Shown here: one piece after another, positions 1-64,000 of the stretch
Layout: every line of letters begins with the position of its first letter
Position numbering within the stretch: position 1 is the first letter of the stretch
NCBI GenBank assembly: GCA_016126655.1
Contig: CP065955.1
Location: 1,781,001 to 1,845,000 of the forward strand
From: Aerococcaceae bacterium zg-1292
Lineage (GTDB): Bacteria; Bacillota; Bacilli; Lactobacillales; Aerococcaceae
Reading direction: 5' to 3'
Length of the DNA: 64,000 nucleotides
Notes under the pieces: generated by a model
The model's database searches: none
Seen by the model: the letters and a program-made list of their open reading frames with translations, nothing else
What the model was told of the DNA's origin: nothing
Translations under genes and position numbers: made by a program

Positions 1-500
1 AAAAATCGCTTGGCTTCTTCTTCATTCCCGCCAAAACTATGCATAATACCACCCGCAGCTGGCACGCCTTCATCCTTTAAAATACGGTATGTGTCCTCGG
101 TGGCTTCACGATTATGAATCGTAATCGGCAAATGATGTTCTTTGGCAATAGCAATCTGACGACGAAATACTTGCTCTTGTACTGATTTAGGTGCAGTGTC
201 CCAGTAATAATCTAAGCCGATTTCCCCTAACATTTTTACTTTAGGTAATGTCAACCAGTGCTCTAACTTTTTCTCAAATGCTGCACTATAATTACCAGCT
301 TCTGTCGGATGACAACCTACAGCACTAATAATTGATTCATATTGTTCACTCAGTGCCAATGTTTTTAAAATCGTAGTTTCATCAAACCCGACGACTGCCA
401 TATAATGAACGTGCTGTTTTCGTGCTTTTTCAATAATTTCTGCTTCAATTCCCTCGAATTGTTCCGCATTTAAATGCGTATGCGTATCAAAAAGTTTCAT
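1..500 (-). CDS. tatD: TatD family metal-dependent hydrolase (3' end missing)
   Basis: The reading frame starts with ATG at 500-498 and stays open to the window edge, about 166 codons of a protein usually near 255, so the C-terminus is outside. The start MKLFDTHTHLN carries the family's metal-binding DTHxH motif. GCHP, GEIGLDYY (metal-ligand Glu) and IHNRE follow in the usual order, with a MHSF motif near the edge. TatD enzymes are cytoplasmic 3'-5' exonucleases or deoxyribonucleases of the amidohydrolase fold. It lies downstream of metG on the same strand; metG-tatD is a common Firmicutes order. Family assignment is firm; the physiological substrate is not shown by the sequence. Confidence 0.93.
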   Translation of the reverse strand, partial: MKLFDTHTHLNAEQFEGIEAEIIEKARKQHVHYMAVVGFDETTILKTLALSEQYESIISAVGCHPTEAGNYSAAFEKKLEHWLTLPKVKMLGEIGLDYYWDTAPKSVQEQVFRRQIAIAKEHHLPITIHNREATEDTYRILKDEGVPAAGGIMHSFGGNEEEAKRF

Positions 501-611
501 TATTATTAAAGGCTATGTCCTGTGTCTTCTTACGCACCAAACATATACCCTACTACCTCCATTTCCCTAACTTCAGTCTAAAATTAGCATTCATTGATAT
601 ATTTGTCAAAA

Positions 612-830
612 CACATTGTGCGACATCGTGCGCTCAGAAATGAATCACTGGAGAAAGATTGCTGATGCGTCCACACGCTTCAAAAACTTTGTGAAGTGGA
701 GGTCATTTCTGCTCGTCGGAGCCGTTATACACATTGTGCGACAGCGTGCACCTAGAAACAATTCCCTGCTTGCCGCTCGTAAAACAGTAGGAGCCAATCA
801 CAATGACCAGCTCCCACAATCATTCAAACA
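612..830. repeat. Intergenic palindromic repeat: one full unit plus a degenerate one
   Basis: A CACATTGTGCGA motif occurs at 612-623 and again at 730-741, giving a unit of 118 bp. Inside, CAGAAATGA (635-643) pairs with TCATTTCTG (703-711), around an inner hairpin GCGT/ACGC (667-677). The second unit, 730-830, is shortened and degenerate. It has the same plan as the repeats at 14.6, 29.1 and 31.3 kb. A short open frame across it is a by-product of the repeat. The remaining 501-611 stretch holds no other feature I can support. Confidence 0.75.
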
Positions 831-831
831 A

Positions 832-2880
<2,049 letters not shown>

Positions 2881-2980
2881 TCATAATAAGTTTTGCTTTA
2901 CTGTGGCTATTATAGCACATATTTCAATATGTTTGAACGCTTTTAGGACCTCATTGTATCCCAAACACGTTACAGACGGC

Positions 2981-3052
2981 AAAAAAAGCATAAAGCACCC
3001 CATTGATTGAAGCTTTAAACTAAGCGTCAAACGAAAAGGTATTGCTTTATGC
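2981..3052 (-). terminator. Terminator after trxB
   Basis: GCATAAAGCA (2987-2996) pairs with TGCTTTATGC (3043-3052), and a run of seven A on the plus strand gives the U tract for minus-strand transcripts. The loop is long (about 46 bases), so it is a weaker than usual terminator. It lies just past the trxB stop codon. Confidence 0.55.
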
Positions 3053-3062
3053 AGTGCATCAA

Positions 3063-3995
3063 CTAATTTAAACTTGTCATATATTGATAGGCCATATGAC
3101 CGGCGTGACTACCATCGCCGACAGCTGTCGCAATTTGTCGTAAATGTGTATTACGCACATCGCCAACCGCAAAAATACCTGGAATGGTGGTCGACATTTG
3201 TGTATCGGTCACAATCCATCCTTCATCATCCGTAATATCTAAATCCGCCACCACACTAGAATTTGGAATTAAACCAACATAGATAAAGGCACCATCAGCG
3301 GCAAGTTCACTCACTTCATCTGTCTTCACATTACGCAAAGTTACACTTTCAACGAACTCTTTACCATTGATGGATTCTACAACAGAATCCCAAACAAAAT
3401 CAATTTTTTCATTGGCAAATGCTCGCTCTTGTAACACTTTTTGCGCACGTAATTCATCACGGCGGTGAACAATGGTTACTTTTTTGGCAAATTGTGTGAG
3501 ATATGCACCTTCTTCCACCGCAGAGTCGCCGCCACCAACAACGACAACGTGTTTATCTCTAAAGAAAAAGCCATCACATACCGCACAATAAGAGACACCA
3601 CGTCCTGATAACGCTTCTTCACCTGGCACACCTAATTTACGATGATGGGAACCTGTTGCGACAATGACCACTTTTGCTTCATAAATCACTTTATCTGTAT
3701 GAACCAAACGTCTTAAGCCATCTACTTCTACACGTTCAACATTACCATAAACAAATTCAGCGCCGAATGCCATTGCACTTTCATAAAAATGATTGGCTAA
3801 TTCTGGACCACTAATCAGCTTAAAGCCAGGATAGTTTTCAACATCAGCAGTATTATTGACTTCGCCACCAGGCATCCCTTTTTCAATGATGACTGTTTTT
3901 AAATTTGCTCGCGATGCATACAAAGCCGCAGTCAAGCCACCGGGGCCACCACCGATAACAACTACATCAACATTACTTAACTCTTTTTCTGACAT
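3063..3995 (-). CDS. trxB: Thioredoxin-disulfide reductase
   Basis: NADPH-dependent flavoenzyme that reduces thioredoxin in the cytoplasm. Visible are the FAD-binding GGGPGG near the N-terminus, the redox-active CAVC and the NADPH-site GGGDSAVEE. The C-terminal GDVR FAD motif is also present. I take the start at ATG 3995 (MSEKELSNVD), because the open frame reaching further upstream adds 29 residues with no family counterpart and no better ribosome binding site. About 310 residues is normal. The gene is followed by a terminator and preceded by gpsA, all on the minus strand. Confidence 0.96.
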   Translation of the reverse strand: MSEKELSNVDVVVIGGGPGGLTAALYASRANLKTVIIEKGMPGGEVNNTADVENYPGFKLISGPELANHFYESAMAFGAEFVYGNVERVEVDGLRRLVHTDKVIYEAKVVIVATGSHHRKLGVPGEEALSGRGVSYCAVCDGFFFRDKHVVVVGGGDSAVEEGAYLTQFAKKVTIVHRRDELRAQKVLQERAFANEKIDFVWDSVVESINGKEFVESVTLRNVKTDEVSELAADGAFIYVGLIPNSSVVADLDITDDEGWIVTDTQMSTTIPGIFAVGDVRNTHLRQIATAVGDGSHAGHMAYQYMTSLN

Positions 3996-4104
3996 ATGGT
4001 TCACTTCTTCCTTGTTAGTGTTCATTGGAGTTGCATGGAAAGCGAGTGTTTTATGGCACTTTCTCCAATGCTTTACAAGCATATCTTAACACAGACTTAG
4101 TGCT

Positions 4105-5151
4105 TTATTTTACCAATTTGCTCATAGCCTCATGCGCTTGTAACGATGCTTCTTGTTTGCCTTCGCGCGCCATCAACTGGTCGATAGCTTCACGGACATT
4201 AGTATCTTGATAGAGTACCGCGTAAATCGCTTGCGTGATTGGTAAATCTACTTGCTCTGTTTGTGCCAACTCATAGGCTACTTCTGTCGTCGCAATGCCT
4301 TCAACTACCATATTAATCGCTGCTGTTACTTCATCTTTCGACTTGCCTTGTGCTAATAAATTGCCTGCTTGCCAGTTACGCGAATGCGGACTAGTACAAG
4401 TGACGACTAAGTCTCCGACACCGCTTAAGCCTAAAAAAGTCATTGGGTCGGCACCTAATTTGACACCTAAGCGTGTAATTTCTGCTAATCCACGCGTCAC
4501 CAAACCGGCGGTCGCATTATCGCCGTATCCTAATCCAACTAAAATCCCAGCACCTAATGCAATAATGTTTTTTAGTGCAGCACCCAACTCCACGCCGATA
4601 ACATCTTGATTGGTATAGACGCGGAAATAATGATTCATAAACACTGCTTGGACGACTTTTGCTTCATCCAAGGCATCACTAGCAGCTGTAATCGTCGTTA
4701 AATCTTGACGCGCTACTTCTTCCGCATGACTCGGTCCGGATAACACAACAACCGCTTGATAACTTTCAGCAGGTAACACTTCTTTAATCACTTGACTCAT
4801 CCGCAAATGGGTATGCGGCTCTAATCCTTTGGTTGCATGCACAATAATGGGTTGATGGGCACATTCATCCAAGCGCGCTGCCACTTGTTCCATCACACTG
4901 CGCATTGCATGCGTTGGAACGACGACTAAAATAATTTGAGCATCCTTGATACAGTCAAATAATTGAGTGGTCGCAACAATGGATGCTGGTAGTACAACAT
5001 CTTTTAAATAATTTGTATTCGTATGTTGTTGATTAATTTCATCAACAGATGTCTGTTCCCGCCCCCACATTGTCACTTCATGTTGATTTTCTGCTAATAC
5101 TTTTGCTAAGGCGGTTCCCCATGAACCCGACCCTAATACTGCTATTTTCAT
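4105..5151 (-). CDS. gpsA: NAD(P)-dependent glycerol-3-phosphate dehydrogenase
   Basis: Makes sn-glycerol-3-phosphate from dihydroxyacetone phosphate for phospholipid synthesis. The N-terminal nucleotide-binding motif GSGSWGTALA is at residues 7-16. The substrate-binding HATKGLE and the catalytic lysine in GAALKNIIALGAG are in place. The 348-residue length is typical. lgt ends 24 bases upstream of the start and hprK lies before that, giving the hprK-lgt-gpsA-trxB run that is common in Firmicutes and probably one operon. Confidence 0.97.
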   Translation of the reverse strand: MKIAVLGSGSWGTALAKVLAENQHEVTMWGREQTSVDEINQQHTNTNYLKDVVLPASIVATTQLFDCIKDAQIILVVVPTHAMRSVMEQVAARLDECAHQPIIVHATKGLEPHTHLRMSQVIKEVLPAESYQAVVVLSGPSHAEEVARQDLTTITAASDALDEAKVVQAVFMNHYFRVYTNQDVIGVELGAALKNIIALGAGILVGLGYGDNATAGLVTRGLAEITRLGVKLGADPMTFLGLSGVGDLVVTCTSPHSRNWQAGNLLAQGKSKDEVTAAINMVVEGIATTEVAYELAQTEQVDLPITQAIYAVLYQDTNVREAIDQLMAREGKQEASLQAHEAMSKLVK

Positions 5152-5175
5152 TCTTGAGCACCTCCGATTTTGGCT

Positions 5176-5997
5176 CTAGTGACGATTCGCTGTGTAGTAC
5201 ATAATAGTAGCCTCATTCCGACGCTTCATGATAAATCCGATCGAACTGATAACAAATACGACGGCTACCCATTGAGAAATACGCAGTGGTCCTAAATAGA
5301 GACTGTCTGTGCGCATACCTTCAATAACCATTCTACCGAGTCCATACCATAATAGATAACCCGCTGCCACTTCGCCTTCTTTTAACAGATTTGGCTTTTG
5401 ACGTAACCATAATAACAAGATAACACCCAGTGCACTCCATAACGATTCATATAAAAAAGTTGGATGATGATACACACCTTCTATATTCATCTGTTCAATG
5501 ATGACTTTTGGCAAATGTATTTTTTCTAAAAAGTCACGTGACACTTCGTAGCCATACGCTTCTTGATTCATAAAATTGCCCCAACGTCCAATTGATTGCG
5601 CAGTCAAGACAGCGGGTGCTACTACGTCAAGTATCGTAATGAACGATAAATGGTACCGTTTAGCTAAATAATATAATGTCACTAGCCCCGCTAAAATTCC
5701 CCCATAGATGGCGATGCCACCTTGCCAAATACTTAAAATTTGTGTCGGATGCATGAGATAATAATCTAAGCGAAACAATACATAATACAAGCGCGCGCCA
5801 ATAAAACCAATAATAATCGTCCAAAAAACGATATCTGACATCTGCTCTTCATCCAGTTCTTTGCGCTTAGCTTCGCGTTGAATCATCGTATACGCAATCA
5901 CAATCCCGATACCGATAATAATACCATACCAATGAACGGGCCAACCAAATAATCGAAAAGCAATCGGTGACAGTTTCGCTAAACCATACAATAACAT
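5176..5997 (-). CDS. lgt: Prolipoprotein diacylglyceryl transferase
   Basis: Integral membrane enzyme that moves diacylglycerol from phosphatidylglycerol to the lipobox cysteine of prelipoproteins. About seven hydrophobic segments are seen, with the Lgt signature RWGNFMNQEAYG and the HPTFLYES motif. The likely start is ATG at 5997, six bases after AGGTG. A GTG at 6006, directly after the hprK stop, would add three residues and cannot be excluded. It is translationally close-coupled to hprK. The lipoprotein precursor at 30.2 kb would be a substrate. Confidence 0.95.
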   Translation of the reverse strand: MLLYGLAKLSPIAFRLFGWPVHWYGIIIGIGIVIAYTMIQREAKRKELDEEQMSDIVFWTIIIGFIGARLYYVLFRLDYYLMHPTQILSIWQGGIAIYGGILAGLVTLYYLAKRYHLSFITILDVVAPAVLTAQSIGRWGNFMNQEAYGYEVSRDFLEKIHLPKVIIEQMNIEGVYHHPTFLYESLWSALGVILLLWLRQKPNLLKEGEVAAGYLLWYGLGRMVIEGMRTDSLYLGPLRISQWVAVVFVISSIGFIMKRRNEATIMYYTANRH

Positions 5998-6006
5998 ACA
6001 AGGCAC

Positions 6007-6936
6007 CTACGCTTGATTGCGACGAATTAATGCGTCTAATTTCTTATTAAAGGCTTCTGTCGCATTATATCCTAAAGAATTCGCTCTAAAATTCATGGCA
6101 GCAGACTCAATGACTGACGCTAAGTTACGCCCTGTTTTAACTGGGATGCGTACTTTCGGTACCAATACATCAAAAATTTGTTCTGTCTCACGGCCTGAGC
6201 CTAAACGGTCATATTCTACTGTCCCGTCATCTAATACTAAATCAATAATTAATTCCAATCGTTTGGAACGACGAATCGCTGACACACCGTATAAATTCAT
6301 GACATCAATAATACCTAAGCCTCGAATTTCAAGTAAGTTTTGTAAAATTTCTGGCGCTTCACCAATTAAGGTCAATTCATCAATCATAAATAATTCCACA
6401 CGGTCATCCGCAATTAGACGATGTCCCCGTTGCACAAGTTCTAGCGCGGTCTCTGATTTACCCACACCACTTGAACCGATTAATAGGACACCCATACCAA
6501 ATACTTCTACGAAAACGCCGTGTCTTGATAAGCGCTCTGCCAAACGTCCTTCTAAGTAATTGGTAATATTCGCATGAACCCGACTAGTTTTTGAGCGTGA
6601 CCCCAGGATGGGTATTTGCATCCGCTCTGCAATCGGGAAAATTTCATCCGGAACAGGCTCAGAATGTGTAAAAATAATTGCCGGAGTCTCTGGTTGCAGT
6701 ATACGGTCAAAAATAATCGAGCGTTCCTCAGATGTTTGTGCCAATAAAAAGCGCATTTCCGTCCGTCCAATTAATTGAATCCGTGCTGATTGATAATATT
6801 CAATATAGCCATTTAATACTAAACCTGGCCTTGATACTTCACTCACTGATACTTCACGTTCTCCAAATGCTTCACCAAATAAATACTCGATATTTAATGT
6901 CTTAACAATCTCATTAATCGTTACTGTATTATTCAT
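6007..6936 (-). CDS. hprK: HPr kinase/phosphorylase
   Basis: Bifunctional sensor that phosphorylates or dephosphorylates HPr on Ser46 and so drives CcpA-dependent carbon catabolite repression. The Walker A motif GSSGVGKS sits mid-protein and the HprK signature region EIRGLGIIDV follows. The chosen start is ATG 6936 (MNNTVTINE), six bases after GGAGG; the longer frame would add 16 residues without a site. About 309 residues is the usual length. Its presence fits the candidate cre site upstream of the GH3 gene at 27.6 kb. Confidence 0.97.
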   Translation of the reverse strand: MNNTVTINEIVKTLNIEYLFGEAFGEREVSVSEVSRPGLVLNGYIEYYQSARIQLIGRTEMRFLLAQTSEERSIIFDRILQPETPAIIFTHSEPVPDEIFPIAERMQIPILGSRSKTSRVHANITNYLEGRLAERLSRHGVFVEVFGMGVLLIGSSGVGKSETALELVQRGHRLIADDRVELFMIDELTLIGEAPEILQNLLEIRGLGIIDVMNLYGVSAIRRSKRLELIIDLVLDDGTVEYDRLGSGRETEQIFDVLVPKVRIPVKTGRNLASVIESAAMNFRANSLGYNATEAFNKKLDALIRRNQA

Positions 6937-7124
6937 AATGCGCCTCCAATTTTCGTTTTTTCTAACATTATACTCAAACGTCATTTATATCTGATTTGAT
7001 ACTATCATAATTCCTGACTTTCGGCTAGCATTAGCGTGCAATCGTATTCTAAAAATAAGACAGTTTCAACCAAAAAGTAATACATCCCTTCTTAATAATA
7101 TAAGAAGGGATGTATGAATCTGTA

Positions 7125-7535
7125 CTAAAAATCGCTCCAAGAGTCATCATTTTTTGGTGTAACGTCTTTAGGTGCTTGTGTCTTTTTTAAATCATTAAAG
7201 ATACTACGTTGTTGTTTCGCTGATTCGTCATTACGATAAACATAACCATCAACACGATTGACTTGATAGTCATAGGGTAAGATAATGCCCAATAATAAAT
7301 ATGGCCAAAACCCTGCACTTAATGCGAAGAATGAAATTGCAAATCCTAAACGCACCAATGTTGAATCAATGTTAAAATATTCAGCGATACCGCCACATAC
7401 GCCCATTATCTTCTTGTCTGTTGACGATTTAAATAATTTTTTCTTCACGTTTTTTCCTCCTCGTAAATCTAGTTTGCTGAGATTGCTAAATATGAATATC
7501 AAAAGTATGAATATCCAAAAGCCATTTTTCATCAT
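7125..7535 (-). CDS. PspC domain membrane protein with extra N-terminal membrane segment
   Basis: The PspC domain (GVCGGIAEYFNIDSTLVRLGF followed by a hydrophobic hairpin) starts about 35 residues in and is followed by a charged tail. Two starts are well supported. ATG 7535 follows AAGGAGGAG and adds a short hydrophobic segment (FWIFILLIFIFSNL). GTG 7448 is seven bases after GAGGAGG and gives a 107-residue protein starting just before the PspC domain. The gene may therefore make two products, or two small ancestral genes may have fused in frame. It is the last of a three-gene group with the DUF4097 protein, which suggests envelope-stress sensing. Confidence 0.8.
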   Translation of the reverse strand: MMKNGFWIFILLIFIFSNLSKLDLRGGKNVKKKLFKSSTDKKIMGVCGGIAEYFNIDSTLVRLGFAISFFALSAGFWPYLLLGIILPYDYQVNRVDGYVYRNDESAKQQRSIFNDLKKTQAPKDVTPKNDDSWSDF

Positions 7536-7751
7536 TATCTTCTCCTCCTTATTCTGGTTTACATTCATTGATTTGATATTCGCTCTAACAGCGATATCTG
7601 CACGCCGATAACTTTATCTAGCAGTCTCTTTCAAAAACACATCCTGTTTTTTTACCACCAATCAAAGCACTTTTACTCACACCATGAGATGTTCGCAAAT
7701 AATTGGCTACAAACTGCGATTAAAACGATTTAACGAATATTCGGCGTTCGC

Positions 7752-7940
7752 TTATGCATTTGAATTACTCCATTTTATTACGGCCCACATAATTAAGTAT
7801 AGTCCAAGGCCTGCTCCACGATAAATGGCAAACAGCACAAACATTAATCGAACCAGCACTGGGTTGATTTCAAAATACTCTGCGATACCGCCACATACAC
7901 CTAAAATATATTTTTGTCTTGATAATCTTAATTTTTTCAT
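7752..7940 (-). CDS. Small PspC domain protein
   Basis: A 62-residue protein that is essentially one PspC domain: a basic N-terminus, then GVCGGIAEYFEINPVLVRLMF and a second hydrophobic stretch. The domain core nearly matches that of the neighbour at 7.1-7.5 kb, so the two are likely an old duplication. ATG 7940 is seven bases after GAGGG; the ATG six bases further upstream is too close to that site. It lies 21 bases after the end of the DUF4097 gene. PspC proteins bind the membrane and act in phage-shock or LiaRS-type envelope responses; the exact role here is inferred. Confidence 0.85.
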   Translation of the reverse strand: MKKLRLSRQKYILGVCGGIAEYFEINPVLVRLMFVLFAIYRGAGLGLYLIMWAVIKWSNSNA

Positions 7941-7961
7941 GCTCATTCCCTCAATATTTTA

Positions 7962-9458
7962 CTACATACTGTCCTTTAAGTACACATCCCCAAAGGCTGA
8001 TTTTATTTCTAATTTCACTATTGGTGCTTGGTTATGCAAGTAGCGTTCCAAATGGTGTCCATTTTTGTACATTTCAACATTACTCATACGAGAATGGAAT
8101 TCACCCATTGAATTGCTATAATCCACTTCTACATTCATCGCTTGCGGTAACGCTACTTTTACGTCACCAGATACGGTTGACTTCAAGTTGATTTTAGCTT
8201 CATTCAAATCTTCTTTAGTGACTAAAATATCACCATTTAACGTTTCAACTGTTGTATTTCCAACGGTTCCTCGGTAACGAAAATCACCATTAAGGGATTT
8301 AGTCGCTAAATCTTTAATCAACGCATTTTGTACGAGAACATCCCCATTTAAACCTTCGATTGAACCAAAGTTAGCGGTGACTTGTTCTAGTTTTAAATCA
8401 CCATTTTTACTATCGAGTGTTAATTCATCGGCTTTAATATTTGATAGATAAATATCACCATTAATTGATTTTATTTTCATTTCACGCCACATCGTTTGAG
8501 GAACTTTAAAGACCAAATCACAGGCAATTCGTGCATCATTGACATGAAATAATAAACGCTCATCGGTGGCATCAATGGTACTCAATGCTTCAAATTGTTC
8601 AATAGTCGCAATATCCTCTTTGCCAAAGAAACGAATGTCGGCTGCAACAACAATATCATCGCTATCGTGTCCTACAACCTTAATATCGCCATTAACTAAT
8701 GATACGTCTAATAAGGTCGTCTCATCGAGATGATACTCAAATTGGTGTTTCAGATGTGTTGTTTTAATGCCAGGTATAGTTACACTAACGCTTTTCATAT
8801 CAAAATTAGCGGCAACATCCTTAAAGTAGTCAACTACTTTTCGTTGAATATCGCTTCCTTCTTTACTTACTTCACGCGCGGTTGTTTTTACTTGTCCGGT
8901 CGTTGATTTAACAATGTTTTTTACTTGTTCTGTAGTGGAGTCAACAATATTCTTTACTTGTTCTGTAGTGGAGTCAACAATATTTTTCACTTGTTCTTTT
9001 GATTGTTGTCTCAATGTTGATTTTATTTCTTTAATTTCTTGGTTTAATGCATCCTTTTCGTTCGTTAATTGCCGAATTTTATCGCCTAATGTTTCTTTTT
9101 GCGACTTCATCTCATCCGTTAATTCATCAAGTTCTTCAAAAATTTCTAGTTCTCGTAAACGTTGTTGTGCAATCACTCGTGCTTCTTCTTTTTTCTCTAA
9201 TTGTTCCGTAATTTCACGCACTCGTGTTGTTAATGTTTCTTCATTCACCGCATCTTCTATATTCTCTTCACTTGCTGTCGCTTCGGAATGATTTATTTCT
9301 GCTTCAACTGCCGCTTGTGCAGCTTGGTATTCCTCAGCAAACTCAGATACATTTGCTTCTTTTGTATTTTCAGCCGCTGCTTCCAATAATTTTAATGCTT
9401 CATCCATCGTAATTACATTTTGTCTCACTAATTCAATAATACGTTCTTTATGAGTCAT
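7962..9458 (-). CDS. DUF4097 (YvlB/LiaG-like) protein with coiled-coil repeats
   Basis: A 498-residue protein in three parts. Residues 1-30 form a short helical domain (SHOCT/YvlB N-terminal type, RIIELVRQNVITMDEALKLL). A long acidic coiled coil runs to about residue 210 and includes an 11-residue unit (EQVKNIVDSTT) repeated about four times. From about residue 230 a repetitive beta-strand region with recurring NGD turns is the DUF4097 putative beta-helix. It starts a group with two PspC genes, like yvlB-yvlC or the liaG region of bacilli, and so probably serves envelope stress. There is no signal peptide, so it is probably cytoplasmic and acts at the membrane through PspC partners (inference). 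Confidence 0.82.
   Translation of the reverse strand: MTHKERIIELVRQNVITMDEALKLLEAAAENTKEANVSEFAEEYQAAQAAVEAEINHSEATASEENIEDAVNEETLTTRVREITEQLEKKEEARVIAQQRLRELEIFEELDELTDEMKSQKETLGDKIRQLTNEKDALNQEIKEIKSTLRQQSKEQVKNIVDSTTEQVKNIVDSTTEQVKNIVKSTTGQVKTTAREVSKEGSDIQRKVVDYFKDVAANFDMKSVSVTIPGIKTTHLKHQFEYHLDETTLLDVSLVNGDIKVVGHDSDDIVVAADIRFFGKEDIATIEQFEALSTIDATDERLLFHVNDARIACDLVFKVPQTMWREMKIKSINGDIYLSNIKADELTLDSKNGDLKLEQVTANFGSIEGLNGDVLVQNALIKDLATKSLNGDFRYRGTVGNTTVETLNGDILVTKEDLNEAKINLKSTVSGDVKVALPQAMNVEVDYSNSMGEFHSRMSNVEMYKNGHHLERYLHNQAPIVKLEIKSAFGDVYLKDSM
8888..8986 (-). repeat. 33-bp tandem repeats inside the DUF4097 gene
   Basis: Units at 8921-8953 and 8954-8986 differ at only one base. A diverged unit precedes them at 8888-8920, and another partial one follows. 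Each unit encodes one 11-residue turn of the coiled coil. The near-identity of two units points to recent duplication and to possible copy-number change between strains. Confidence 0.85.
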
Positions 9459-9639
9459 GATAAATTCCTCCTATATCTGTTGTACTCTACACTCTTATTA
9501 TGCCAATAATTAGAGTGAATAACATAGGTCTATGGGCTGATATTTTTGAAAAAACCACCTTTTTCTAAAAAAACGGAGCGTATTCTGGGCAATACAAGAT
9601 GTTGGAGAGCCTATTTTAGTCGATGATACCTTTTAGCGC

Positions 9640-9675
9640 AAAAAAAGCGGGGCTACAAATAGCACACCGCTGATA
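9640..9675 (-). terminator. Probable uvrA terminator
   Basis: AGCGG (9648-9652) pairs with CCGCT (9669-9673), with partial pairing inside. A run of seven A at 9642-9648 provides the U tract for the minus strand. It lies 10 bases past the uvrA stop. The stem is short, hence moderate confidence. Confidence 0.5.
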
Positions 9676-9684
9676 ATTATCTAT

Positions 9685-12510
9685 TTACTTCAAAATTTTC
9701 GCTAAATAATGGCCAGTATAACTACCTTTTACCTTAGCAACTTCTTCCGGTGTACCTGTAGCAATCACGTGACCACCACCGACACCACCTTCAGGTCCCA
9801 TATCAATAATATAGTCTGCCGTCTTAATGACATCTAAATTATGTTCGATAATCACAACCGTATTCCCCGCTTCAACCAGACGATTAATCACTTCCAATAA
9901 GCGTTTAATGTCATGAGGATGCAAGCCAGTTGTCGGCTCATCAAGAATATAAAATGTATTGCCGGTAGAGACACGTTGTAACTCTGAGGCTAATTTCATT
10001 CGTTGCGCTTCACCACCCGACAATGTCGTTGCAGACTGCCCTAAGGTTACATAGCCTAGTCCGACATCTAATAATGTCTGTAATTTACGTGCAATTTTTG
10101 GTTGTGCTGCAAAAAATTCAACCGCATCTTCAACCGTCATTTCCAATACTTCAGCAATATTTTTTCCTTTAAAGCGTATTTCTAATGTTTCGGAATTATA
10201 GCGTTTGCCATGACACACCTCACATGGCACATAGACATCTGGTAAAAAGTGCATTTCAATTTTATTAATACCCCCACCAGAACACGCTTCGCAGCGTCCC
10301 CCTTTGACGTTAAAACTAAAACGCCCTTTTGTGTAGCCACGTAATTTGGCATCATTCGTTTGAGCGAATAAATCACGAATATCGTCAAAAACACCTGTAT
10401 ACGTTGCCGGGTTCGAACGTGGTGTTCGTCCAATGGGACTTTGGTCGATATCAATCATTTTGTCGAGTGTTTCAAAGCCTTCAATCGTTTCAAATTGTCC
10501 CGGACGCTCTTTCGTGCTGGTTAATCGCTGCGCCAGCGCCACTTTTAAAATCGCATTGACCAAACTACTTTTACCTGAACCGGATACACCGGTGACACAC
10601 GTTAAACGTCCAATCGGAAAGGCTACATCCACCGACTGTAAATTATTATGCGCCGCCCCTTTAATCGTCACCCAGCCACGGTCTTCATTACGACGCGTCT
10701 CAGGTACTTCAATTTTTTCTTTACCTGATAAATATTTACCTGTTAACGAGTGTTTATTTTTCATCACTTGCTTAGGTGTACCAGCTGCAATCACTTCACC
10801 ACCATGTACACCGGCACCTGGACCCATATCAATCAAATAGTCAGCTTCCATCATCGTTTCTTCATCGTGTTCTACAACAATGAGGGTATTCCCTAAGTCG
10901 CGCATTTTATGTAATGATTCAATCAAACGTGCATTATCACGCTGATGTAAACCAATTGATGGTTCATCAAGAATATATAGTACGCCACTCAAGTTCGAAC
11001 CGATTTGTGTCGCCAAACGAATCCGTTGCGCTTCACCACCCGATAAAGAACCTGCTACACGGTCCAGTGTCAAATAGTCCAAACCAACATTATTTAAAAA
11101 GGTTAAGCGGTCACTAATTTCTTTTATAATTGGCGTTGCAATCATTTCTTTAGCCGGTGAAAATTCCAGTTCTTTAACATATGTCAAAGCGTCAGCAATC
11201 GATAATTCAGTCAATTCAGCAATATTTTTCTCGCCAACATACACTGATAATGCTTTTTCATTCAACCGGTGTCCGTGACAAGTCGGGCATTTTAATTCAT
11301 GCATATACTGCGTCATCACTTCTCGTGTATAATCCGAACTTGTTTCATTGTAACGGCGCTCAACATTGTTGACCACACCTTCAAACTGTGTCTCAACCGT
11401 ACGCGATTTGCCGCCACTCATCATCGGTGTATAAGTAAATTGAAACATCGCGTCTGGCCCACCATATTTTAATACCTGCTGATGCTCTTTTGACAAATCT
11501 TTATAAGGCACATCTAGCGGAATACCGTAACTTTTTGCAAATTGCTCCAGCATGGACGGATAATAATTGGAACTAATCGGATTCCATGGCGCAAAAGCTC
11601 CTTGTTCGAGCGTTAAAGTTGGGTCAGGCACAATCAAGGACTCATCCACCGTTAAGCGCGAGCCTAGCCCATCACAACTTGGACAAGCACCAAATGGTGC
11701 ATTAAATGAAAATAAGCGTGGTTGTAACTCTTCTACAGTAAAATCACAATGCGGGCAGGCATAATGTTCATTAAAATACAGTGTCTCGCCATCAATCACA
11801 TCCACTACTAAATATCCTTCTGAAAAGCGTAACGCCGTCTCGACTGAGTCAAATAAACGGGAACGAATATCGTCTTTTATCACAATTCGGTCGACAACCA
11901 CTTCAATCGTATGCTTATGTGTCTTCGACAATTCAGGCACTTCACTAATATCATAAATTTCGCCATCGACACGGACACGCACAAATCCATCTTTGGAGAT
12001 ACGCTCTAATATTTTTTTATGTTGTCCTTTTTTATCGCGCACTGCCGGACTCAGCAATTGAATACGTGTACGCTCTGGTAGTTCCAATATGCGGTCAACC
12101 ATCTGTTCGGGCGACTGACGTTCAATCGGCACATGGTGGTTGGGACAGTACGGTGTTCCCACGCGCGCATAGAGGAGTCGCAGAAAATCATTAATTTCCG
12201 TTGCGGTTCCAACCGTTGAGCGAGGGTTTTGACTCGTCGTTTTTTGGTCAATTGAAATAGCTGGACTCAAGCCTTCAATCGAATCCACATCTGGTTTATC
12301 CATATTACCTAAAAATTGACGTGCATAAGCAGATAAACTTTCTACATAACGTCGCTGGCCTTCAGCATATAAAGTATCAAAGGCCAAAGAACTTTTTCCT
12401 GAGCCAGATAGACCCGTCACGACTACTAATTGGTCGCGCGGTATTTCTAAATCAATATTTTTTAAATTATGCGACCGCGCACCTTTTATAATTATTTTAT
12501 CTTTTGCCAT
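9685..12510 (-). CDS. uvrA: UvrABC excinuclease subunit A
   Basis: DNA-damage recognition ATPase of nucleotide excision repair. It has two ABC ATPase halves, each with Walker A (GLSGSGKSS near the N-terminus and GVSGSGKSS in the second half) and an LSGGEAQR signature. The zinc-module cysteine pairs CPHC/CPSC and CEAC/CEVC are present. I start at ATG 12510 ([11 protein letters not shown]), eight bases after AGGAG, giving 941 residues; the frame extending to 12534 is not supported. uvrB, often adjacent, is not here; the upstream flank is the ISLre2 element, which may have split an older arrangement. Confidence 0.98.
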
Positions 12511-12634
12511 TTCACAGGCTCCTCTCGTATGCAATACTCGTTAATAGTATATCATAATCATTTGGAACTCAAAAATATTAGCGCGCGTGGCTATGTGTAA
12601 AATAATACTCGGAAATACCCAAATTCAATAAATC

Positions 12635-14453
12635 TCTCGCAAAAAAAAGAAGAGAACCTTATTCTTAAAGTTATCAGCCCATAAGAAAGAAGAGGTTCTC
12701 TATGCAAGCAATTATAACTCAAATTCTATCGATTTTAAAGAAAAATGACTCATTATTTAGTTCAGAAGCAATGCTTAAACTATTTTTTGAAGAATTAACC
12801 AAATTATTAATGGAATATGCATTAAAACAGTATGAACAAGAGTGTATCCATCAATATAAAACAGAAGGATGGGAGCTGGAACGAAAAGAATCTCGAACCA
12901 TTAATTTCACTTTTGGAGAAGTAACGTTTAAACGATACCGTATGCGCAAAGAAGGTGAAAAAAGTGTAATTCCATTAGATAAATCTTTATCCTTACCGGC
13001 ACGTGAACACTATTCACCTGGCGCTAAAGGTCAAATGATTGCGATTATTGATGGGATGACCTATCGCAAAGCGGCTGAAACCATTAACTCACTATGTCCA
13101 TATACAGTATCGCACCAAAGTCTTCATAAAGTGGTTCAAAAGGAAGGTAAATTAGCGAAAGAATGGTTAAAGGAAGACATACAATGTGAGGACGAATTGA
13201 AGAAGGTAAAACATTTATTTATTGAAGCGGATGGCGTATTAATTAAAAGCAAAGCAAAAGGTAAGCATGAAGAAATTCATCGAGCAGTCGTGCATGAAGG
13301 GGTAAAAAAAGTTGGTGGACGGACGGTTTTAATCAACGCAAGAATGATTACTAGCATGTTATCTAGCCGACAACTATTGAAAGAAGTGTCATTCTATATA
13401 GAATCCCATTACAAAACAAACGATACCATTATAATTACTAATAGTGACGGCGGCAGTGGCTATGAATATGATAAATTTAATCATATACTTGGTAACCGAG
13501 CAGCACACGAACATTTTACCGATTCATACCATGTCAATCAAAAAATCCAGAAACGATTGGCGCACGATCCAGAGATGATAATACTAATCAGAAAAGCGAT
13601 CTATGAGCATAACTGGGAAAAAGTCGTCGCAGTGTTAGATACAGCAGAGAGTCGCTGCTTAGTAAGAAACGGGTTGGATGTATCCGCACAGCTCAATGAA
13701 ATACAACGATTAAAGAATTATTTATATAAGCACTGGCCATATCTTCAACCTCGGCACATGAGACCCCACGAGGTGCCACGAGGAGGTATCGGCGTGATTG
13801 AGAGTAAGCATCGCAGATGTACTTATCGGATGAAATATCAGGGACGTAATTGGACAAAGTCAGGAGCAGAAAATATGGTAACGCTGATTACGTTGAAAGA
13901 AAATGGATTATTAGAGGCGTACTTAAGAAGAAAAGAGATAGAAAGCAGCGTATTAGACGACGAACCGATTGAGGTGACGAAGCGAAGAATGAGTACCTAT
14001 TTGAAGGAAACAATCAGAGATTCCAAAGGCGCATTATCAGGTCGAATTCCTAATAGTGGGTCAACAAGTAGTTCAATCGGCGTATTGAGAAAATCCGTGC
14101 TGTAATTTATCACTGAGAAAAAATATAAGTTAAAAAAGGAAGTTAATCGTCTTTGCTTACCTTGAAGTGTCAATTAATTTGATTGTAAAAGCAGTTGATT
14201 GGAGAGGTTGGGAGGGGGAGGCTTATTAAAGAGCCTTCCACTCTCTAGCACCACTTTACTTATCTTTAGAATCGAGTACGCTTGAAAACCCGACCGTAAA
14301 ATTCAGCGCTTGTGTGAGGCGGTCGGGGTGACCCCGTACTCACTCGATTCTAAAGATTAGTCAAGTGATGCGGTAATAGAAATAATTTTAATGAACATAT
14401 GAATCAAATATGCTGGAAACTTTAAGGAAAAGATTTTTGATAGATTTCCGAGA
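12635..14453. mobile_element. ISLre2-type insertion sequence
   Basis: The element holds one transposase gene (12702-14105). The ends are estimated from an imperfect inverted repeat of about 40 bp. The left end (from 12635) and the complement of the right end (to 14453) both begin TCTCG and later share CTTAAAGTT. Before the right end is a strong hairpin (14262-14357): a 17-bp outer stem based on ATCTTTAGAATCGAGT, and an inner CCCGACCG/CGGTCGGG stem. No clear target duplication was found, so ends may be off by several bases. It separates uvrA from its former upstream neighbour. Confidence 0.75.
12702..14105 (+). CDS. ISLre2 family (UPF0236) transposase
   Basis: The 467-residue protein has the UPF0236/ISLre2 look. 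The N-terminus carries GWELERKESRTINFTFGEV. YSPGAKGQM and the repeated-helix motif TYRKAAETIN follow, then an acidic HLFIEADGVLI, TNSDGGSGY, and the C-terminal GVIESKHRR. Length is full for the family (about 450-490) with no internal stop or frameshift, so the copy may be active. The start ATG follows AGAAGAGG closely. It is divergent from uvrA and convergent with htrA. Confidence 0.9.
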   Translation: MQAIITQILSILKKNDSLFSSEAMLKLFFEELTKLLMEYALKQYEQECIHQYKTEGWELERKESRTINFTFGEVTFKRYRMRKEGEKSVIPLDKSLSLPAREHYSPGAKGQMIAIIDGMTYRKAAETINSLCPYTVSHQSLHKVVQKEGKLAKEWLKEDIQCEDELKKVKHLFIEADGVLIKSKAKGKHEEIHRAVVHEGVKKVGGRTVLINARMITSMLSSRQLLKEVSFYIESHYKTNDTIIITNSDGGSGYEYDKFNHILGNRAAHEHFTDSYHVNQKIQKRLAHDPEMIILIRKAIYEHNWEKVVAVLDTAESRCLVRNGLDVSAQLNEIQRLKNYLYKHWPYLQPRHMRPHEVPRGGIGVIESKHRRCTYRMKYQGRNWTKSGAENMVTLITLKENGLLEAYLRRKEIESSVLDDEPIEVTKRRMSTYLKETIRDSKGALSGRIPNSGSTSSSIGVLRKSVL

Positions 14454-14518
14454 AAAAATTGACACATACCGCGCGTGGCGGTGGCGTGACGAGCACCTAA
14501 TAGATGCTTCCTACACAC

Positions 14519-14557
14519 AAAAAAACATCATGTGCTAGAGGACACATGATGTTTTTT
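14519..14557. terminator. Strong bidirectional terminator
   Basis: AAAAAACATCATGTG (ending 14534) pairs with CACATGATGTTTTTT (14543-14557) around an 8-base loop, giving a 15-bp perfect stem with A and T tracts on both sides. It lies between the ISLre2 element and the htrA 3' side and can stop transcripts from either direction. The rest of the gene-free 14106-14828 stretch holds the IS right end and the palindromic repeats. Confidence 0.85.
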
Positions 14558-14578
14558 GTTTGAGGCTGATGCCCGCGC

Positions 14579-14826
14579 TCGCACTATGTTTATGCCGGCT
14601 CCACCTCGCTGAAATGACTCCACTTCAAAAGCCGCCGTTGTGCGTTACTCGCACGCCGTTGGCTTTCTCCAGTGGTTCATTTCAGAGCGCTCGTTGTCGC
14701 ACTATGTTTATGCCGGCTCGCTTGGGTTGACTTGACATCCACTTCGCAAAACGCTTGGAGTGCTTATCGCACTCCGGCGCATTTTACTCCAGTGGTTCAA
14801 GTCAGAGCACCCACGCTCGCACTATG
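14579..14826. repeat. Two tandem palindromic intergenic repeat units
   Basis: TCGCACTATG recurs at 14579, 14697 and 14817, giving units of 118 and 120 bp. In unit one CTGAAATGA (14609-14617) pairs with TCATTTCAG (14677-14685). In unit two the outer arms have another sequence, TGACTTGA (14728-14735) and TCAAGTCA (14797-14804), yet still pair. Inner hairpins are GTGCG/CGCAC and GGAGTGC/GCACTCC. The conserved unpaired boxes are CCACTTCG and CTCCAGTGG. The array stops 2 bases from the htrA stop codon. Confidence 0.9.
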
Positions 14827-14828
14827 TT

Positions 14829-16154
14829 TTACTCTTGGCCTTGTCCTTGGTCTTGTTCTGGGTCTTCGGATTCGCGGCCGTAAGGGACTGCTTCTTGATA
14901 GGATGGTGCTGTTTGAGGTATTTGAGGTGCTTGGGCTTCTAATGTAACAGTTACTTGTTGTTTTTTACCATTACGCATAATTGTTAATTTTACTTTTTCG
15001 CCCACTTTATGTTTGTATAATGCTTGACGTAAGCTAATTAAATCATTAACTTCATCGCCTTCAATAGCTTTGATTACATCATATTGCTCTAATCCTGCTT
15101 TAGCTGCCGAACTATTTGGCGCTACTTCAGCGATAACGACCCCTTTATCGTCATTTTCAGGTAATTTCAAAATCTCTGTTTTAGAACGTGCTGATAATTG
15201 GCTCACAGCATATACGCCGTTGATTCCCAATACTGGACGGATGACTTTACCATTTGCTTCTAATTCTTCAATAACTCTTTTCACTTCGTTACTAGGAATA
15301 GCAAATCCCATACCTTCTACCGATACCTTCGAAAACTTACTTGAGTTAATACCAATGAGATGGCCATCTTTATTGACTAATGCCCCACCTGAGTTACCTG
15401 GATTAATTGCTGCGTCCGTTTGTAGTACATTCATTTCCCAATCTTTTTCACCGTCGCCATTAATATCAAATGGTAAAATACGGTTAACGCCGGATACAAT
15501 CCCTTGCGTTACAGAACCCGCATAATCTGTTCCTAATGGTGACCCAATTGCTACTGCTAAAGAACCTACTTTTATTTTATCAGAGTCAGCAAATTTGACA
15601 CTTGTTTTCGCGTGTTTTGAACTAATTTTTAATACTGCTAAGTCTGTATACACATCTGACCCGACTAATTCGGCATCTTCTTTCGTACCATCAGCTGTGG
15701 TTACTTGCAATTTTGCAGCGCCGTTAACAACGTGGTGGTTCGTCACAACATAGGCGGTATCACCATCAACACGGTATACAACCCCACTACCTGAACCTGC
15801 TGGCTGTAAGGCTTCATCTTTTTCACCTAAGTCGATATCGCCCCCTTCACCATAGCCGTAGCCGTAACCACGACCATCACCAAATGGCGAATTTTCACGT
15901 GGCATAGTGCGTTTAAAATTGGTAACAGAAACAGCAGCATCACTAGCCGCCTCCACAGCACCAACAATCGCACTTTCAAAATCTGTTAATGTCTTGGAAC
16001 TATCTGCTTCTGCTTGAACAACTTTACTTTGTGGTTTGGTAAAGCCCCCATTAAAGAAAGCAAATCCTATTAACGAAATAATCAACAAACTACCGATGAT
16101 GCCTCCAAAAATACTTTTCCAAAATGTAGTCCGTTGTTTTTCTTGTTTATCCAT
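14829..16154 (-). CDS. htrA: Membrane-anchored serine protease HtrA/DegP
   Basis: Surface quality-control protease. A cytoplasmic N-tail precedes a transmembrane anchor at about residues 13-33. The trypsin-like domain has the triad His (VTNHHVV), Asp (TDLAVLKI) and Ser (GNSGGALV). One PDZ domain follows, and the tail is rich in Pro, Gln and Glu. The start at 16154 (MDKQEKQ) is eight bases after AAGGAG; an ATG six bases upstream is too close. In related genomes htrA follows walJ directly; here an IS1634 element sits between them, so htrA must use its own promoter. A 14-bp palindrome (16194-16207) lies upstream of it. Confidence 0.95.
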   Translation of the reverse strand: MDKQEKQRTTFWKSIFGGIIGSLLIISLIGFAFFNGGFTKPQSKVVQAEADSSKTLTDFESAIVGAVEAASDAAVSVTNFKRTMPRENSPFGDGRGYGYGYGEGGDIDLGEKDEALQPAGSGSGVVYRVDGDTAYVVTNHHVVNGAAKLQVTTADGTKEDAELVGSDVYTDLAVLKISSKHAKTSVKFADSDKIKVGSLAVAIGSPLGTDYAGSVTQGIVSGVNRILPFDINGDGEKDWEMNVLQTDAAINPGNSGGALVNKDGHLIGINSSKFSKVSVEGMGFAIPSNEVKRVIEELEANGKVIRPVLGINGVYAVSQLSARSKTEILKLPENDDKGVVIAEVAPNSSAAKAGLEQYDVIKAIEGDEVNDLISLRQALYKHKVGEKVKLTIMRNGKKQQVTVTLEAQAPQIPQTAPSYQEAVPYGRESEDPEQDQGQGQE

Positions 16155-16193
16155 CGTCATTACTCCTTTTCTCAATATTTATTTTGACTTTCT

Positions 16194-16207
16194 GATTATA
16201 TATAATC
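16194..16207. promoter_or_regulatory. Perfect 14-bp palindrome upstream of htrA
   Basis: GATTATATATAATC is a perfect inverted repeat about 40 bases upstream of the htrA start, in the stretch where its promoter must lie. It could be an operator, or just a chance result of AT-rich promoter sequence. No regulator can be named from the sequence. Confidence 0.35.
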
Positions 16208-16307
16208 ATGTGAACTTAAATCAGAATTAAAAATAACTATAATTCTTTCCTCAACGTTTCGCTACATTCATTGCTGAACAATTTTAGTGTAACGTCTGAG
16301 TATGAAT

Positions 16308-18061
16308 CCCAAACTCCCGTACCATTATACCTAGCTAACGGATACTGAAAGAAGGATGCAAAATACCTAGGCGTTCAAAAATCTTTGCTTGTTTATTCGT
16401 TACCTCTGCCAGCGTGTAGTTTCCACCACCATCGATATATGTATACACGCTCTTAATTTCTTCCAGTAAGTCTTTAAGAGTGTATTTTTCATCTAATTTT
16501 GTTCCCCGCATCTGCTCTCTCAGGTAAGACTCTACGACTACCGTTAAATACTGTACAAACATTTTCCCCTCTGTCGTCTCTTGCCCATGAGTTCTCAACC
16601 GTCTCATCTCTAAATCATTCTTTAATGTTTGAAACTTCTTCTCAACTATATCCTTGTCTCGATATATCCGTAAACATTCTTGTGAACTTTGATTACTGTT
16701 GGATAATAGTACAAATGTGCCCATTGTCGCAATGCGTTTTTTGATTACTTCTGTATTTAAAGAATACCGGTTATCCTCTGGATTTAAAGTCACATACGTC
16801 ATCAATCCTCGATTATTACTTTCGATTTCTTTTCTACTTTTTTCATCTTCATTCAATAAAGTTAATAATTCATCTAAGTCCTCCATCAATTTTGTTTTTT
16901 GCTGGTATTGTTGAAATTCATCATGATAAACATGCACAGTTACTGGATAATGACTCGTTTCGGAAGCTCTAAAATGACTAATTTTCTCTGAACCAATATA
17001 GAGTTTTTCTTTCGTTGAATAATGTTCAATTTCTTTTATTTCTGGCAGTAATCGTTCAATCACTTCATCAATATATTTCACTCCACGCTTTCCACCTGCT
17101 ACAAATTCAACACCTTCTTCACACAACATTTGGATATTTCGTTCTTTATAAAACCCTCTGTCTAATACCAATTTTTTCATTTTCTGTGGAAACTCATCCA
17201 ATAAACTTAATAATGTCTCAATGGTTTTAGAGTCGACAATATTCCCTGGAAGCAGGCGATACATTACTGGTATCCGGCTTGTTTCCCCTACAACTAGTCC
17301 TAAATTCACTTGCTTTAATTTATCATCTTCTTTGTTATAACCGTATTTTGCATAATCTATATCTGAATATGTCGAAATGGATGTTGTATCAAATACCCAA
17401 TATTCTTCATTTATATATCGTTGTTGTTGCGCATGAAAGAACCGTTGCTTATCATCTTCACTGATTGTAGCGAATAGTTCACTGACACGCTTTGAACTAA
17501 GGTCTTTGGTTAACTCTGTTTCTACTTTTGTTTGCCACTGGTCGAATTCTCTAATGGAATTCCCTGGTTCTAGAATCAAATATTGCATAAGCGTTAATAA
17601 CTCGAGATAGCTGTCTGGAAATATTTCTTTTAAATCACTCAATACACCCATTTTTTTCGCTAATTCCGTCAATAAATAAGTTGCTCCGTAAGACTTAATT
17701 GAACGGACGCCACCTGTTTTTTTCTCGTCATTCTTTTCAACATGTTTAGGTTTTCTCCCTCTTGGTTGAGTTGGAACAATCGCACCCGTTACTGGGTCAA
17801 TTTTTCCAATCAACTTACGCTTTGGTCGCGCTTGTTTCTTTTCTTTATCATAATATGAGGTTGATTCATAAACATACTTAGTTCCATTTTTATGTGTGTA
17901 GATAACTTGTGACATGGTAAGCCTCCAATAATTGATATAGGTACAATTTATTTTACCATTATACCTATAAAATAGCAATAGAAAACACCGAAAAAATACT
18001 AGTATTATCAGTTTTTTCGGTGTAAATGTTTTTTTAGTATAATTTAATTCGGGAGTTGGGG
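16308..18061. mobile_element. IS1634-type insertion sequence with 6-bp target duplication
   Basis: The terminal inverted repeats begin CCCAAACTCCCG (left, 16308) and CCCCAACTCCCG (right, complement ending 18061), and both continue to ATTATAC. The flanks are ATGAAT on both sides (16302-16307 and 18062-18067), a target-site duplication that fixes the 1,754-bp element exactly. An internal hairpin with AACACCGAAAAAA/TTTTTTCGGTGT arms (about 17983-18023) lies behind the right end, upstream of the transposase gene. Insertion is in the walJ-htrA spacer. Confidence 0.92.
16335..17915 (-). CDS. IS1634 family (IS4 superfamily) transposase
   Basis: The 526-residue DDE transposase starts at ATG 17915 (MSQVIYTHKNGTKY), just after GGAGG; the open frame running upstream to 18110 crosses the IS end and is not real. 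The first catalytic Asp is in VFDTTSISTYSD, the second in LVLDRGFYKE, and the Glu region is EKKFQTLKNDLEMR. It is full length and uninterrupted, so probably functional. Confidence 0.93.
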   Translation of the reverse strand: MSQVIYTHKNGTKYVYESTSYYDKEKKQARPKRKLIGKIDPVTGAIVPTQPRGRKPKHVEKNDEKKTGGVRSIKSYGATYLLTELAKKMGVLSDLKEIFPDSYLELLTLMQYLILEPGNSIREFDQWQTKVETELTKDLSSKRVSELFATISEDDKQRFFHAQQQRYINEEYWVFDTTSISTYSDIDYAKYGYNKEDDKLKQVNLGLVVGETSRIPVMYRLLPGNIVDSKTIETLLSLLDEFPQKMKKLVLDRGFYKERNIQMLCEEGVEFVAGGKRGVKYIDEVIERLLPEIKEIEHYSTKEKLYIGSEKISHFRASETSHYPVTVHVYHDEFQQYQQKTKLMEDLDELLTLLNEDEKSRKEIESNNRGLMTYVTLNPEDNRYSLNTEVIKKRIATMGTFVLLSNSNQSSQECLRIYRDKDIVEKKFQTLKNDLEMRRLRTHGQETTEGKMFVQYLTVVVESYLREQMRGTKLDEKYTLKDLLEEIKSVYTYIDGGGNYTLAEVTNKQAKIFERLGILHPSFSIR

Positions 18062-18131
18062 ATGAATTATTTTCGAAAATATTGTTAACATTATCCATAT
18101 TTTTATCCAAAACTTGCTACAATATAAAAAA

Positions 18132-18170
18132 TATCAAGCAGGATGCGTCATCACATATCACCTGCTTGAT
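18132..18170 (-). terminator. walJ terminator
   Basis: ATCAAGCAGG (18132-18141) pairs with CCTGCTTGAT (18161-18170), and the flanking run of A on the plus strand gives the U tract. It lies 12 bases after the walJ stop, so walJ transcription ends before the IS. Confidence 0.75.
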
Positions 18171-18182
18171 AGCTCTTATTAT

Positions 18183-18995
18183 TTATAAATACATCATCGG
18201 CGTCGCAACAGCTGGGTCAGTCATATTTAAATGAAAGGCTTGTCCAACTGCCATATCCTTATTTGATAAGGTCGAGTGCATCGTTGACATGGCTAATTCT
18301 TTCGTATTATTGTCCCGGCTGAGATGCCCTAGATATACTTGTTTTGTTTGGTCACCAATCATATCAACCATCGCTAAGGCACCTGACTCATTACTCAGGT
18401 GGCCTTTATCGCCTAAAATACGTTGTTTCAATGACCAAGGATACTGTCCGTAACGCAGCATTTCTACTTCGTGGTTACTTTCAATCAAATAGGCTGTTGC
18501 ATTTTTCAATTGACTACGCAATCGGTCACTGACATAACCCGTATCCGTCAACATCACGAATTGCTTATCCCCTTTTTGAAAGGCATAAAATTGAGGTTGC
18601 GCTGCATCATGACTGACATTGTAACTAAGAATATCCAAATCCTTCAATGTCAGTAATTGGTCCGGCTCAATATAACGCCGATTTTCCGGCGGGATAGCGC
18701 CGATATGATTCTCCATCGCTAACCATGTCATCCGATTCGCATACACGGGCAAATTATATTTACGTGCTAAAACGCCGACTCCCATAATATGATCCTTGTG
18801 CTCATGCGTGACAAATAAGGCATCCACTTGTGTTAAATCACGATTGATTTGCTCCATTAGACCTTGAATTTTTTTGCCGCTCAAGCCGGCATCAATGAGT
18901 ACACGCTGTTTATCTGTTTCAACATACGTACAATTACCTGAACTACCACTGGCTAGTACCGAAAAACGCAACTTATCCGTTGTTTGTTCGTTCAC
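18183..18995 (-). CDS. walJ: WalJ/YycJ-type metallo-beta-lactamase fold hydrolase
   Basis: The 270-residue protein has the MBL start FSVLASGSSGNCTYVE and the metal-binding motif THEHKDH near residue 63. The second metal-ligand region is around LTDTGYVS, and GHLS is the later His motif. It is the last gene of the walRKHIJ cluster in many Firmicutes, where it helps coordinate cell division with DNA replication. walRK and walHI are not in the window; a DUF2207 gene lies upstream instead. htrA downstream, past the IS, keeps the usual neighbour. Confidence 0.88.
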   Translation of the reverse strand: MNEQTTDKLRFSVLASGSSGNCTYVETDKQRVLIDAGLSGKKIQGLMEQINRDLTQVDALFVTHEHKDHIMGVGVLARKYNLPVYANRMTWLAMENHIGAIPPENRRYIEPDQLLTLKDLDILSYNVSHDAAQPQFYAFQKGDKQFVMLTDTGYVSDRLRSQLKNATAYLIESNHEVEMLRYGQYPWSLKQRILGDKGHLSNESGALAMVDMIGDQTKQVYLGHLSRDNNTKELAMSTMHSTLSNKDMAVGQAFHLNMTDPAVATPMMYL

Positions 18996-19094
18996 TCTAT
19001 CATCACTTTCTACTTATAAAATCATCTTTGCACCACCTAATGGTACCACTCTATTTGAAAAATATCACGCGTCAATCTTGGTCTGACGACATTG

Positions 19095-20975
19095 TTAGAA
19101 GCCGCCTGCACCGGAGCCGCCACCAGAGCCACCTGAACTCCCACCACTAAAGCCACCGCCAAAACCACCGGCATTAGTGCCGCTATATTTAACCGGCGCT
19201 GGTTGACTAGCGTGTACAGAATTTTGAATCGATTGATTCATCACGCGTGTAAATAGATAAGGATTATTGTAAAATCCACCACTTACCTGCATTTGTTGCA
19301 ACTCAACAGGTTTAAATTGTATTTTCATCGCCTCGATAACACGATCAGCCACACCTAATGAAATCGCATAAACGAGGTATTCTTCCCACAATTCTAACGA
19401 GGCTATCTCACGCATTTTAAAATTACCGATATCGTTTAACATATTTTTAAAACCGGTCCATTCTTGAATGCGAATATCTTGTTCGGCTGTTCGAATCGGT
19501 CGCATGGACATCCATATGCGCGCAATCCCACTAGCAACGAAACAAATCGCACCAATGATTATTATGATAAAGAGATAGTCGTTATAAGGCGTGTAATCAA
19601 GAATGATGGCGTTAAAAACCGTAAAAATAGGTATTGCTATCATACTCATCGTTGCCATTGCAACCGCAAATTGCTGTTCGGATTGACTACCACGTAATTT
19701 TAAACCTCGTATTTCAGTAAAATTGGTGAACGATGTCCATAATTTATACTGTTTTTTCGCTGTCGTTTTACTTTTTGCCGCACGCTCTTCCAATGCTTGT
19801 AAGGTTGTCGGTGTCCCATTTGGCAACACATAGCTTAAGGCATATTTTTCATGTTTTTGTAGCGCTTCGGTTTGCTGATAATTTGGCCCTGGCTCAATAG
19901 CGATCGTTGTACTTTCGCCACGTGAGAAGAGTCCGCGTTTTTCTTTAGCAATTTCAGTCAAGGTCAAATACCCTTTACGTGCTAAATCGACAATGGTAGC
20001 ACTCAAATCATCCGTGGTCGGCCGTGTTCTAAAGACTGAAGTTGCCATAATCGCTGGTGTAATATCTTCCGGCAATTCGTAAATATGTTTCGGCAATGTC
20101 ACTGGATTCGGATTCAAACGGCGTTTTTTCGATAGATAATAGTACCAAACACCGATAGATGACAGAGGCATTAATAATGTCAAAATGCCTGAGCCAAATC
20201 GTTTCCAGCCAAGAGATGATTCATAGGCTTGACGATCTTTTTCCACTTGACCAGCTTCTCGTTCCATAATCTCCGATTTTTTATTCACCTGTCGCCGGTT
20301 TTTATTATTCGGTGTTAACGCTGTTGGGAAAATAATATCTGCTTCCACAAATTGATTCGGAGGATTATTAGGAACGGATAGTTTAACGGCGCTTTTACCT
20401 TGATACTCCGTTAAAGATACTTCACCTTGCGGTGCACCATGTGCCCAGGCACGAAAATCATTTGGATTTTGCACCTTACCAGGCAAGACAATGATGGCTT
20501 CTACATCCACATAATCATCCGTATGGGATCCAACTATTTTACGATTAAATTCAGCTACATCAGAAAAATTCGTCACTAAATCGGCAAGTGTATATTCCAC
20601 GACAAAGGTGACCTTTTTATTACTCGTTGGATAAAACACTTTGAATTGATAATTCTCATTGGTTGCAGTCAATTGAAAGGTTTCTGGATTTCCCGTTCCA
20701 TTTTCTTCAAAATAGGTCACCTCACCAGTATCTGGGTCGACGACACCCACACGATAATCCAACACATCGTATCCTGTTCGGTCTAAGTTAAAATACATAC
20801 CATTCATATAAGTAATGTCATATGTTAACTTATCCGTAAATTTTACACTACCATCGGCACTGATTTCTCCAAGTATTGATTGTTTAATAATATCAAAATC
20901 AGGCTCTTGAGCAGAAACGGATATCGGTAAAAACAAACAGAGTAACATTAATAGTTTCAACCATTTTTTCTTCAT
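19095..20975 (-). CDS. DUF2207 domain membrane protein
   Basis: The protein starts at ATG 20975 (MKKKWLKLLM), after AAAGGAG, and has a signal peptide ending near SVSAQE. An extracellular DUF2207 beta-rich domain follows to about residue 240. Then come a transmembrane segment near residue 265 and two more hydrophobic stretches near residue 455-500. The low-complexity C-terminus is Gly/Ser-rich (GGFSGGSSGGSG). Function is unknown; such proteins are widespread and often linked with LemA proteins. A lemA gene is present, but 24 kb away. Confidence 0.85.
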   Translation of the reverse strand: MKKKWLKLLMLLCLFLPISVSAQEPDFDIIKQSILGEISADGSVKFTDKLTYDITYMNGMYFNLDRTGYDVLDYRVGVVDPDTGEVTYFEENGTGNPETFQLTATNENYQFKVFYPTSNKKVTFVVEYTLADLVTNFSDVAEFNRKIVGSHTDDYVDVEAIIVLPGKVQNPNDFRAWAHGAPQGEVSLTEYQGKSAVKLSVPNNPPNQFVEADIIFPTALTPNNKNRRQVNKKSEIMEREAGQVEKDRQAYESSLGWKRFGSGILTLLMPLSSIGVWYYYLSKKRRLNPNPVTLPKHIYELPEDITPAIMATSVFRTRPTTDDLSATIVDLARKGYLTLTEIAKEKRGLFSRGESTTIAIEPGPNYQQTEALQKHEKYALSYVLPNGTPTTLQALEERAAKSKTTAKKQYKLWTSFTNFTEIRGLKLRGSQSEQQFAVAMATMSMIAIPIFTVFNAIILDYTPYNDYLFIIIIIGAICFVASGIARIWMSMRPIRTAEQDIRIQEWTGFKNMLNDIGNFKMREIASLELWEEYLVYAISLGVADRVIEAMKIQFKPVELQQMQVSGGFYNNPYLFTRVMNQSIQNSVHASQPAPVKYSGTNAGGFGGGFSGGSSGGSGGGSGAGGF

Positions 20976-20990
20976 ACTTACTCCTTTCAC

Positions 20991-21091
20991 GTTCACTTGC
21001 TCGCTTGGATTGACTCGGCATCCACTTCGCATAGTTCTTCAAGAGCTATGCTCCTGTAGTTCGGGTCAGAACACCCGCGCTCGCACTTTGT
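20991..21091. repeat. Single palindromic repeat unit
   Basis: This is a shorter copy of the intergenic repeat family. TGACTCG (21011-21017) faces CGGGTCA (21062-21068), pairing with one G-T wobble. The inner hairpin is GCATAG/CTATGC and the right border is TCGCACTTTG. It ends 5 bases from the histidine-kinase stop codon. Confidence 0.75.
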
Positions 21092-21095
21092 TCAC

Positions 21096-22409
21096 TTAGA
21101 CAATTGGAAAGACTACACATAGACTAAACCAGTTATCTTGTACATCAACGGTCATATTACCATTGTACTTTTTCGCTATATATTGAATATTTTTTAAGCC
21201 GTAACCGTGATTTTCGGTATCTTGCTTAGAGGTTTTGGGTAATGTTGTCAAATCCATCGTTTCATCCAGACAGTAATTATCGACACGCAAAATCACCATT
21301 TTTCCTTTATTGGATAATTTCAATGTCACCAAGCGTTTTTCAACCGCCTCAATTGTCTCGACATGTTCAATCGCATTATCAAGCGCATTGCCAAATAAAC
21401 TACAAATATCCATTATTTCCATCTTATGTAGTAAAGAACCATTGGCGATACACGTAAAATTAATATCATGGTCTTGGCAATACATATTTTTACGGGTCAA
21501 GATGGTATCCAATACACCATTACCGGTTTCGATTTTATGACTCAGCGTATCAATTGCTTCACGTAAAGTTGCTAAATACTCTTGACGTACTTGCAAATCA
21601 TCTTCTGCTAAAATTGCTGCAATTTGGTGCTTCAAATCATGCGCCTTACGATTAATATAATGGGTATTTTCAGCATAAGCTTTATATTGCTGATACTGTG
21701 ATTGAAAAAGATTTTGTACCGCATCTAATTCGCGGCGACGGTGCTGGTCAATCAATTGATATTGTTGCAAATACAATAGACTCATCCCTGAAATATTAGC
21801 AATCGTACGGACAAAGAACACTGAATATGAATTACCTAAATGAAATTCTGTCTTCGTAAGCACAAATCCAATATTACTAATAATAAAAATAATGACACCG
21901 GTCAATGCAAACATCATCGAAGCACGCATCGAAACATTGTTAATGAGGCGCTGATAGTTAATATTTTTATCGAGCGCAATAATCAGTGCGGCAATTGCGC
22001 CAAAGATGCTGGCAACGAACAAAAATTCTAACCAAAAATACGTCAATGAGTAACGCCACAATAACATCACGAATAATTGCCAGGCTAATGACGCCATCAG
22101 CTCCGAAATAATAAATGCCTTCACTAAAAAGATAATAATAATCGACCTGCGTACGCGCGTTAACGCATGAATAAAGCCAGCCATCCACAAAATATTCACT
22201 AACATCCCGGGAATCCATAACCACAGTGGCCATTCACCAACGAAAAACTGCAAAGCGACTTGTCCGATTAATCCAATAATTGCCATTCCAAGCGTTGATT
22301 GAAGACTTTGCTTAGTAATAATTGGATAGATACAAATAAGACAGGCCATCCATTCGGCTAATGCCGTATACAAACGCGGGATGTCTGGTAATGCTGCTTC
22401 AAAAATCAT
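21096..22409 (-). CDS. AgrC/ComD-like sensor histidine kinase (GHKL)
   Basis: The start is ATG 22409, overlapping the response-regulator stop by four bases (ATGA). About 200 residues form six or so membrane segments, as in peptide-sensing HPK10 kinases. The phosphoacceptor is in INRKAHDLKHQ, the N-box in GNALDNAIEH and the G-box in HGYGLKNI. The protein ends with an ATPase domain of normal length. The signal is unknown: no small peptide gene or AgrB-like processing gene is found next to it. It forms a coupled pair with the upstream LytTR regulator. Confidence 0.9.
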   Translation of the reverse strand: MIFEAALPDIPRLYTALAEWMACLICIYPIITKQSLQSTLGMAIIGLIGQVALQFFVGEWPLWLWIPGMLVNILWMAGFIHALTRVRRSIIIIFLVKAFIISELMASLAWQLFVMLLWRYSLTYFWLEFLFVASIFGAIAALIIALDKNINYQRLINNVSMRASMMFALTGVIIFIISNIGFVLTKTEFHLGNSYSVFFVRTIANISGMSLLYLQQYQLIDQHRRRELDAVQNLFQSQYQQYKAYAENTHYINRKAHDLKHQIAAILAEDDLQVRQEYLATLREAIDTLSHKIETGNGVLDTILTRKNMYCQDHDINFTCIANGSLLHKMEIMDICSLFGNALDNAIEHVETIEAVEKRLVTLKLSNKGKMVILRVDNYCLDETMDLTTLPKTSKQDTENHGYGLKNIQYIAKKYNGNMTVDVQDNWFSLCVVFPIV

Positions 22410-23116
22410 AGCATTTGTCTCCCTAAATATTGTGTGAAACGTTCCACACATTCTTTTTTACGTGCCCGACTAATTTGAATCGCGTGTTCACCAATATAGG
22501 CAACACCGGCTGATTTATCAATATGATCCACATGCTCAAAATTAATAATATACGAATTATTGCATCGATAAAAGCGTGTCGCGTCTAATTTAGCCTCTAA
22601 ATTTTTCATCGAATCAATCAAGGTGAATTTTTCCCGGTCAGTGACAAAATCAATGTAATGCCCTTGACTTTCCAAATATAAAATCGAACTTTGATTAACT
22701 CGTTTGACTGTACCACTTACTTTTACTAATACCGCATCATCCACTCGCTTCACTTTACGGACAATCTTTTTAAAATGTTCCTCAAAGGTAAAGGGATTTA
22801 AGGGTTTTAACAAAAAATCAACGGCTTCAACCGAATAACCTTGAATCGCTACTTGTGCATGATTGGTCACAAAGACGATTAATACTTCTGAATCGGTCTG
22901 CCGAATCTTTTTTGCGGTCGTCATCCCGTCCATAATCGCCATTTCAACATCAAGATAAATAATATCAAAGGATGATTGATAGCGGTCAATTAATTCAATA
23001 CCATCATTAAAGCACGTAATCTCGACATCTCGGTCCATTTTCGACGCATTTTTTTGAATATATTGCGCTAATATTTGTTGCGATTCGATGCGATCATCAA
23101 CGATTGCGATTTTCAT
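22406..23116 (-). CDS. LytTR family response regulator
   Basis: A receiver domain (IAIVDDR start, phospho-Asp in IIYLDVEM, Lys in DFLLKPLN) covers residues 1-125. The LytTR DNA-binding domain (ILYLESQGHYIDFVT, FYRCNNSYIINF) covers the rest. 236 residues is standard for AgrA/ComE-like regulators. It is the first gene of the two-component operon, with its own promoter at 23208-23236. It is expected to bind paired direct repeats near its target promoters; none could be named with confidence here. Confidence 0.92.
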   Translation of the reverse strand: MKIAIVDDRIESQQILAQYIQKNASKMDRDVEITCFNDGIELIDRYQSSFDIIYLDVEMAIMDGMTTAKKIRQTDSEVLIVFVTNHAQVAIQGYSVEAVDFLLKPLNPFTFEEHFKKIVRKVKRVDDAVLVKVSGTVKRVNQSSILYLESQGHYIDFVTDREKFTLIDSMKNLEAKLDATRFYRCNNSYIINFEHVDHIDKSAGVAYIGEHAIQISRARKKECVERFTQYLGRQML

Positions 23117-23207
23117 GTTTCTATCATCTCCTTAATATTGGTTTCGTTCATAATCCACATTTCCAGCAGCTTCTTGCTGCACTCACACAGATGTGAAGTA
23201 TATGTCC

Positions 23208-23236
23208 ATTATACACCAAAGTAAAAGTCAGGACAA
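23208..23236 (-). promoter_or_regulatory. Promoter of the two-component operon
   Basis: On the minus strand, TTGTCC (23236-23231) and TATAAT (23213-23208) are 17 bases apart. The -35 box lies inside the arm of the terminator of the next gene upstream. The leader carries a GCAGC/GCTGC hairpin before the start codon. Confidence 0.6.
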
Positions 23237-23252
23237 AAAGAATCCTGACTTT
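23224..23252. terminator. Terminator 3' of the glycosyltransferase region, overlapping the promoter
   Basis: AAAGTCAGGA (23224-23233) pairs with TCCTGACTTT (23243-23252). It lies just past the end of the glycosyltransferase gene on the minus strand and shares its left arm with the -35 box of the two-component operon promoter. Confidence 0.6.
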
Positions 23253-23267
23253 ACACATTGTTAATAA

Positions 23268-24284
23268 TTAATAGCCGCCCACACGGCGCAATGCTTTATA
23301 CACTTGGTTAACGACCCAAATCGCTGGTCGTGTATTACGCGTTGTCATTTTGCCAAACAAGCCTTTTTTAATATATTTATAGGCAAATGGATTATTCACC
23401 TCTAAGTATTTCCACAACTGATGACGCTTTTCAATCGCTTCTGCGTCACCCATCCGATTTAATAAGGCACTAGAAATATTTGTGACAATTTCTAAATGTT
23501 TCAACAAATAACGCTTTTGATTCGGATGCAAATCTTGTTGGAAATCACACGCATCAATTAATAGTCGATTGACTTTCAACTGCTGGTCAATGCGTTTCAT
23601 CATCACTTTCTCGTTAATCGATTGATCGTCACGCCCAATAAAATAACGATAGAAATCCACATCTAAATAATACATCTTATCCAATTGTGTTAGCGGTTGG
23701 TAAACAAATAAATTATCGACATAAAACGTATGTTCCGGCAACGAAAACGCCATTGCTTTTAATGCCTCTGTCCGGTAAATAATTGCGTGCATCATAATGT
23801 ATTTACCCGTTGGAAAGGCACGCGTTTCATCCCAACCAAAGATTTTCCCTTGCGGAAAAATGGACCGGTACTGAACAATCTTCTTAACTTCTTCACCTTC
23901 TTGTTCATAAACATAGTTCGTGAAAAAGACATCGACTAGCTCTTGATTATTTTCTAACTTTTGCAGATGCCATAAAATTTGTTCAAGGGCTGATTGATTT
24001 AACCAGTCATCACTATCTAATACTTTAAAATATTTACCTGTCGCTTTTGCTAAGCCAGTATTCACCGCACCACCATGGCCTTTGTTTTCTTGATGAATTG
24101 CTTTGACAATATTTGGATATCTCGTTTCATAATTTTGTGCCACACCTAAAGTGTTGTCACTCGATCCATCATTGACTACCAATAGTTCGATGCGATCATC
24201 GTTTAATACTGTTACGGATTCAATCGCATTCGCTAAATAATCTTGCGAATTATAACTTGGTACAACAATTGATAATAACTTCAT
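23268..24284 (-). CDS. Family 2 glycosyltransferase
   Basis: A 338-residue cytoplasmic GT-A fold enzyme. It shows the start LSIVVPSYNSQDYL, the NDGSSDNT nucleotide-sugar site, HGGAVNTGL and the DXD-type VLDSDDWL. Downstream residues have no transmembrane pair, unlike GtrB/DPM1-type enzymes. With the nearby GtrA-like flippase protein it probably decorates a wall polymer or lipid-linked glycan. The acceptor cannot be told from sequence. Confidence 0.88.
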   Translation of the reverse strand: MKLLSIVVPSYNSQDYLANAIESVTVLNDDRIELLVVNDGSSDNTLGVAQNYETRYPNIVKAIHQENKGHGGAVNTGLAKATGKYFKVLDSDDWLNQSALEQILWHLQKLENNQELVDVFFTNYVYEQEGEEVKKIVQYRSIFPQGKIFGWDETRAFPTGKYIMMHAIIYRTEALKAMAFSLPEHTFYVDNLFVYQPLTQLDKMYYLDVDFYRYFIGRDDQSINEKVMMKRIDQQLKVNRLLIDACDFQQDLHPNQKRYLLKHLEIVTNISSALLNRMGDAEAIEKRHQLWKYLEVNNPFAYKYIKKGLFGKMTTRNTRPAIWVVNQVYKALRRVGGY

Positions 24285-24285
24285 A

Positions 24286-24513
24286 TTATTTCCTTTCCAC
24301 CATAAATATGAGACTGTGTCTTCTATTCTGTATAATGCCTTCGTTCGTTTTCTCGCAGTTCAAAATACAGCAGACACGATGTCGCATTCCTTCTATTAAT
24401 TGCATTTCTCTATCTATTTTATCAAAAAACAGTCGATATGCAATCAAAAGTGAGACAAGTAAAATCGATAACAGTAAATCCCTGCCCACCTTTATTTTAC
24501 TCATCTCACTCAT
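24286..24513 (-). CDS. Possible small membrane protein between gtrA and glycosyltransferase
   Basis: A 75-residue frame lies on the same strand between gtrA and the glycosyltransferase. It starts MSEMSKIKVG and has one hydrophobic segment (LLLSILLVSLLIAYRLFF), then a basic, cysteine-containing tail. It ends one base before the glycosyltransferase start. No good ribosome binding site is seen and I recognise no family. It could be a real small gene, the stump of a longer membrane protein, or chance. Confidence 0.35.
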   Translation of the reverse strand: MSEMSKIKVGRDLLLSILLVSLLIAYRLFFDKIDREMQLIEGMRHRVCCILNCEKTNEGIIQNRRHSLIFMVERK

Positions 24514-24541
24514 CGTTTGGAAATTATTCCAACGGGGTTGA

Positions 24542-25036
24542 TTATTGTTTTTTCATGATAACATACTTCATCATCGGATAATTAATCACTACTTGTACTG
24601 CGATATTCACTACATTGGCCAATGTTTGTGCAATTCCTAGTCCTACTCCCCAACCAGTGACCACACGAATCACATAAGGTGGTAAAACGATTGATAGAAT
24701 ACCGGCTACTACTACAGTTAAAATATACCAATGAATCGTACTCGAAATATTATTATTGGCTCCAAAGACAAAGTGCCGTTGGACAAAATAATTGACGATT
24801 TGTGCACATACATACGCCAATAAAAATGATAGAAAACCCGTTAAACCTCCATTTTCAACACGGTAATCAAATATCCCCCATTGAAACGCTTGATTGCTAA
24901 ATGCCGTAAACAATACCGACGTGCCTAGCCACAGCACCACAAAATTTGTGATAGTGGCGACATTGGATAAGACATTAAATTTAATAAATTCCCATAAATC
25001 TGGGTGTTCCTCAATCCATGTGTTTAATGTATTCAT
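24542..25036 (-). CDS. GtrA-like membrane protein
   Basis: The start at ATG 25036 is six bases after AAGGA. The 164 residues hold four hydrophobic helices and the GtrA features: IKFNVLSNVATITNFVVLW, NYFVQRHFVFG after helix 3, and NYPMMKYVI at the end. GtrA proteins are thought to flip undecaprenyl-phosphate sugars made by a partner GT2 enzyme. The glycosyltransferase gene downstream is the natural partner. It lies 20 bases after the GH3 gene end on the minus strand and may share its transcript. Confidence 0.85.
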   Translation of the reverse strand: MNTLNTWIEEHPDLWEFIKFNVLSNVATITNFVVLWLGTSVLFTAFSNQAFQWGIFDYRVENGGLTGFLSFLLAYVCAQIVNYFVQRHFVFGANNNISSTIHWYILTVVVAGILSIVLPPYVIRVVTGWGVGLGIAQTLANVVNIAVQVVINYPMMKYVIMKKQ

Positions 25037-25062
25037 AGTCATTCCTTTCTCTGCGTAATAGT

Positions 25063-27495
25063 TTATTGATTCACGGTCGTTTTTTGCTTTATCGCCCTTT
25101 GATTAGCGAAATACGCTTTGACTAATCGATGGCTGCCTGTAAAGAAATGCCCATTTACAATCGTTAAAATATGATTTACCATCTCAGAATTGATTAAGCC
25201 ACCGGTCATTTTCCCCATCGCTCGAAACGTCATATTATAATTGAAGTATAAGTTTAAATTCGGCTTTCCTTTTTTCATACTGCGCTCTAAGAAATACGTC
25301 AGCACACGGTACGCCAAGCGTGCTAGCGGACTTTTAGCATAATACATTTGCGATAAGGTATCATTGCGCGTTAAATCTGCTGACTTATCCCATTGTGATT
25401 CAGGAATCGCAAAACCTAATAAAGCTTCAAATTCTTGTGAGCTGACTGCTGCAACCTGCGCATTAAAATAACTCGGTATAGTCTCAGCAACATAAGGTAC
25501 AACATTCGTAGTCGCTTCCTTTTCAATTGTATCAACGAGCGGTAAATTTCGTGAGTGCGGTCCTACTTCAATCGTATAGACCCCACCATCTATTTCCCAT
25601 TGATTCGTTTTAACATTAAAATACTGGAAACTACGTTCAGGAATTGTCAATGTCACTTGACGACTTTCGCCAGGCTGTAAAGTAATTTTTGCAAAATTGG
25701 CTAATTGATGTTTGGCATAAAACGTCCGTGTGGACTCATGACCAATATAAAGCTGCACAATTTCACTACCGGTAACGTCACCTGTATTCATAACAGTGAC
25801 ACTCGCTTGATTGCCTTGAACGTGTAAATCACGGTACTCAAAAGTTGTATAGCTTAAGCCATAGCCAAATGGAAACGCAACGTCTTTATCAGCTGTATCA
25901 AAATAGCGATACCCAACAAAAATTCCTTCACGGTACTCACTCGTCTTTTCTAAACCAGGATAGTAATTGGCACTTGGTACATCTTGATAACGTAATGGAT
26001 AGCTTTCTGCCAATTTGCCTGAAGGATTAATCGTACCCGTTAAGACATCCATCATCGCACGTGCACCTGCTTGACCTCCTAAATAACCATGCACCATTGC
26101 TGGCACTTTAGTTAAAAATGGCAACTCAACAGCTGACCCGCCCGATAATATCACAACTGTGTTGGGATTAACCGCTGCAATGGCTTCAATTAAACGCAGT
26201 TGGTCTTCACTCAATTGCATATGCGTGCGGTCCATCCCTTCAGACTCTGTAATTTCTGTTAAACCGACAAAGACTAATGGAACTTCAACTTGAGTAGCTA
26301 CTGCCACCGCTTCACTGATAAGTGCTTCGTCTACCACACCAGAGCGATGATACCCTTGTACCACTTGCGCGTCAGCAAATCCATAATTCGCTTTTACCGC
26401 TTCGATTGTTTCTAAACGAGTCGGATTGACAACCGAAGACCCCGCTCCTTGATAGCGTGGTGTCGTCACAAAATCGCCAATAAAAGCAACGGTTTGTTTC
26501 GATTGTATTGGCAATATCTGCCGTTCATTTTTAAGTAATACAATCGCATCTTGTGCTACTTGATAAGCTAGTTGATGGTGCTGTTCTTGCGTTACTGGCG
26601 TTAATGATGTCCGTTTTTCGACATTGGTTTGATATAATTTCATCACTTTATCAAGCAACTCATCGACACGTTTATCTAGAATAGCTTCCGGCAAACGTCC
26701 CTCTTTGACTGCCCGCTCTAATTCCATGGCGCCAGATACGGCGGTTCCCGGCATTTCTAAATGACTGCCCGCTCTAACACCTGCTGCATGGTCATTACTA
26801 CCGCCCCAGTCAGTAACAATCACACCCTCATATTGCCAGTCCTTGTATAATATTTCTTCTAATAAATGTTGGTGTTCATTCGTATATACACCATTCAACT
26901 GATTATACGCTGTCATCATGAAGTCTGGCTTTGCTTGACGTACCACTGTTTCAAATGCTTGAAGATAAATTTCTCGCAGTGTCCGTTCATCCACAATTGA
27001 ATCATTCGACATCCGACGCAACTCTTGACTATTCGCCGCAAAATGTTTCGGACAAGCAGCCACACCCTCTTGTTGAATTCCTTTAACATAAGCACCTGCT
27101 AAGGCAGCCGTTAACATCGGGTCTTCACTAAAATATTCAAAATTACGGCCACATAATGGATTGCGCTTAATATTCATCCCTGGCCCTAAAATGACATTAA
27201 CGCCCAATTCTTTAGCTTCTTTTCCTAAAGCTCGCCCTACTTGTTCAGCCAAATGAATATTCCAACTATTCGCTACGGTCGCAGCCGTTGGAAAACACGT
27301 GGAGGGGATACTTTCATTTAAGCCAAGATGGTCAGCATCACCTAATTGTTTACGAATACCGTGCGGCCCATCGGATAAGAAAATGGATGGAATTCCATAT
27401 TTTTCAAAATCTTTGGTTTCCCATGTACTTTTTCCTGTCATCAGCTGCGCCTTTTCAAACACAGACATTTTTTCTATAATTGATTGATACTTCAT
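25063..27495 (-). CDS. Glycoside hydrolase family 3 beta-glucosidase
   Basis: An 810-residue cytoplasmic enzyme (no signal peptide). The GH3 N-terminal barrel has SDGPHG and KHFAANSQE, and the nucleophile Asp is in VIVTDWGG. The GH3 C-terminal domain has LSGGSAVELP and GYLGGQAGARAMMDVLTG, and a fibronectin-III-like domain (FQYFNVKTNQWEIDGG) follows. A further about 150 residues beyond the usual end are rich in aromatic and basic residues. Likely releases glucose from imported beta-glucosides. A candidate cre site and a palindrome lie upstream, pointing to CcpA and specific control. Confidence 0.93.
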   Translation of the reverse strand: MKYQSIIEKMSVFEKAQLMTGKSTWETKDFEKYGIPSIFLSDGPHGIRKQLGDADHLGLNESIPSTCFPTAATVANSWNIHLAEQVGRALGKEAKELGVNVILGPGMNIKRNPLCGRNFEYFSEDPMLTAALAGAYVKGIQQEGVAACPKHFAANSQELRRMSNDSIVDERTLREIYLQAFETVVRQAKPDFMMTAYNQLNGVYTNEHQHLLEEILYKDWQYEGVIVTDWGGSNDHAAGVRAGSHLEMPGTAVSGAMELERAVKEGRLPEAILDKRVDELLDKVMKLYQTNVEKRTSLTPVTQEQHHQLAYQVAQDAIVLLKNERQILPIQSKQTVAFIGDFVTTPRYQGAGSSVVNPTRLETIEAVKANYGFADAQVVQGYHRSGVVDEALISEAVAVATQVEVPLVFVGLTEITESEGMDRTHMQLSEDQLRLIEAIAAVNPNTVVILSGGSAVELPFLTKVPAMVHGYLGGQAGARAMMDVLTGTINPSGKLAESYPLRYQDVPSANYYPGLEKTSEYREGIFVGYRYFDTADKDVAFPFGYGLSYTTFEYRDLHVQGNQASVTVMNTGDVTGSEIVQLYIGHESTRTFYAKHQLANFAKITLQPGESRQVTLTIPERSFQYFNVKTNQWEIDGGVYTIEVGPHSRNLPLVDTIEKEATTNVVPYVAETIPSYFNAQVAAVSSQEFEALLGFAIPESQWDKSADLTRNDTLSQMYYAKSPLARLAYRVLTYFLERSMKKGKPNLNLYFNYNMTFRAMGKMTGGLINSEMVNHILTIVNGHFFTGSHRLVKAYFANQRAIKQKTTVNQ

Positions 27496-27619
27496 GATAG
27501 AACTCCTCGTATTGTCTATTATATTATTTAAAAATGGTTAGATAACCTGCATGAAATGAAGACATCACCTACTAACCTTTGTCTTCTAAGTATAGTGTCA
27601 TCATATCATAGGGGCTAAA

Positions 27620-27657
27620 AACGGTAACGTATCCGTTCAAAATTGGTAGCGTTCACT
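27620..27657. promoter_or_regulatory. Candidate operator palindrome and cre site upstream of the GH3 gene
   Basis: AACGG and CCGTT (27620-27637) form an imperfect palindrome like a LacI-type operator. TGGTAGCGTTCACT (27644-27657) fits the CcpA cre pattern TGWAARCGYTWNCW at most positions. Both lie 125-160 bases before the GH3 start and about 100 before the divergent PCC-domain gene, so either could be the target. Confidence 0.4.
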
Positions 27658-27749
27658 GCATTTTCTGTTATTTTAAAGAATTTTGGCGTATAATGATATT
27701 AATGAGTGGTCAATGGTGCCATTTAATAACTAAAAAGGGGCGTATTATT

Positions 27750-28178
27750 ATGGAATACCAACGCATAAGTAATCAAATTATCGTTCGTTTTGACCGTGGT
27801 GACTGGGTGATGGATAATTTAATCGAACTGGCTAAAAAAGAAAATATCCGTGCTGCCTATATGAGTGGTATCGGCGCATTTGACTTAGCGCAATTGAACT
27901 TCTTCTTCTGGGAGAAACAAGATTATGAAACCAAAGCATTTGAAGAAGAATTTGAAGTCTTATCATTAAACGGAAACTTCTCCATCAATAATGGCGAGCC
28001 ACATATTCACTTACATACAGCACTCGGCCGTTCAGACTACTCTACAATTGGCGGTCACTTAAACGATGCCCGCGTCAGCATTACATTAGAATTATTCATC
28101 GAAGTACTTGACACGACACTCACTCGTCAATCCGTTGAACATATCCAAAACTTCAAACAAATTACTTGGAATAACTAA
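27750..28178 (+). CDS. PCC/DUF296 domain protein
   Basis: A 142-residue protein starting at ATG 27750, a few bases after AAGGGG. It has the PCC (plants and prokaryotes conserved) fold motifs: GIGAF near residue 43 and the metal-type HIHLHTALGR near residue 90. A TATAAT box sits at 27687. Bacterial members are often called DNA-binding, but their function is unproven. It stands alone, divergent from the GH3 gene and closed by a strong terminator. Confidence 0.85.
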   Translation: MEYQRISNQIIVRFDRGDWVMDNLIELAKKENIRAAYMSGIGAFDLAQLNFFFWEKQDYETKAFEEEFEVLSLNGNFSINNGEPHIHLHTALGRSDYSTIGGHLNDARVSITLELFIEVLDTTLTRQSVEHIQNFKQITWNN

Positions 28179-28183
28179 ATGCC

Positions 28184-28215
28184 AAAAAACGTGCGAAATA
28201 ACTCGCACGTTTTTT
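28184..28215. terminator. Bidirectional terminator
   Basis: AAAAAACGTGCGA (28184-28196) pairs with TCGCACGTTTTTT (28203-28215) around a 6-base loop. It serves the convergent PCC-domain and methyltransferase genes. Confidence 0.92.
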
Positions 28216-28224
28216 TAGTCCCAC

Positions 28225-28833
28225 TTATTTAATACCTCGTAAAATCCAATAACCCTTATCTTGGGTCACTTTTTCAACAGTGGTAAATAATTGGCGCATT
28301 AACTTTTCAGCTGATGGAGCACCTTGTTTTTTCTGAATAACAACATATAATGTTGCGTCTACTGATAATAACTGATGCGCACGTTCGATAAAGCCATGTA
28401 CTACTTGTTTGCCCGCTCGAATCGGTGGATTGGTTACCACAACACTCGGTGTTACTTCCAATGACGCTGTTATCGCATCACCATTAATAAAGTGACAATT
28501 AGCAATGGCATTAGCTGCTGCATTTTGCTGAGCGAGTAGATAGGCACGCTCATTGATTTCTATACCAGTGATGGAAACATCCGGTAAATGCTTCGCCAAC
28601 ATCAGTGCAATCGGCCCATAACCACTGCCTAATTCAACAATAATATCTGCCTCATTCCATGTATGATTGGCTAACACTGTTTTTACCAGGACATTGGAGC
28701 CATAATCGACTTGATTTTTTGAAAATACACCATTATCCGTTGTTAATTGTAACCGATGAGGCGCAACTTCATAGACAATTGCTCGTTCTTGATGCGCGAC
28801 TTCGGGTTGATTCATAAAGTATTGTTTTGACAT
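28225..28833 (-). CDS. RsmC/YbxB-like class I SAM methyltransferase
   Basis: The start is ATG 28833 (MSKQYFM), after AGGAGG, giving 202 residues. It has the SAM motif ELGSGYGPIALMLA and the catalytic VVTNPPIRAGK of the RsmC/RlmG family (NPPF in many members, NPPI here). It lacks the N-terminal duplicated domain of E. coli RsmC, as Firmicutes YbxB proteins do. It probably makes N2-methylguanine in rRNA. The gene is alone, between a terminator and the repeat region. Confidence 0.85.
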   Translation of the reverse strand: MSKQYFMNQPEVAHQERAIVYEVAPHRLQLTTDNGVFSKNQVDYGSNVLVKTVLANHTWNEADIIVELGSGYGPIALMLAKHLPDVSITGIEINERAYLLAQQNAAANAIANCHFINGDAITASLEVTPSVVVTNPPIRAGKQVVHGFIERAHQLLSVDATLYVVIQKKQGAPSAEKLMRQLFTTVEKVTQDKGYWILRGIK

Positions 28834-28849
28834 ATTGCCTCCTGATTCT

Positions 28850-28965
28850 ATGCTGACTCCAACGAACTGAAAGAACTTCCGCTTCACAAATCGTTAGCAG
28901 TTCTTAAGTACTTCTACGAGCTTTGCGCCAGTGATTAATTTCAAACACTCATTGGTACAGTTTTT
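28850..28965. repeat. Degenerate copy of the palindromic repeat
   Basis: The remnant keeps CTGAAAG near the left arm, CTTCACAA, and CCAGTGATTAATTTCA in the right half, the same order as in intact units but with many changes. It lies just upstream of the methyltransferase start. 28966-29062 holds nothing else I can support. Confidence 0.4.
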
Positions 28966-29062
28966 CTTTCATGGGACTGTTTTATTTCCTGCAAATCCAC
29001 CTGATTAACCTTATTATAACATTTTTTACGCAATTCATGTTAAAATAGTGAAAGAGAAATAT

Positions 29063-29313
29063 CACATAGTGCGACAACGAGCGCTCTGAAATGAACCACT
29101 GGAGGAAGTCTCCGTCGTGCGCGTCAACGCACAGAGGAGACTTGTGAAGCGGATGTCATTTCAGTGAGTTGGAGCCGACATCCACATAGTGCGAGCGAGG
29201 ACGTTTCGCCTTGAACCACTGGAGCAGCGGTCGTCGAAGCGCCAATGCGCTTCAAGAGCTATGTGAAGTTGGATGTCAAGGTAGTCCGAACGAGCTGGAA
29301 TACCATAGTGCGA
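29063..29313. repeat. Two tandem palindromic repeat units
   Basis: CACATAGTGCGA stands at 29063 and 29183, and a variant at 29303, giving two 120-bp units. Unit one pairs CTGAAATGA (29086-29094) with TCATTTCAG (29156-29164), with inner stems AAGTCTC/GAGACTT and GTGCG/CGCAC. Unit two pairs CCTTGA (29209-29214) with TCAAGG (29276-29281), with inner GAAGCGC/GCGCTTC. These units are inverted relative to those at 14.6 and 31.3 kb. Confidence 0.9.
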
Positions 29314-29316
29314 CAA

Positions 29317-29350
29317 CGAGCGCTTTGAAATAACATTATTTCAGAGCGCC
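29317..29350. repeat. Short hairpin derived from the repeat, just before cof
   Basis: GCGCTTTGAAATAA and TTATTTCAGAGCGC form a nearly perfect 14-bp stem with a 2-base centre, as if a full repeat unit had lost its interior. It lies about 15 bases before the ribosome binding site of the Cof gene and could affect its transcript. Confidence 0.6.
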
Positions 29351-29377
29351 GAAACCAAAACAGGAGGAATATTTTTC

Positions 29378-30223
29378 ATGATTAAATTATTTGCGTCCGA
29401 TATGGATGGGACGCTATTAGACCAAAACCACGAATTAAACCAAACAAATGCCGATGCAATAAAAGCATTACAAGCTCACGGGATTGAATTTATTATTTCT
29501 ACAGGGCGTGACTACCAATCAGCACGCAACTTTTTAGCTAACTACAATATCGATTGCGCAATGATAAATTTAAACGGCGCTCAAATTTATGATGAAAAAG
29601 GACAATTGTTAGAACAGTGCCCCATCAATAATGCAACGACACAACAGGTGTTTGATTACTTAGACGAAAAGCAATTAGCTCATTCGCTCACAACACGCGA
29701 CCAATACTATTTATCGAATAAACAAGAATATCTTAATCACATGTTACAAGCGCATGATGAAATAGACAAGGTAACGCTTGCGCAAGTGACCGACAAAATT
29801 ATGGTGACATTAGACGCATCTGACTATCAATTAAGCGACGATAATCCGGTCTTTAAAATGATGGTTATCAGTGATGATGCCCAAGCATTAGATAAAGCCA
29901 GAATCTACCTAGAGTCTTTTTCTGATTTAGATATTACGTCATCTGGTCCAGGTAACTTAGAGATTACGCATATTGAAGCACAAAAAGGCTTGGCGCTTGC
30001 TAAATATTTAGCCCGCAAACATTATTCTTTTGAAGAAGTCCTAACCATCGGTGACTCGCTCAATGACCGCTCAATGTTGGCAATGTGCCCTAATAGCTAT
30101 GCGATGGATAATGCCAGCGATGAAGTTAAAGCGATGGCAGCTTATTTAGCACCAAGTAATGTCGACAATGGTGTGGCAACAATAATTCATCAATTGATTG
30201 AAAAGCAGTCGGAGGACGCATAA
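29378..30223 (+). CDS. Cof-type HAD-IIB phosphatase
   Basis: A 281-residue cytoplasmic sugar-phosphate or flavin-phosphate phosphatase. Motif I is FASDMDGTLLD, motif II STGR, the lysine motif is KGLALAKYL and motif IV GDSLNDRSML. The C2 cap between is of the Cof type. An AGGAGG-like site (CAGGAGGAA) precedes the ATG. Its stop codon directly abuts the start of the EndoU gene, so the two are co-transcribed. Confidence 0.93.
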   Translation: MIKLFASDMDGTLLDQNHELNQTNADAIKALQAHGIEFIISTGRDYQSARNFLANYNIDCAMINLNGAQIYDEKGQLLEQCPINNATTQQVFDYLDEKQLAHSLTTRDQYYLSNKQEYLNHMLQAHDEIDKVTLAQVTDKIMVTLDASDYQLSDDNPVFKMMVISDDAQALDKARIYLESFSDLDITSSGPGNLEITHIEAQKGLALAKYLARKHYSFEEVLTIGDSLNDRSMLAMCPNSYAMDNASDEVKAMAAYLAPSNVDNGVATIIHQLIEKQSEDA

Positions 30224-30781
30224 ATGAAACGATTATTGAAAGTCATTGCACTGGTATTTGCGACCTTACTCTTTGTTGGTTGCCAACCGCAAATACCGTC
30301 ACCGCCCCAAACGACCAGTCAGACTAGTCAGACTAGTCAAATTAGTCAAACTAGTCAAACTGCTTCTAATAGTAAAATCATCGATATTAATGATTTAGTC
30401 AATACGGATTATTTTAATCGTCATGCATTAGAACATATCTTTTACGGTACTATTAATCGCAAAAGACAGGCAACAGGATATCATCACGAGGGCATTGCAC
30501 CGGATGCCAAAATCATCCAAAGCACACGCTCAAAAAATGATAGACATGGTGTATATCGTGCTAAAGTTCGTGTAGAGGGTATCAATAAAAAAGCAATGTC
30601 AAGTTTCTTTCCTGAACAATGGACAGCCCAACAAGTCGTAGATGCGATTAATGAAGCGTATGAGTCTCGAGAGCACGTGAGTGGAAATATTTACGAAGGT
30701 ACATTCGATGGAATCACCATCCAAATGTATTTAACCGATAACGATAAAATTATTTCCGCATTTCCGATATATGAAAGGTAG
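30224..30781 (+). CDS. Lipoprotein with bacterial EndoU nuclease domain
   Basis: The first 20 residues are a lipoprotein signal peptide with lipobox FVGC (Cys20). A Ser/Gln/Thr-rich linker of imperfect SQT repeats runs to about residue 48. The rest fits the bacterial EndoU RNase domain: RHALEHIFYG (candidate catalytic His67 or His71), TGYHHEG (His87/88), GVYRAKV, KKAMSSFFPEQWT (Lys122/123), and a final IISAFPIY. EndoU domains of this type are polymorphic toxin warheads. Here the enzyme is tethered outside the membrane, and the next gene starts at the very next base. It could be a contact toxin or an extracellular RNase. Confidence 0.78.
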   Translation: MKRLLKVIALVFATLLFVGCQPQIPSPPQTTSQTSQTSQISQTSQTASNSKIIDINDLVNTDYFNRHALEHIFYGTINRKRQATGYHHEGIAPDAKIIQSTRSKNDRHGVYRAKVRVEGINKKAMSSFFPEQWTAQQVVDAINEAYESREHVSGNIYEGTFDGITIQMYLTDNDKIISAFPIYER

Positions 30782-31096
30782 ATGAATATGACATATCATT
30801 TTGAACAACGTAAATTACGACTGCACGTAGTCTTTGATGAAGAAACAACGGATTACTCCATGCTTGACCCTTTTCTACAAGTTGAAGGACGTAGTTTTGG
30901 CGATATTATTTTACAGTTGATTGGCGAGCATCTGCAAAGTGGGCAGGCACAATCTTTTTCGGGAAATATTTATACCCTCACAATGGATGAAGAAAATACA
31001 GTTATCGAAGATATGCTCGGTGATGATGAACAAGTGATACCAACTAGTTTATTTTGCGAAATTTTCTTGAAATGGATGACTGAAGTGACAGCGTAA
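30782..31096 (+). CDS. Small acidic protein, putative EndoU immunity protein
   Basis: A 104-residue acidic, soluble protein without signal peptide (start MNMTYHFEQRKLRLHVVFDEE). Its ATG abuts the stop of the EndoU lipoprotein gene, and a second ATG six bases in is also possible. I recognise no family. Position, size and acidity are those of immunity proteins that block a basic RNase toxin, so immunity is inferred, not seen. If the toxin is exported, a cytoplasmic immunity protein protects against toxin from siblings or before export. Confidence 0.6.
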   Translation: MNMTYHFEQRKLRLHVVFDEETTDYSMLDPFLQVEGRSFGDIILQLIGEHLQSGQAQSFSGNIYTLTMDEENTVIEDMLGDDEQVIPTSLFCEIFLKWMTEVTA

Positions 31097-31099
31097 GTA

Positions 31100-31177
31100 T
31101 TGTTAGTGATAAGGTACTGCTATCACTAACAATAACGGTCAAGGCACCTCTTGTAGTGTGCTTTGACCGTTATTTGT
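31100..31177 (+). terminator. Paired hairpins ending the cof-EndoU-immunity unit
   Basis: A first hairpin TTGTTAGTGATA/TATCACTAACAA (31100-31131) is followed by AATAACGGTCAAG/TTGACCGTTATT (about 31130-31176), which ends in TTTG. Together they are a likely terminator. Confidence 0.65.
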
Positions 31178-31291
31178 TGGAGTGAAGTTCTACGAAAGCG
31201 TTAAAATAATTGTGTCTGTACAAAAATAGCTCCCGAAATATGTCAGGAGCCACTAAGTATAGTCGCTAACAATCTATACCGCTATCAATGA

Positions 31292-31539
31292 ACACATTGT
31301 AATATCCGGCTCCATCTCGCTGAAATGACGTCCACTTCGCAATACGCTTGGAGTGCTCATCGCACTCCGGCGCATTTTACTCAAGTGGTTCAAGTCAGAA
31401 CGCCCGCGCTCGCACTATGTGGATGCCGGCTCGCTTGGGTTGACTTGACATCCACTTCGAAAAACGCTTGGAGTGCTTATCGCACTCCGGCGCATTTTAC
31501 TCCAGTGGTTCAAGTCAGAGCACCCGCGCTCGCACTATG
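31292..31539. repeat. Two tandem palindromic repeat units, one mosaic
   Basis: TCGCACTATG at 31410 and 31530 gives a 120-bp period. The right unit pairs TGACTTGA with TCAAGTCA around GGAGTGC/GCACTCC, nearly identical to the unit at 14697. The left unit joins a CTGAAATGA left arm to a TTCAAGTCAG right arm, so the outer stem pairs only at CTGA/TCAG. The array ends 3 bases from the metQ stop. Confidence 0.88.
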
Positions 31540-31542
31540 GTA

Positions 31543-32364
31543 TTACTCTGCTTTTAGTTCAAAGGCTGGTTCTAGGTGGCCTTTTTGGGCTAATTTTTCT
31601 AAGAATTGATGAACTTCTTTTGATGTGAATGCTTTTACTAGTGCTTTGGTTGCTTCGGAGTCTTTATTGCCTTCACGTACAACTAATGAAACTGCGAAGG
31701 TTTGTTCTGGGTCTTTTTCTAATAGTAAAGCATCATCTGGGGTTAAGCCAACTTTTTCAATATAGGTTGGGTAGTTGAATACTAAATCAACGCCATCTTC
31801 ATATGCAGAGGTTAAATTTAACAAGTCCACTTCCGAGAATTTTAAATTGTGTAGATTTTTTTCAACATCGTCGATAGTCGCTTTAAAGCCAACACCTTCT
31901 TTTAAGGTAATTAAATCATAAGATGCTAAAATCAATAAAGCACGTGCTTGGTTAGTTGGGTCAGATGGCACCGCTACTGCTGCGCCGTCTTTTATGTCTT
32001 CTAGCGATTTATATTTTGATGCGTAGAATCCGACACGTGCATTATACACTGGTTGAACCGCTACTAAGTCACCTTTATTGGCTTCATTAAACATTTCCAT
32101 AAATGGCGCGTGTTGGGCAAAGTTTGCGTAAACTTCGTCATTTAATAATGCTTCGTTATACTGTATATTGTCAGATACTTCGACTAATTCGACTTTATAA
32201 GGCTCTTCAATAACCTCATTCACTAATTCAACAATATCTGTCATTGGTGGTAAATGTGATGCGACTTTTAAAACCGTTTTTTCCTCAGCCAAAGCAGCTG
32301 GAGCCGCAAAAATTGATGTAGCCGTCACAGCAGCTAATAATAATGATAAACTTTTTTTCAACAT
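31543..32364 (-). CDS. metQ: MetQ/NlpA family substrate-binding protein, no lipobox
   Basis: Binding component of a methionine-type ABC importer. The start at 32364 (MLKKSLSLLL) is eight bases after AGGAG. A clear signal peptide ends near AALAEEK. The mature part shows VKVASHLPPMTDI-like and DPTNQARALLIL features of the NlpA fold. Members in Gram-positive bacteria are normally lipoproteins, yet there is no cysteine anywhere near the cleavage site, so as read the protein would be released or held by other means. It lies 29 bases after metI. Substrate could be methionine or a relative. Confidence 0.88.
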   Translation of the reverse strand: MLKKSLSLLLAAVTATSIFAAPAALAEEKTVLKVASHLPPMTDIVELVNEVIEEPYKVELVEVSDNIQYNEALLNDEVYANFAQHAPFMEMFNEANKGDLVAVQPVYNARVGFYASKYKSLEDIKDGAAVAVPSDPTNQARALLILASYDLITLKEGVGFKATIDDVEKNLHNLKFSEVDLLNLTSAYEDGVDLVFNYPTYIEKVGLTPDDALLLEKDPEQTFAVSLVVREGNKDSEATKALVKAFTSKEVHQFLEKLAQKGHLEPAFELKAE

Positions 32365-32399
32365 AATCATCTCTCCTAATTATTTCAATATATATTTGC

Positions 32400-33080
32400 T
32401 TATTTAACTCTTTTATCTAAACGTCTGGCTAATTTAAGACCAGCCCATTGAAAAATTTGTACCAATACAATAATAATCACAATGGCAGTATACATAATAT
32501 CCGTCTCATATCGTTGATAACCATAACGGATAGCAAAGTCACCAATACCACCCCCGCCGACAACACCCATTATCGTCGAGTAGGATATAAAGCTGACAAA
32601 GGCAGTTGTAAAACCAATCACTAATGAACTTCTTGCTTCTATAAATAAAAAATGCCAAATTAATTGTCCGGTTGTGGCGCCCATCGCATTGGCGGTCTCA
32701 ATGATATCCGGACCTAATTCCGATAAGGATTGCTCAACAAATCGTGCATACAGTGCCATCGCAATCACCATCAATGGAAACGACGCAGCAATCGGGTCAC
32801 CAGTCGCTCGTCCATATATTTGTCGGATAATCGGTTGCATTGCCACCACAAGTAATAAAAATGGAAACGAACGAATGATATTGACGAATAAATTCAATAC
32901 ACGATTCAGCCAGCGATTAGCTAATGGTCGTCCATCATCGGATAAATATAAATACGTTCCTAATGGAATCCCGAGTACAATAGCCGCAATGGTTGCTAAA
33001 GCCATCATAATGCTCGTTTGACCGAGAGACTGGATAATCTTCGGTGCAAAATCAATAACACGCTCAAGATATTGCGTCAT
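32400..33080 (-). CDS. metI: Methionine-type ABC transporter permease
   Basis: A 226-residue permease with about five membrane helices and the EAA-type loop ETANAMGATTGQLIWHFLFIEA. The motif GGGGIGDFAIRYGYQRY is typical of MetI. Its start overlaps the end of metN by 17 bases, so translation is coupled. Together with metN and metQ it forms a complete importer. Confidence 0.93.
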   Translation of the reverse strand: MTQYLERVIDFAPKIIQSLGQTSIMMALATIAAIVLGIPLGTYLYLSDDGRPLANRWLNRVLNLFVNIIRSFPFLLLVVAMQPIIRQIYGRATGDPIAASFPLMVIAMALYARFVEQSLSELGPDIIETANAMGATTGQLIWHFLFIEARSSLVIGFTTAFVSFISYSTIMGVVGGGGIGDFAIRYGYQRYETDIMYTAIVIIIVLVQIFQWAGLKLARRLDKRVK

Positions 33081-33810
33081 GTTGAAGCACCTCCTTTACA
33101 TACTCACGGTAAGTACGAGAGGTTTTCGTTGTGGTCGGCTGCGATAAGTCCATCACCTCTAGCAATCTGCCTTGCTCCATAATGCCAACACGCTGACACA
33201 ATCCTTGTACTAATGAGAGTTGATGCGTGACGACAACCATCGTCATAGCGTAACGCGCATGAATCTTTTGTAGTACGTGAATCACTTCTGTAATAGTCTG
33301 TTCGTCTAAGGCAGAAGTAGGTTCATCTAATAACATCACTTTCGGATTACTAATCAATGCACGAGCGATACCAACTCGTTGCTTTTGCCCTCCTGATAAT
33401 TGACTTGGATAAGCATGACGTTTGTCCATTAAGCCAACCATCTCCAACACTTCTTCGACATCCAGTGGATTGTCATAGCGATGTATTTTAAGCGGCAATT
33501 GAATATTTTGTTCGACAGTCAAATTATTTAATAAATTAAATTGCTGGAAAACCATCGTTATCTCCTTACGTGCTTTACGCAATGCATCTTTTGATAGTTG
33601 ATGGATACGCTGCTGATGAACAATCACTTCTCCATTATCAGGCGCCAACAATCCGTTAATAAACCGTAATACAGTGGACTTTCCAGCGCCACTTTGCCCA
33701 ATCAATCCAAAAATCTCTGATGGCTGAATCGTTAAATGTAGCTGATTCACAGCTTGTACCTCACCTTTATCACTGTCAAATTTTTTCGAAACATTGACCA
33801 ATTCAATCAT
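33064..33810 (-). CDS. metN: Methionine-type ABC transporter ATPase
   Basis: A 248-residue ATPase with Walker A GQSGAGKST, signature LSGGQKQR, Walker B MLLDEPTSAL and the switch His in VVVTHQ. It lacks the about 90-residue C-terminal NIL/ACT domain through which E. coli MetN senses methionine, so transport is probably not inhibited by internal substrate that way. First gene of metN-metI-metQ. A palindrome lies about 30 bases upstream of the start. Confidence 0.92.
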   Translation of the reverse strand: MIELVNVSKKFDSDKGEVQAVNQLHLTIQPSEIFGLIGQSGAGKSTVLRFINGLLAPDNGEVIVHQQRIHQLSKDALRKARKEITMVFQQFNLLNNLTVEQNIQLPLKIHRYDNPLDVEEVLEMVGLMDKRHAYPSQLSGGQKQRVGIARALISNPKVMLLDEPTSALDEQTITEVIHVLQKIHARYAMTMVVVTHQLSLVQGLCQRVGIMEQGRLLEVMDLSQPTTTKTSRTYREYVKEVLQHDAIS

Positions 33811-33838
33811 CTTTACACCTCAGATTCGACTCAAAATT

Positions 33839-33854
33839 AATATTAGCTAATATA
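33839..33854. promoter_or_regulatory. Palindrome upstream of metN
   Basis: TATTAGCTAATA (33841-33852) is a perfect 12-bp inverted repeat, extended with imperfect flanks, about 30 bases before the metN start. It may be an operator for a sulfur-amino-acid regulator. I see no S-box or Met T-box in this spacer. Confidence 0.35.
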
Positions 33855-34048
33855 TTTGCATTATAACAACTTCTCCATTATTTTGAAAGAGTTTTAACTT
33901 GAAAATAGTACAGAATTTTCAAATTTTATAACAGCAATTATTGTGAATATTTTTTCAATCGCAGCGTTTACCTACAAGTTATCATCTTTTTGTGCTTTTG
34001 TTACTTTGTGAACAATCAGGAATTTCAAGTCGATATTATAACAAAAAA

Positions 34049-34083
34049 TGCTCCGCTTGTATAACAGAAATACAAGTGGAGCA
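34049..34083 (-). terminator. argS terminator
   Basis: TGCTCCGCTTGTAT (34049-34062) pairs with ATACAAGTGGAGCA (34070-34083) with one wobble. Six A on the plus strand side supply the U tract. It is placed right after the argS stop. 33855-34048 holds nothing else I can support. Confidence 0.85.
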
Positions 34084-34096
34084 ATCTTATTCATTT

Positions 34097-35791
34097 TTAC
34101 ATTTCATCCGGTGCTTGAATACCAAGTAAATTCAAGGCATCTTTTAACACCATCGTCACTGCCTTAACGAGCGCTAAGCGTGAGGTACGTTGTGCATCTT
34201 CATCTAAGATACGCGTATTACCATAATATTTATTAAACAATTGTGCCAGCTGCACTGCATATTTAGCTACATACGATGGTTCGTATTTTTCCATCGCTGA
34301 AGCAATGACCTGTGGATACTGGTGTAATTTTTTCGCTACTTCCCAACTATAATCATCATGTAGGTCGAATGAATCCGCCACGTCAATAGCTGCACCAAAT
34401 TTACGAATCAAACTCATCGCACGGGCATGGGTATATTGCACATAAGGCCCAGTCTCACCTTCAAATTGGACGATTTCTTCTAATTTAAAGTCGAAACTAT
34501 TCATACGGTCTGTTTTTAAATCGTGGAAAATGACCGCGCCTACCCCTACTTGACGCGCAACTTCTTCTTTATTAACAAGCGTAGGGTTTTTCTCATCAAT
34601 TTGCTTATATGCTAAAGCAATCGCATCATTCAACACTTTTTCAAGTAAAATAATTTTACCTTTACGTGTCGATAATTTTTTACCATCCAAGGTAATCAAT
34701 CCAAATGGTACATGAACCATATCTTCCGCCCAATCACGACCCATACGTGTTAATACAGCACGTAATTGTTTAAAGTGACCTGATTGTTCATTACCTACTA
34801 CGTAGACGTTTTTAGCAAAATCATAGGTATTTTTACGGTATTGTGCCGCCGCTAAGTCACGTGTTGCGTACAGGGTGGCACCGTCTGATTTCTTAATCAG
34901 CGCGGGTGGTAAATCCTCTTCATCCAGTTTGACAATTGTCGCACCATTATCTACCGTAGTAATACCTTTGGCTTCTAATTCATCAATAATTGGTTGCATT
35001 TTATCATTATAAAACGCTTCGCCATTATATGAGTCGAATTGAATACCTAATAAATCATACACTTTTGTAAATTCCTTTAGCGATTCATCTTTAAACCATG
35101 TCCATAGTCGAATCATTTCTGCGTCCCCATCTTCTAACGCTTTAAACGCCGCTCGCGCTTGTTCTTCGAGTTCGGGTTGCGCTTCTGCTTTTTCATGGAA
35201 ATCAACGTATAATTTCACCAGTTCATTAACTGGATTAGCTTCGATAACCGCATCATCCCCCCATAACTTGTAGGCAACGATGAGTTTACCAAATTGCGTC
35301 CCCCAGTCACCAAGGTGATTAATACGTACGGTTTGATAATTTGTTTTTTGCGCCAAATTCACAATGGCATTACCAATCACCGTTGAGCGCAAGTGCCCCA
35401 TTGACATCGGTTTAGCAATATTTGGCGACGACATATCTACCGTCATCACACCATTGTGACCTAAATCGACACTACCATAAGCGTCACCTTGTGAAAAGAT
35501 GTCACTCACAATATCTTTAGCTACTTGAGCACGTTTCAAACGAACATTAATATATGGCCCTACAGCTTCAACGCTGTCAAAGGCATTCGTATTTAATTGT
35601 GCCACGATATCTTGAGCAATTTGTGGTGGCGCCTTACGTAACACACGCGCTAATGTAAAGACTGGAAAAGCTAAATCCCCCATCTTTGAATCTTTGGGCA
35701 CTTCAATCAATTGTTTAATCTCTTCAACTGATAAATGTTCTGATAATACTGTCTGTAATTGTTCTGCTAATAATAATTGATAATCCATCAT
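34097..35791 (-). CDS. argS: Arginyl-tRNA synthetase
   Basis: A 564-residue class I enzyme. It has the N-terminal Arg-tRNA synthetase domain, the HIGH-like region PNIAKPMSMGHLRST, the KMSKS-like KLSTRKG and the DALR anticodon-binding domain (GPYVQYTHAR onward). Length is as expected for Firmicutes. It is a single-gene unit between its own terminator and a T-box leader with an arginine specifier, so expression should rise when Arg-tRNA is uncharged. Confidence 0.97.
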   Translation of the reverse strand: MMDYQLLLAEQLQTVLSEHLSVEEIKQLIEVPKDSKMGDLAFPVFTLARVLRKAPPQIAQDIVAQLNTNAFDSVEAVGPYINVRLKRAQVAKDIVSDIFSQGDAYGSVDLGHNGVMTVDMSSPNIAKPMSMGHLRSTVIGNAIVNLAQKTNYQTVRINHLGDWGTQFGKLIVAYKLWGDDAVIEANPVNELVKLYVDFHEKAEAQPELEEQARAAFKALEDGDAEMIRLWTWFKDESLKEFTKVYDLLGIQFDSYNGEAFYNDKMQPIIDELEAKGITTVDNGATIVKLDEEDLPPALIKKSDGATLYATRDLAAAQYRKNTYDFAKNVYVVGNEQSGHFKQLRAVLTRMGRDWAEDMVHVPFGLITLDGKKLSTRKGKIILLEKVLNDAIALAYKQIDEKNPTLVNKEEVARQVGVGAVIFHDLKTDRMNSFDFKLEEIVQFEGETGPYVQYTHARAMSLIRKFGAAIDVADSFDLHDDYSWEVAKKLHQYPQVIASAMEKYEPSYVAKYAVQLAQLFNKYYGNTRILDEDAQRTSRLALVKAVTMVLKDALNLLGIQAPDEM

Positions 35792-35849
35792 CTATTGCTC
35801 CTTCTTTTTAATATTTGCACTGATGTCAGTGTGCTTTTAAACGAAAAAA

Positions 35850-36110
35850 ACTCTAACAACGCCTTGTAGCCAAAGCATTGTTAGAGGCGAATATCATATA
35901 CGCGGTACCACTCTAATTCCATAATCCGTTGGATTATGCTTATCATTGATAACGAAGTTGCCTCCGAATTAGAATAGTTAGTTCTAATTAGTACTGAAAG
36001 TGCGTTTCATTAATCACTTGTCGGTTGGCTCTCAACATCCCAACTTGCTGTACACAATTCGATTAATTACTCTCTTTCAGAGGGCAATCCTAGCCCCGGT
36101 ATCATTGTAA
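35850..36110 (-). promoter_or_regulatory. T-box riboswitch for arginine (argS leader)
   Basis: On the minus strand the leader has the T-box GTGGTACCGCG (complement at 35901-35912). It then has a terminator, CTCTAACAA/TTGTTAGAG plus T tract (35846-35887). Stem I is CTGAAAG/CTTTCAG with an upper ATTAATC/GATTAAT helix. The specifier loop reads CGC followed by A (complement at 36001-36004), an arginine codon. Uncharged tRNA-Arg would favour the antiterminator. Confidence 0.92.
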
Positions 36111-36132
36111 CAAACCGAATTTCCTTTGTCTA
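36104..36132 (-). promoter_or_regulatory. argS promoter
   Basis: TAGACA (36132-36127) and TACAAT (36109-36104) on the minus strand, 17 bases apart, lie just ahead of the T-box leader. The -35 box falls 3 bases after the end of the phnE gene. Confidence 0.75.
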
Positions 36133-36134
36133 CA

Positions 36135-36944
36135 CTATCCTCGTGCTAATCGTTTACGGATATATGATGAAGAAAATTCGACAAAAATAATTAGGACAAT
36201 CAAACCGATAAGTATCGATCCCACTTGATTCCAGCGATAAGAACTCATCGCAAAGATTAACGGCGCCCCGATACCACCCGCTCCAACTAAACCTAATGTT
36301 GTTGCATCACGCAAGTTCATATCAAAACGGAAAATTAAGGTTGACAATAAACTTGAACCTAATTGAGGTAAAATGCCGCACCGGATTTTTTCAAAAGTAT
36401 TACATCCCGCTGCTTCCATTGCTTCTAAAATTGATACATCAATATCATCAATCGTTTCATTAAATAATTTGGTTAACATCCCGATTGACGTCACCGATAA
36501 TGTCATTAAACCAGCAAAAGCCCCCGGTCCAGTAACCCGAATAAACATCAATCCGTATACAAAACTTGGAATCGTCCGAACCGCTACAACGAATAGGCGC
36601 ACAATTAATACCACAGGTGCTGGCATAATCTTTTTCGATGCCAAGAAAGCAATCGGTAGTGAAATCACTGCTCCGACTAAAGTACCTAGAAAAGCAATCG
36701 CAATGGTTTCTAGTAATAAATAAGGTACCGATTGTGTCGTTAAATTAAATAACAAGGACGTATCCGGTGTTAAAATACCTTTTAAAATATTACTCGCAAT
36801 GGTGCTACCATTTTTTGTCATCGACACTTGATTTACCGTCGTTGAAGACCAAATGATTACCGCCACAATAAAGATTGCCCATGCATATTGGCGCCAACGG
36901 CTGCGATCTTTTTTCTCATACATTTCATTAATACGCTCGATCAT
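36135..36944 (-). CDS. phnE: Phosphonate/phosphate-type ABC permease (second PhnE)
   Basis: A 269-residue membrane protein with about six helices. The permease loop ETIDDIDVSILEAMEAAGCNTFEKIRCGILPQL and GLVGAGGIGAPL are typical of PhnE. It pairs with the other PhnE 10 bases upstream as a heterodimer. No substrate-binding protein follows; the next element is the argS promoter. Confidence 0.9.
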   Translation of the reverse strand: MIERINEMYEKKDRSRWRQYAWAIFIVAVIIWSSTTVNQVSMTKNGSTIASNILKGILTPDTSLLFNLTTQSVPYLLLETIAIAFLGTLVGAVISLPIAFLASKKIMPAPVVLIVRLFVVAVRTIPSFVYGLMFIRVTGPGAFAGLMTLSVTSIGMLTKLFNETIDDIDVSILEAMEAAGCNTFEKIRCGILPQLGSSLLSTLIFRFDMNLRDATTLGLVGAGGIGAPLIFAMSSYRWNQVGSILIGLIVLIIFVEFSSSYIRKRLARG

Positions 36945-36954
36945 AAACAGCCTC

Positions 36955-37782
36955 CTATGTTAACTTCTTACGTAAATAGCCACTCGTCAACTCGATAATA
37001 GCCACTGTCACAAATAGACATAGCAAAATCATACCGACATTGGCATATTCACGCCACGATAAATTCTCGTTTAAGATAATCCCTAAACCACCGGCTCCAA
37101 CATACCCAAGGATAGCCGCATGACGGACATTTCCCTCAAAGGTGTATAAACTCGCAGATAAATAAGCCGGTAATACTTGGGGCTGAATCGCCGCCATAAA
37201 ACTTTGTAATTTTGTCGCACCGACTGCTTCCATCGCTTCATACGGGAGCATATCAACCGTTTCAATCAGCTCGTATAATTGTTTGCCGACGAATGAAAAA
37301 GTAAAAATCGCAATCGCAACCGTTCCCGCAAACGTACCCAATCCAAAAATATAGGTTAAAATCAATGCGGTAACCAGTGTCGGCATCGTCCGAATGAGAC
37401 TTAAAATAAATTTCATCGCACTGGATAACCAACGATTATGGGTCAAGTTAATCGACGCAATCATTGAAAATGGAATCGCCAAGAAAGCACCGATTAAGGT
37501 TCCTAAAACGGACATTTTTATCGTATCAAACAATGGACCAATAACTGATTTGAAAAAACTCCAATTCGGCGGCGCCATTTTTGATAGGATTACGAAAAAT
37601 TGTTTTCCACGTTTGGCTAAAACTGCTGGATCAAAGCCTGTTAATTGAACAGAATAATATAATCCAATCAAGACTAGCACCACAATGAACGGTGCAATTG
37701 AGCGTTTTTTATGGATAGTCTTACCATTCGGTAGCGTAATGATTTTGGGCGGTAATAGCCGCTCAAATAAATTCTTTTTCAT
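36955..37782 (-). CDS. phnE: Phosphonate/phosphate-type ABC permease (first PhnE)
   Basis: A 275-residue permease with the loop ETVDMLPYEAMEAVGATKLQSFMAAIQPQV and the motif GYVGAGGLGIIL. The start overlaps the phnC stop (TAATG type), so the ATPase and permease are translationally coupled. Sequence differs clearly from the second PhnE, as expected for old paralogues in one transporter. Confidence 0.9.
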   Translation of the reverse strand: MKKNLFERLLPPKIITLPNGKTIHKKRSIAPFIVVLVLIGLYYSVQLTGFDPAVLAKRGKQFFVILSKMAPPNWSFFKSVIGPLFDTIKMSVLGTLIGAFLAIPFSMIASINLTHNRWLSSAMKFILSLIRTMPTLVTALILTYIFGLGTFAGTVAIAIFTFSFVGKQLYELIETVDMLPYEAMEAVGATKLQSFMAAIQPQVLPAYLSASLYTFEGNVRHAAILGYVGAGGLGIILNENLSWREYANVGMILLCLFVTVAIIELTSGYLRKKLT

Positions 37783-38540
37783 TAGTTGCCACCCATTTCC
37801 TCTGTCTTGCCCTTATAAATTAGGTTTAAGATTTCAGGCGTTACATCTGTTGAGGGCCCATCGTAAACAATTTCACCATCACGAATACCGATAATACGAT
37901 CACAAAAATCAAGTGCTAATTCCACATGGTGAATATTAATCAACACGGTAATATTGTCATCGCGATTAATCCGACGAAAATCTTCCATTACCACATTCGC
38001 CGTCACAGGGTCTAAAGCCGCTACAGGCTCGTCAGCTAAAATAATTTGAGGGTCTTGCGTCAACGTTCGTGCTAAAGCAACCCGTTGTTGTTGTCCACCA
38101 GATAATTGGTCAACCCGTGTATAGGCTTTATCTAAAATACCGACACGGTCCAATGATTCTAGCGCTTTTAATTCTTCTTCTTTTTTATAATATCCTAATA
38201 ATACACGCCAAAACGGAATATCAGGCACTAAGGCATTCAATACATTGGTAATCACTTTTGCACGTGTGACCAAATTAAAGGATTGGAAAATCATACCGAT
38301 TTTACGGCGGAATTTACGTAGACTGTCGCCTTTTAATTCGTTGACTTCTACGCCATTTACTTTTAGTAAGCCCTCACTAATCGGATGCATTTTATTGATT
38401 GTACGAATCAATGTTGATTTTCCTGCTCCTGACAAGCCTATAATGCCGACAAACTCTCCCTGTTCAATCGTTAAATTAATATCTTTTAACGCGACCACTC
38501 CATTGTCGTATCGCTTAAAGACGTGCTTGAATTCAATCAT
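37782..38540 (-). CDS. phnC: Phosphonate/phosphate-type ABC ATPase
   Basis: A 252-residue ATPase: Walker A GLSGAGKST, signature LSGGQQQR, Walker B IILADEPVAAL, and HHVELA in the switch region. The PhnC-like insert GYYKKEEELKALESLDRVGI is present. First gene of a three-gene set with two permeases. The usual phnD binding-protein gene is absent from both sides; murF lies upstream. The importer may use a PhnD made elsewhere. Confidence 0.92.
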   Translation of the reverse strand: MIEFKHVFKRYDNGVVALKDINLTIEQGEFVGIIGLSGAGKSTLIRTINKMHPISEGLLKVNGVEVNELKGDSLRKFRRKIGMIFQSFNLVTRAKVITNVLNALVPDIPFWRVLLGYYKKEEELKALESLDRVGILDKAYTRVDQLSGGQQQRVALARTLTQDPQIILADEPVAALDPVTANVVMEDFRRINRDDNITVLINIHHVELALDFCDRIIGIRDGEIVYDGPSTDVTPEILNLIYKGKTEEMGGN

Positions 38541-38647
38541 TCTCGAACCTCGTTTCTTATTTTCAATGGTATTTTCATACCGACTATATTTTAATTGAAA
38601 ATGATAAACTAATCAATTCAAATCACAAGATAAATAGATGAAACTGT

Positions 38648-40063
38648 TTACTTACGCAACATATTGTGCGTTTCTTGACCCGTGAGAGCCGTTACAACTT
38701 TTAATAAATCTACACCTAGACTTGATTTAACTAACACAATATCATCAACTAGTAAATCTTCATGGAGTCGGTTAATTAATTGGGCATACGCATCTCGCTC
38801 ATAAAAAAGATTTTCTGGCGTATAAATTGATTGTAATTCATCGTATAAAGCAGCCATTTCCTCACCAAATAAATACACACGGTTAATTTTTTCTGGATTT
38901 AATGCAGTATGTAAACTGCGATGCAAGGCTTCACTTTCACTACCCAATTCTCTAACATCACCTAGCACCGCAATTTTTCGACGATTTTGGGTCATCGGTA
39001 AATTGGATAATGTATTGAGAATTGCACGCATTGACGTTGGACTAGCGTTATAGGCATCATTCAATAAATCTGCTCCATTGAGCGTTTTCATCCATTCCAA
39101 ACGATGTGCTGTCAACTTAAATTGTGCTAATTGGAAAATCGCTTGTTCCATTGGGATATTTAAATGCTGCGCAATTGTCAAAGCAATCAATGCATTAGAT
39201 ACATTATAAGCGCCAATTACTGGAATTGAACTGACGACATTGTCATCCACATTGGTTTTAAAATAGGTTTTATTTTGTTCTTCAACCAAATCATAGGCAT
39301 AAACATCAAAACGCTTGTCAAAACCAAAACTTTTCGTAGTAAATGTCGGCGTCATCGCTTGTAATTGGTTGACAATAATCGGTTCACTACCCGGATAAAT
39401 AAAGAGTCCATCAGCAGCTAATCCTTCTAGAATTTCCATTTTAGCACGACCAATTCCCTCACGTGAGCCTAAAAATTCTAAATGACTCTCACCAATCAAT
39501 GTAATCGCCGCAATATCCGGCTCGGCAATACGACTTAATTCAGCAATCTCACCAAAGCCACTCATCCCCATCTCAGCGACACAGACTTGTGTTTCTTCCG
39601 GCATTTTTAAGAGTGTGTACGGCAAACCAATTTCATTATTGTAATTACCTTGTGTTTTGTGGACATGATATTTTGCCGACAAGGTAGTCGCAGTCATATC
39701 CTTGGTCGTCGTTTTTCCATTGCTGCCGGTAATGCCAATAACAATTGGGTCGATGACATGTCGGTAATAATTAGCTAAATCTTGCAGGGCTGTTAAGGTG
39801 TCGTCAACTAGCACCACTGCAATCTGGTCACTTGGTGCTAAATGTTCCGGTTGTGACCACAAGGTAGCTACTGCTCCATTGTCAATCGCTTGTTGTACAT
39901 ATTGATGTCCATCACTTGTGCCTTGCAGCGGCACAAATAATGTTCCTGGCGTCACTTTACGTGAATCGAATTCTACATTGTGAATGCTAATCGTTCGGTC
40001 CTTAGCCGTATAATCAATTGCGTGGGTATATTTCACCACATCCATTAATTTTATTGGTTTCAT
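38648..40063 (-). CDS. murF: UDP-MurNAc-tripeptide--D-Ala-D-Ala ligase
   Basis: Adds D-Ala-D-Ala to the cell-wall precursor in the cytoplasm. The Mur ligase ATP site GITGSNGKTTTKD is in place, and the C-terminal domain follows LNDAYNASPTS and GDVRELG. The start at ATG 40063 (MKPIKLMDV) comes after AGAGGAG; the frame reaching upstream runs into repeat-like DNA and is not real. It lies downstream of ddl, whose product supplies its substrate, a widespread ddl-murF pairing. Confidence 0.96.
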   Translation of the reverse strand: MKPIKLMDVVKYTHAIDYTAKDRTISIHNVEFDSRKVTPGTLFVPLQGTSDGHQYVQQAIDNGAVATLWSQPEHLAPSDQIAVVLVDDTLTALQDLANYYRHVIDPIVIGITGSNGKTTTKDMTATTLSAKYHVHKTQGNYNNEIGLPYTLLKMPEETQVCVAEMGMSGFGEIAELSRIAEPDIAAITLIGESHLEFLGSREGIGRAKMEILEGLAADGLFIYPGSEPIIVNQLQAMTPTFTTKSFGFDKRFDVYAYDLVEEQNKTYFKTNVDDNVVSSIPVIGAYNVSNALIALTIAQHLNIPMEQAIFQLAQFKLTAHRLEWMKTLNGADLLNDAYNASPTSMRAILNTLSNLPMTQNRRKIAVLGDVRELGSESEALHRSLHTALNPEKINRVYLFGEEMAALYDELQSIYTPENLFYERDAYAQLINRLHEDLLVDDIVLVKSSLGVDLLKVVTALTGQETHNMLRK

Positions 40064-40084
40064 ATTCTCTCCTCTTATTCCAGT

Positions 40085-40195
40085 TCCTCTTACTGCCTCG
40101 GCATCCACTTGATGAAGTTAACTCTATGCGTCTTATGCACCCAGTAACTTCTCCACGTGTTTCGTGGCAATGCGCCTGCGCTCAGACTATCTATA
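40085..40195. repeat. Degenerate palindromic repeat between ddl and murF
   Basis: The remnant keeps TGCC..GGCATCCACTT on the left and a CCACG/CGTGG hairpin followed by TGCGCTCAGACTAT on the right, matching family landmarks in order. It sits just upstream of the murF ribosome binding site. Confidence 0.45.
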
Positions 40196-40249
40196 CACAT
40201 TAAGAAATTCCGCAAACTTTGACTCGCAAACTCTACGGAATCACCTTAC

Positions 40250-41338
40250 TTATATACGTTCAACGGTTAATAATTGTTTCACTTCAAATTGTTTCAACGC
40301 TAATTGCAATAATTCTTCTACTAAATCACGTGTATCTAATCCAGTTTCTTTCCATAATACAGGGTACATACTATATGGCGTAAAGCCTGGCATTGTATTA
40401 ATTTCATTAATATAAATATCATTGTTTGCTGTAACAAAGAAATCGACACGTGATAACCCACGTCCATTGATAGCACGATACGCTGTTAAGGCATACGACT
40501 GAATTTTCTGCGCGACACTCTCTGGTATTTCAGCAGGAATTTGCATTGATACAGAATTATTGAGGTATTTATTATCATAATCATAAAAGGCTGTGTCTTT
40601 GACTAGTTTGCCGACAACACTGACATGCGCATCATCATTACCTAATACAGCTACTTCCACTTCATCAGCAATAATCCCTTGTTCCACAACAATGCGGTGG
40701 TCAAATTTTAAAGCTGTTTCGACAGCTGCACGTAATTCTTCGCTGTTTTCAACACGGCTAATGCCAACACTCGAACCCATATTCGCTGGTTTTACGAACA
40801 GCGGATATAATAGATTGCCCTCACATTTTTGAATAATCGCTTCTTGTTCACTCGCCCAGCTTTGACGGTCAAAAGCTTCAAATGGCACTTGAGGTAAACC
40901 TACTTGATTGAAAATATATTTGCTGACAATCTTATCCATTCCGGCAGCACTAGCAACAACCCCTGCACCAACATATGGCATTTTCAATACTTCTAAAAAG
41001 CCTTGAATCGTACCATCTTCACCATTAGGCCCATGCAATACTGGAAACACAATCGCATCTGATTCATAGATAGAGCCTGGATGAATTTCTACTCCAATCG
41101 ATGTTTGCTCAGGATGGTCAGACCATTGTGCTGTTTCTCCAGCTGTCAAAATTAATTGCTGTGACGCTTGTAATGGTGATGTCAATGGCGCACCCTTAAT
41201 CCAAACGCCGTCACGGCGAATAAAAATTGGTTGCACTTGATAGTAGTGATACATAATGTGTTGTGTAATATTAAACGCTGAAATAATCGACACATCATGC
41301 TCCGCGCTTTGACCACCATATAATAAAATAATTTTCAT
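40250..41338 (-). CDS. ddl: D-alanine--D-alanine ligase
   Basis: A 362-residue ATP-grasp enzyme making D-Ala-D-Ala for peptidoglycan. It has the N-terminal YGGQSAEHDVS, the HGPNGEDGTIQG loop, PLFVKPANMGSSVGIS (ATP-binding Lys) and the metal-site INEINTMPGFT. The residue in the active site equivalent to Phe/Tyr, which separates vancomycin-sensitive from D-lactate-type ligases, reads KDTAFYDYDNKY, the tyrosine D-Ala-D-Ala form. It precedes murF on the same strand. Confidence 0.96.
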   Translation of the reverse strand: MKIILLYGGQSAEHDVSIISAFNITQHIMYHYYQVQPIFIRRDGVWIKGAPLTSPLQASQQLILTAGETAQWSDHPEQTSIGVEIHPGSIYESDAIVFPVLHGPNGEDGTIQGFLEVLKMPYVGAGVVASAAGMDKIVSKYIFNQVGLPQVPFEAFDRQSWASEQEAIIQKCEGNLLYPLFVKPANMGSSVGISRVENSEELRAAVETALKFDHRIVVEQGIIADEVEVAVLGNDDAHVSVVGKLVKDTAFYDYDNKYLNNSVSMQIPAEIPESVAQKIQSYALTAYRAINGRGLSRVDFFVTANNDIYINEINTMPGFTPYSMYPVLWKETGLDTRDLVEELLQLALKQFEVKQLLTVERI

Positions 41339-41364
41339 GCTTGTTCCTCCAAATATTAGCTAAC

Positions 41365-42111
41365 CTATTCTTCTATATTTAATTGCCAGGTTTGATTCAT
41401 GAGTGAATAAGTAAAATAACCGACTGCTTCTGTTCGTGGTTGATTAACCGTAATGAGGGTCAATTCATCTTCGATAATATGAAGCGGAATCACCCATTGT
41501 TGCTGTTCTTGGTACGCTTGAACAATATCCATCTTAACGCCTCTTGAAAATAAAGGTGCCATTTCTTGCATGATTTGTTCTGGTATGGCCGACACCGTTT
41601 CTTTTTTACTAAAGAACTTCGATTTATTTTCATTGACTAATTGTTGAACCTGCTCTTGCATCACTCGTTGAAATCGAGGATAAAAATGCGTCACATGACG
41701 GTAATAAGTTTTAACTAAACCATTAGGTAACACTAAATACACATAATTATTTTGCAACTTATAGAAAAAAGCTGAACGCAAGGTTTGATTGGCATGAAAT
41801 AAATATAAAATTTCCGCAATTTCATTTCCAGTTAGCTGGTGCATCAAATTGACAGACTCAAAATCAATCCAGTTCGATAAACGTACATTTTGATTTTGGC
41901 AGTAAGCCATATACTCTAACACTTCTTGCTTACCACGTAAAATTTTAAAATTGGTACGCATATCATAATGCCCAAAAGCGGATGGTGCTTGTGCTAAAAT
42001 AACATTATCAGGAATGAATTTTGTTTCAAAATCTTCTGTCTTAAAATTGATGCCCCGTGTCATTACATGACTCGTTACCGTATCATGATGTATATATAAA
42101 TTAATACGCAT
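41365..42111 (-). CDS. Hypothetical protein
   Basis: A 248-residue soluble protein of no family that I recognise. I start at ATG 42111 (MRINLYIHHD); the AGGAGG site is 12 bases upstream, slightly far, and a TTG at 42135 overlapping that site is less likely. Rich in aromatic residues and Gln; no signal peptide or membrane segment. It lies 26 bases before ddl on the same strand and may be co-transcribed. Confidence 0.7.
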   Translation of the reverse strand: MRINLYIHHDTVTSHVMTRGINFKTEDFETKFIPDNVILAQAPSAFGHYDMRTNFKILRGKQEVLEYMAYCQNQNVRLSNWIDFESVNLMHQLTGNEIAEILYLFHANQTLRSAFFYKLQNNYVYLVLPNGLVKTYYRHVTHFYPRFQRVMQEQVQQLVNENKSKFFSKKETVSAIPEQIMQEMAPLFSRGVKMDIVQAYQEQQQWVIPLHIIEDELTLITVNQPRTEAVGYFTYSLMNQTWQLNIEE

Positions 42112-42369
42112 TTTTATGAATGTCCTCCTTTCCAATTAATTCCCCACAGTCAGTTCTATTTTACTCTGTTTTGATATAAAGATAAAGTATTAACGTGAAT
42201 TTTCCATAATGTTGGCGTTTTATCGCTAATATTTATTCAATATCGATATTTTGTGATACTTTTGTGATGAGTTTGTAACCGAAAGTTGTTTTAAATTTTA
42301 TAAAAGAATTGGAAATATTGAAATCAGTTTGGTATGATATATCCACGGACAAATGTTCCAAATTTTTTA

Positions 42370-42525
42370 TATTCATGCGACAACAAGCGAAATGAAACCA
42401 GCCCCCGAAATATTAATGGTGCACGCGTGAGCCCACTGGTGAAAGTCAAGGTGCGCGCGTGACACACACAAAGAAGACTTTCGCAGCAGCGGTCATTTCA
42501 GCGAGTTGAAGCAAAAAATAAGAAG
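42370..42525. repeat. Degenerate palindromic repeat with insertion
   Basis: GCGACAACAAGCGAAATGA on the left and CGGTCATTTCAGCGAG on the right keep the GAAATGA/TCATTTC arms and an AAAGTC/GACTTT inner stem. About 45 extra bases separate the left arm from the inner stem. It ends right before the ribosome binding site of the next gene. 42136-42369 is otherwise AT-rich, with no gene. Confidence 0.6.
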
Positions 42526-42538
42526 GAGTCGAATAAAT

Positions 42539-43378
42539 ATGAAAAACAAATTTACCTCTCTTGTCGCATTATGCAGTGTGTTCTTAATGACATCACAAGC
42601 TGCTACAACAATTCAAGCAGAAGAGTCTAAAGAAGCTAACTACCGCTACCACAATGTTGTGTCTGAAAAAAATACAACTGAATTGAAAGAAGCATTGGAA
42701 GAACAAGGCATGCCAAGTGAAAATTGGAAAACATTAACCCGATTCATCGACCAATATCAAGAAGCAAATAAATCCTATGAAAAAGTAGCAGAAGATTGGA
42801 CAGATATGGCCATCGGAAAAGATGCGAGCACTTTTACGACGACGATGGATGTTGATAAGTATAAAGAACAACTTAGTCATTTCCCGGATGATTTAAACTG
42901 CCGCCAAACAGCCTTTCTACTTTTACGTTCGCTTGTAAGCTATGATAAAGATAAATTAGAACAACTTCCTGTACATGAGGAATTTAAAGCTTTATCAAAA
43001 CTTCAAGAAGGATTAACGGATGAAGAAGGTCAACTTTATAGTTTACTATTCAACGATAACAAAGACTACAAATCTACAGACGATTTAACTAAAGCTTGGG
43101 AAGACGCAGGCGTCAAATTCTCAGACAAACTCCGCCTATTATCAGCTATCCAAAATGTTGAAGGCTCTGTTATTAGTATGCATGTCGGCGTAGCGTTTGA
43201 AAAAGATGGAAAAGTATATTTCTTTGAAAAAATCGACCCATCACTACCTTATCGTCTTAGCGAATTCAATTCATGGAAAGATTTAAAAGAGCATTTATTA
43301 ACCGGACGTTTCCAAATGTTCGCCGACCAAATGGCTTTCCTAGTAAATAATCAATCCATTGATGAATTAATCAAATAG
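42539..43378 (+). CDS. Secreted DUF4300-like protein
   Basis: The start at ATG 42539 (MKNKFTSLVAL) follows AAGAAGGAG. A signal peptide ends near TIQAEE. The mature about 255 residues include NCRQTAFLLLRSL, a central acidic region, and VGVAFEKDGKVYFFEKIDPSLPYRLSEF with WKDLKEHLL, which I recall as the pattern of DUF4300 proteins in lactic acid bacteria. Function is unknown. There is no wall-anchor motif, so it is free or bound to the surface by other means. It is a single gene, closed by a terminator. Confidence 0.72.
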   Translation: MKNKFTSLVALCSVFLMTSQAATTIQAEESKEANYRYHNVVSEKNTTELKEALEEQGMPSENWKTLTRFIDQYQEANKSYEKVAEDWTDMAIGKDASTFTTTMDVDKYKEQLSHFPDDLNCRQTAFLLLRSLVSYDKDKLEQLPVHEEFKALSKLQEGLTDEEGQLYSLLFNDNKDYKSTDDLTKAWEDAGVKFSDKLRLLSAIQNVEGSVISMHVGVAFEKDGKVYFFEKIDPSLPYRLSEFNSWKDLKEHLLTGRFQMFADQMAFLVNNQSIDELIK

Positions 43379-43411
43379 TTTATCTATCTTGATACGATAA
43401 AAACATCCCTT

Positions 43412-43450
43412 GGACTGCGTTCTGTCTTTTTACAGAATACAGTCCTTTTT
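43412..43450 (+). terminator. Terminator after the DUF4300-like gene
   Basis: GGACTGcgTTCTGT (43412-43425) pairs with ACAGAAtaCAGTCC (43432-43445), followed by TTTTT. A standard intrinsic terminator. Confidence 0.9.
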
Positions 43451-43594
43451 AATTCAAACTATTTAACTTTTGATTTTATCTTTCCTTAATAGAATAGCAA
43501 GATATAGAAGCCACCTCCACAAAATGATAGCGTTTTTTTGATTATTCGGTATAATAAAGATGACACAATAGCGACGGTAGAAAGGAAGATTCCA

Positions 43595-43687
43595 ATGAAA
43601 AACAAACGAAAATGGTGGATATTTGTTGCAGGAATTCTTGTCGGATTTATATTGTCTGCGTTAATGAGACATTTTTTGTTCACGTGA
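43595..43687 (+). CDS. Small single-pass membrane peptide (30 residues)
   Basis: ATG 43595 is eight bases after AAAGGAAG and opens a 30-codon frame: a basic head (KNKRKWW), one hydrophobic helix (IFVAGILVGFILSAL) and a short basic tail, ending in TGA. A TATAAT box lies about 50 bases upstream. It has the make-up of small regulatory or stress membrane peptides, but I recognise no family. An overlapping frame on the other strand is less convincing. Confidence 0.5.
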   Translation: MKNKRKWWIFVAGILVGFILSALMRHFLFT

Positions 43688-43819
43688 TATTATCTATCAC
43701 AGTCAAAGGTGTCTATAAAAGTCTGGATGTTTGACAGCCAATGCCTACACTTTTAAAAAGCACTTGAACAATAGTATTCAAATGCTTCTTTCTCTACTCG
43801 CTAATGCGGTAGTTATGTA

Positions 43820-44374
43820 TTAAAATTTAACTTGTGGCACTTGACGTGCTTCTTGTGGTGTTTCTAAGTACGCCATTGGCTGGAATCCGTGAACACCCGC
43901 TACAATATTATTCGGTACCACTTGAATTTTTGTGTTGTATTGATTAATGCTTGAATTATACAACATCCGAGCTTTAGCAATTTTATCTTCTGTATCTGTC
44001 AGACTACGTTGTAATTCTGTAAAGTTAGTGTTGGCTTTTAAGTCTGGGTAGGCTTCTGCTACTGCTAATAAACGAGATAAGGTACTTGATAAAGCATTGG
44101 AAGCTGCGTTAATTTGTTCCGGCGAAGCATTAGCTACGTCAATCAGTTGCTGACGCGCTTTAATCACTGCGTCCAATGTTTCTTTTTCATGCGCTGCATA
44201 GCCTTTAACCGTTTCCACCAAATTTGGAATTAAATCATTTCGTCTTTGTAATTGAACATCAATTTGGCTAAAGCTTTCTTTTGCCCAATTACGTGTTTTA
44301 ACTAAACCATTGTAAATCCCAAACCATGCCAATAATATTACTGCAATAATTGCTCCTACAATTAATAATGTCAT
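43820..44374 (-). CDS. LemA family protein
   Basis: The start at 44374 (MTLLIVGAII) is nine bases after GAGAGG. A single N-terminal helix spans the membrane, then the conserved LemA core follows: LVKTRNWAKESFSQIDVQLQRR, DLIPNLVETVKGYAAHE and YNSSINQYN. Length of 184 is normal. LemA proteins are widespread helical membrane-anchored proteins of uncertain function, often near DUF2207 proteins; one such gene is at 19-21 kb. Confidence 0.92.
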   Translation of the reverse strand: MTLLIVGAIIAVILLAWFGIYNGLVKTRNWAKESFSQIDVQLQRRNDLIPNLVETVKGYAAHEKETLDAVIKARQQLIDVANASPEQINAASNALSSTLSRLLAVAEAYPDLKANTNFTELQRSLTDTEDKIAKARMLYNSSINQYNTKIQVVPNNIVAGVHGFQPMAYLETPQEARQVPQVKF

Positions 44375-44581
44375 AATAATCATCCTCTCTAGAGTTACTA
44401 ACTTTATTATACTGAAAATTTTCACAAAAGTCATTCAATAACAGACTCCACATTTGCTTAAATTGCCTTGTCAACCATTACCGTATTCTCACTTCATATA
44501 AATAACTGTTCTACTTTAGTATTCAATAAAGTAGCATCTACTAGCACTGCGCATCATCGTTAACATCTATTGATACCAATA

Positions 44582-45811
44582 TCACTCACCTAGTACTTTA
44601 ATAACAGCAGGTGCTTCGTTTTTATTTTCTGTCAAGAAATCACGAACTTCTAACTCAATTGCTTTATAATCACCATTAAAACCAAAAGACACCACCGTTT
44701 TACCTTCTCTTCCCGGATAAACTTCGGCTGTCTTATCCGTGTTTAAATAATAGCGCATCGCTTTAACATCATCAACATAAGCTGTTAGCTCACTACCGGA
44801 AAATATCATTGATTTCGTGTGGTTTGTGACAATATACTCAACAGTCATTACATGGTCATAGGTTTCAGCTGCAAATTTATCACGCGCAGGTGTTAAATAG
44901 ATGCGTTCAATTTGTACTTCGTATCCGCCATGTTTATACGTCTTTTTTAACATTTCTGGCGTATCTAAGCGAGTAATATCATCTGTTGATACCTCTTCTT
45001 CTACTTCTGGCGACTCCTCTTCCGGCTTTACTATCTCTTTTTTATCGGGTGCTTTAATATCAAATTGCTTGCCATAGTTTAAAAATTTAAACTCACTCTT
45101 AAGCCATCCATCTTCACGTGTAATATTCCCCGTGATGGATTTTAATAAATAAGTTCGTTTATCAAAAGCGAGTTGAATCTGTAGTTGCTGGTCGAGGTAA
45201 AATTGGATAAATTCCGGCGAGGTGTATTCTCGATATAATTTTCGTGTTGTTTCTGCTGACGAATGCCTATTATCTATTCGTTCTGAAAACATTTGATTTA
45301 ACGCTGTACTTAGTGCTTTGGCATCAACATTTTGTTTCAATGAAAAGATAAAGGCATCTTCTGATTCTTCAAAATTCATAAACTGCTCAACATAACCAAT
45401 TTCTTTTGGTGACAGCTGCAATGTCTTCTTAAAGAAGTGTTTCGGCTTAAAATATTCACGGTATTCATCAACATTATCTGCTAATAAATGCCACGCATTA
45501 AATACGTCGGAATAAAATAATTGATTATCCTTTAATACAAAACTGATTTGTCCTTTGCTCTCGCTAAACTGGGCATTGAGGACGAATTGTGGATTATGCG
45601 AATAATTCAACTGGGCATTCAACTTGATGATTTCTTCATCACTAAAATGTTGCTCGATAATGCTCTTGATTTCAAAATCTTGATATTGCTGAAAATCACT
45701 CTTACTTATAGATGCTAGTACCGACTGCGCGGTATTATTATCTGCCAACACCGGTATCGTTGTTTGCATGAATAAACAAGCAGACACCATCGCGATTACT
45801 CTCTTTAACAT
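44582..45811 (-). CDS. Secreted two-domain protein, DUF5067/DUF4352-like C-terminus
   Basis: A 409-residue protein with signal peptide ending near PVLADNN, no lipobox. The N-terminal about 250 residues resemble lipoprotein-type DUF6612 folds (long beta sheet with FVLNAQFSES, QISFVLKDNQLFYS). An acidic linker (PEEESPEVEEEVS) follows. The last about 120 residues (YEVQIERIYLTPARD, VEYIVTNHTKS, GREGKTVVSFGF) look like an immunoglobulin-like DUF5067/DUF4352 domain. Function is unknown; probably a surface protein. It stands alone upstream of lemA on the same strand. Confidence 0.65.
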   Translation of the reverse strand: MLKRVIAMVSACLFMQTTIPVLADNNTAQSVLASISKSDFQQYQDFEIKSIIEQHFSDEEIIKLNAQLNYSHNPQFVLNAQFSESKGQISFVLKDNQLFYSDVFNAWHLLADNVDEYREYFKPKHFFKKTLQLSPKEIGYVEQFMNFEESEDAFIFSLKQNVDAKALSTALNQMFSERIDNRHSSAETTRKLYREYTSPEFIQFYLDQQLQIQLAFDKRTYLLKSITGNITREDGWLKSEFKFLNYGKQFDIKAPDKKEIVKPEEESPEVEEEVSTDDITRLDTPEMLKKTYKHGGYEVQIERIYLTPARDKFAAETYDHVMTVEYIVTNHTKSMIFSGSELTAYVDDVKAMRYYLNTDKTAEVYPGREGKTVVSFGFNGDYKAIELEVRDFLTENKNEAPAVIKVLGE

Positions 45812-45971
45812 AATATTGCTCCTCTCCTAAAGCCAATCACTGATATTTTCACTATAACCTTATGCGCCGCTTCACGTCAACTTTAACCACTATTCTGCCA
45901 ATCATCAGCACGGCAAATATCCCGACAAACGATTGTTTATACAACCATTTGCCAGGACATTCGCTATTCAT

Positions 45972-47909
45972 CTATTTCTTTTGTTTTAACACAAGTGCCG
46001 TATAAGGTTCAATCAAGAAATGATCAATCATACCGGTCATGTAATCGTCCGATAAATGTACCTGTCCATCCACTAATTTCATAATATAGTCGTCATATTC
46101 TAAACTATAAGCCAATGGATTTTCTTGGGCATTGTAAACTACAATCATCCGTTCGTCATCATTTGAGTACTCCAACGCTACCATTTGATAAGATGCGTGT
46201 AAAATACGCATCGTGCGTTGAATCTCTTCATACGTTTTCAAACGGAACATCGGCTCTGCCTTACGCAAGGCAATTAAGCCCCGAACGAGGCAGACAGTAT
46301 GTTCATAGTTTTCTTGGCGCAACCAATCCAATTGATTAATATGATTTGGCTGATTATAACTATCGCGAACACCATATTTTGTACGTAAAAATTCCTGTCC
46401 CGCATGAATAAACGGTACGCCTTGACTCAATAAAATAATTGAAGTCGCTAATTCATGACGGCGAATAATCGTGTCACGATCCATATGAGGGTCAGCAGTC
46501 ACTAACCGGTCATACAAGGTATAATTGTCGTGTGCTTCAACATATTGAATCACTTGTCCTGGCTCTAAATAATAATCCAAGCCAAGACCAGCCATGATAT
46601 TACCGGCAACTTGATTTTCCATATACCAAGCTCCATTGATAAAGCCACGTGTATGCGCGTCAAAATCATTACCTTTCAACGCTTCACGTAAGCTATCATT
46701 AAACTGTCCGATACGAGCCATGCGTTTAGCTTGATAATGACTAGCTTTTTTCTCAAATGGCAATTCCGTCATTAATTCCCAGCCTTCACCCAACATAATA
46801 ATACTCGAATCAATTTCATCTAATGCGCGTCGAATTTCATTCATTGTCTCAACATCATGAATGCCCATCAAGTCAAAGCGAAAACCATCAATATGATATT
46901 CTTTCGCCCAGTATGTCACACTGTCGACAATATATTTACGAACCATCGCGCGTTCCGATGCCGTATCATTACCGACACCTGTTCCATTTGAAAATTGACC
47001 GCTTTCTGTATGGCGGAAGAAATATCCCGGCACCGTCCGGTGGAAACTATGATTTTCTACTTCATAGACATGATTGTAGACAACGTCCATAATAATACGG
47101 ATACCCGCATCATGAAACCCTTGAATCATTTGCTTCATCTCTTTAATCCGGATAAAGGGGTCATAAGCATTGGTTGAATAACTCCCTTCGGGGGCATTAT
47201 AATTCAACGGGTCATAGCCCCAATTATATTGCGTCGGGTCTTCTCCCGTTTCATCCACTGAAGCATAATCAAACATCGGTAGAAATTCAACATGAGTCAC
47301 GCCCAATTGCTTAATATAATCGATACCTGTACTTGAACCAAGTGGATTTTTCGTCCCAGTTTCGATGGCGCCTAAAAATTTACCGCGTTTGGTTACACCA
47401 CTATTTTTATCCGCTGTAAAATCACGCACATGTAATTCGTAAATAACAGCATCCGTTGGTGCTGAAAAGGGCGCCATTCTCTCGCCCCACCCCTCAGGGT
47501 TTGTCCGCGATAAATCTACCACAACAGAACGTTTACCATTGACCGTCACTGCTTTTGAATACGGATCAACCGAACGTCGGCTGCTACCATCTTCAAATGT
47601 AACTTCATAACGATAGGTCATCCCATGACAATCACCGTCAACTTTAATCGTCCATACGGCTTCTTCTTCCTTAGTCATCAGATACTTTTCGAGTACAGGT
47701 GCATAGTAATCTTCATAAATGACTAATTCAACAGTATGGGCTGTTGGTGCCCAGAGACGAAATTCTGTTTGCTCTGCTGTATAGATAGCACCAAGCTCAC
47801 CAGCATAATGTAATTTTTCTAATTCAGCAATTTTAGGATTTAATTTAAATGTCCGAGTTTGCGGTTGTGGCCGATACTCGTCCAATGCAAGCGACTTATA
47901 ACGCTTCAC
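45972..47909 (-). CDS. pulA: Type I pullulanase (GH13)
   Basis: A 645-residue enzyme hydrolysing alpha-1,6 links in pullulan, glycogen or limit dextrins. A CBM48-type N-terminal domain (FRLWAPTAHTVELVIYED) precedes the GH13 barrel. The type I pullulanase signature YNWGYDPLNYNAPEGSY is present. The catalytic Asp is in DGFRFDLMG, the Glu in MLGEGWEL, and the third acid in VEAHDNYT. No signal peptide, so it works inside the cell on imported maltodextrin or glycogen. Confidence 0.95.
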   Translation of the reverse strand: MKRYKSLALDEYRPQPQTRTFKLNPKIAELEKLHYAGELGAIYTAEQTEFRLWAPTAHTVELVIYEDYYAPVLEKYLMTKEEEAVWTIKVDGDCHGMTYRYEVTFEDGSSRRSVDPYSKAVTVNGKRSVVVDLSRTNPEGWGERMAPFSAPTDAVIYELHVRDFTADKNSGVTKRGKFLGAIETGTKNPLGSSTGIDYIKQLGVTHVEFLPMFDYASVDETGEDPTQYNWGYDPLNYNAPEGSYSTNAYDPFIRIKEMKQMIQGFHDAGIRIIMDVVYNHVYEVENHSFHRTVPGYFFRHTESGQFSNGTGVGNDTASERAMVRKYIVDSVTYWAKEYHIDGFRFDLMGIHDVETMNEIRRALDEIDSSIIMLGEGWELMTELPFEKKASHYQAKRMARIGQFNDSLREALKGNDFDAHTRGFINGAWYMENQVAGNIMAGLGLDYYLEPGQVIQYVEAHDNYTLYDRLVTADPHMDRDTIIRRHELATSIILLSQGVPFIHAGQEFLRTKYGVRDSYNQPNHINQLDWLRQENYEHTVCLVRGLIALRKAEPMFRLKTYEEIQRTMRILHASYQMVALEYSNDDERMIVVYNAQENPLAYSLEYDDYIMKLVDGQVHLSDDYMTGMIDHFLIEPYTALVLKQKK

Positions 47910-47939
47910 CCTACCACTCCTTTATTGATATATTATTAT

Positions 47940-48713
47940 TTACAATGTTGTTAATTCTAATTGAACCGGACAATGATCCGACCCGATTACTTCCGGCAAA
48001 ATAGTTGCCGATTGCATCCAATCGATGATTTGATTTGAGACGATAAAATAATCAATCCGCCACCCAATGTTGCGTTCACGCGCTTTATTCATATAACTCC
48101 ACCATGTGTACGCACCTGTTGTTTCTGGATTAAAATAACGAAAACTATCTGTATAACCAGCTGCTAACACAGCTGTCATTTTTTCACGTTCTTCTATTGT
48201 AAAGCCCGCATTGCGCTGATTACTTTGTGGATTTGCCAAATCAATCGCTTGGTGTGCCACATTGAGGTCTCCACAAAACACAACGGTTTTGATATGATTT
48301 AGCTGATTGATATACGCTAAAAAATCATCCTCCCATTGCTGACGATAGGTAAGTCTTGATAAGTCACGCTTAGCATTAGGTGTATACACCGTCACCAGGT
48401 AACAATGCTCAAACTCTACTGTAATCACACGGCCCTCTTGATCATGTTCTTCAATACCTATTCCATATTGAACACTAATCGGTGGAATTTTGGTTAAAAT
48501 CGCCGTACCCGAATAGCCTTTTTTTACCGCTGAAGACCAATAGGCAAAATACCCCAGTGCTTGAAAATCAAAGGACACCTGCTCTGCTTGTGCTTTTGTT
48601 TCTTGTAAACACAACACATCCGGATTGTATTGACTCAATAGACGTTGCAGTGCTTCTTTGTTTAACACCGAACGTATTCCATTAACATTCCACGAGATTA
48701 ATTTTACGCTCAT
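47940..48713 (-). CDS. exoA: Exodeoxyribonuclease III
   Basis: A 257-residue AP endonuclease/3' exonuclease of base excision repair. Motifs: LISWNVNGIRS (metal Asn), LCLQETKA (Glu), YTPNAKRDLSR, FCGDLNVAHQAIDL, WWSY and the final GSDHCPV. Length is normal. It lies 30 bases before pulA on the same strand with no terminator between, so the two may share a transcript. Confidence 0.95.
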   Translation of the reverse strand: MSVKLISWNVNGIRSVLNKEALQRLLSQYNPDVLCLQETKAQAEQVSFDFQALGYFAYWSSAVKKGYSGTAILTKIPPISVQYGIGIEEHDQEGRVITVEFEHCYLVTVYTPNAKRDLSRLTYRQQWEDDFLAYINQLNHIKTVVFCGDLNVAHQAIDLANPQSNQRNAGFTIEEREKMTAVLAAGYTDSFRYFNPETTGAYTWWSYMNKARERNIGWRIDYFIVSNQIIDWMQSATILPEVIGSDHCPVQLELTTL

Positions 48714-48920
48714 AATTCCTCCGTTTTTTACCTGTTTATCTATCTGACAATCGACTCATCCTATGTATGATTTAGATACGTTCCTATTCTATCACAAACT
48801 TTGTTAGAATCAACCTAATCTGACAATGTTAACACAAATTTTTCACATTGAGATTCACTCAAGCCACTCATCCACGTCTGATGAATCTTGTTACTTATTC
48901 AGTCTCTTTAATACCATTTC

Positions 48921-49661
48921 TTACGTAATTTCCATCAATTCTTTAAAAAATGCTCCCATTTCTTGTTGAATCGTTAAAACATCCTTGCGCTGAATCGGCA
49001 CTGCCGTTTGATTAACGACAATTATTTTCTCGCCACTAAAATAATTAACGAGTCCTGCTGCTGGATACACTACCAGTGATGTACCGGCAATAATCATTAA
49101 ATCCGCCGACGCTATCGCTTGTATCGCTTTAGTTAGTACTGCTTCATCCAGTGATTCCTCGTAGAGTACGACATCCGGCTTTACAATGGCTCCATCTTTT
49201 ATGCAACGAGGAATGCCATCTTGGTCAAGTGTTAATTCATTCAAATCATATGTTTGAGCACACTGTGTACACGTATTCCGCCATACCGAGCCATGCAATT
49301 CTAACACATTAGTACTACCTGCTTGCTGATGTAACCCATCAATATTTTGAGTTACAACTGTGACTTCTTTACCAAATGTTTCTAACCACTGAGCAAATCG
49401 GTGGGCTACATTAGGTTTTGCTTGGCGATGGACTAGTTTATCAAAGTAAAATTCAAAAAATACTTTTGGAAACTGACGATAAAAGGAATGCGAAACAATT
49501 TGTTCTGGCGAATAATGATAACCCTGTTCAGCAACAAATAATCCTTTTGCTGAGCGAAAATCAGGAATACCGCTATTGGTCGACACACCCGCTCCACTAA
49601 ATAAGACAATTCTTTTACTACGTTTAATTAATAACTGCATTGCTTGTAATTGCTCTAGCAT
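48921..49661 (-). CDS. Sir2 family NAD-dependent deacylase
   Basis: A 246-residue sirtuin: NAD site GAGVSTNSGIPDFRS, TQNIDGLHQQAG, catalytic His123 in ELHGSV, and AGTSLVVYPAAGLV. The zinc ribbon is unusual. It has CTQC (Cys131, Cys134) and Cys153, but the expected fourth Cys of the second CxxC pair is Asp156 (RCIKDGAIVKPDVV). The pattern could still bind zinc with three Cys and one Asp, or the site is degraded. The rest of the protein is intact, so it is probably active. Confidence 0.9.
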   Translation of the reverse strand: MLEQLQAMQLLIKRSKRIVLFSGAGVSTNSGIPDFRSAKGLFVAEQGYHYSPEQIVSHSFYRQFPKVFFEFYFDKLVHRQAKPNVAHRFAQWLETFGKEVTVVTQNIDGLHQQAGSTNVLELHGSVWRNTCTQCAQTYDLNELTLDQDGIPRCIKDGAIVKPDVVLYEESLDEAVLTKAIQAIASADLMIIAGTSLVVYPAAGLVNYFSGEKIIVVNQTAVPIQRKDVLTIQQEMGAFFKELMEIT

Positions 49662-49689
49662 AGTAACTTCACCTCAAATATAGTATAGC

Positions 49690-49865
49690 AGAAAAAAACT
49701 CAGCGAGAGAAGATACGCTGGTTTGAATCAGTGGAGAAGACAATAGGATGAACAAGCATACACAGAAGAGTGATGTCCAATCAACTTGTGCGAGCCTCAC
49801 AATCATATTGCGCCAAGGGGCGCTTTGAATCTCTTCATTTGAATGCATCGAAACTGGTGTTATTT
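49690..49865. repeat. Remnants of the palindromic repeat in a 626-bp gene-free gap
   Basis: CAGCGAGAG, GTTTGAATCAGTGGAGAAG, GATGTCCAATCAAC and GCGCTTTGAATCTC keep repeat landmarks but no good pairing. The rest of the gap (49866-50287) holds one short hairpin, AATGCctACCTTATAAGGTaaGCATT (49870-49895), and AT-rich DNA with no convincing gene. Confidence 0.35.
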
Positions 49866-50287
49866 CAAAAAATGCCTACCTTATAAGGTAAGCATTCAGA
49901 TAAGGTCAAACAATGTTGCCCTTTAGCAGTCCAAACACTGCTTTTTAAAATTAATTGTATCCTTTTATAAATATGTGTTTAATACAGCATGCTCGCAATC
50001 AAAAACAAACACTTTTTTATTAGCATCATTTATCCAGCAACGATAATCAATAATTTCTATTTTGTTTTCAAATTACAGAAATTTTAGGTAGGGTTTCCAT
50101 GTCTTTTTAAATTTTACGCGCCACGATACTTTTTTTAAAATAACATAGCATTAACTTCTCTTACTCGCTATGCAATTTCAGCCGATATGAGAGATGAATT
50201 TATTAGAACCGCTATTATAATTGCTCCTCGTATGGTCATTCGCTTTAGTTAACTATACGTTCGCTTCAAAATTACTCTAAAAGTATC

Positions 50288-51499
50288 CTACAACCAATCA
50301 GCGAAACGTTGATTCGCACGTTGGATGTATTGCGCATCAATCACTTCAGCAGTTGTTTGGTCAATTGCTTCTTGTACTAATGCATCAATATCTAACGCTT
50401 GTTCCATCACTTCAACACGGTCTAATTTCGGCTTTGTACGTGGCGATGACGGAGCAAATACCGTACAACAATCTTCATAAGGCTCATTACTAATCGCATA
50501 AGTTCCAATCTGCTCTGCTTGTTGAATAATTTCTGTTTTATCCACCGCAATTAATGGTCTCAAAATCGGTGTCGCTGTCACTGCATTAATCGCATGCATA
50601 CTAGTCAATGTTTGACTCGCCACTTGTCCAAGTGACTCACCAGTTACAATTGCTTGCCCATGACGTTTTTCCAATAAACCATCCATAATACGTAACATCA
50701 TCCGCCGCATAATCGTCATTGAGTAGTCTTCAGGGATATTTTCTTTAATCGCTTCTTGAATCTTGGTAAATGGTACATTTAAAAACTGAATCGGCATCGC
50801 ATATTTTGCTAATACCGCGGTTAAATGCTTCGTCTTATCCAATGCTTGTGGACTGGTGTACGGTGGACTACTAAAATGCACTGCCTCAATCTCTAAACCA
50901 CGCTTAATCATTTGATAGCCAGCAATCGGTGAGTCAAAGCCACCTGACAACATTAATAATCCTTTTCCGCTTGAGCCGTATGGTAGCCCTCCTAAACCTG
51001 CATATGACGTTAAACTTAAATTTGCCCCAGTATTTTGATGGATACTAATCGTTAATTTATGTTTCGCATGGCGTAAATCAACATTCAACATCGGAAAAGT
51101 TTCCCCAATTTTAAAACCGACTTCACGCTGTAAACTCATTGTATCGTATTCAAACGACTTATCGGAACGCTTAACAACAACACGATAGGTGTCTCCTGCT
51201 TGCAAATCAATCTGTTCAAATAATTCTACTGCCTTCTCTTTAATCGCATCAATATCTTTTTCTACTCGATGCACCGGTTCAAAACGTGAAATCCCGGGAA
51301 TCGTTTTTAATATCTCAACCACGTCTTCTATCGGTGCCGTCTCCCATGTCAAATGCATAAAATCATGATTAGCAACAATTTTAATGCGTTCTAAATGTTT
51401 TGTTTGCTGACGAATATGCTCCCCTAAACGATTTTGAAATGATTTTCGATTGCGGCCTTTTGTTGATAGTTCACCATAGTGTATAACAATTTGTTGCAT
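50288..51499 (-). CDS. thiI: tRNA 4-thiouridine synthase
   Basis: A 403-residue enzyme that uses ATP and sulfur from a cysteine desulfurase to make s4U8 in tRNA. The N-terminal ferredoxin-like and THUMP domains are followed by the PP-loop GLLMLSGGFDSPIAGY and TGESLGQVASQT. The C-terminal rhodanese domain found in E. coli ThiI is missing, as is usual in Firmicutes with a dedicated NifS partner. That partner is 18 bases upstream. Confidence 0.95.
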   Translation of the reverse strand: MQQIVIHYGELSTKGRNRKSFQNRLGEHIRQQTKHLERIKIVANHDFMHLTWETAPIEDVVEILKTIPGISRFEPVHRVEKDIDAIKEKAVELFEQIDLQAGDTYRVVVKRSDKSFEYDTMSLQREVGFKIGETFPMLNVDLRHAKHKLTISIHQNTGANLSLTSYAGLGGLPYGSSGKGLLMLSGGFDSPIAGYQMIKRGLEIEAVHFSSPPYTSPQALDKTKHLTAVLAKYAMPIQFLNVPFTKIQEAIKENIPEDYSMTIMRRMMLRIMDGLLEKRHGQAIVTGESLGQVASQTLTSMHAINAVTATPILRPLIAVDKTEIIQQAEQIGTYAISNEPYEDCCTVFAPSSPRTKPKLDRVEVMEQALDIDALVQEAIDQTTAEVIDAQYIQRANQRFADWL

Positions 51500-51517
51500 A
51501 AAAACTTTCTATCCTCT

Positions 51518-52651
51518 CTAATTAAATTGCGCTGTCACTGTCTCAATCGCTTTAATGAGTGCTGTCACATCCGCTTGTGTCGTCGTACTAGCCATACTAA
51601 TACGAATAGCCGACGTTGAAAGATGTTCTGGTACTGACATCGCTGCTAATGTATGATGCTGTTGGTGCTTACGACTAGAGCACGCACTTGTTGTAGAGAC
51701 CATCACATACTTCGCTTCAAAAGCATGTACCAATACTTCGCCTGGAATCGTAGGAAATGCCGCACAAATAATATGTTCACTCGCACTCTCTTTGGCAAAC
51801 ACTATCCACTTATGTTCCTCTAACGCGGCAATAATATCTTGGCGATAGGCTTGCAAACGTAATTTCACTTCATCTTGTGCTGCGACTGCCAGGCGTAATG
51901 CTTTGGCTGTTGCTACAATACTCGCCAAATTTTCAGTACCACTACGTAAACCCGACTCTTGTCCTCCACCATATAAAAACGGCTGGCTGCTCACACGTTG
52001 TTTCATCATCAGTATTCCGGCACCACGTCCTGCATGAAATTTATGTCCAGATAATGTTACCGCGTCGATACGCTCATTTGTCAGTTGCTCAAATTGTGTC
52101 GTTACGGCTTGTACACCATCCACATGCCAAATAATTTGCGGGTATTGGTTTAATAATGTCGCCATTTGATTTAATGGTTGAACACTCCCTACCTCATTAT
52201 TAATTGCCATAGTTGAAATTAATAATGTATTGGCATCTAACAACTGTTCCAACGCCATAATATCAATCATGCCATCTGCGTTAACAGGTATTTGTTGAAC
52301 ATCAAATCCCTGTGCTTGTAGCCATGAAATTTGTTCAGAAATAGACGGGTGTTCAATGGCTGAGATTAAGATACGTTTAGCATCCGGACGCATATGATTG
52401 AGTGCTGGCACCATCGATTGCATCACCCAATTATTCGCTTCAGTCCCACTCGAAGTAAAATAGACTTCTTTAGGCTGAACATGTAATAATGTGGCTACTT
52501 GCTCACGTGCTTGTGATAATAATTTTTGTGCCAATACACCTAAGGCATGGATACTGGATGGATTAGCAAAACATTGCTGCGCGACTTTTTGATACGTCTC
52601 TAGTACTTCTGGATTTGGCTGGGTTGTAGCACTATTATCAAAATAATACAT
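51518..52651 (-). CDS. Cysteine desulfurase (NifS/IscS-like, ThiI partner)
   Basis: A 377-residue PLP enzyme: YFDNSATTQPN start, TSSGTEANNW, HVDGVQAV, the PLP lysine in LSGHKFHAGRGAG, and the active-site Cys in TTSACSSRK. The Cys loop is of the NifZ/YrvO-like type. Its position between ezrA and thiI is the conserved Firmicutes order, so it most likely feeds sulfur to ThiI. Confidence 0.94.
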   Translation of the reverse strand: MYYFDNSATTQPNPEVLETYQKVAQQCFANPSSIHALGVLAQKLLSQAREQVATLLHVQPKEVYFTSSGTEANNWVMQSMVPALNHMRPDAKRILISAIEHPSISEQISWLQAQGFDVQQIPVNADGMIDIMALEQLLDANTLLISTMAINNEVGSVQPLNQMATLLNQYPQIIWHVDGVQAVTTQFEQLTNERIDAVTLSGHKFHAGRGAGILMMKQRVSSQPFLYGGGQESGLRSGTENLASIVATAKALRLAVAAQDEVKLRLQAYRQDIIAALEEHKWIVFAKESASEHIICAAFPTIPGEVLVHAFEAKYVMVSTTSACSSRKHQQHHTLAAMSVPEHLSTSAIRISMASTTTQADVTALIKAIETVTAQFN

Positions 52652-52694
52652 GATTAAACTAACTCCTTACTAAAATATATATTGATAAAAGGCG

Positions 52695-52727
52695 AACGGG
52701 ATTGGTTCTTTGATACCCAATCCCGTT
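52695..52727 (-). terminator. Hairpin after ezrA
   Basis: AACGGGATTGG (52695-52705) pairs with CCAATCCCGTT (52717-52727), a perfect 11-bp stem between ezrA and the desulfurase gene. The U tract on the minus strand is poor, so it may only reduce readthrough. Confidence 0.6.
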
Positions 52728-52732
52728 TAGTA

Positions 52733-54457
52733 TTAATAAATACGATTTTGCTTTTCTTTATGATACATACGGCGCACTTGTGTTGGCGCTTCTTGATCCA
52801 CACGACGCAACGCCTTTTCGATTACCGCTAAACTATCTTGATAACGGAATTCTTGATGGAATAAATATTGAGCTTCTTTAATGGCTGCATCCACATCGGC
52901 GTAGTCATAGCGGAATCGATTGCTATGTTGAATCATATACTCAGTCAACATTGCATCATCCACTGTTGTATCAGTCAATTCTTCTAACTGATTCAAGTTT
53001 TCAATTAATGCTGCCTCTAATGCTTCTACTTCGCGAATATCTACACGAACACGGTTCAGATTTTTTGCCAACTCTTCAATTTGGTCAGTCACTTTGTAGA
53101 ACAAGCTATAGTACGATTCATGTAAGCCTGGCAAATGATGTTTTTCCACTTTTCGTTTTAAGTTACGCAAATCCATCTCATATAAGTCAAGATTTTGCTT
53201 CACTTCTTTTTCTTTCACATTCATTTTGGCTATGCCATCGACGATTTCAACTTGTTTTTCTTCAATTTCATCCACATGTTTTTTAATTTTTTTCAAGTTA
53301 GATTCAATTTGAGAATAAATGGCTTGTCGATTTTCAATCGCTTGGACTAAATCTGTATAACGTGTCATCTCAAGGCGTACTTGCTCAGCTAATTGACTTA
53401 CTTGCTCAATTTCATTTTTATGTAAAATATAGCTTTGGGCAATACGGTCCACTTCGATGCCGGAATAACGAATATTTTCAGATACTTGATTTAATTGGTC
53501 ACCCAATTGCTTAATATGACGGTCTGTATATTCTTTCGCCGCAATTTCTGACTCCATTAAATCATACAAGGAATTGATTTCACGTTCTGCTTTATCCATT
53601 TGCGTACGCGCTTCTTCCAGACTGGCACTTTTAATATTATTTTTGGCTTCATTTAATTTTTCCTGGACAGCATCAATTTCTTCCGGAATATTCACATCAC
53701 CAAAATTAAAATGACTATCGACCATTCGTTGATAGCCGTCACGTAAGTCTTCAATCGAATCTTCATACGTGTTTTTAATTTGATTATACATCGCTGGGAT
53801 TTTTTCTAAAATACCTTCTAAGCTCGACATATCAGAATCAATAGATGACAGCATTTCGCGAGCTTCCAAATGGTCTCCTGCAGCGGTGAGCTCATTGTAT
53901 TTCGTAAAATTCAACTCAATATATTGAAGATTTTTCTCTAATGTTTCAATCGCTGGACCATAATCAAAACTATGGTTCAATACACTTTTACGTGCAGTAT
54001 GGTAACGGTCAAGCAATTGTTCATTTAGCTCACTATTTTCAGTGTCCACTTGTAACAATTCTTGCAATGCCAGATTCAATGCCTCTACTTGGGACTCTGT
54101 TTCATCCAGCATTTCACTTGCTTCATCCATCACACGTTTTGCTTTAAAAATATTCATTTGTTCAGCAAATTGCTCTGCGCCTACAATTGCTGCTTCAATT
54201 TCACTAAATTGATAATTAGTAATCGTCTGCCAATTGGCTACTAGCGATTCATATTTACGCTTCATCTGACCAGATAATTCCATATTTTTCAATGTAAATA
54301 ATTGATCTGGAATCGGCACTGCCATTACTCGATTCTTTCGTTCTTCCAATTCATTAATCGCATCCTTGCGTTGTCTACCTAAATAAAAATAGATACCGTA
54401 TCCTACTAACACAAGAATGACAATAATAAATAATATATCTGAAAATCTCAATGTCAT
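52733..54457 (-). CDS. ezrA: Septation ring regulator EzrA
   Basis: A 574-residue protein with one N-terminal membrane helix (ILFIIVILVLVGYGIYFYLG), a basic RRKDAINELEERKNR stretch, and then long spectrin-like coiled-coil repeats to the C-terminus, the EzrA layout and length. It links the membrane with FtsZ and wall synthesis during division. It precedes the desulfurase-thiI pair, a conserved order in lactic acid bacteria. Confidence 0.94.
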   Translation of the reverse strand: MTLRFSDILFIIVILVLVGYGIYFYLGRQRKDAINELEERKNRVMAVPIPDQLFTLKNMELSGQMKRKYESLVANWQTITNYQFSEIEAAIVGAEQFAEQMNIFKAKRVMDEASEMLDETESQVEALNLALQELLQVDTENSELNEQLLDRYHTARKSVLNHSFDYGPAIETLEKNLQYIELNFTKYNELTAAGDHLEAREMLSSIDSDMSSLEGILEKIPAMYNQIKNTYEDSIEDLRDGYQRMVDSHFNFGDVNIPEEIDAVQEKLNEAKNNIKSASLEEARTQMDKAEREINSLYDLMESEIAAKEYTDRHIKQLGDQLNQVSENIRYSGIEVDRIAQSYILHKNEIEQVSQLAEQVRLEMTRYTDLVQAIENRQAIYSQIESNLKKIKKHVDEIEEKQVEIVDGIAKMNVKEKEVKQNLDLYEMDLRNLKRKVEKHHLPGLHESYYSLFYKVTDQIEELAKNLNRVRVDIREVEALEAALIENLNQLEELTDTTVDDAMLTEYMIQHSNRFRYDYADVDAAIKEAQYLFHQEFRYQDSLAVIEKALRRVDQEAPTQVRRMYHKEKQNRIY

Positions 54458-54648
54458 TCGCTCCTCTATTCCCTTAATTGCTGTATATAATTTTCTTGTA
54501 AATGCACAGTCTATCTATTAGATTATAGCACTTAAACCGTGAGAATAAAAGAATAATCCACATAAAATTTAGCCAATCATTCGAAAAAATTTGTGAAATT
54601 TCACTTAAGAATGACCCATTTAACTCGAGAATCGATATTTACACTATG

Positions 54649-56859
54649 TTAAGGAAGCGCAACTTCAACTTTCAACTGTTGAAATGGCCACTGCGACAAA
54701 CGAATAGCACCATACTTATGTGTTGATACATAAGGTATCCGGTGGTGTGCCAATCGTTTAATTACCTCCTGATGAGGATGCCCATATCGATTATTTTCAC
54801 CAGCAGAAATCAATGCCAATTGTGGATGAAGTTGCTCCAACAACGCAGAAGAAGTACTCGATTTGCTGCCATGATGCCCAGTTTTTAATAGTGTCGCTTG
54901 TAATTGCGGTTCTTGGCGCAATAATTTTTGCTCTGCGTCAATGGAAATATCACCTACATTTAATAACTGGTGACTCCCTAGACGAATTGAACTCACAATA
55001 GAGGCATCATTCGTTTTATCTGTATTCGTATAGATTTCTGGTGCATTAATCGTACGATGAAATTGGTTTGCCGTTACAAACGGTTGTCCAGGTGATAAAA
55101 CAATTACTTTGGTTCGCTTGGGTATGATATGCGCCATCTCCTGCCAAATTGGTTGTCCGCGTGTATGTTCAGAGATAATAATTTGTCGAATCGGAATTGC
55201 TTGGACTAACGCTAGTAAATTACCGATATGGTCGATGTCAGCATGCGTGATAACCACTCCTTCAAGATTGCGAATACCAAGCGCTTTTAATGCAGGTATA
55301 ATCGTTTTATCTGCATAATTAGGGTCAATACCACTCATCCCCTCACGACGCCAATCAGCACGTCCACCTGTATCGATTAACCACGCTTTATGACTAGCCA
55401 TTTGCGGCAATAACAATGCATCACCTTGTCCGACATCTAATATAATCGCTTGCGGCACCCAGGGAATATTTGCTAAACAACAACAGGCGACATAAGTAAT
55501 AAATGTTACTAGATACCGCCTTGGGTGTTGCGTCACCCAGAAACTCGCACTACTCCATAAGATTACTTGCCACAAAACAGATAGCGTTCCTACCACAATC
55601 ACTGGCTGCTTTAATAACACAAGACTGGTCAGTGGTTGTAATAATTGTTCTAACCATAACACCCCCGCTAAACCATTCGGAACAAATGTCAACAATGTCA
55701 GCCCGATCACGCAAGGTGTTAAAATAGCCATTAACCATTTTCCAATTAACCAACTCCATACAAATTGCAGCGGATACCATAGTGCTGATTGACCGATGGT
55801 TAAAGGCAATGAAAAGAGCAAACAAATCGTTGACGTTTCCCAATCCGGTAAATTTTTAGGCATCAATATCAACAAATAACTAATTAAAAAACTTAATTGA
55901 AAACTCATCGATAAGGCTAAATATGGTTTTACTAGCAGAAGTCCAATTGTTAATAAACTTAAGCGGTCCAGTCGCTGAATCGGTAATAATTTTGCTAAAA
56001 GTAACATCCCTACACTGCGAACCACTCCGATAGGAAACCCAGTAATATAGGCGTATACCAATAGTAGCACAATGACAAAACCATCCACATATTCTACCCA
56101 AATACCACAACGCCGCAATACATATTTTAGCTGTTTCCCCAGCCATGTAACATGTAATCCTGATAAAGCAAATAGGTGTATAACGCCTAATTCAATAAAA
56201 TACTGTTTTGACTGTCGATAGTGAGGCGACTGTATATTCCAAAACAGTTTATTATAGAGACTGAACAAGTAACTCGTATTCAATCGCTTGAAATGGGCAA
56301 TAATATTATAGCGCCAATGACTGAACTTAGAGCTTATCGATTGGACGGATTGTTTTGTAATAACTGCTTCGATTGTCAACTGATAATGTACTCCTTGACT
56401 CGCTAAATACTTTCGATAATCAAAAACACCAAAATTACGTGCTCTCGCCGGTTTTGTAATACTACCTTGCACTTGCCAGAGCATCACCTGATTATCAATT
56501 TGGTCTTCTAACCAGTCCCAACCAATCAAATCAATCGGTAGTTGATGCCCATCCACTAACAATGTACCACGACCACTGAACTGATTATTCTCGACTTGAA
56601 TATTATTGGGGTCAACTACGACAGACCATATGGTACTTTCTTGAGGTAAATGCGGTATTTGTAAAGAATACCAAGCAAAGCCAGTACTTACAATACTTAG
56701 TAAGAGAATCATCCGTTTCACTGCTCGATTGAAATAATATATCCGTAACAGTAAATATCCTGCCGCCACAAGCCAAATCCAATGTCCTGTTAGAACAAGT
56801 CTACAACTAATATAGACAGCCATGGCACAAAAAATAATATGATGACGCAATTGTTTCAT
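54649..56859 (-). CDS. comEC: DNA internalization channel ComEC/Rec2
   Basis: A 736-residue membrane protein. It has two N-terminal helices, an OB-like region, the competence domain with many helices (LGVIHLFALSGLHVTWLG), and a C-terminal metallo-beta-lactamase domain with THADIDHIGNL, GHHGSKSSTS and DVGQGDALLL. It carries single-stranded DNA across the membrane in transformation. The gene is intact and overlaps comEA by four bases. Needed pilus genes are not in the window. Confidence 0.95.
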   Translation of the reverse strand: MKQLRHHIIFCAMAVYISCRLVLTGHWIWLVAAGYLLLRIYYFNRAVKRMILLLSIVSTGFAWYSLQIPHLPQESTIWSVVVDPNNIQVENNQFSGRGTLLVDGHQLPIDLIGWDWLEDQIDNQVMLWQVQGSITKPARARNFGVFDYRKYLASQGVHYQLTIEAVITKQSVQSISSKFSHWRYNIIAHFKRLNTSYLFSLYNKLFWNIQSPHYRQSKQYFIELGVIHLFALSGLHVTWLGKQLKYVLRRCGIWVEYVDGFVIVLLLVYAYITGFPIGVVRSVGMLLLAKLLPIQRLDRLSLLTIGLLLVKPYLALSMSFQLSFLISYLLILMPKNLPDWETSTICLLFSLPLTIGQSALWYPLQFVWSWLIGKWLMAILTPCVIGLTLLTFVPNGLAGVLWLEQLLQPLTSLVLLKQPVIVVGTLSVLWQVILWSSASFWVTQHPRRYLVTFITYVACCCLANIPWVPQAIILDVGQGDALLLPQMASHKAWLIDTGGRADWRREGMSGIDPNYADKTIIPALKALGIRNLEGVVITHADIDHIGNLLALVQAIPIRQIIISEHTRGQPIWQEMAHIIPKRTKVIVLSPGQPFVTANQFHRTINAPEIYTNTDKTNDASIVSSIRLGSHQLLNVGDISIDAEQKLLRQEPQLQATLLKTGHHGSKSSTSSALLEQLHPQLALISAGENNRYGHPHQEVIKRLAHHRIPYVSTHKYGAIRLSQWPFQQLKVEVALP

Positions 56860-57485
56860 GGCTCCACCGTAATATATTCCAGCAATTGCTGCAGTGTTTT
56901 TTCTCCGATGCCACTAACATTCGTTAAATCCTGAACGGCGCGAAAAGAACCAAATTCCTGTCGGTACTGAATAATTGCCTCTGCTTTCTTTTGACCGATA
57001 CCGGGTAATGTTTGTAATTGCGCACTGTCTGCTTGGTTAATATTAATTTTACCTCCAGATTCCTGATTGGGTACACTCGCAAATGCTTGTGGAACAGCAG
57101 ACACTTCTGCCGTCGATTCTGCGATGCTAGGTACATAAATCATCATTTGATCGGTTAATAATTGTGCTTGATTAATTTGAGCGTCTGCAGCTTCTGGCAA
57201 CAGCCCACCAGCTTGTTCAATAACGTCCATCACACGACTTCCTTGTGGCAAACGATAGACCCCTGGTTTTTTAACTGCACCTTTAATATCCACATAAATT
57301 TCACTAGCAGTTTCACTAACTTCCTGATTTTCCAACACCGTTTCAGAAGCGATTGATTGCGTCGTTTCACCTACTTGAGACTGCCAATCAATTGTTTGAG
57401 GCGACGAAGCAATATTTTGATACCCTATTAATAGTAATACTGCAGCGCCAACCGCTAATACTCCTTTATACTTACGTTCAATCAT
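56856..57485 (-). CDS. comEA: Competence DNA receptor ComEA
   Basis: A 209-residue protein with an N-terminal anchor helix (VLAVGAAVLLLIGYQNI), a SLBB domain (IYVDIKGAVKKPGVYRLPQGSRV) and a C-terminal pair of helix-hairpin-helix motifs (LQTLPGIGQKKAEAII, TNVSGIGEKTLQQL). It binds incoming double-stranded DNA outside the membrane. The stop overlaps the comEC start, giving a coupled two-gene operon. Confidence 0.95.
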   Translation of the reverse strand: MIERKYKGVLAVGAAVLLLIGYQNIASSPQTIDWQSQVGETTQSIASETVLENQEVSETASEIYVDIKGAVKKPGVYRLPQGSRVMDVIEQAGGLLPEAADAQINQAQLLTDQMMIYVPSIAESTAEVSAVPQAFASVPNQESGGKININQADSAQLQTLPGIGQKKAEAIIQYRQEFGSFRAVQDLTNVSGIGEKTLQQLLEYITVEP

Positions 57486-57613
57486 CTACACACCTACTTT
57501 CTTCTCTTACCGATAAATACACGATTGCTTATTAAATCATTTTTATAAATTGCAGGTTGCAAAATTTTATTTATTATTTTGTGAATCTTTTCTCAAAAAT
57601 ATCTTGATAATGC

Positions 57614-57642
57614 TTAACAAAATTAAATAAATATGCTATATT
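57614..57642 (+). promoter_or_regulatory. Promoter of the FMN-binding-like gene
   Basis: TTAACA (57614-57619) and TATATT (57637-57642) are 17 bases apart, followed by a short leader and a strong TAGGAGGG site before the ATG. Confidence 0.65.
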
Positions 57643-57672
57643 AAGCGTATACTATTTAGGAGGGATTTCACA

Positions 57673-58725
57673 ATGAAATTATCAAAAGTATTAGTGTCAA
57701 GCTTACTCGTTTTATCAGCAGCCGCTGTGGCTGTACCTGTTGCACAACAAGCAACTGGTGATATCGCTATTGTTCAAGCGCAAGAAGATGCGTATACAAT
57801 TTACAGATATTATACCGCTGCACATGGAGATAAGGCATTTACTGCTGTATCAGTATTAGCAAAAGGTGATACAATTGTAGATACAATTATTGACGAATTT
57901 CAATTCACAGCTGCAGATAATGGCTTCACTGGCGTACCAAATGCCGATGGCGACTTCGGTGCTGGATTTGCTGAAGGACAAGTATTATTCAGTAAGTTAG
58001 AAAATAACGAAGCGTACTCTAAATTAATGGCTGAAAAAGGTGGCTCTACTGTTGCTTATGCTGATAACTTTGCAGCCATCGTTGAACAAGTTAAAGGTAA
58101 AACCGTTGAAGAAGTTCGTGAATTAGCAACAAAAGTTGAAGACTTGGGTGAAGACGGTGATGTTTCTGAAGTTGTTTCCGGTGCAACATTGGCTGATACT
58201 GCTAACTACTTAAAAGCAATTGCTGATGCAACAGAAAAAGGGATTGCTTATACAGGTGTAGCTAGCGATAGCGAAGAAGTAATATTAAAACAAGCATTAT
58301 CCGCACCACATGGTACAAAATCATTCGCATTGATTTCTACTGCAGTTAGTAGCGATAAAATTGTTGCAGCAGCTATTGATGAGTTCCAAATTAGCGATGC
58401 TGGTGGCTTTGAAGGTGTACCAAATTCTGACGGCGCATTTGCCGAAGGTTTGGCAGATGGTAAAGTATTATTCTCTAAAGTTGTTAACCAAGAAGCCTAT
58501 TCTAAATTAATGGCTGAAAAAGGTGGTTCTACTGTTGATTACCTAACAAACTTAACTGCAATAGCAGAATACACTTATGATAAAACAATTGACGAAGTAA
58601 AAGCTGGTATTGAAGAATTAGATGGCTTAGGCGAAGACGGTAAAGTGGCAGATGTTGTCTCAGGTGCAACCTTAGCAGATGCTAGCGGCTACTTACAAGC
58701 AATCGTTGATTTAGCAACAAAATAA
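57673..58725 (+). CDS. Secreted protein with two FMN-binding-like repeats
   Basis: A 350-residue protein: signal peptide (cleavage near VAVPVA or IVQAQE; no lipobox), then two homologous halves of about 150 residues. Each half has an HGxKxF start, IDEFQ, GVPNxDG, NxEAYSKLMAEKGGST and finally VVSGATLADxxxYL. SGAT, at residues 169-172 and 330-333, is the motif whose Thr is flavinylated by ApbE in FMN_bind proteins. The overall plan recalls the extracellular electron transfer protein PplA, which also has two such domains. No ApbE or quinone module is in the window, so the electron-transfer role is inferred. Confidence 0.65.
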   Translation: MKLSKVLVSSLLVLSAAAVAVPVAQQATGDIAIVQAQEDAYTIYRYYTAAHGDKAFTAVSVLAKGDTIVDTIIDEFQFTAADNGFTGVPNADGDFGAGFAEGQVLFSKLENNEAYSKLMAEKGGSTVAYADNFAAIVEQVKGKTVEEVRELATKVEDLGEDGDVSEVVSGATLADTANYLKAIADATEKGIAYTGVASDSEEVILKQALSAPHGTKSFALISTAVSSDKIVAAAIDEFQISDAGGFEGVPNSDGAFAEGLADGKVLFSKVVNQEAYSKLMAEKGGSTVDYLTNLTAIAEYTYDKTIDEVKAGIEELDGLGEDGKVADVVSGATLADASGYLQAIVDLATK

Positions 58726-58737
58726 TATAGTAGTGTC

Positions 58738-58764
58738 ACGGAGTCCTGACGGCTCCGTTTTTTT
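58738..58764 (+). terminator. Terminator of the FMN-binding-like gene
   Basis: ACGGAG (58738-58743) pairs with CTCCGT (58753-58758), followed by a run of T. It lies 12 bases after the stop codon. Confidence 0.85.
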
Positions 58765-58877
58765 GGTTGGAAAACGGAATTTGTCATCATTAGAAAAAAG
58801 TCTTTTCTACTTCAGAAAATGTGACACCTTAAATTATTTAACCAGCATTAGTCAAATTTTAATCACAACACAACAAA

Positions 58878-58932
58878 ACGTCAGAAACCTCGATTCAATA
58901 AGATTTCTGGCGTTATAAAAGTAGATAATATT
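58878..58932. repeat. Left direct repeat of the island (putative attL)
   Basis: A copy of the rpsD terminator region: 40 bases at 58882-58921 are identical to 61925-61964, and the wider 55-bp match has three differences. It ends with GATAATATT, which in the right copy runs into the rpsD stop codon. There is no rpsD sequence beyond this copy, so it looks like the duplicated target of a site-specific insertion. Confidence 0.75.
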
Positions 58933-58959
58933 CTCTGGTGCATCCTAGTAGTAGCATCG

Positions 58960-59001
58960 CTAGCACTTTTTATCCATTCGGTTTTTTATTGTGTCCACCA
59001 T
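58960..59001 (-). pseudogene. Truncated divergent ORF opposite the repressor
   Basis: A 13-codon frame (MVDTIKNRMDKKC) starts at 59001, close after a perfect AGGAGG, and stops before the left direct repeat. Its start region lies beside the repressor operators, where phages place cro or an excisionase-type gene. It is probably the stump of such a gene cut off at the island edge, or a leader peptide. Confidence 0.35.
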
Positions 59002-59052
59002 TTTATTCCTCCTATCGCTGTTGTTAAGGTCTTATTCAACCTTATAAATTAA

Positions 59053-59122
59053 GTCTAACGCGTTAGACAAAAATATTGAAAAGAAATTTTTGGAGTGGTA
59101 TTATATGTCTATTATGTTAGAC
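59053..59122 (+). promoter_or_regulatory. Repressor promoter with two matching operators
   Basis: The perfect palindrome GTCTAACGCGTTAGAC (59053-59068) and GTCTATTATGTTAGAC (59107-59122) share GTCTA/TTAGAC half-sites, with centres 54 bp apart. Between them are TTGAAA (59076-59081) and TATTAT (59099-59104), 17 bases apart. The second site covers the expected transcription start. This is a standard autoregulation layout for the downstream repressor. Confidence 0.75.
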
Positions 59123-59139
59123 GAAAAGAAGGATTTACA

Positions 59140-59898
59140 ATGCACATTGGAGTATTAATAAAAAAATATCGTGAAGACCATAAATTAAGTATGGCCGATT
59201 TCGCTAAAAAAGCCACTATTAGTAAAGCTTATGTTTCTGTTTTAGAAAAAAATAAAGACCCTAGAAATGGTAAACCGATAGTCCCCTCATTAGTTACTAT
59301 TCAAAACGTTGCAAATGGAATGGATATGACATTTGATGAACTCTTTAATTTGATAGCAGATAACGAATTAGTTTCCTCCTCTCCCGTTTCCACTCTAACC
59401 CGTATCAACAGCACTGCGAGCCAACTAAACGAAGACAAGCAGTTAGTCGTACTAAATACTGCTGAAGAACAGCTAGATGAGCAGAATAAAGTGCGTAATC
59501 TTGATGAGATTAGAGAACTTTATGCGGATTATCAAACCAGATATGATGACGTGAATGTATACGGTTCAGTAAGTGCCGGAACAGGTGTAGAAATTTATGA
59601 TAAAGTTGTGGAAACAGTCAAGGCCCCCGCTCCCGTTCCAAGCCACGATATCGCTTTGAAAGTATTTGGTAATAGTATGGCTCCATTGTTCCAAGACGGG
59701 GAAGTTATTTTTATAAGAAAGAAAAAAGAAATTAACCACGGACAAATTGGTGTATTCATCGTCAATGGACACGGTTTTGTAAAAAAACTATATAAAGGGA
59801 TAAATGAAGTAAAATTAATATCACTTCATTCTAACTACAAGGACATTGTACTGACAGAGCATGATGATATTCATGTTGTTGGCGTAGTGGTTATGTAA
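59140..59898 (+). CDS. XRE-family repressor with S24 (LexA-like) self-cleavage domain
   Basis: The start is ATG 59140 (MHIGVLIKKYRED), after GAAGGA. Residues 5-70 form an HTH_XRE domain (MADFAKKATISKAYVSVLE). After an acidic linker comes the peptidase S24 domain: cleavage site Ala146-Gly147 (VSAGTG), nucleophile Ser179 (GNSMAP), and general-base Lys215 or 216 (GFVKKLY). This is the CI/HdiR type, inactivated by RecA-dependent self-cleavage on DNA damage. It likely controls itself and the divergent stump, and perhaps once the prophage. Confidence 0.93.
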   Translation: MHIGVLIKKYREDHKLSMADFAKKATISKAYVSVLEKNKDPRNGKPIVPSLVTIQNVANGMDMTFDELFNLIADNELVSSSPVSTLTRINSTASQLNEDKQLVVLNTAEEQLDEQNKVRNLDEIRELYADYQTRYDDVNVYGSVSAGTGVEIYDKVVETVKAPAPVPSHDIALKVFGNSMAPLFQDGEVIFIRKKKEINHGQIGVFIVNGHGFVKKLYKGINEVKLISLHSNYKDIVLTEHDDIHVVGVVVM

Positions 59899-59908
59899 AA
59901 ATTGTGGA

Positions 59909-59938
59909 AGCTTTTACACCGGTAAAAGTGTAAAAGCT
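59909..59938 (+). terminator. Hairpin after the repressor gene
   Basis: AGCTTTTACAC (59909-59919) pairs with GTGTAAAAGCT (59928-59938), an 11-bp perfect stem 11 bases past the stop. There is no clear T tract, so termination strength is uncertain. Confidence 0.6.
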
Positions 59939-59966
59939 ATATCGAGTAAAAACGAGGAGAATTAAT

Positions 59967-60062
59967 ATGATTGCTGAATAAAATAAAGAAATCGGAGTTG
60001 CATCTATATTAATAACGATACTGTCATTATTAATATTGGAGAAGCGTGTGGAGTTAAAATAA
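59967..60062 (+). pseudogene. Small membrane ORF broken by a stop codon
   Basis: ATG 59967 follows CGAGGAGA with good spacing. The frame would give a 31-residue peptide with one hydrophobic segment (IGVASILITILSLLILEK), but codon 5 is TAA; a single CAA-to-TAA change would explain it. 60063-60194 has no gene that I can support. Confidence 0.35.
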
Positions 60063-60194
60063 ATCAAAAAAAATATATATGAGATGAAAAAAACTGTTTG
60101 TAAAAAGAAATATGAAGATTCAGACTTATGGTGAAAACTCTAAATCACTCATCAAAGTTGGAGATATTATACACATACTATAAAACTATGTTGA

Positions 60195-60223
60195 TTGACA
60201 AAAAGAAAAAAGTGTATTACAAT
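60195..60223 (+). promoter_or_regulatory. Promoter of the abiF-type RNA
   Basis: Consensus TTGACA (60195-60200) and TACAAT (60218-60223) are spaced by exactly 17 bases, one of the strongest promoters in the window. Transcription would start at about 60230. Confidence 0.85.
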
Positions 60224-60229
60224 GGCAGT

Positions 60230-60280
60230 GTTAGCACATCTGGAATGTGCACTAAGCTCACTGCCACAGTGAGCTTTTTT
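60230..60280 (+). ncRNA. Short structured RNA upstream of abiF, likely RNA antitoxin
   Basis: From the expected start, about 50 nt form two hairpins: GCACAT/ATGTGC (60234-60250, loop CTGGA) and AGCTCACTG/CAGTGAGCT (60255-60275, loop CCA). The second runs directly into six T and is an intrinsic terminator. GGCAGTG at 60224-60230 could pair with CACTGCC (60259-60265) if transcribed, as an alternative fold. The toxin ribosome binding site lies 5 bases after the T run. AbiF-family genes are known to have a conserved upstream RNA, reported to act as antitoxin; the assignment here rests on position and structure. Confidence 0.75.
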
Positions 60281-60297
60281 CGTTTAGGAGAATGTTT

Positions 60298-61245
60298 ATG
60301 ACACAATACTTGAACTACACAGAACAAATTAAAAAAATTGAATCCTATGGAGTTAAAATTGATAATGAAATTGAACTCCGTCTACATCTTAAGAGTTTCA
60401 GTTATTATTCATATATTAATGCGTATAAAAATAAAATTAAGTCTAAACCAAAAGGTTATTTTTCTACGTCAGATTTATTCTATATTTATATGTTCGATTT
60501 TGAAATACAAACTATTCTTTTCAAATATATCTTATTCATCGAACAACAACTTAAAGAGTTTCTCAATGAAATAATTTGTTCTAAAGGAAATGAGTTAGAA
60601 TTTAATTATTTAAACCCCAAAAATTATAGAGGAGAAAACACAGGTTCAAAATTGACATCTATCATTGCAAAAATTAGAACTAATCATGACCCGATAAAAT
60701 ATTATATAAGCAAGAAAACAAATACGCCACCTTGGGTATTTTTTAAACACATTGATTTTGGAGACACTCAATTATTCTATAAAATGCAAGTTAAAGAAGA
60801 CAAAGAGTATATTGTTGATAACTTCTATAATTTTTTACCGCATAACACAATTGAAATAAAAAAAGATTTATTTTCTAATTCTTTAGAATATATACGTAAT
60901 TACCGTAATGTGATTGCTCATGGTAATTCTTTATTTTTAAAACAATTCAATTCTAATGTAAATTACGCTCATTTTGTCAATCTATTCGGAGTCAATGTTG
61001 TTACTAAACAAGAATATGACGTGAACCTTCTTGGCAACGGTGATGCATTTGGTTTATTATTCCACGTTTTGTCACTGCAATGCAATCCAATATTACAAAG
61101 AATGTTCATAAAAGACCTTGAAGAATTATGGCGTAAAAGCAACTATCAATCAATAAAAGAAAAAATAATATACGTTTCAAACTTCAAAGAAGATTTTATT
61201 GACATATTATACCTGGTGCACGAATCGATACAAAAAGAAGTATGA
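60298..61245 (+). CDS. abiF: Abi_2/AbiF-family HEPN toxin (abortive infection)
   Basis: The start at ATG 60298 is seven bases after AGGAG; an ATG at 60292 is too close. The 315 residues fit the Abi_2 (AbiD/AbiF) family: an N-terminal YTEQIKKIESYGVKI and SYYSYINAYK, the family motif TPPWVFFKHIDFGDTQLFYKM (143-163), and the HEPN RNase motif RNVIAH (Arg203 to His208). AbiF has been described as a toxin held in check by an upstream RNA and as an ancestor of Cas13. Here the gene depends on readthrough of the RNA terminator, which would keep the toxin low. Intact and full length. Confidence 0.88.
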   Translation: MTQYLNYTEQIKKIESYGVKIDNEIELRLHLKSFSYYSYINAYKNKIKSKPKGYFSTSDLFYIYMFDFEIQTILFKYILFIEQQLKEFLNEIICSKGNELEFNYLNPKNYRGENTGSKLTSIIAKIRTNHDPIKYYISKKTNTPPWVFFKHIDFGDTQLFYKMQVKEDKEYIVDNFYNFLPHNTIEIKKDLFSNSLEYIRNYRNVIAHGNSLFLKQFNSNVNYAHFVNLFGVNVVTKQEYDVNLLGNGDAFGLLFHVLSLQCNPILQRMFIKDLEELWRKSNYQSIKEKIIYVSNFKEDFIDILYLVHESIQKEV

Positions 61246-61326
61246 CCCTGGTAGAATGATTAAAGTTTCAAATGAAACATTGAATAAAATAGATGTTGGC
61301 ATCAAAATAAATTTTAAACATAACTT

Positions 61327-61355
61327 TTGAAAATACATAAAAAGTTTTATATCAT
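61327..61355 (+). promoter_or_regulatory. Promoter of the second small RNA
   Basis: TTGAAA (61327-61332) and TATCAT (61350-61355), 17 bases apart, are followed within about 100 bases by an intrinsic terminator and no open frame. Confidence 0.55.
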
Positions 61356-61361
61356 GTAGAC

Positions 61362-61450
61362 ACGAATAAGCACTAGAAGTCTGACCGATAATCTCGGAAG
61401 AGCTAGTTGCGCAAAGTACCCCTTGTCTATATGATAACGGGTACTTTTGT
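61362..61450 (+). ncRNA. Candidate stand-alone small RNA
   Basis: About 90 nt between a promoter and a terminator (AAAGTACCC/GGGTACTTT, 61413-61447). The body folds into GCACTAG/CTAGTTGC (61370-61410) with an inner CCGA/TCGG stem and a purine-rich internal loop. No coding frame fits. It may be a second RNA of the island, perhaps linked to AbiF or to the lost prophage; the function is unknown. Confidence 0.5.
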
Positions 61451-61654
61451 TAAGGGAAGGAATTTTCAATCAAACCATTTAAAAAATTAGATGAGCAAGT
61501 TTTTTATGAGTACTGATACATACCTTAAAGGGGATTGTCAACAGTTTCTAAAAGGTGATAATTAATGATGATTTTTTATATTTTCATCCACTCTCTTGTT
61601 ATAAAAATTAAAAAGTGCGTTATATTTAAGTTATTAAAATACAGGAGGTACTAT

Positions 61655-61840
61655 ATGGTAAAAATATCAGCAAATGAAACCGAAATTGCTTTACTAGCAA
61701 ATAATACGGATTATATTAGTTTAACAGATATCGCTAAATACAGAGATAATGATACAAGTGCTGTTATACAAAATTGGTTGAGAAATAGAAATACAATCGA
61801 ATTTTTAGATTTATAACCCAGATTTTAACCCCCTCTAATT
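61655..61840 (+). pseudogene. KilA-N domain protein remnant
   Basis: A good AGGAGG and ATG 61655 open a 53-codon frame (VKISANETEIALLANN, YISLTDIAKYRD, WLRNRNTIEFL) that is the N-terminus of phage KilA-N proteins of about 280 residues. It hits a stop at 61816. Just after, another frame encodes NPDFNP, which normally follows in this family, so a small deletion broke the gene. The rest is missing, with the rpsD-side direct repeat coming about 80 bases later. Confidence 0.75.
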
Positions 61841-61920
61841 CGAGAGGTTTAGAAATGAGGCTGGATTCAATAAATTTATAAATCCGTTTAAAAATGTTAA
61901 AACCTCTAGAACCAAAAAAT

Positions 61921-61975
61921 ACGCCAGAAACCTCGATTCAATAAGATTTCTGGCGTTATAAAAGCTGATAATATT
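61921..61975 (-). terminator. rpsD terminator and right direct repeat (putative attR)
   Basis: ACGCCAGAAA pairs with TTTCTGGCGT around a 14-base loop, the terminator just after the rpsD stop on the minus strand. The same sequence recurs at 58878-58932, where one base of the stem differs. As an attachment site it would let an element insert without harming rpsD, since the terminator is restored. Confidence 0.8.
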
Positions 61976-62582
61976 AACCTTTTTTGTTGTAGTATTCTAC
62001 GACTAATGCTTCGTCAACTTCTGCATTTAATTCTGCACGTTGTGGTAAGCGAGTTAATGTACCTTCGAATTTATCTGCATCGTAAGAAACGAATTCTAAA
62101 CGAGATACAGTGTTTTCTAAGTTTTCTTTAACAATTGCTAATTCACGAGAAGCTTCTTTTAAGCCGATAACTTGACCAGGAGTTACTAAGTATGATGGAA
62201 TATCAACACGTTTTCCATCCACTGTAACGTGACCATGGTTTACTAATTGACGCGCTTGACGACGTGTCGCAGCAAATCCTAAACGATATACTAAGTTATC
62301 TAAACGAGTTTCCAATAAAGCCATGAAGTTTTCACCATGTTTACCTTCACGGATTTTACCTGCTCTCTTGTATAAAGTAGAGAATTGACGTTCAGTCATA
62401 CCATACATATGACGTAATTTTTGTTTTTCTTGTAATTGAGCACCGTACTCAGATAATTTTTTACGTTGGTTACCGTGTTGACCTGGTGCATAGTTACGTT
62501 TTGATAATTCTTTACCTGTTTCAGTTAATGAAATTCCTAAACGACGTGATAATCTCCAAGATGGTCCTGTATATCTTGACAT
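61974..62582 (-). CDS. rpsD: 30S ribosomal protein S4
   Basis: The 202-residue primary rRNA-binding protein starts [16 protein letters not shown], and YAPGQHG follows. The S4 RNA-binding domain ([31 protein letters not shown]) lies at about residues 92-122. The N-terminal zinc cysteines are absent (Cys-minus type). It is a single gene with a long leader, as in Bacillus, where S4 represses its own mRNA. Confidence 0.98.
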
Positions 62583-62753
62583 ATTTCTTTTCCTCCAATA
62601 TTGGTTGTTTTATGGAGTAAAATAATCCTTTAAAAAACCGAATGCGTGCATTTCAACTTCAATTTTCGCTTTTTGCAGCCGCAGTTACTCATTGACCTAA
62701 AAGGGTTGAACTGTTGACGCGCTTTCTTTTTTTACGCTGCATTATTTTACACA
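62583..62753 (-). promoter_or_regulatory. Long rpsD leader, probable S4 autoregulatory element
   Basis: About 170 nt lie between the promoter and the start codon, with no frame. It contains AT-rich hairpin-forming stretches and a TCAACCC/GGGTTGA-type segment (around 62695-62720). In Firmicutes the monocistronic rpsD leader binds S4. I did not align it to the known motif, so this is by position and family habit. Confidence 0.5.
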
Positions 62754-62759
62754 AACGTT

Positions 62760-62789
62760 ATTGTAACATAGATTGACGCTTTTAATCAA
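62760..62789 (-). promoter_or_regulatory. rpsD promoter
   Basis: On the minus strand TTGATT (62789-62784) and TACAAT (62765-62760) are separated by 18 bases, upstream of the long leader. Confidence 0.6.
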
Positions 62790-62793
62790 GTCT

Positions 62794-64000
62794 TTATGCG
62801 TTATTTTTGCCTAATTGATAAAAGTTATCCATATCTTCATCAGGTACCATACTACCCCCTGTTGCCCAAGCGATATGTGTGGCTTGATTCATTTTATCTG
62901 CTAAACCTCTCGATTCGATATAGTATCGCCCTTCTTCAGTAGTAAACATTCTAGCAGTCCCTGGTACACCTGCTAATGCAGCTGGTTCGAGACGAATATC
63001 TTCTAAATCAATCATTTGTGCTAAGAAATGATATGCCTCTTCTTCTTGAAGTGTATAACCTCCATCGAAGAAATCTTTCATCAATTCAGCGACAAAGCCC
63101 GACGTACGTGGTACGGCTAACCCATCCATACCGGTCTTACCATCCACATCAAAATCAGCGACAGAAACCCCATCAAAGGCCTCAGTAATTTGTCCGACAA
63201 TCATCGATGGCATATGGGCTGGTTGAGCAAAGAAACAATGCACATTGTCCCCATACACTTGTTTTAAACCAAACGCGGTTCCGCCAGGACTACCACCGAT
63301 ACCACATGGTGAATACACAAATAATGGGTGTTCTGCATCCACAACAATACCCAAATCGTCTAATTGACGTTTCAAGCGGTTCGCTGCTACAGTATAACCT
63401 AAGAATAATTCTACAGAATGCTCGTCATCCACAAAATAAGATTTTGGATCTGCATCGGACTGTTGACGACCGTTGCGAACTGCTTCAGTAAAGTTTGTAT
63501 TATGCTCGATAACCGTTACACCACGAGAACGCAATAAATCTTTCTTCCATTGTTTTGCCTCAATCGACATATGAACCGTTGCTTCAAACCCTAATTTCGC
63601 ACCCATTACACCAACACTAATCCCTAGATTACCTGTGGTACCAACAACGACTTTGTATTCACTGAAAAATTGTTTAAATTCATCGCTTGCAAATTTTGTG
63701 TAATCATCTTCAAAACCAGATAACAAACCATGTTCAATCGCCAATGTTTCCGCATGTTTTAGCACTTCGTAAATTGCTCCACGCGCTTTAATAGTTCCTG
63801 CAATCGGTAAGGTATCATCACGTTTTAGATATAAGTCACCTTGAATTTTAGTATCATAGTAGTCTTCCAGATGTTCTTTAATATTATCAATTTTCGTCAA
63901 TTCAGACTCGATTAAGCCATTACTTTCTGCTGTTTCTGGAAATGCAGTCGCAATAAATGGCGCAAACCGTGCTAGACGTGCCTCCGCATCATCTACATGT
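62794..64000 (-). CDS. dsdA: D-serine ammonia-lyase (N-terminus outside window)
   Basis: PLP enzyme turning D-serine into pyruvate and ammonia. The frame stays open to the window edge, so the start is missing; about 400 of about 440 residues are present. Seen: RLARFAPFIATAFPET near the edge, the PLP lysine in KRDDTLPIAGTIKARGA, TTGNLGISVGVMGAKLGF, the glycine loop SPCGIGGSPGGTAFGL, and the C-terminal HIAWATGGSMVPDEDM. It is transcribed toward rpsD and ends about 5 bases from the rpsD -35 box. Confidence 0.95.
   Translation of the reverse strand, partial: HVDDAEARLARFAPFIATAFPETAESNGLIESELTKIDNIKEHLEDYYDTKIQGDLYLKRDDTLPIAGTIKARGAIYEVLKHAETLAIEHGLLSGFEDDYTKFASDEFKQFFSEYKVVVGTTGNLGISVGVMGAKLGFEATVHMSIEAKQWKKDLLRSRGVTVIEHNTNFTEAVRNGRQQSDADPKSYFVDDEHSVELFLGYTVAANRLKRQLDDLGIVVDAEHPLFVYSPCGIGGSPGGTAFGLKQVYGDNVHCFFAQPAHMPSMIVGQITEAFDGVSVADFDVDGKTGMDGLAVPRTSGFVAELMKDFFDGGYTLQEEEAYHFLAQMIDLEDIRLEPAALAGVPGTARMFTTEEGRYYIESRGLADKMNQATHIAWATGGSMVPDEDMDNFYQLGKNNA

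Follow-up and report, generated by a model that had tools for sequence, protein, structure and literature searches.

An apparently undescribed family of intergenic hairpin repeats with a conserved, RNA-like fold in Aerococcaceae bacterium zg-1292 and other Lactobacillales

Repeat units and their gene context in the window

The window analysed here, a stretch of 64,000 nucleotides of the genome of Aerococcaceae bacterium zg-1292 (contig CP065955.1, positions 1,781,001 to 1,845,000), contains eight well-kept hairpin units of about 115 nt, together with weaker or partial copies, as called by a search with the covariance model R1 (Table 1). At least seven well-kept units had been claimed in the initial annotation, and units are indeed present at the places claimed, the positions given there being those of the common CGCACTATG border box. 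Hereafter, E designates the strand that folds, which is sense to the neighbouring gene and opposite to the strand of the model.

Table 1. Hairpin units of the window, with the strand of E, the strand of the R1 match and the evidence for each
Feature	Coordinates	E strand	Model strand	Evidence
Single unit, CAGAAATGA/TCATTTCTG arms	614..726	+	-	R1 84.8 bits
Array remnant at far end of array: 5' box plus beginning of outer arm	14569..14589	-		Seen directly in sequence
Unit of the reported array, GAAATGA/TCATTTC arms	14594..14706	-	+	R1 107.2 bits, sequence
Unit of the reported array, GACTTGA/TCAAGTC arms	14712..14826	-	+	R1 124.6 bits
Unit with shortened inner hairpin	20995..21090	-	+	R1 62.9 bits
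Degenerate unit	28852..28962	-		R1 41.4 bits
Unit 1 of tandem pair, ahead of gene 29378-30223(+)	29065..29179	+	-	R1 103.6 bits
Unit 2 of tandem pair, CCTTGA/TCAAGG arms	29185..29299	+	-	R1 90.0 bits
Internally shortened unit	29304..29359	+		R1 32.2 bits, sequence
Unit with mismatched arms (recombinant)	31305..31419	-	+	R1 94.8 bits, sequence
Unit	31425..31539	-	+	R1 125.2 bits

In the reported array, the E 5' end of the 124.6-bit unit lies 2 nt past the stop codon of an HtrA-like gene (14829-16175, minus strand; junction GAGTAAAACATAGTG), and that of the 125.2-bit unit lies 3 nt past the stop codon of a gene for an NlpA/MetQ-type lipoprotein (31543-32370, minus strand). The unit with the shortened inner hairpin is located between a stop codon (21096-21098) and the Shine-Dalgarno sequence (SD) of the next gene, with GTGAAC on each side, and the internally shortened unit directly precedes the SD (AGGAGG) and ATG of gene 29378-30223. 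In a sister species of the same genus (G003), the syntenic site of the former unit is empty, the region of the first unit of the tandem pair is missing and the 125.2-bit unit is not in the syntenic region. The unit at 31305-31419 has a 5' arm of the GAAATGA type and a 3' arm of the TCAAGTCA type, and is therefore a mismatched recombinant; the initial annotation, according to which every arm change is matched by its partner, was correct for the arms that it named, which are present and paired, but not for this unit.

Weak model matches (13-29 bits) at 7553-7686, 40079-40191 and 49701-49799 may be decayed copies. The window also encodes (i) a UPF0236-family ORF (12702-14105) that adjoins the reported array, the syntenic region of G003 having neither ORF nor array, (ii) an IS1634-type insertion sequence (16302-18070) with a 591-aa DDE transposase and five more near-identical copies in the genome, and (iii) a GH3-type glycosidase (25063-27495), whose named relatives belong mostly to Butyrivibrio or other Lachnospiraceae (about 50-53%) and to Ruoffia (59%), a hint of horizontal transfer.

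Copy number, range and long forms

The genome (2.42 Mb, G000) contains at least 302 exact-core copies and none of the reversed pattern, 80 blastn matches at E <= 1e-3 and at least 150 covariance-model matches, all of 80 bits or more. Since the exact pattern misses some clear units of the window, the true number is probably nearer 500. Within the genome stretches fetched around copies, 244 units were found in 130 groups, including tandem arrays of up to six units with linkers mostly of 5-6 nt, the arrays examined having come from the higher-scoring matches.

A broader model matched 64 of the 395 genomes of the order; these belong to several families and to 21 of 80 genera. Within one genus, some species have 1-2 copies and others hundreds (at least 137). 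Some relatives add a spacer and an intrinsic terminator, reaching about 175 nt, and others an extra stem with a CUAAAG loop, which gives a branched form of about 230 nt. The 175-nt relatives (L228-L241) end in an intrinsic terminator of the GAGGCTGGGACTTTTGTCCCAGCCTC type, the 3' arm of which could, as judged from its letters, pair with the 5' end of the element, either as terminal inverted repeats or as an alternative fold. In the 230-nt relatives (L248-L260; G201, G126, G122, G049 and G140), which have no Rfam match, the extra stem-loop stands just before ACTGGA within a branched, RNA-like fold. Among the plasmids and phages searched, the short form had no match and the long form had one, in an Aerococcus tenax replicon.

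Rfam 15 returned no family in the window at the gathering threshold, and at permissive thresholds no match covered the units. Literature searches by organism, idea and sequence fragment, which mostly did not reach subscription papers, found no description of the family, which is apparently undescribed so far.

Fold and arm covariation

Each unit is one long imperfect hairpin of about 113-117 nt. On E, the 5' half is composed of CATAGTGYGA, an outer arm, a bulge of 3-4 nt, a middle arm, A, CCACT, GGAG and a variable inner hairpin, past which the 3' half continues with GA, AGTGG, AYG, the middle arm, the outer arm and GARCCRGA. In an RNAalifold consensus of 36 units, 11 of the 19 pairs show double changes. 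Watson-Crick pairs occupy 89% of the stem cells in 228 distinct units, against 70% after permutation, and the top ranks by corrected mutual information are taken by stem columns.

Covariation was further measured against shuffle and slide controls. Among 70 units from several genera, 95.6% of the cells pair and covariation amounts to 0.586, compared with 0.154 for shuffled and at most 0.123 for slid alignments; for 28 units taken order-wide, 94.4% of the stem cells pair (70.6% when shuffled), with a covariation of 0.647 (0.200 when shuffled). The latter units were aligned with MAFFT and their structure was written by hand, so that they were not fitted to a model. In other genera, the arms have no sequence kinship to those of the window, yet pair equally well, and the purine loop boxes and the bulge persist. 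The repeat family is genuine and has a conserved RNA-like fold. The conclusion of the initial annotation, that arms compensating in this way point to a folded hairpin that is either selected for or copied, is supported by the double changes and by the genome-wide and order-wide covariation, which exceeds the controls.

Several features indicate which strand folds. E folds better than its complement in 214 of 228 units and in 27 of 28 order-wide, and nearly all of its conserved unpaired letters are purines. Order-wide, the CACT helix has UG or CG, but never UA, as its basal pair, in keeping with E being the strand that folds. Wobble asymmetry was rejected as a proof of RNA: the excess of G-U on E (221, against 101 A-C) equals the C>T bias at unpaired positions and is confounded by it.

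Placement relative to genes

With gene borders taken from heuristic ORF calls, 77 of 83 co-oriented gene pairs have E in the sense direction; by context, 78 arrays are co-directional and sense, 13 convergent and 17 divergent. Within 5 nt of a stop codon or an SD lie 66 of 77 co-directional arrays, whereas uniform placement gives 28 (maximum 37 in 5000 simulations). On E, 58 of 130 arrays are followed by an SD and a start codon, most often at a distance of 2 nt; on the opposite strand, this holds for 3 of 130. Units are found 0-3 nt past stop codons in other Aerococcaceae genera and 0-16 nt past them in several relatives elsewhere in the order. No common function is evident among the adjacent genes examined, which include metG and an htrA-type gene. 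Arrays located directly 5' of an SD end mostly in ACCAGA and other copies mostly in GCCGG (G000, L079-L144), which makes two location subtypes.

The orientation of the units also tracks the replichore, in 109 of 130 arrays. This bias is real but is accounted for by gene orientation, since 6 of 8 elements next to lagging-strand genes take the direction of the gene and the sense rule holds overall; targeting of a replication strand was therefore rejected.

Presence or absence at syntenic sites, nesting and search for a mobilising enzyme

Arrays of G000 have syntenic empty sites in G003; conversely, one site, placed before TAGGAG, is filled in G003 and empty in G000. One further site is occupied in both genomes, which may mean that some copies are of old date or that selection maintains their positions. 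In about 20 units, a complete second unit interrupts the sequence at CACTGGA or beside it. The 4 nt preceding an array recur at tandem junctions in 74% of cases (53% by chance), and tandem growth therefore copies some of the 5' flank. Scattered copies in G201 and G051, 172-192 bp long, share 97-100% identity (about 30 matches in G201) and, from this near-identity, look recent. The similarity of left and right flanks is only slightly above the null (0.44 against 0.39), a weak signal without a clear target-site duplication.

A transposase with matching ends, as suggested in the initial annotation, was not found. The regions fetched contain no autonomous, gene-carrying copy, and no insertion sequence with ends matching the long form was identified, the ends of the IS1634-type copy of the window being different by eye. 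Two candidate mobilisers were rejected because they do not track copy number: (i) a Y1 transposase, Y1_Tnp being absent from five high-copy genomes (G009, G010, G011, G018 and G020), reduced in G000 to a broken relic with four in-frame stops (C1:2019606-2019962, L031), near which no hairpin unit was found, and present as 18 matches in G021, where the repeat has none at the same threshold; and (ii) a reverse transcriptase, RVT_1 being missing from six high-copy genomes (G009, G017, G020, G064, G122 and G126).

Possible nature of the family

The balance of the evidence tips slightly towards a family of short, non-autonomous, spreading structured elements that reside in mRNA 3' and intercistronic regions. 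The conserved property would be the imperfect hairpin of about 115 nt on E, 5'-CATAGTGYGA...GARCCRGA-3', of which the pairing and the purine loop boxes, and not the sequence of the arms, would be read, so that the arms drift by paired changes. Copies would enter at gene borders, directly past a stop codon or directly before an SD and sense to the gene; as a consequence of this placement, they should be carried by mRNAs as 3'-UTR or intercistronic hairpins if the genes are transcribed as usual. A putative factor would recognise the hairpin of E, as RNA or single-stranded DNA, and copy or move it, and insertion at borders would presumably be tolerated because ORF and SD stay intact. Once transcribed, the hairpin could act on the mRNA by blocking 3' exonucleases, by exposing a site for RNase III-type cleavage or, for the long form, by termination; analogy with other repeats that are transcribed makes an influence on the ends or the stability of the mRNA likely.

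A bolder form of this interpretation is tentative: a bacterial SINE-like system, in which an RNA-like folded strand would be recognised order-wide by its shape and purine loops and inserted in sense at stop codons or SDs by an undescribed mechanism, with a terminator, an extra stem or a nested unit as optional modules.

Alternatively, the units could serve the host as cis-acting RNA elements (for mRNA processing, stability or the insulation of translation) that are copied by recombination and kept at gene borders by selection, mobility being minor or past. Exact abutment to stop codons or SDs, sense orientation, loop boxes kept order-wide, the long form with its intrinsic terminator and the distinct 3' end of SD-adjacent copies (ACCAGA instead of GCCGG) would all suit such a role. 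This explanation is nevertheless unlikely: sister species of the same genus manage with only 1-2 copies, G201 and G051 have recent-looking, near-identical scattered copies, units are nested in units, and the neighbouring genes examined share no evident function.

Quite improbable is a miniature inverted-repeat element (MITE) moved by a DDE transposase, with an incidental hairpin and a short window form that has lost one end. Such an element would explain why the 5' end of the long form, AAGAGAGTGGGACAAAA, is similar to the complementary sequence of the 3' terminator arm, AAGAGGCTGGGACAAAA, and it accords with the 97-100% identity of the 172-192 bp copies and with presence or absence at syntenic sites. 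However, the 3' repeat is a terminator palindrome in its own right, ends of this kind are lacking in the short form, no matching insertion sequence was found (including the one in the window, by eye), and plain terminal inverted repeats explain neither the covariation of the inner stems nor the border rule.

Neutral palindrome correction, in which template switching from arm to arm copies mutations and yields covariation without function, is consistent with the few wobble intermediates in the stems, but is very improbable, because the parts most conserved order-wide are the internal loops, with their mismatches, and the bulge of 3-4 nt, all of which repeated correction should erase; the unrelated arms of different genera, with purine boxes and bulge retained, likewise argue against plain correction. 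The least credible explanation is a single-stranded DNA element of the REP type that a Y1 enzyme (RAYT or IS200/IS605) inserts into the lagging-strand template, for although the hairpin with internal loops, the many intergenic copies and the replichore bias (109/130) resemble one, gene orientation accounts for the bias and the distribution of Y1 described above, with no unit near the relic of G000, does not follow the repeat.

Comparison with known repeats

Small hairpin repeats are common in bacteria, and it is the mix of free arms, fixed loops, sense orientation and abutment to stop codons or SDs that is unusual here. Integron attC sites are strand-specific hairpins whose arms are free, whose boxes and bulges are fixed, and which are located past stop codons. 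The present units share all of these traits, as a likeness only; unlike attC sites, they show no cassette structure, and their neighbours include chromosomal metG and the htrA-type gene.

Like the pneumococcal BOX, RUP and SPRITE repeats, the units are small, interspersed, intergenic repeats of Lactobacillales with predicted stem-loops, modular copy number and insertion of repeat into repeat (PMC3049150). BOX, RUP and SPRITE are over-represented between convergent genes (PMC3049150), whereas the hairpin units lie mostly between co-directional genes, abut stop codons or SDs, and have arms that are free in sequence and fixed in pairing. The distinction is one of published gene context; the initial annotation, too, recognised neither BOX nor RUP in the units. 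REPs are palindromes of 20-40 bp that carry GTAG or CGTC as a tag tetranucleotide and have a Y1 transposase as their partner (PMC3733652). As in REPs and BIMEs, the hairpins are extragenic, many-copy and possibly non-autonomous and transcribed (PMC3733652), but they differ in their length of about 115 nt, in common ends (CATAGTG and CCRGA) without a GTAG or CGTC tag, and in the failure of Y1 to track copy number. In brief, the family behaves like other transcribed hairpin repeats, but has neither the REP tag, the Y1 association nor the gene context of BOX and RUP, and no Rfam match; a known family, which had been considered a possible outcome, was thus not met with in Rfam or, as far as gene context tells, among BOX, RUP and SPRITE.

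Correia/NEMIS and ERIC are transcribed hairpin repeats able to alter the mRNA with which they are co-transcribed, including by cleavage (PMC3049150); the likeness is one of description, as hairpin repeats that are, in the present family, presumably transcribed. The family makes it possible to test what guides such repeats to their sites and whether operon mRNAs are remodelled by them wholesale. A mobiliser, if found, would show recognition of a folded strand by its shape and aiming at gene borders. Finally, the TAACTGA repeats of Beggiatoaceae also occur in many copies, a few nucleotides upstream of start codons, and a post-transcriptional role has been suggested for them (PMC4679880); TAACTGA is a direct repeat of 7 nt, whereas the family of the window is a covarying hairpin.
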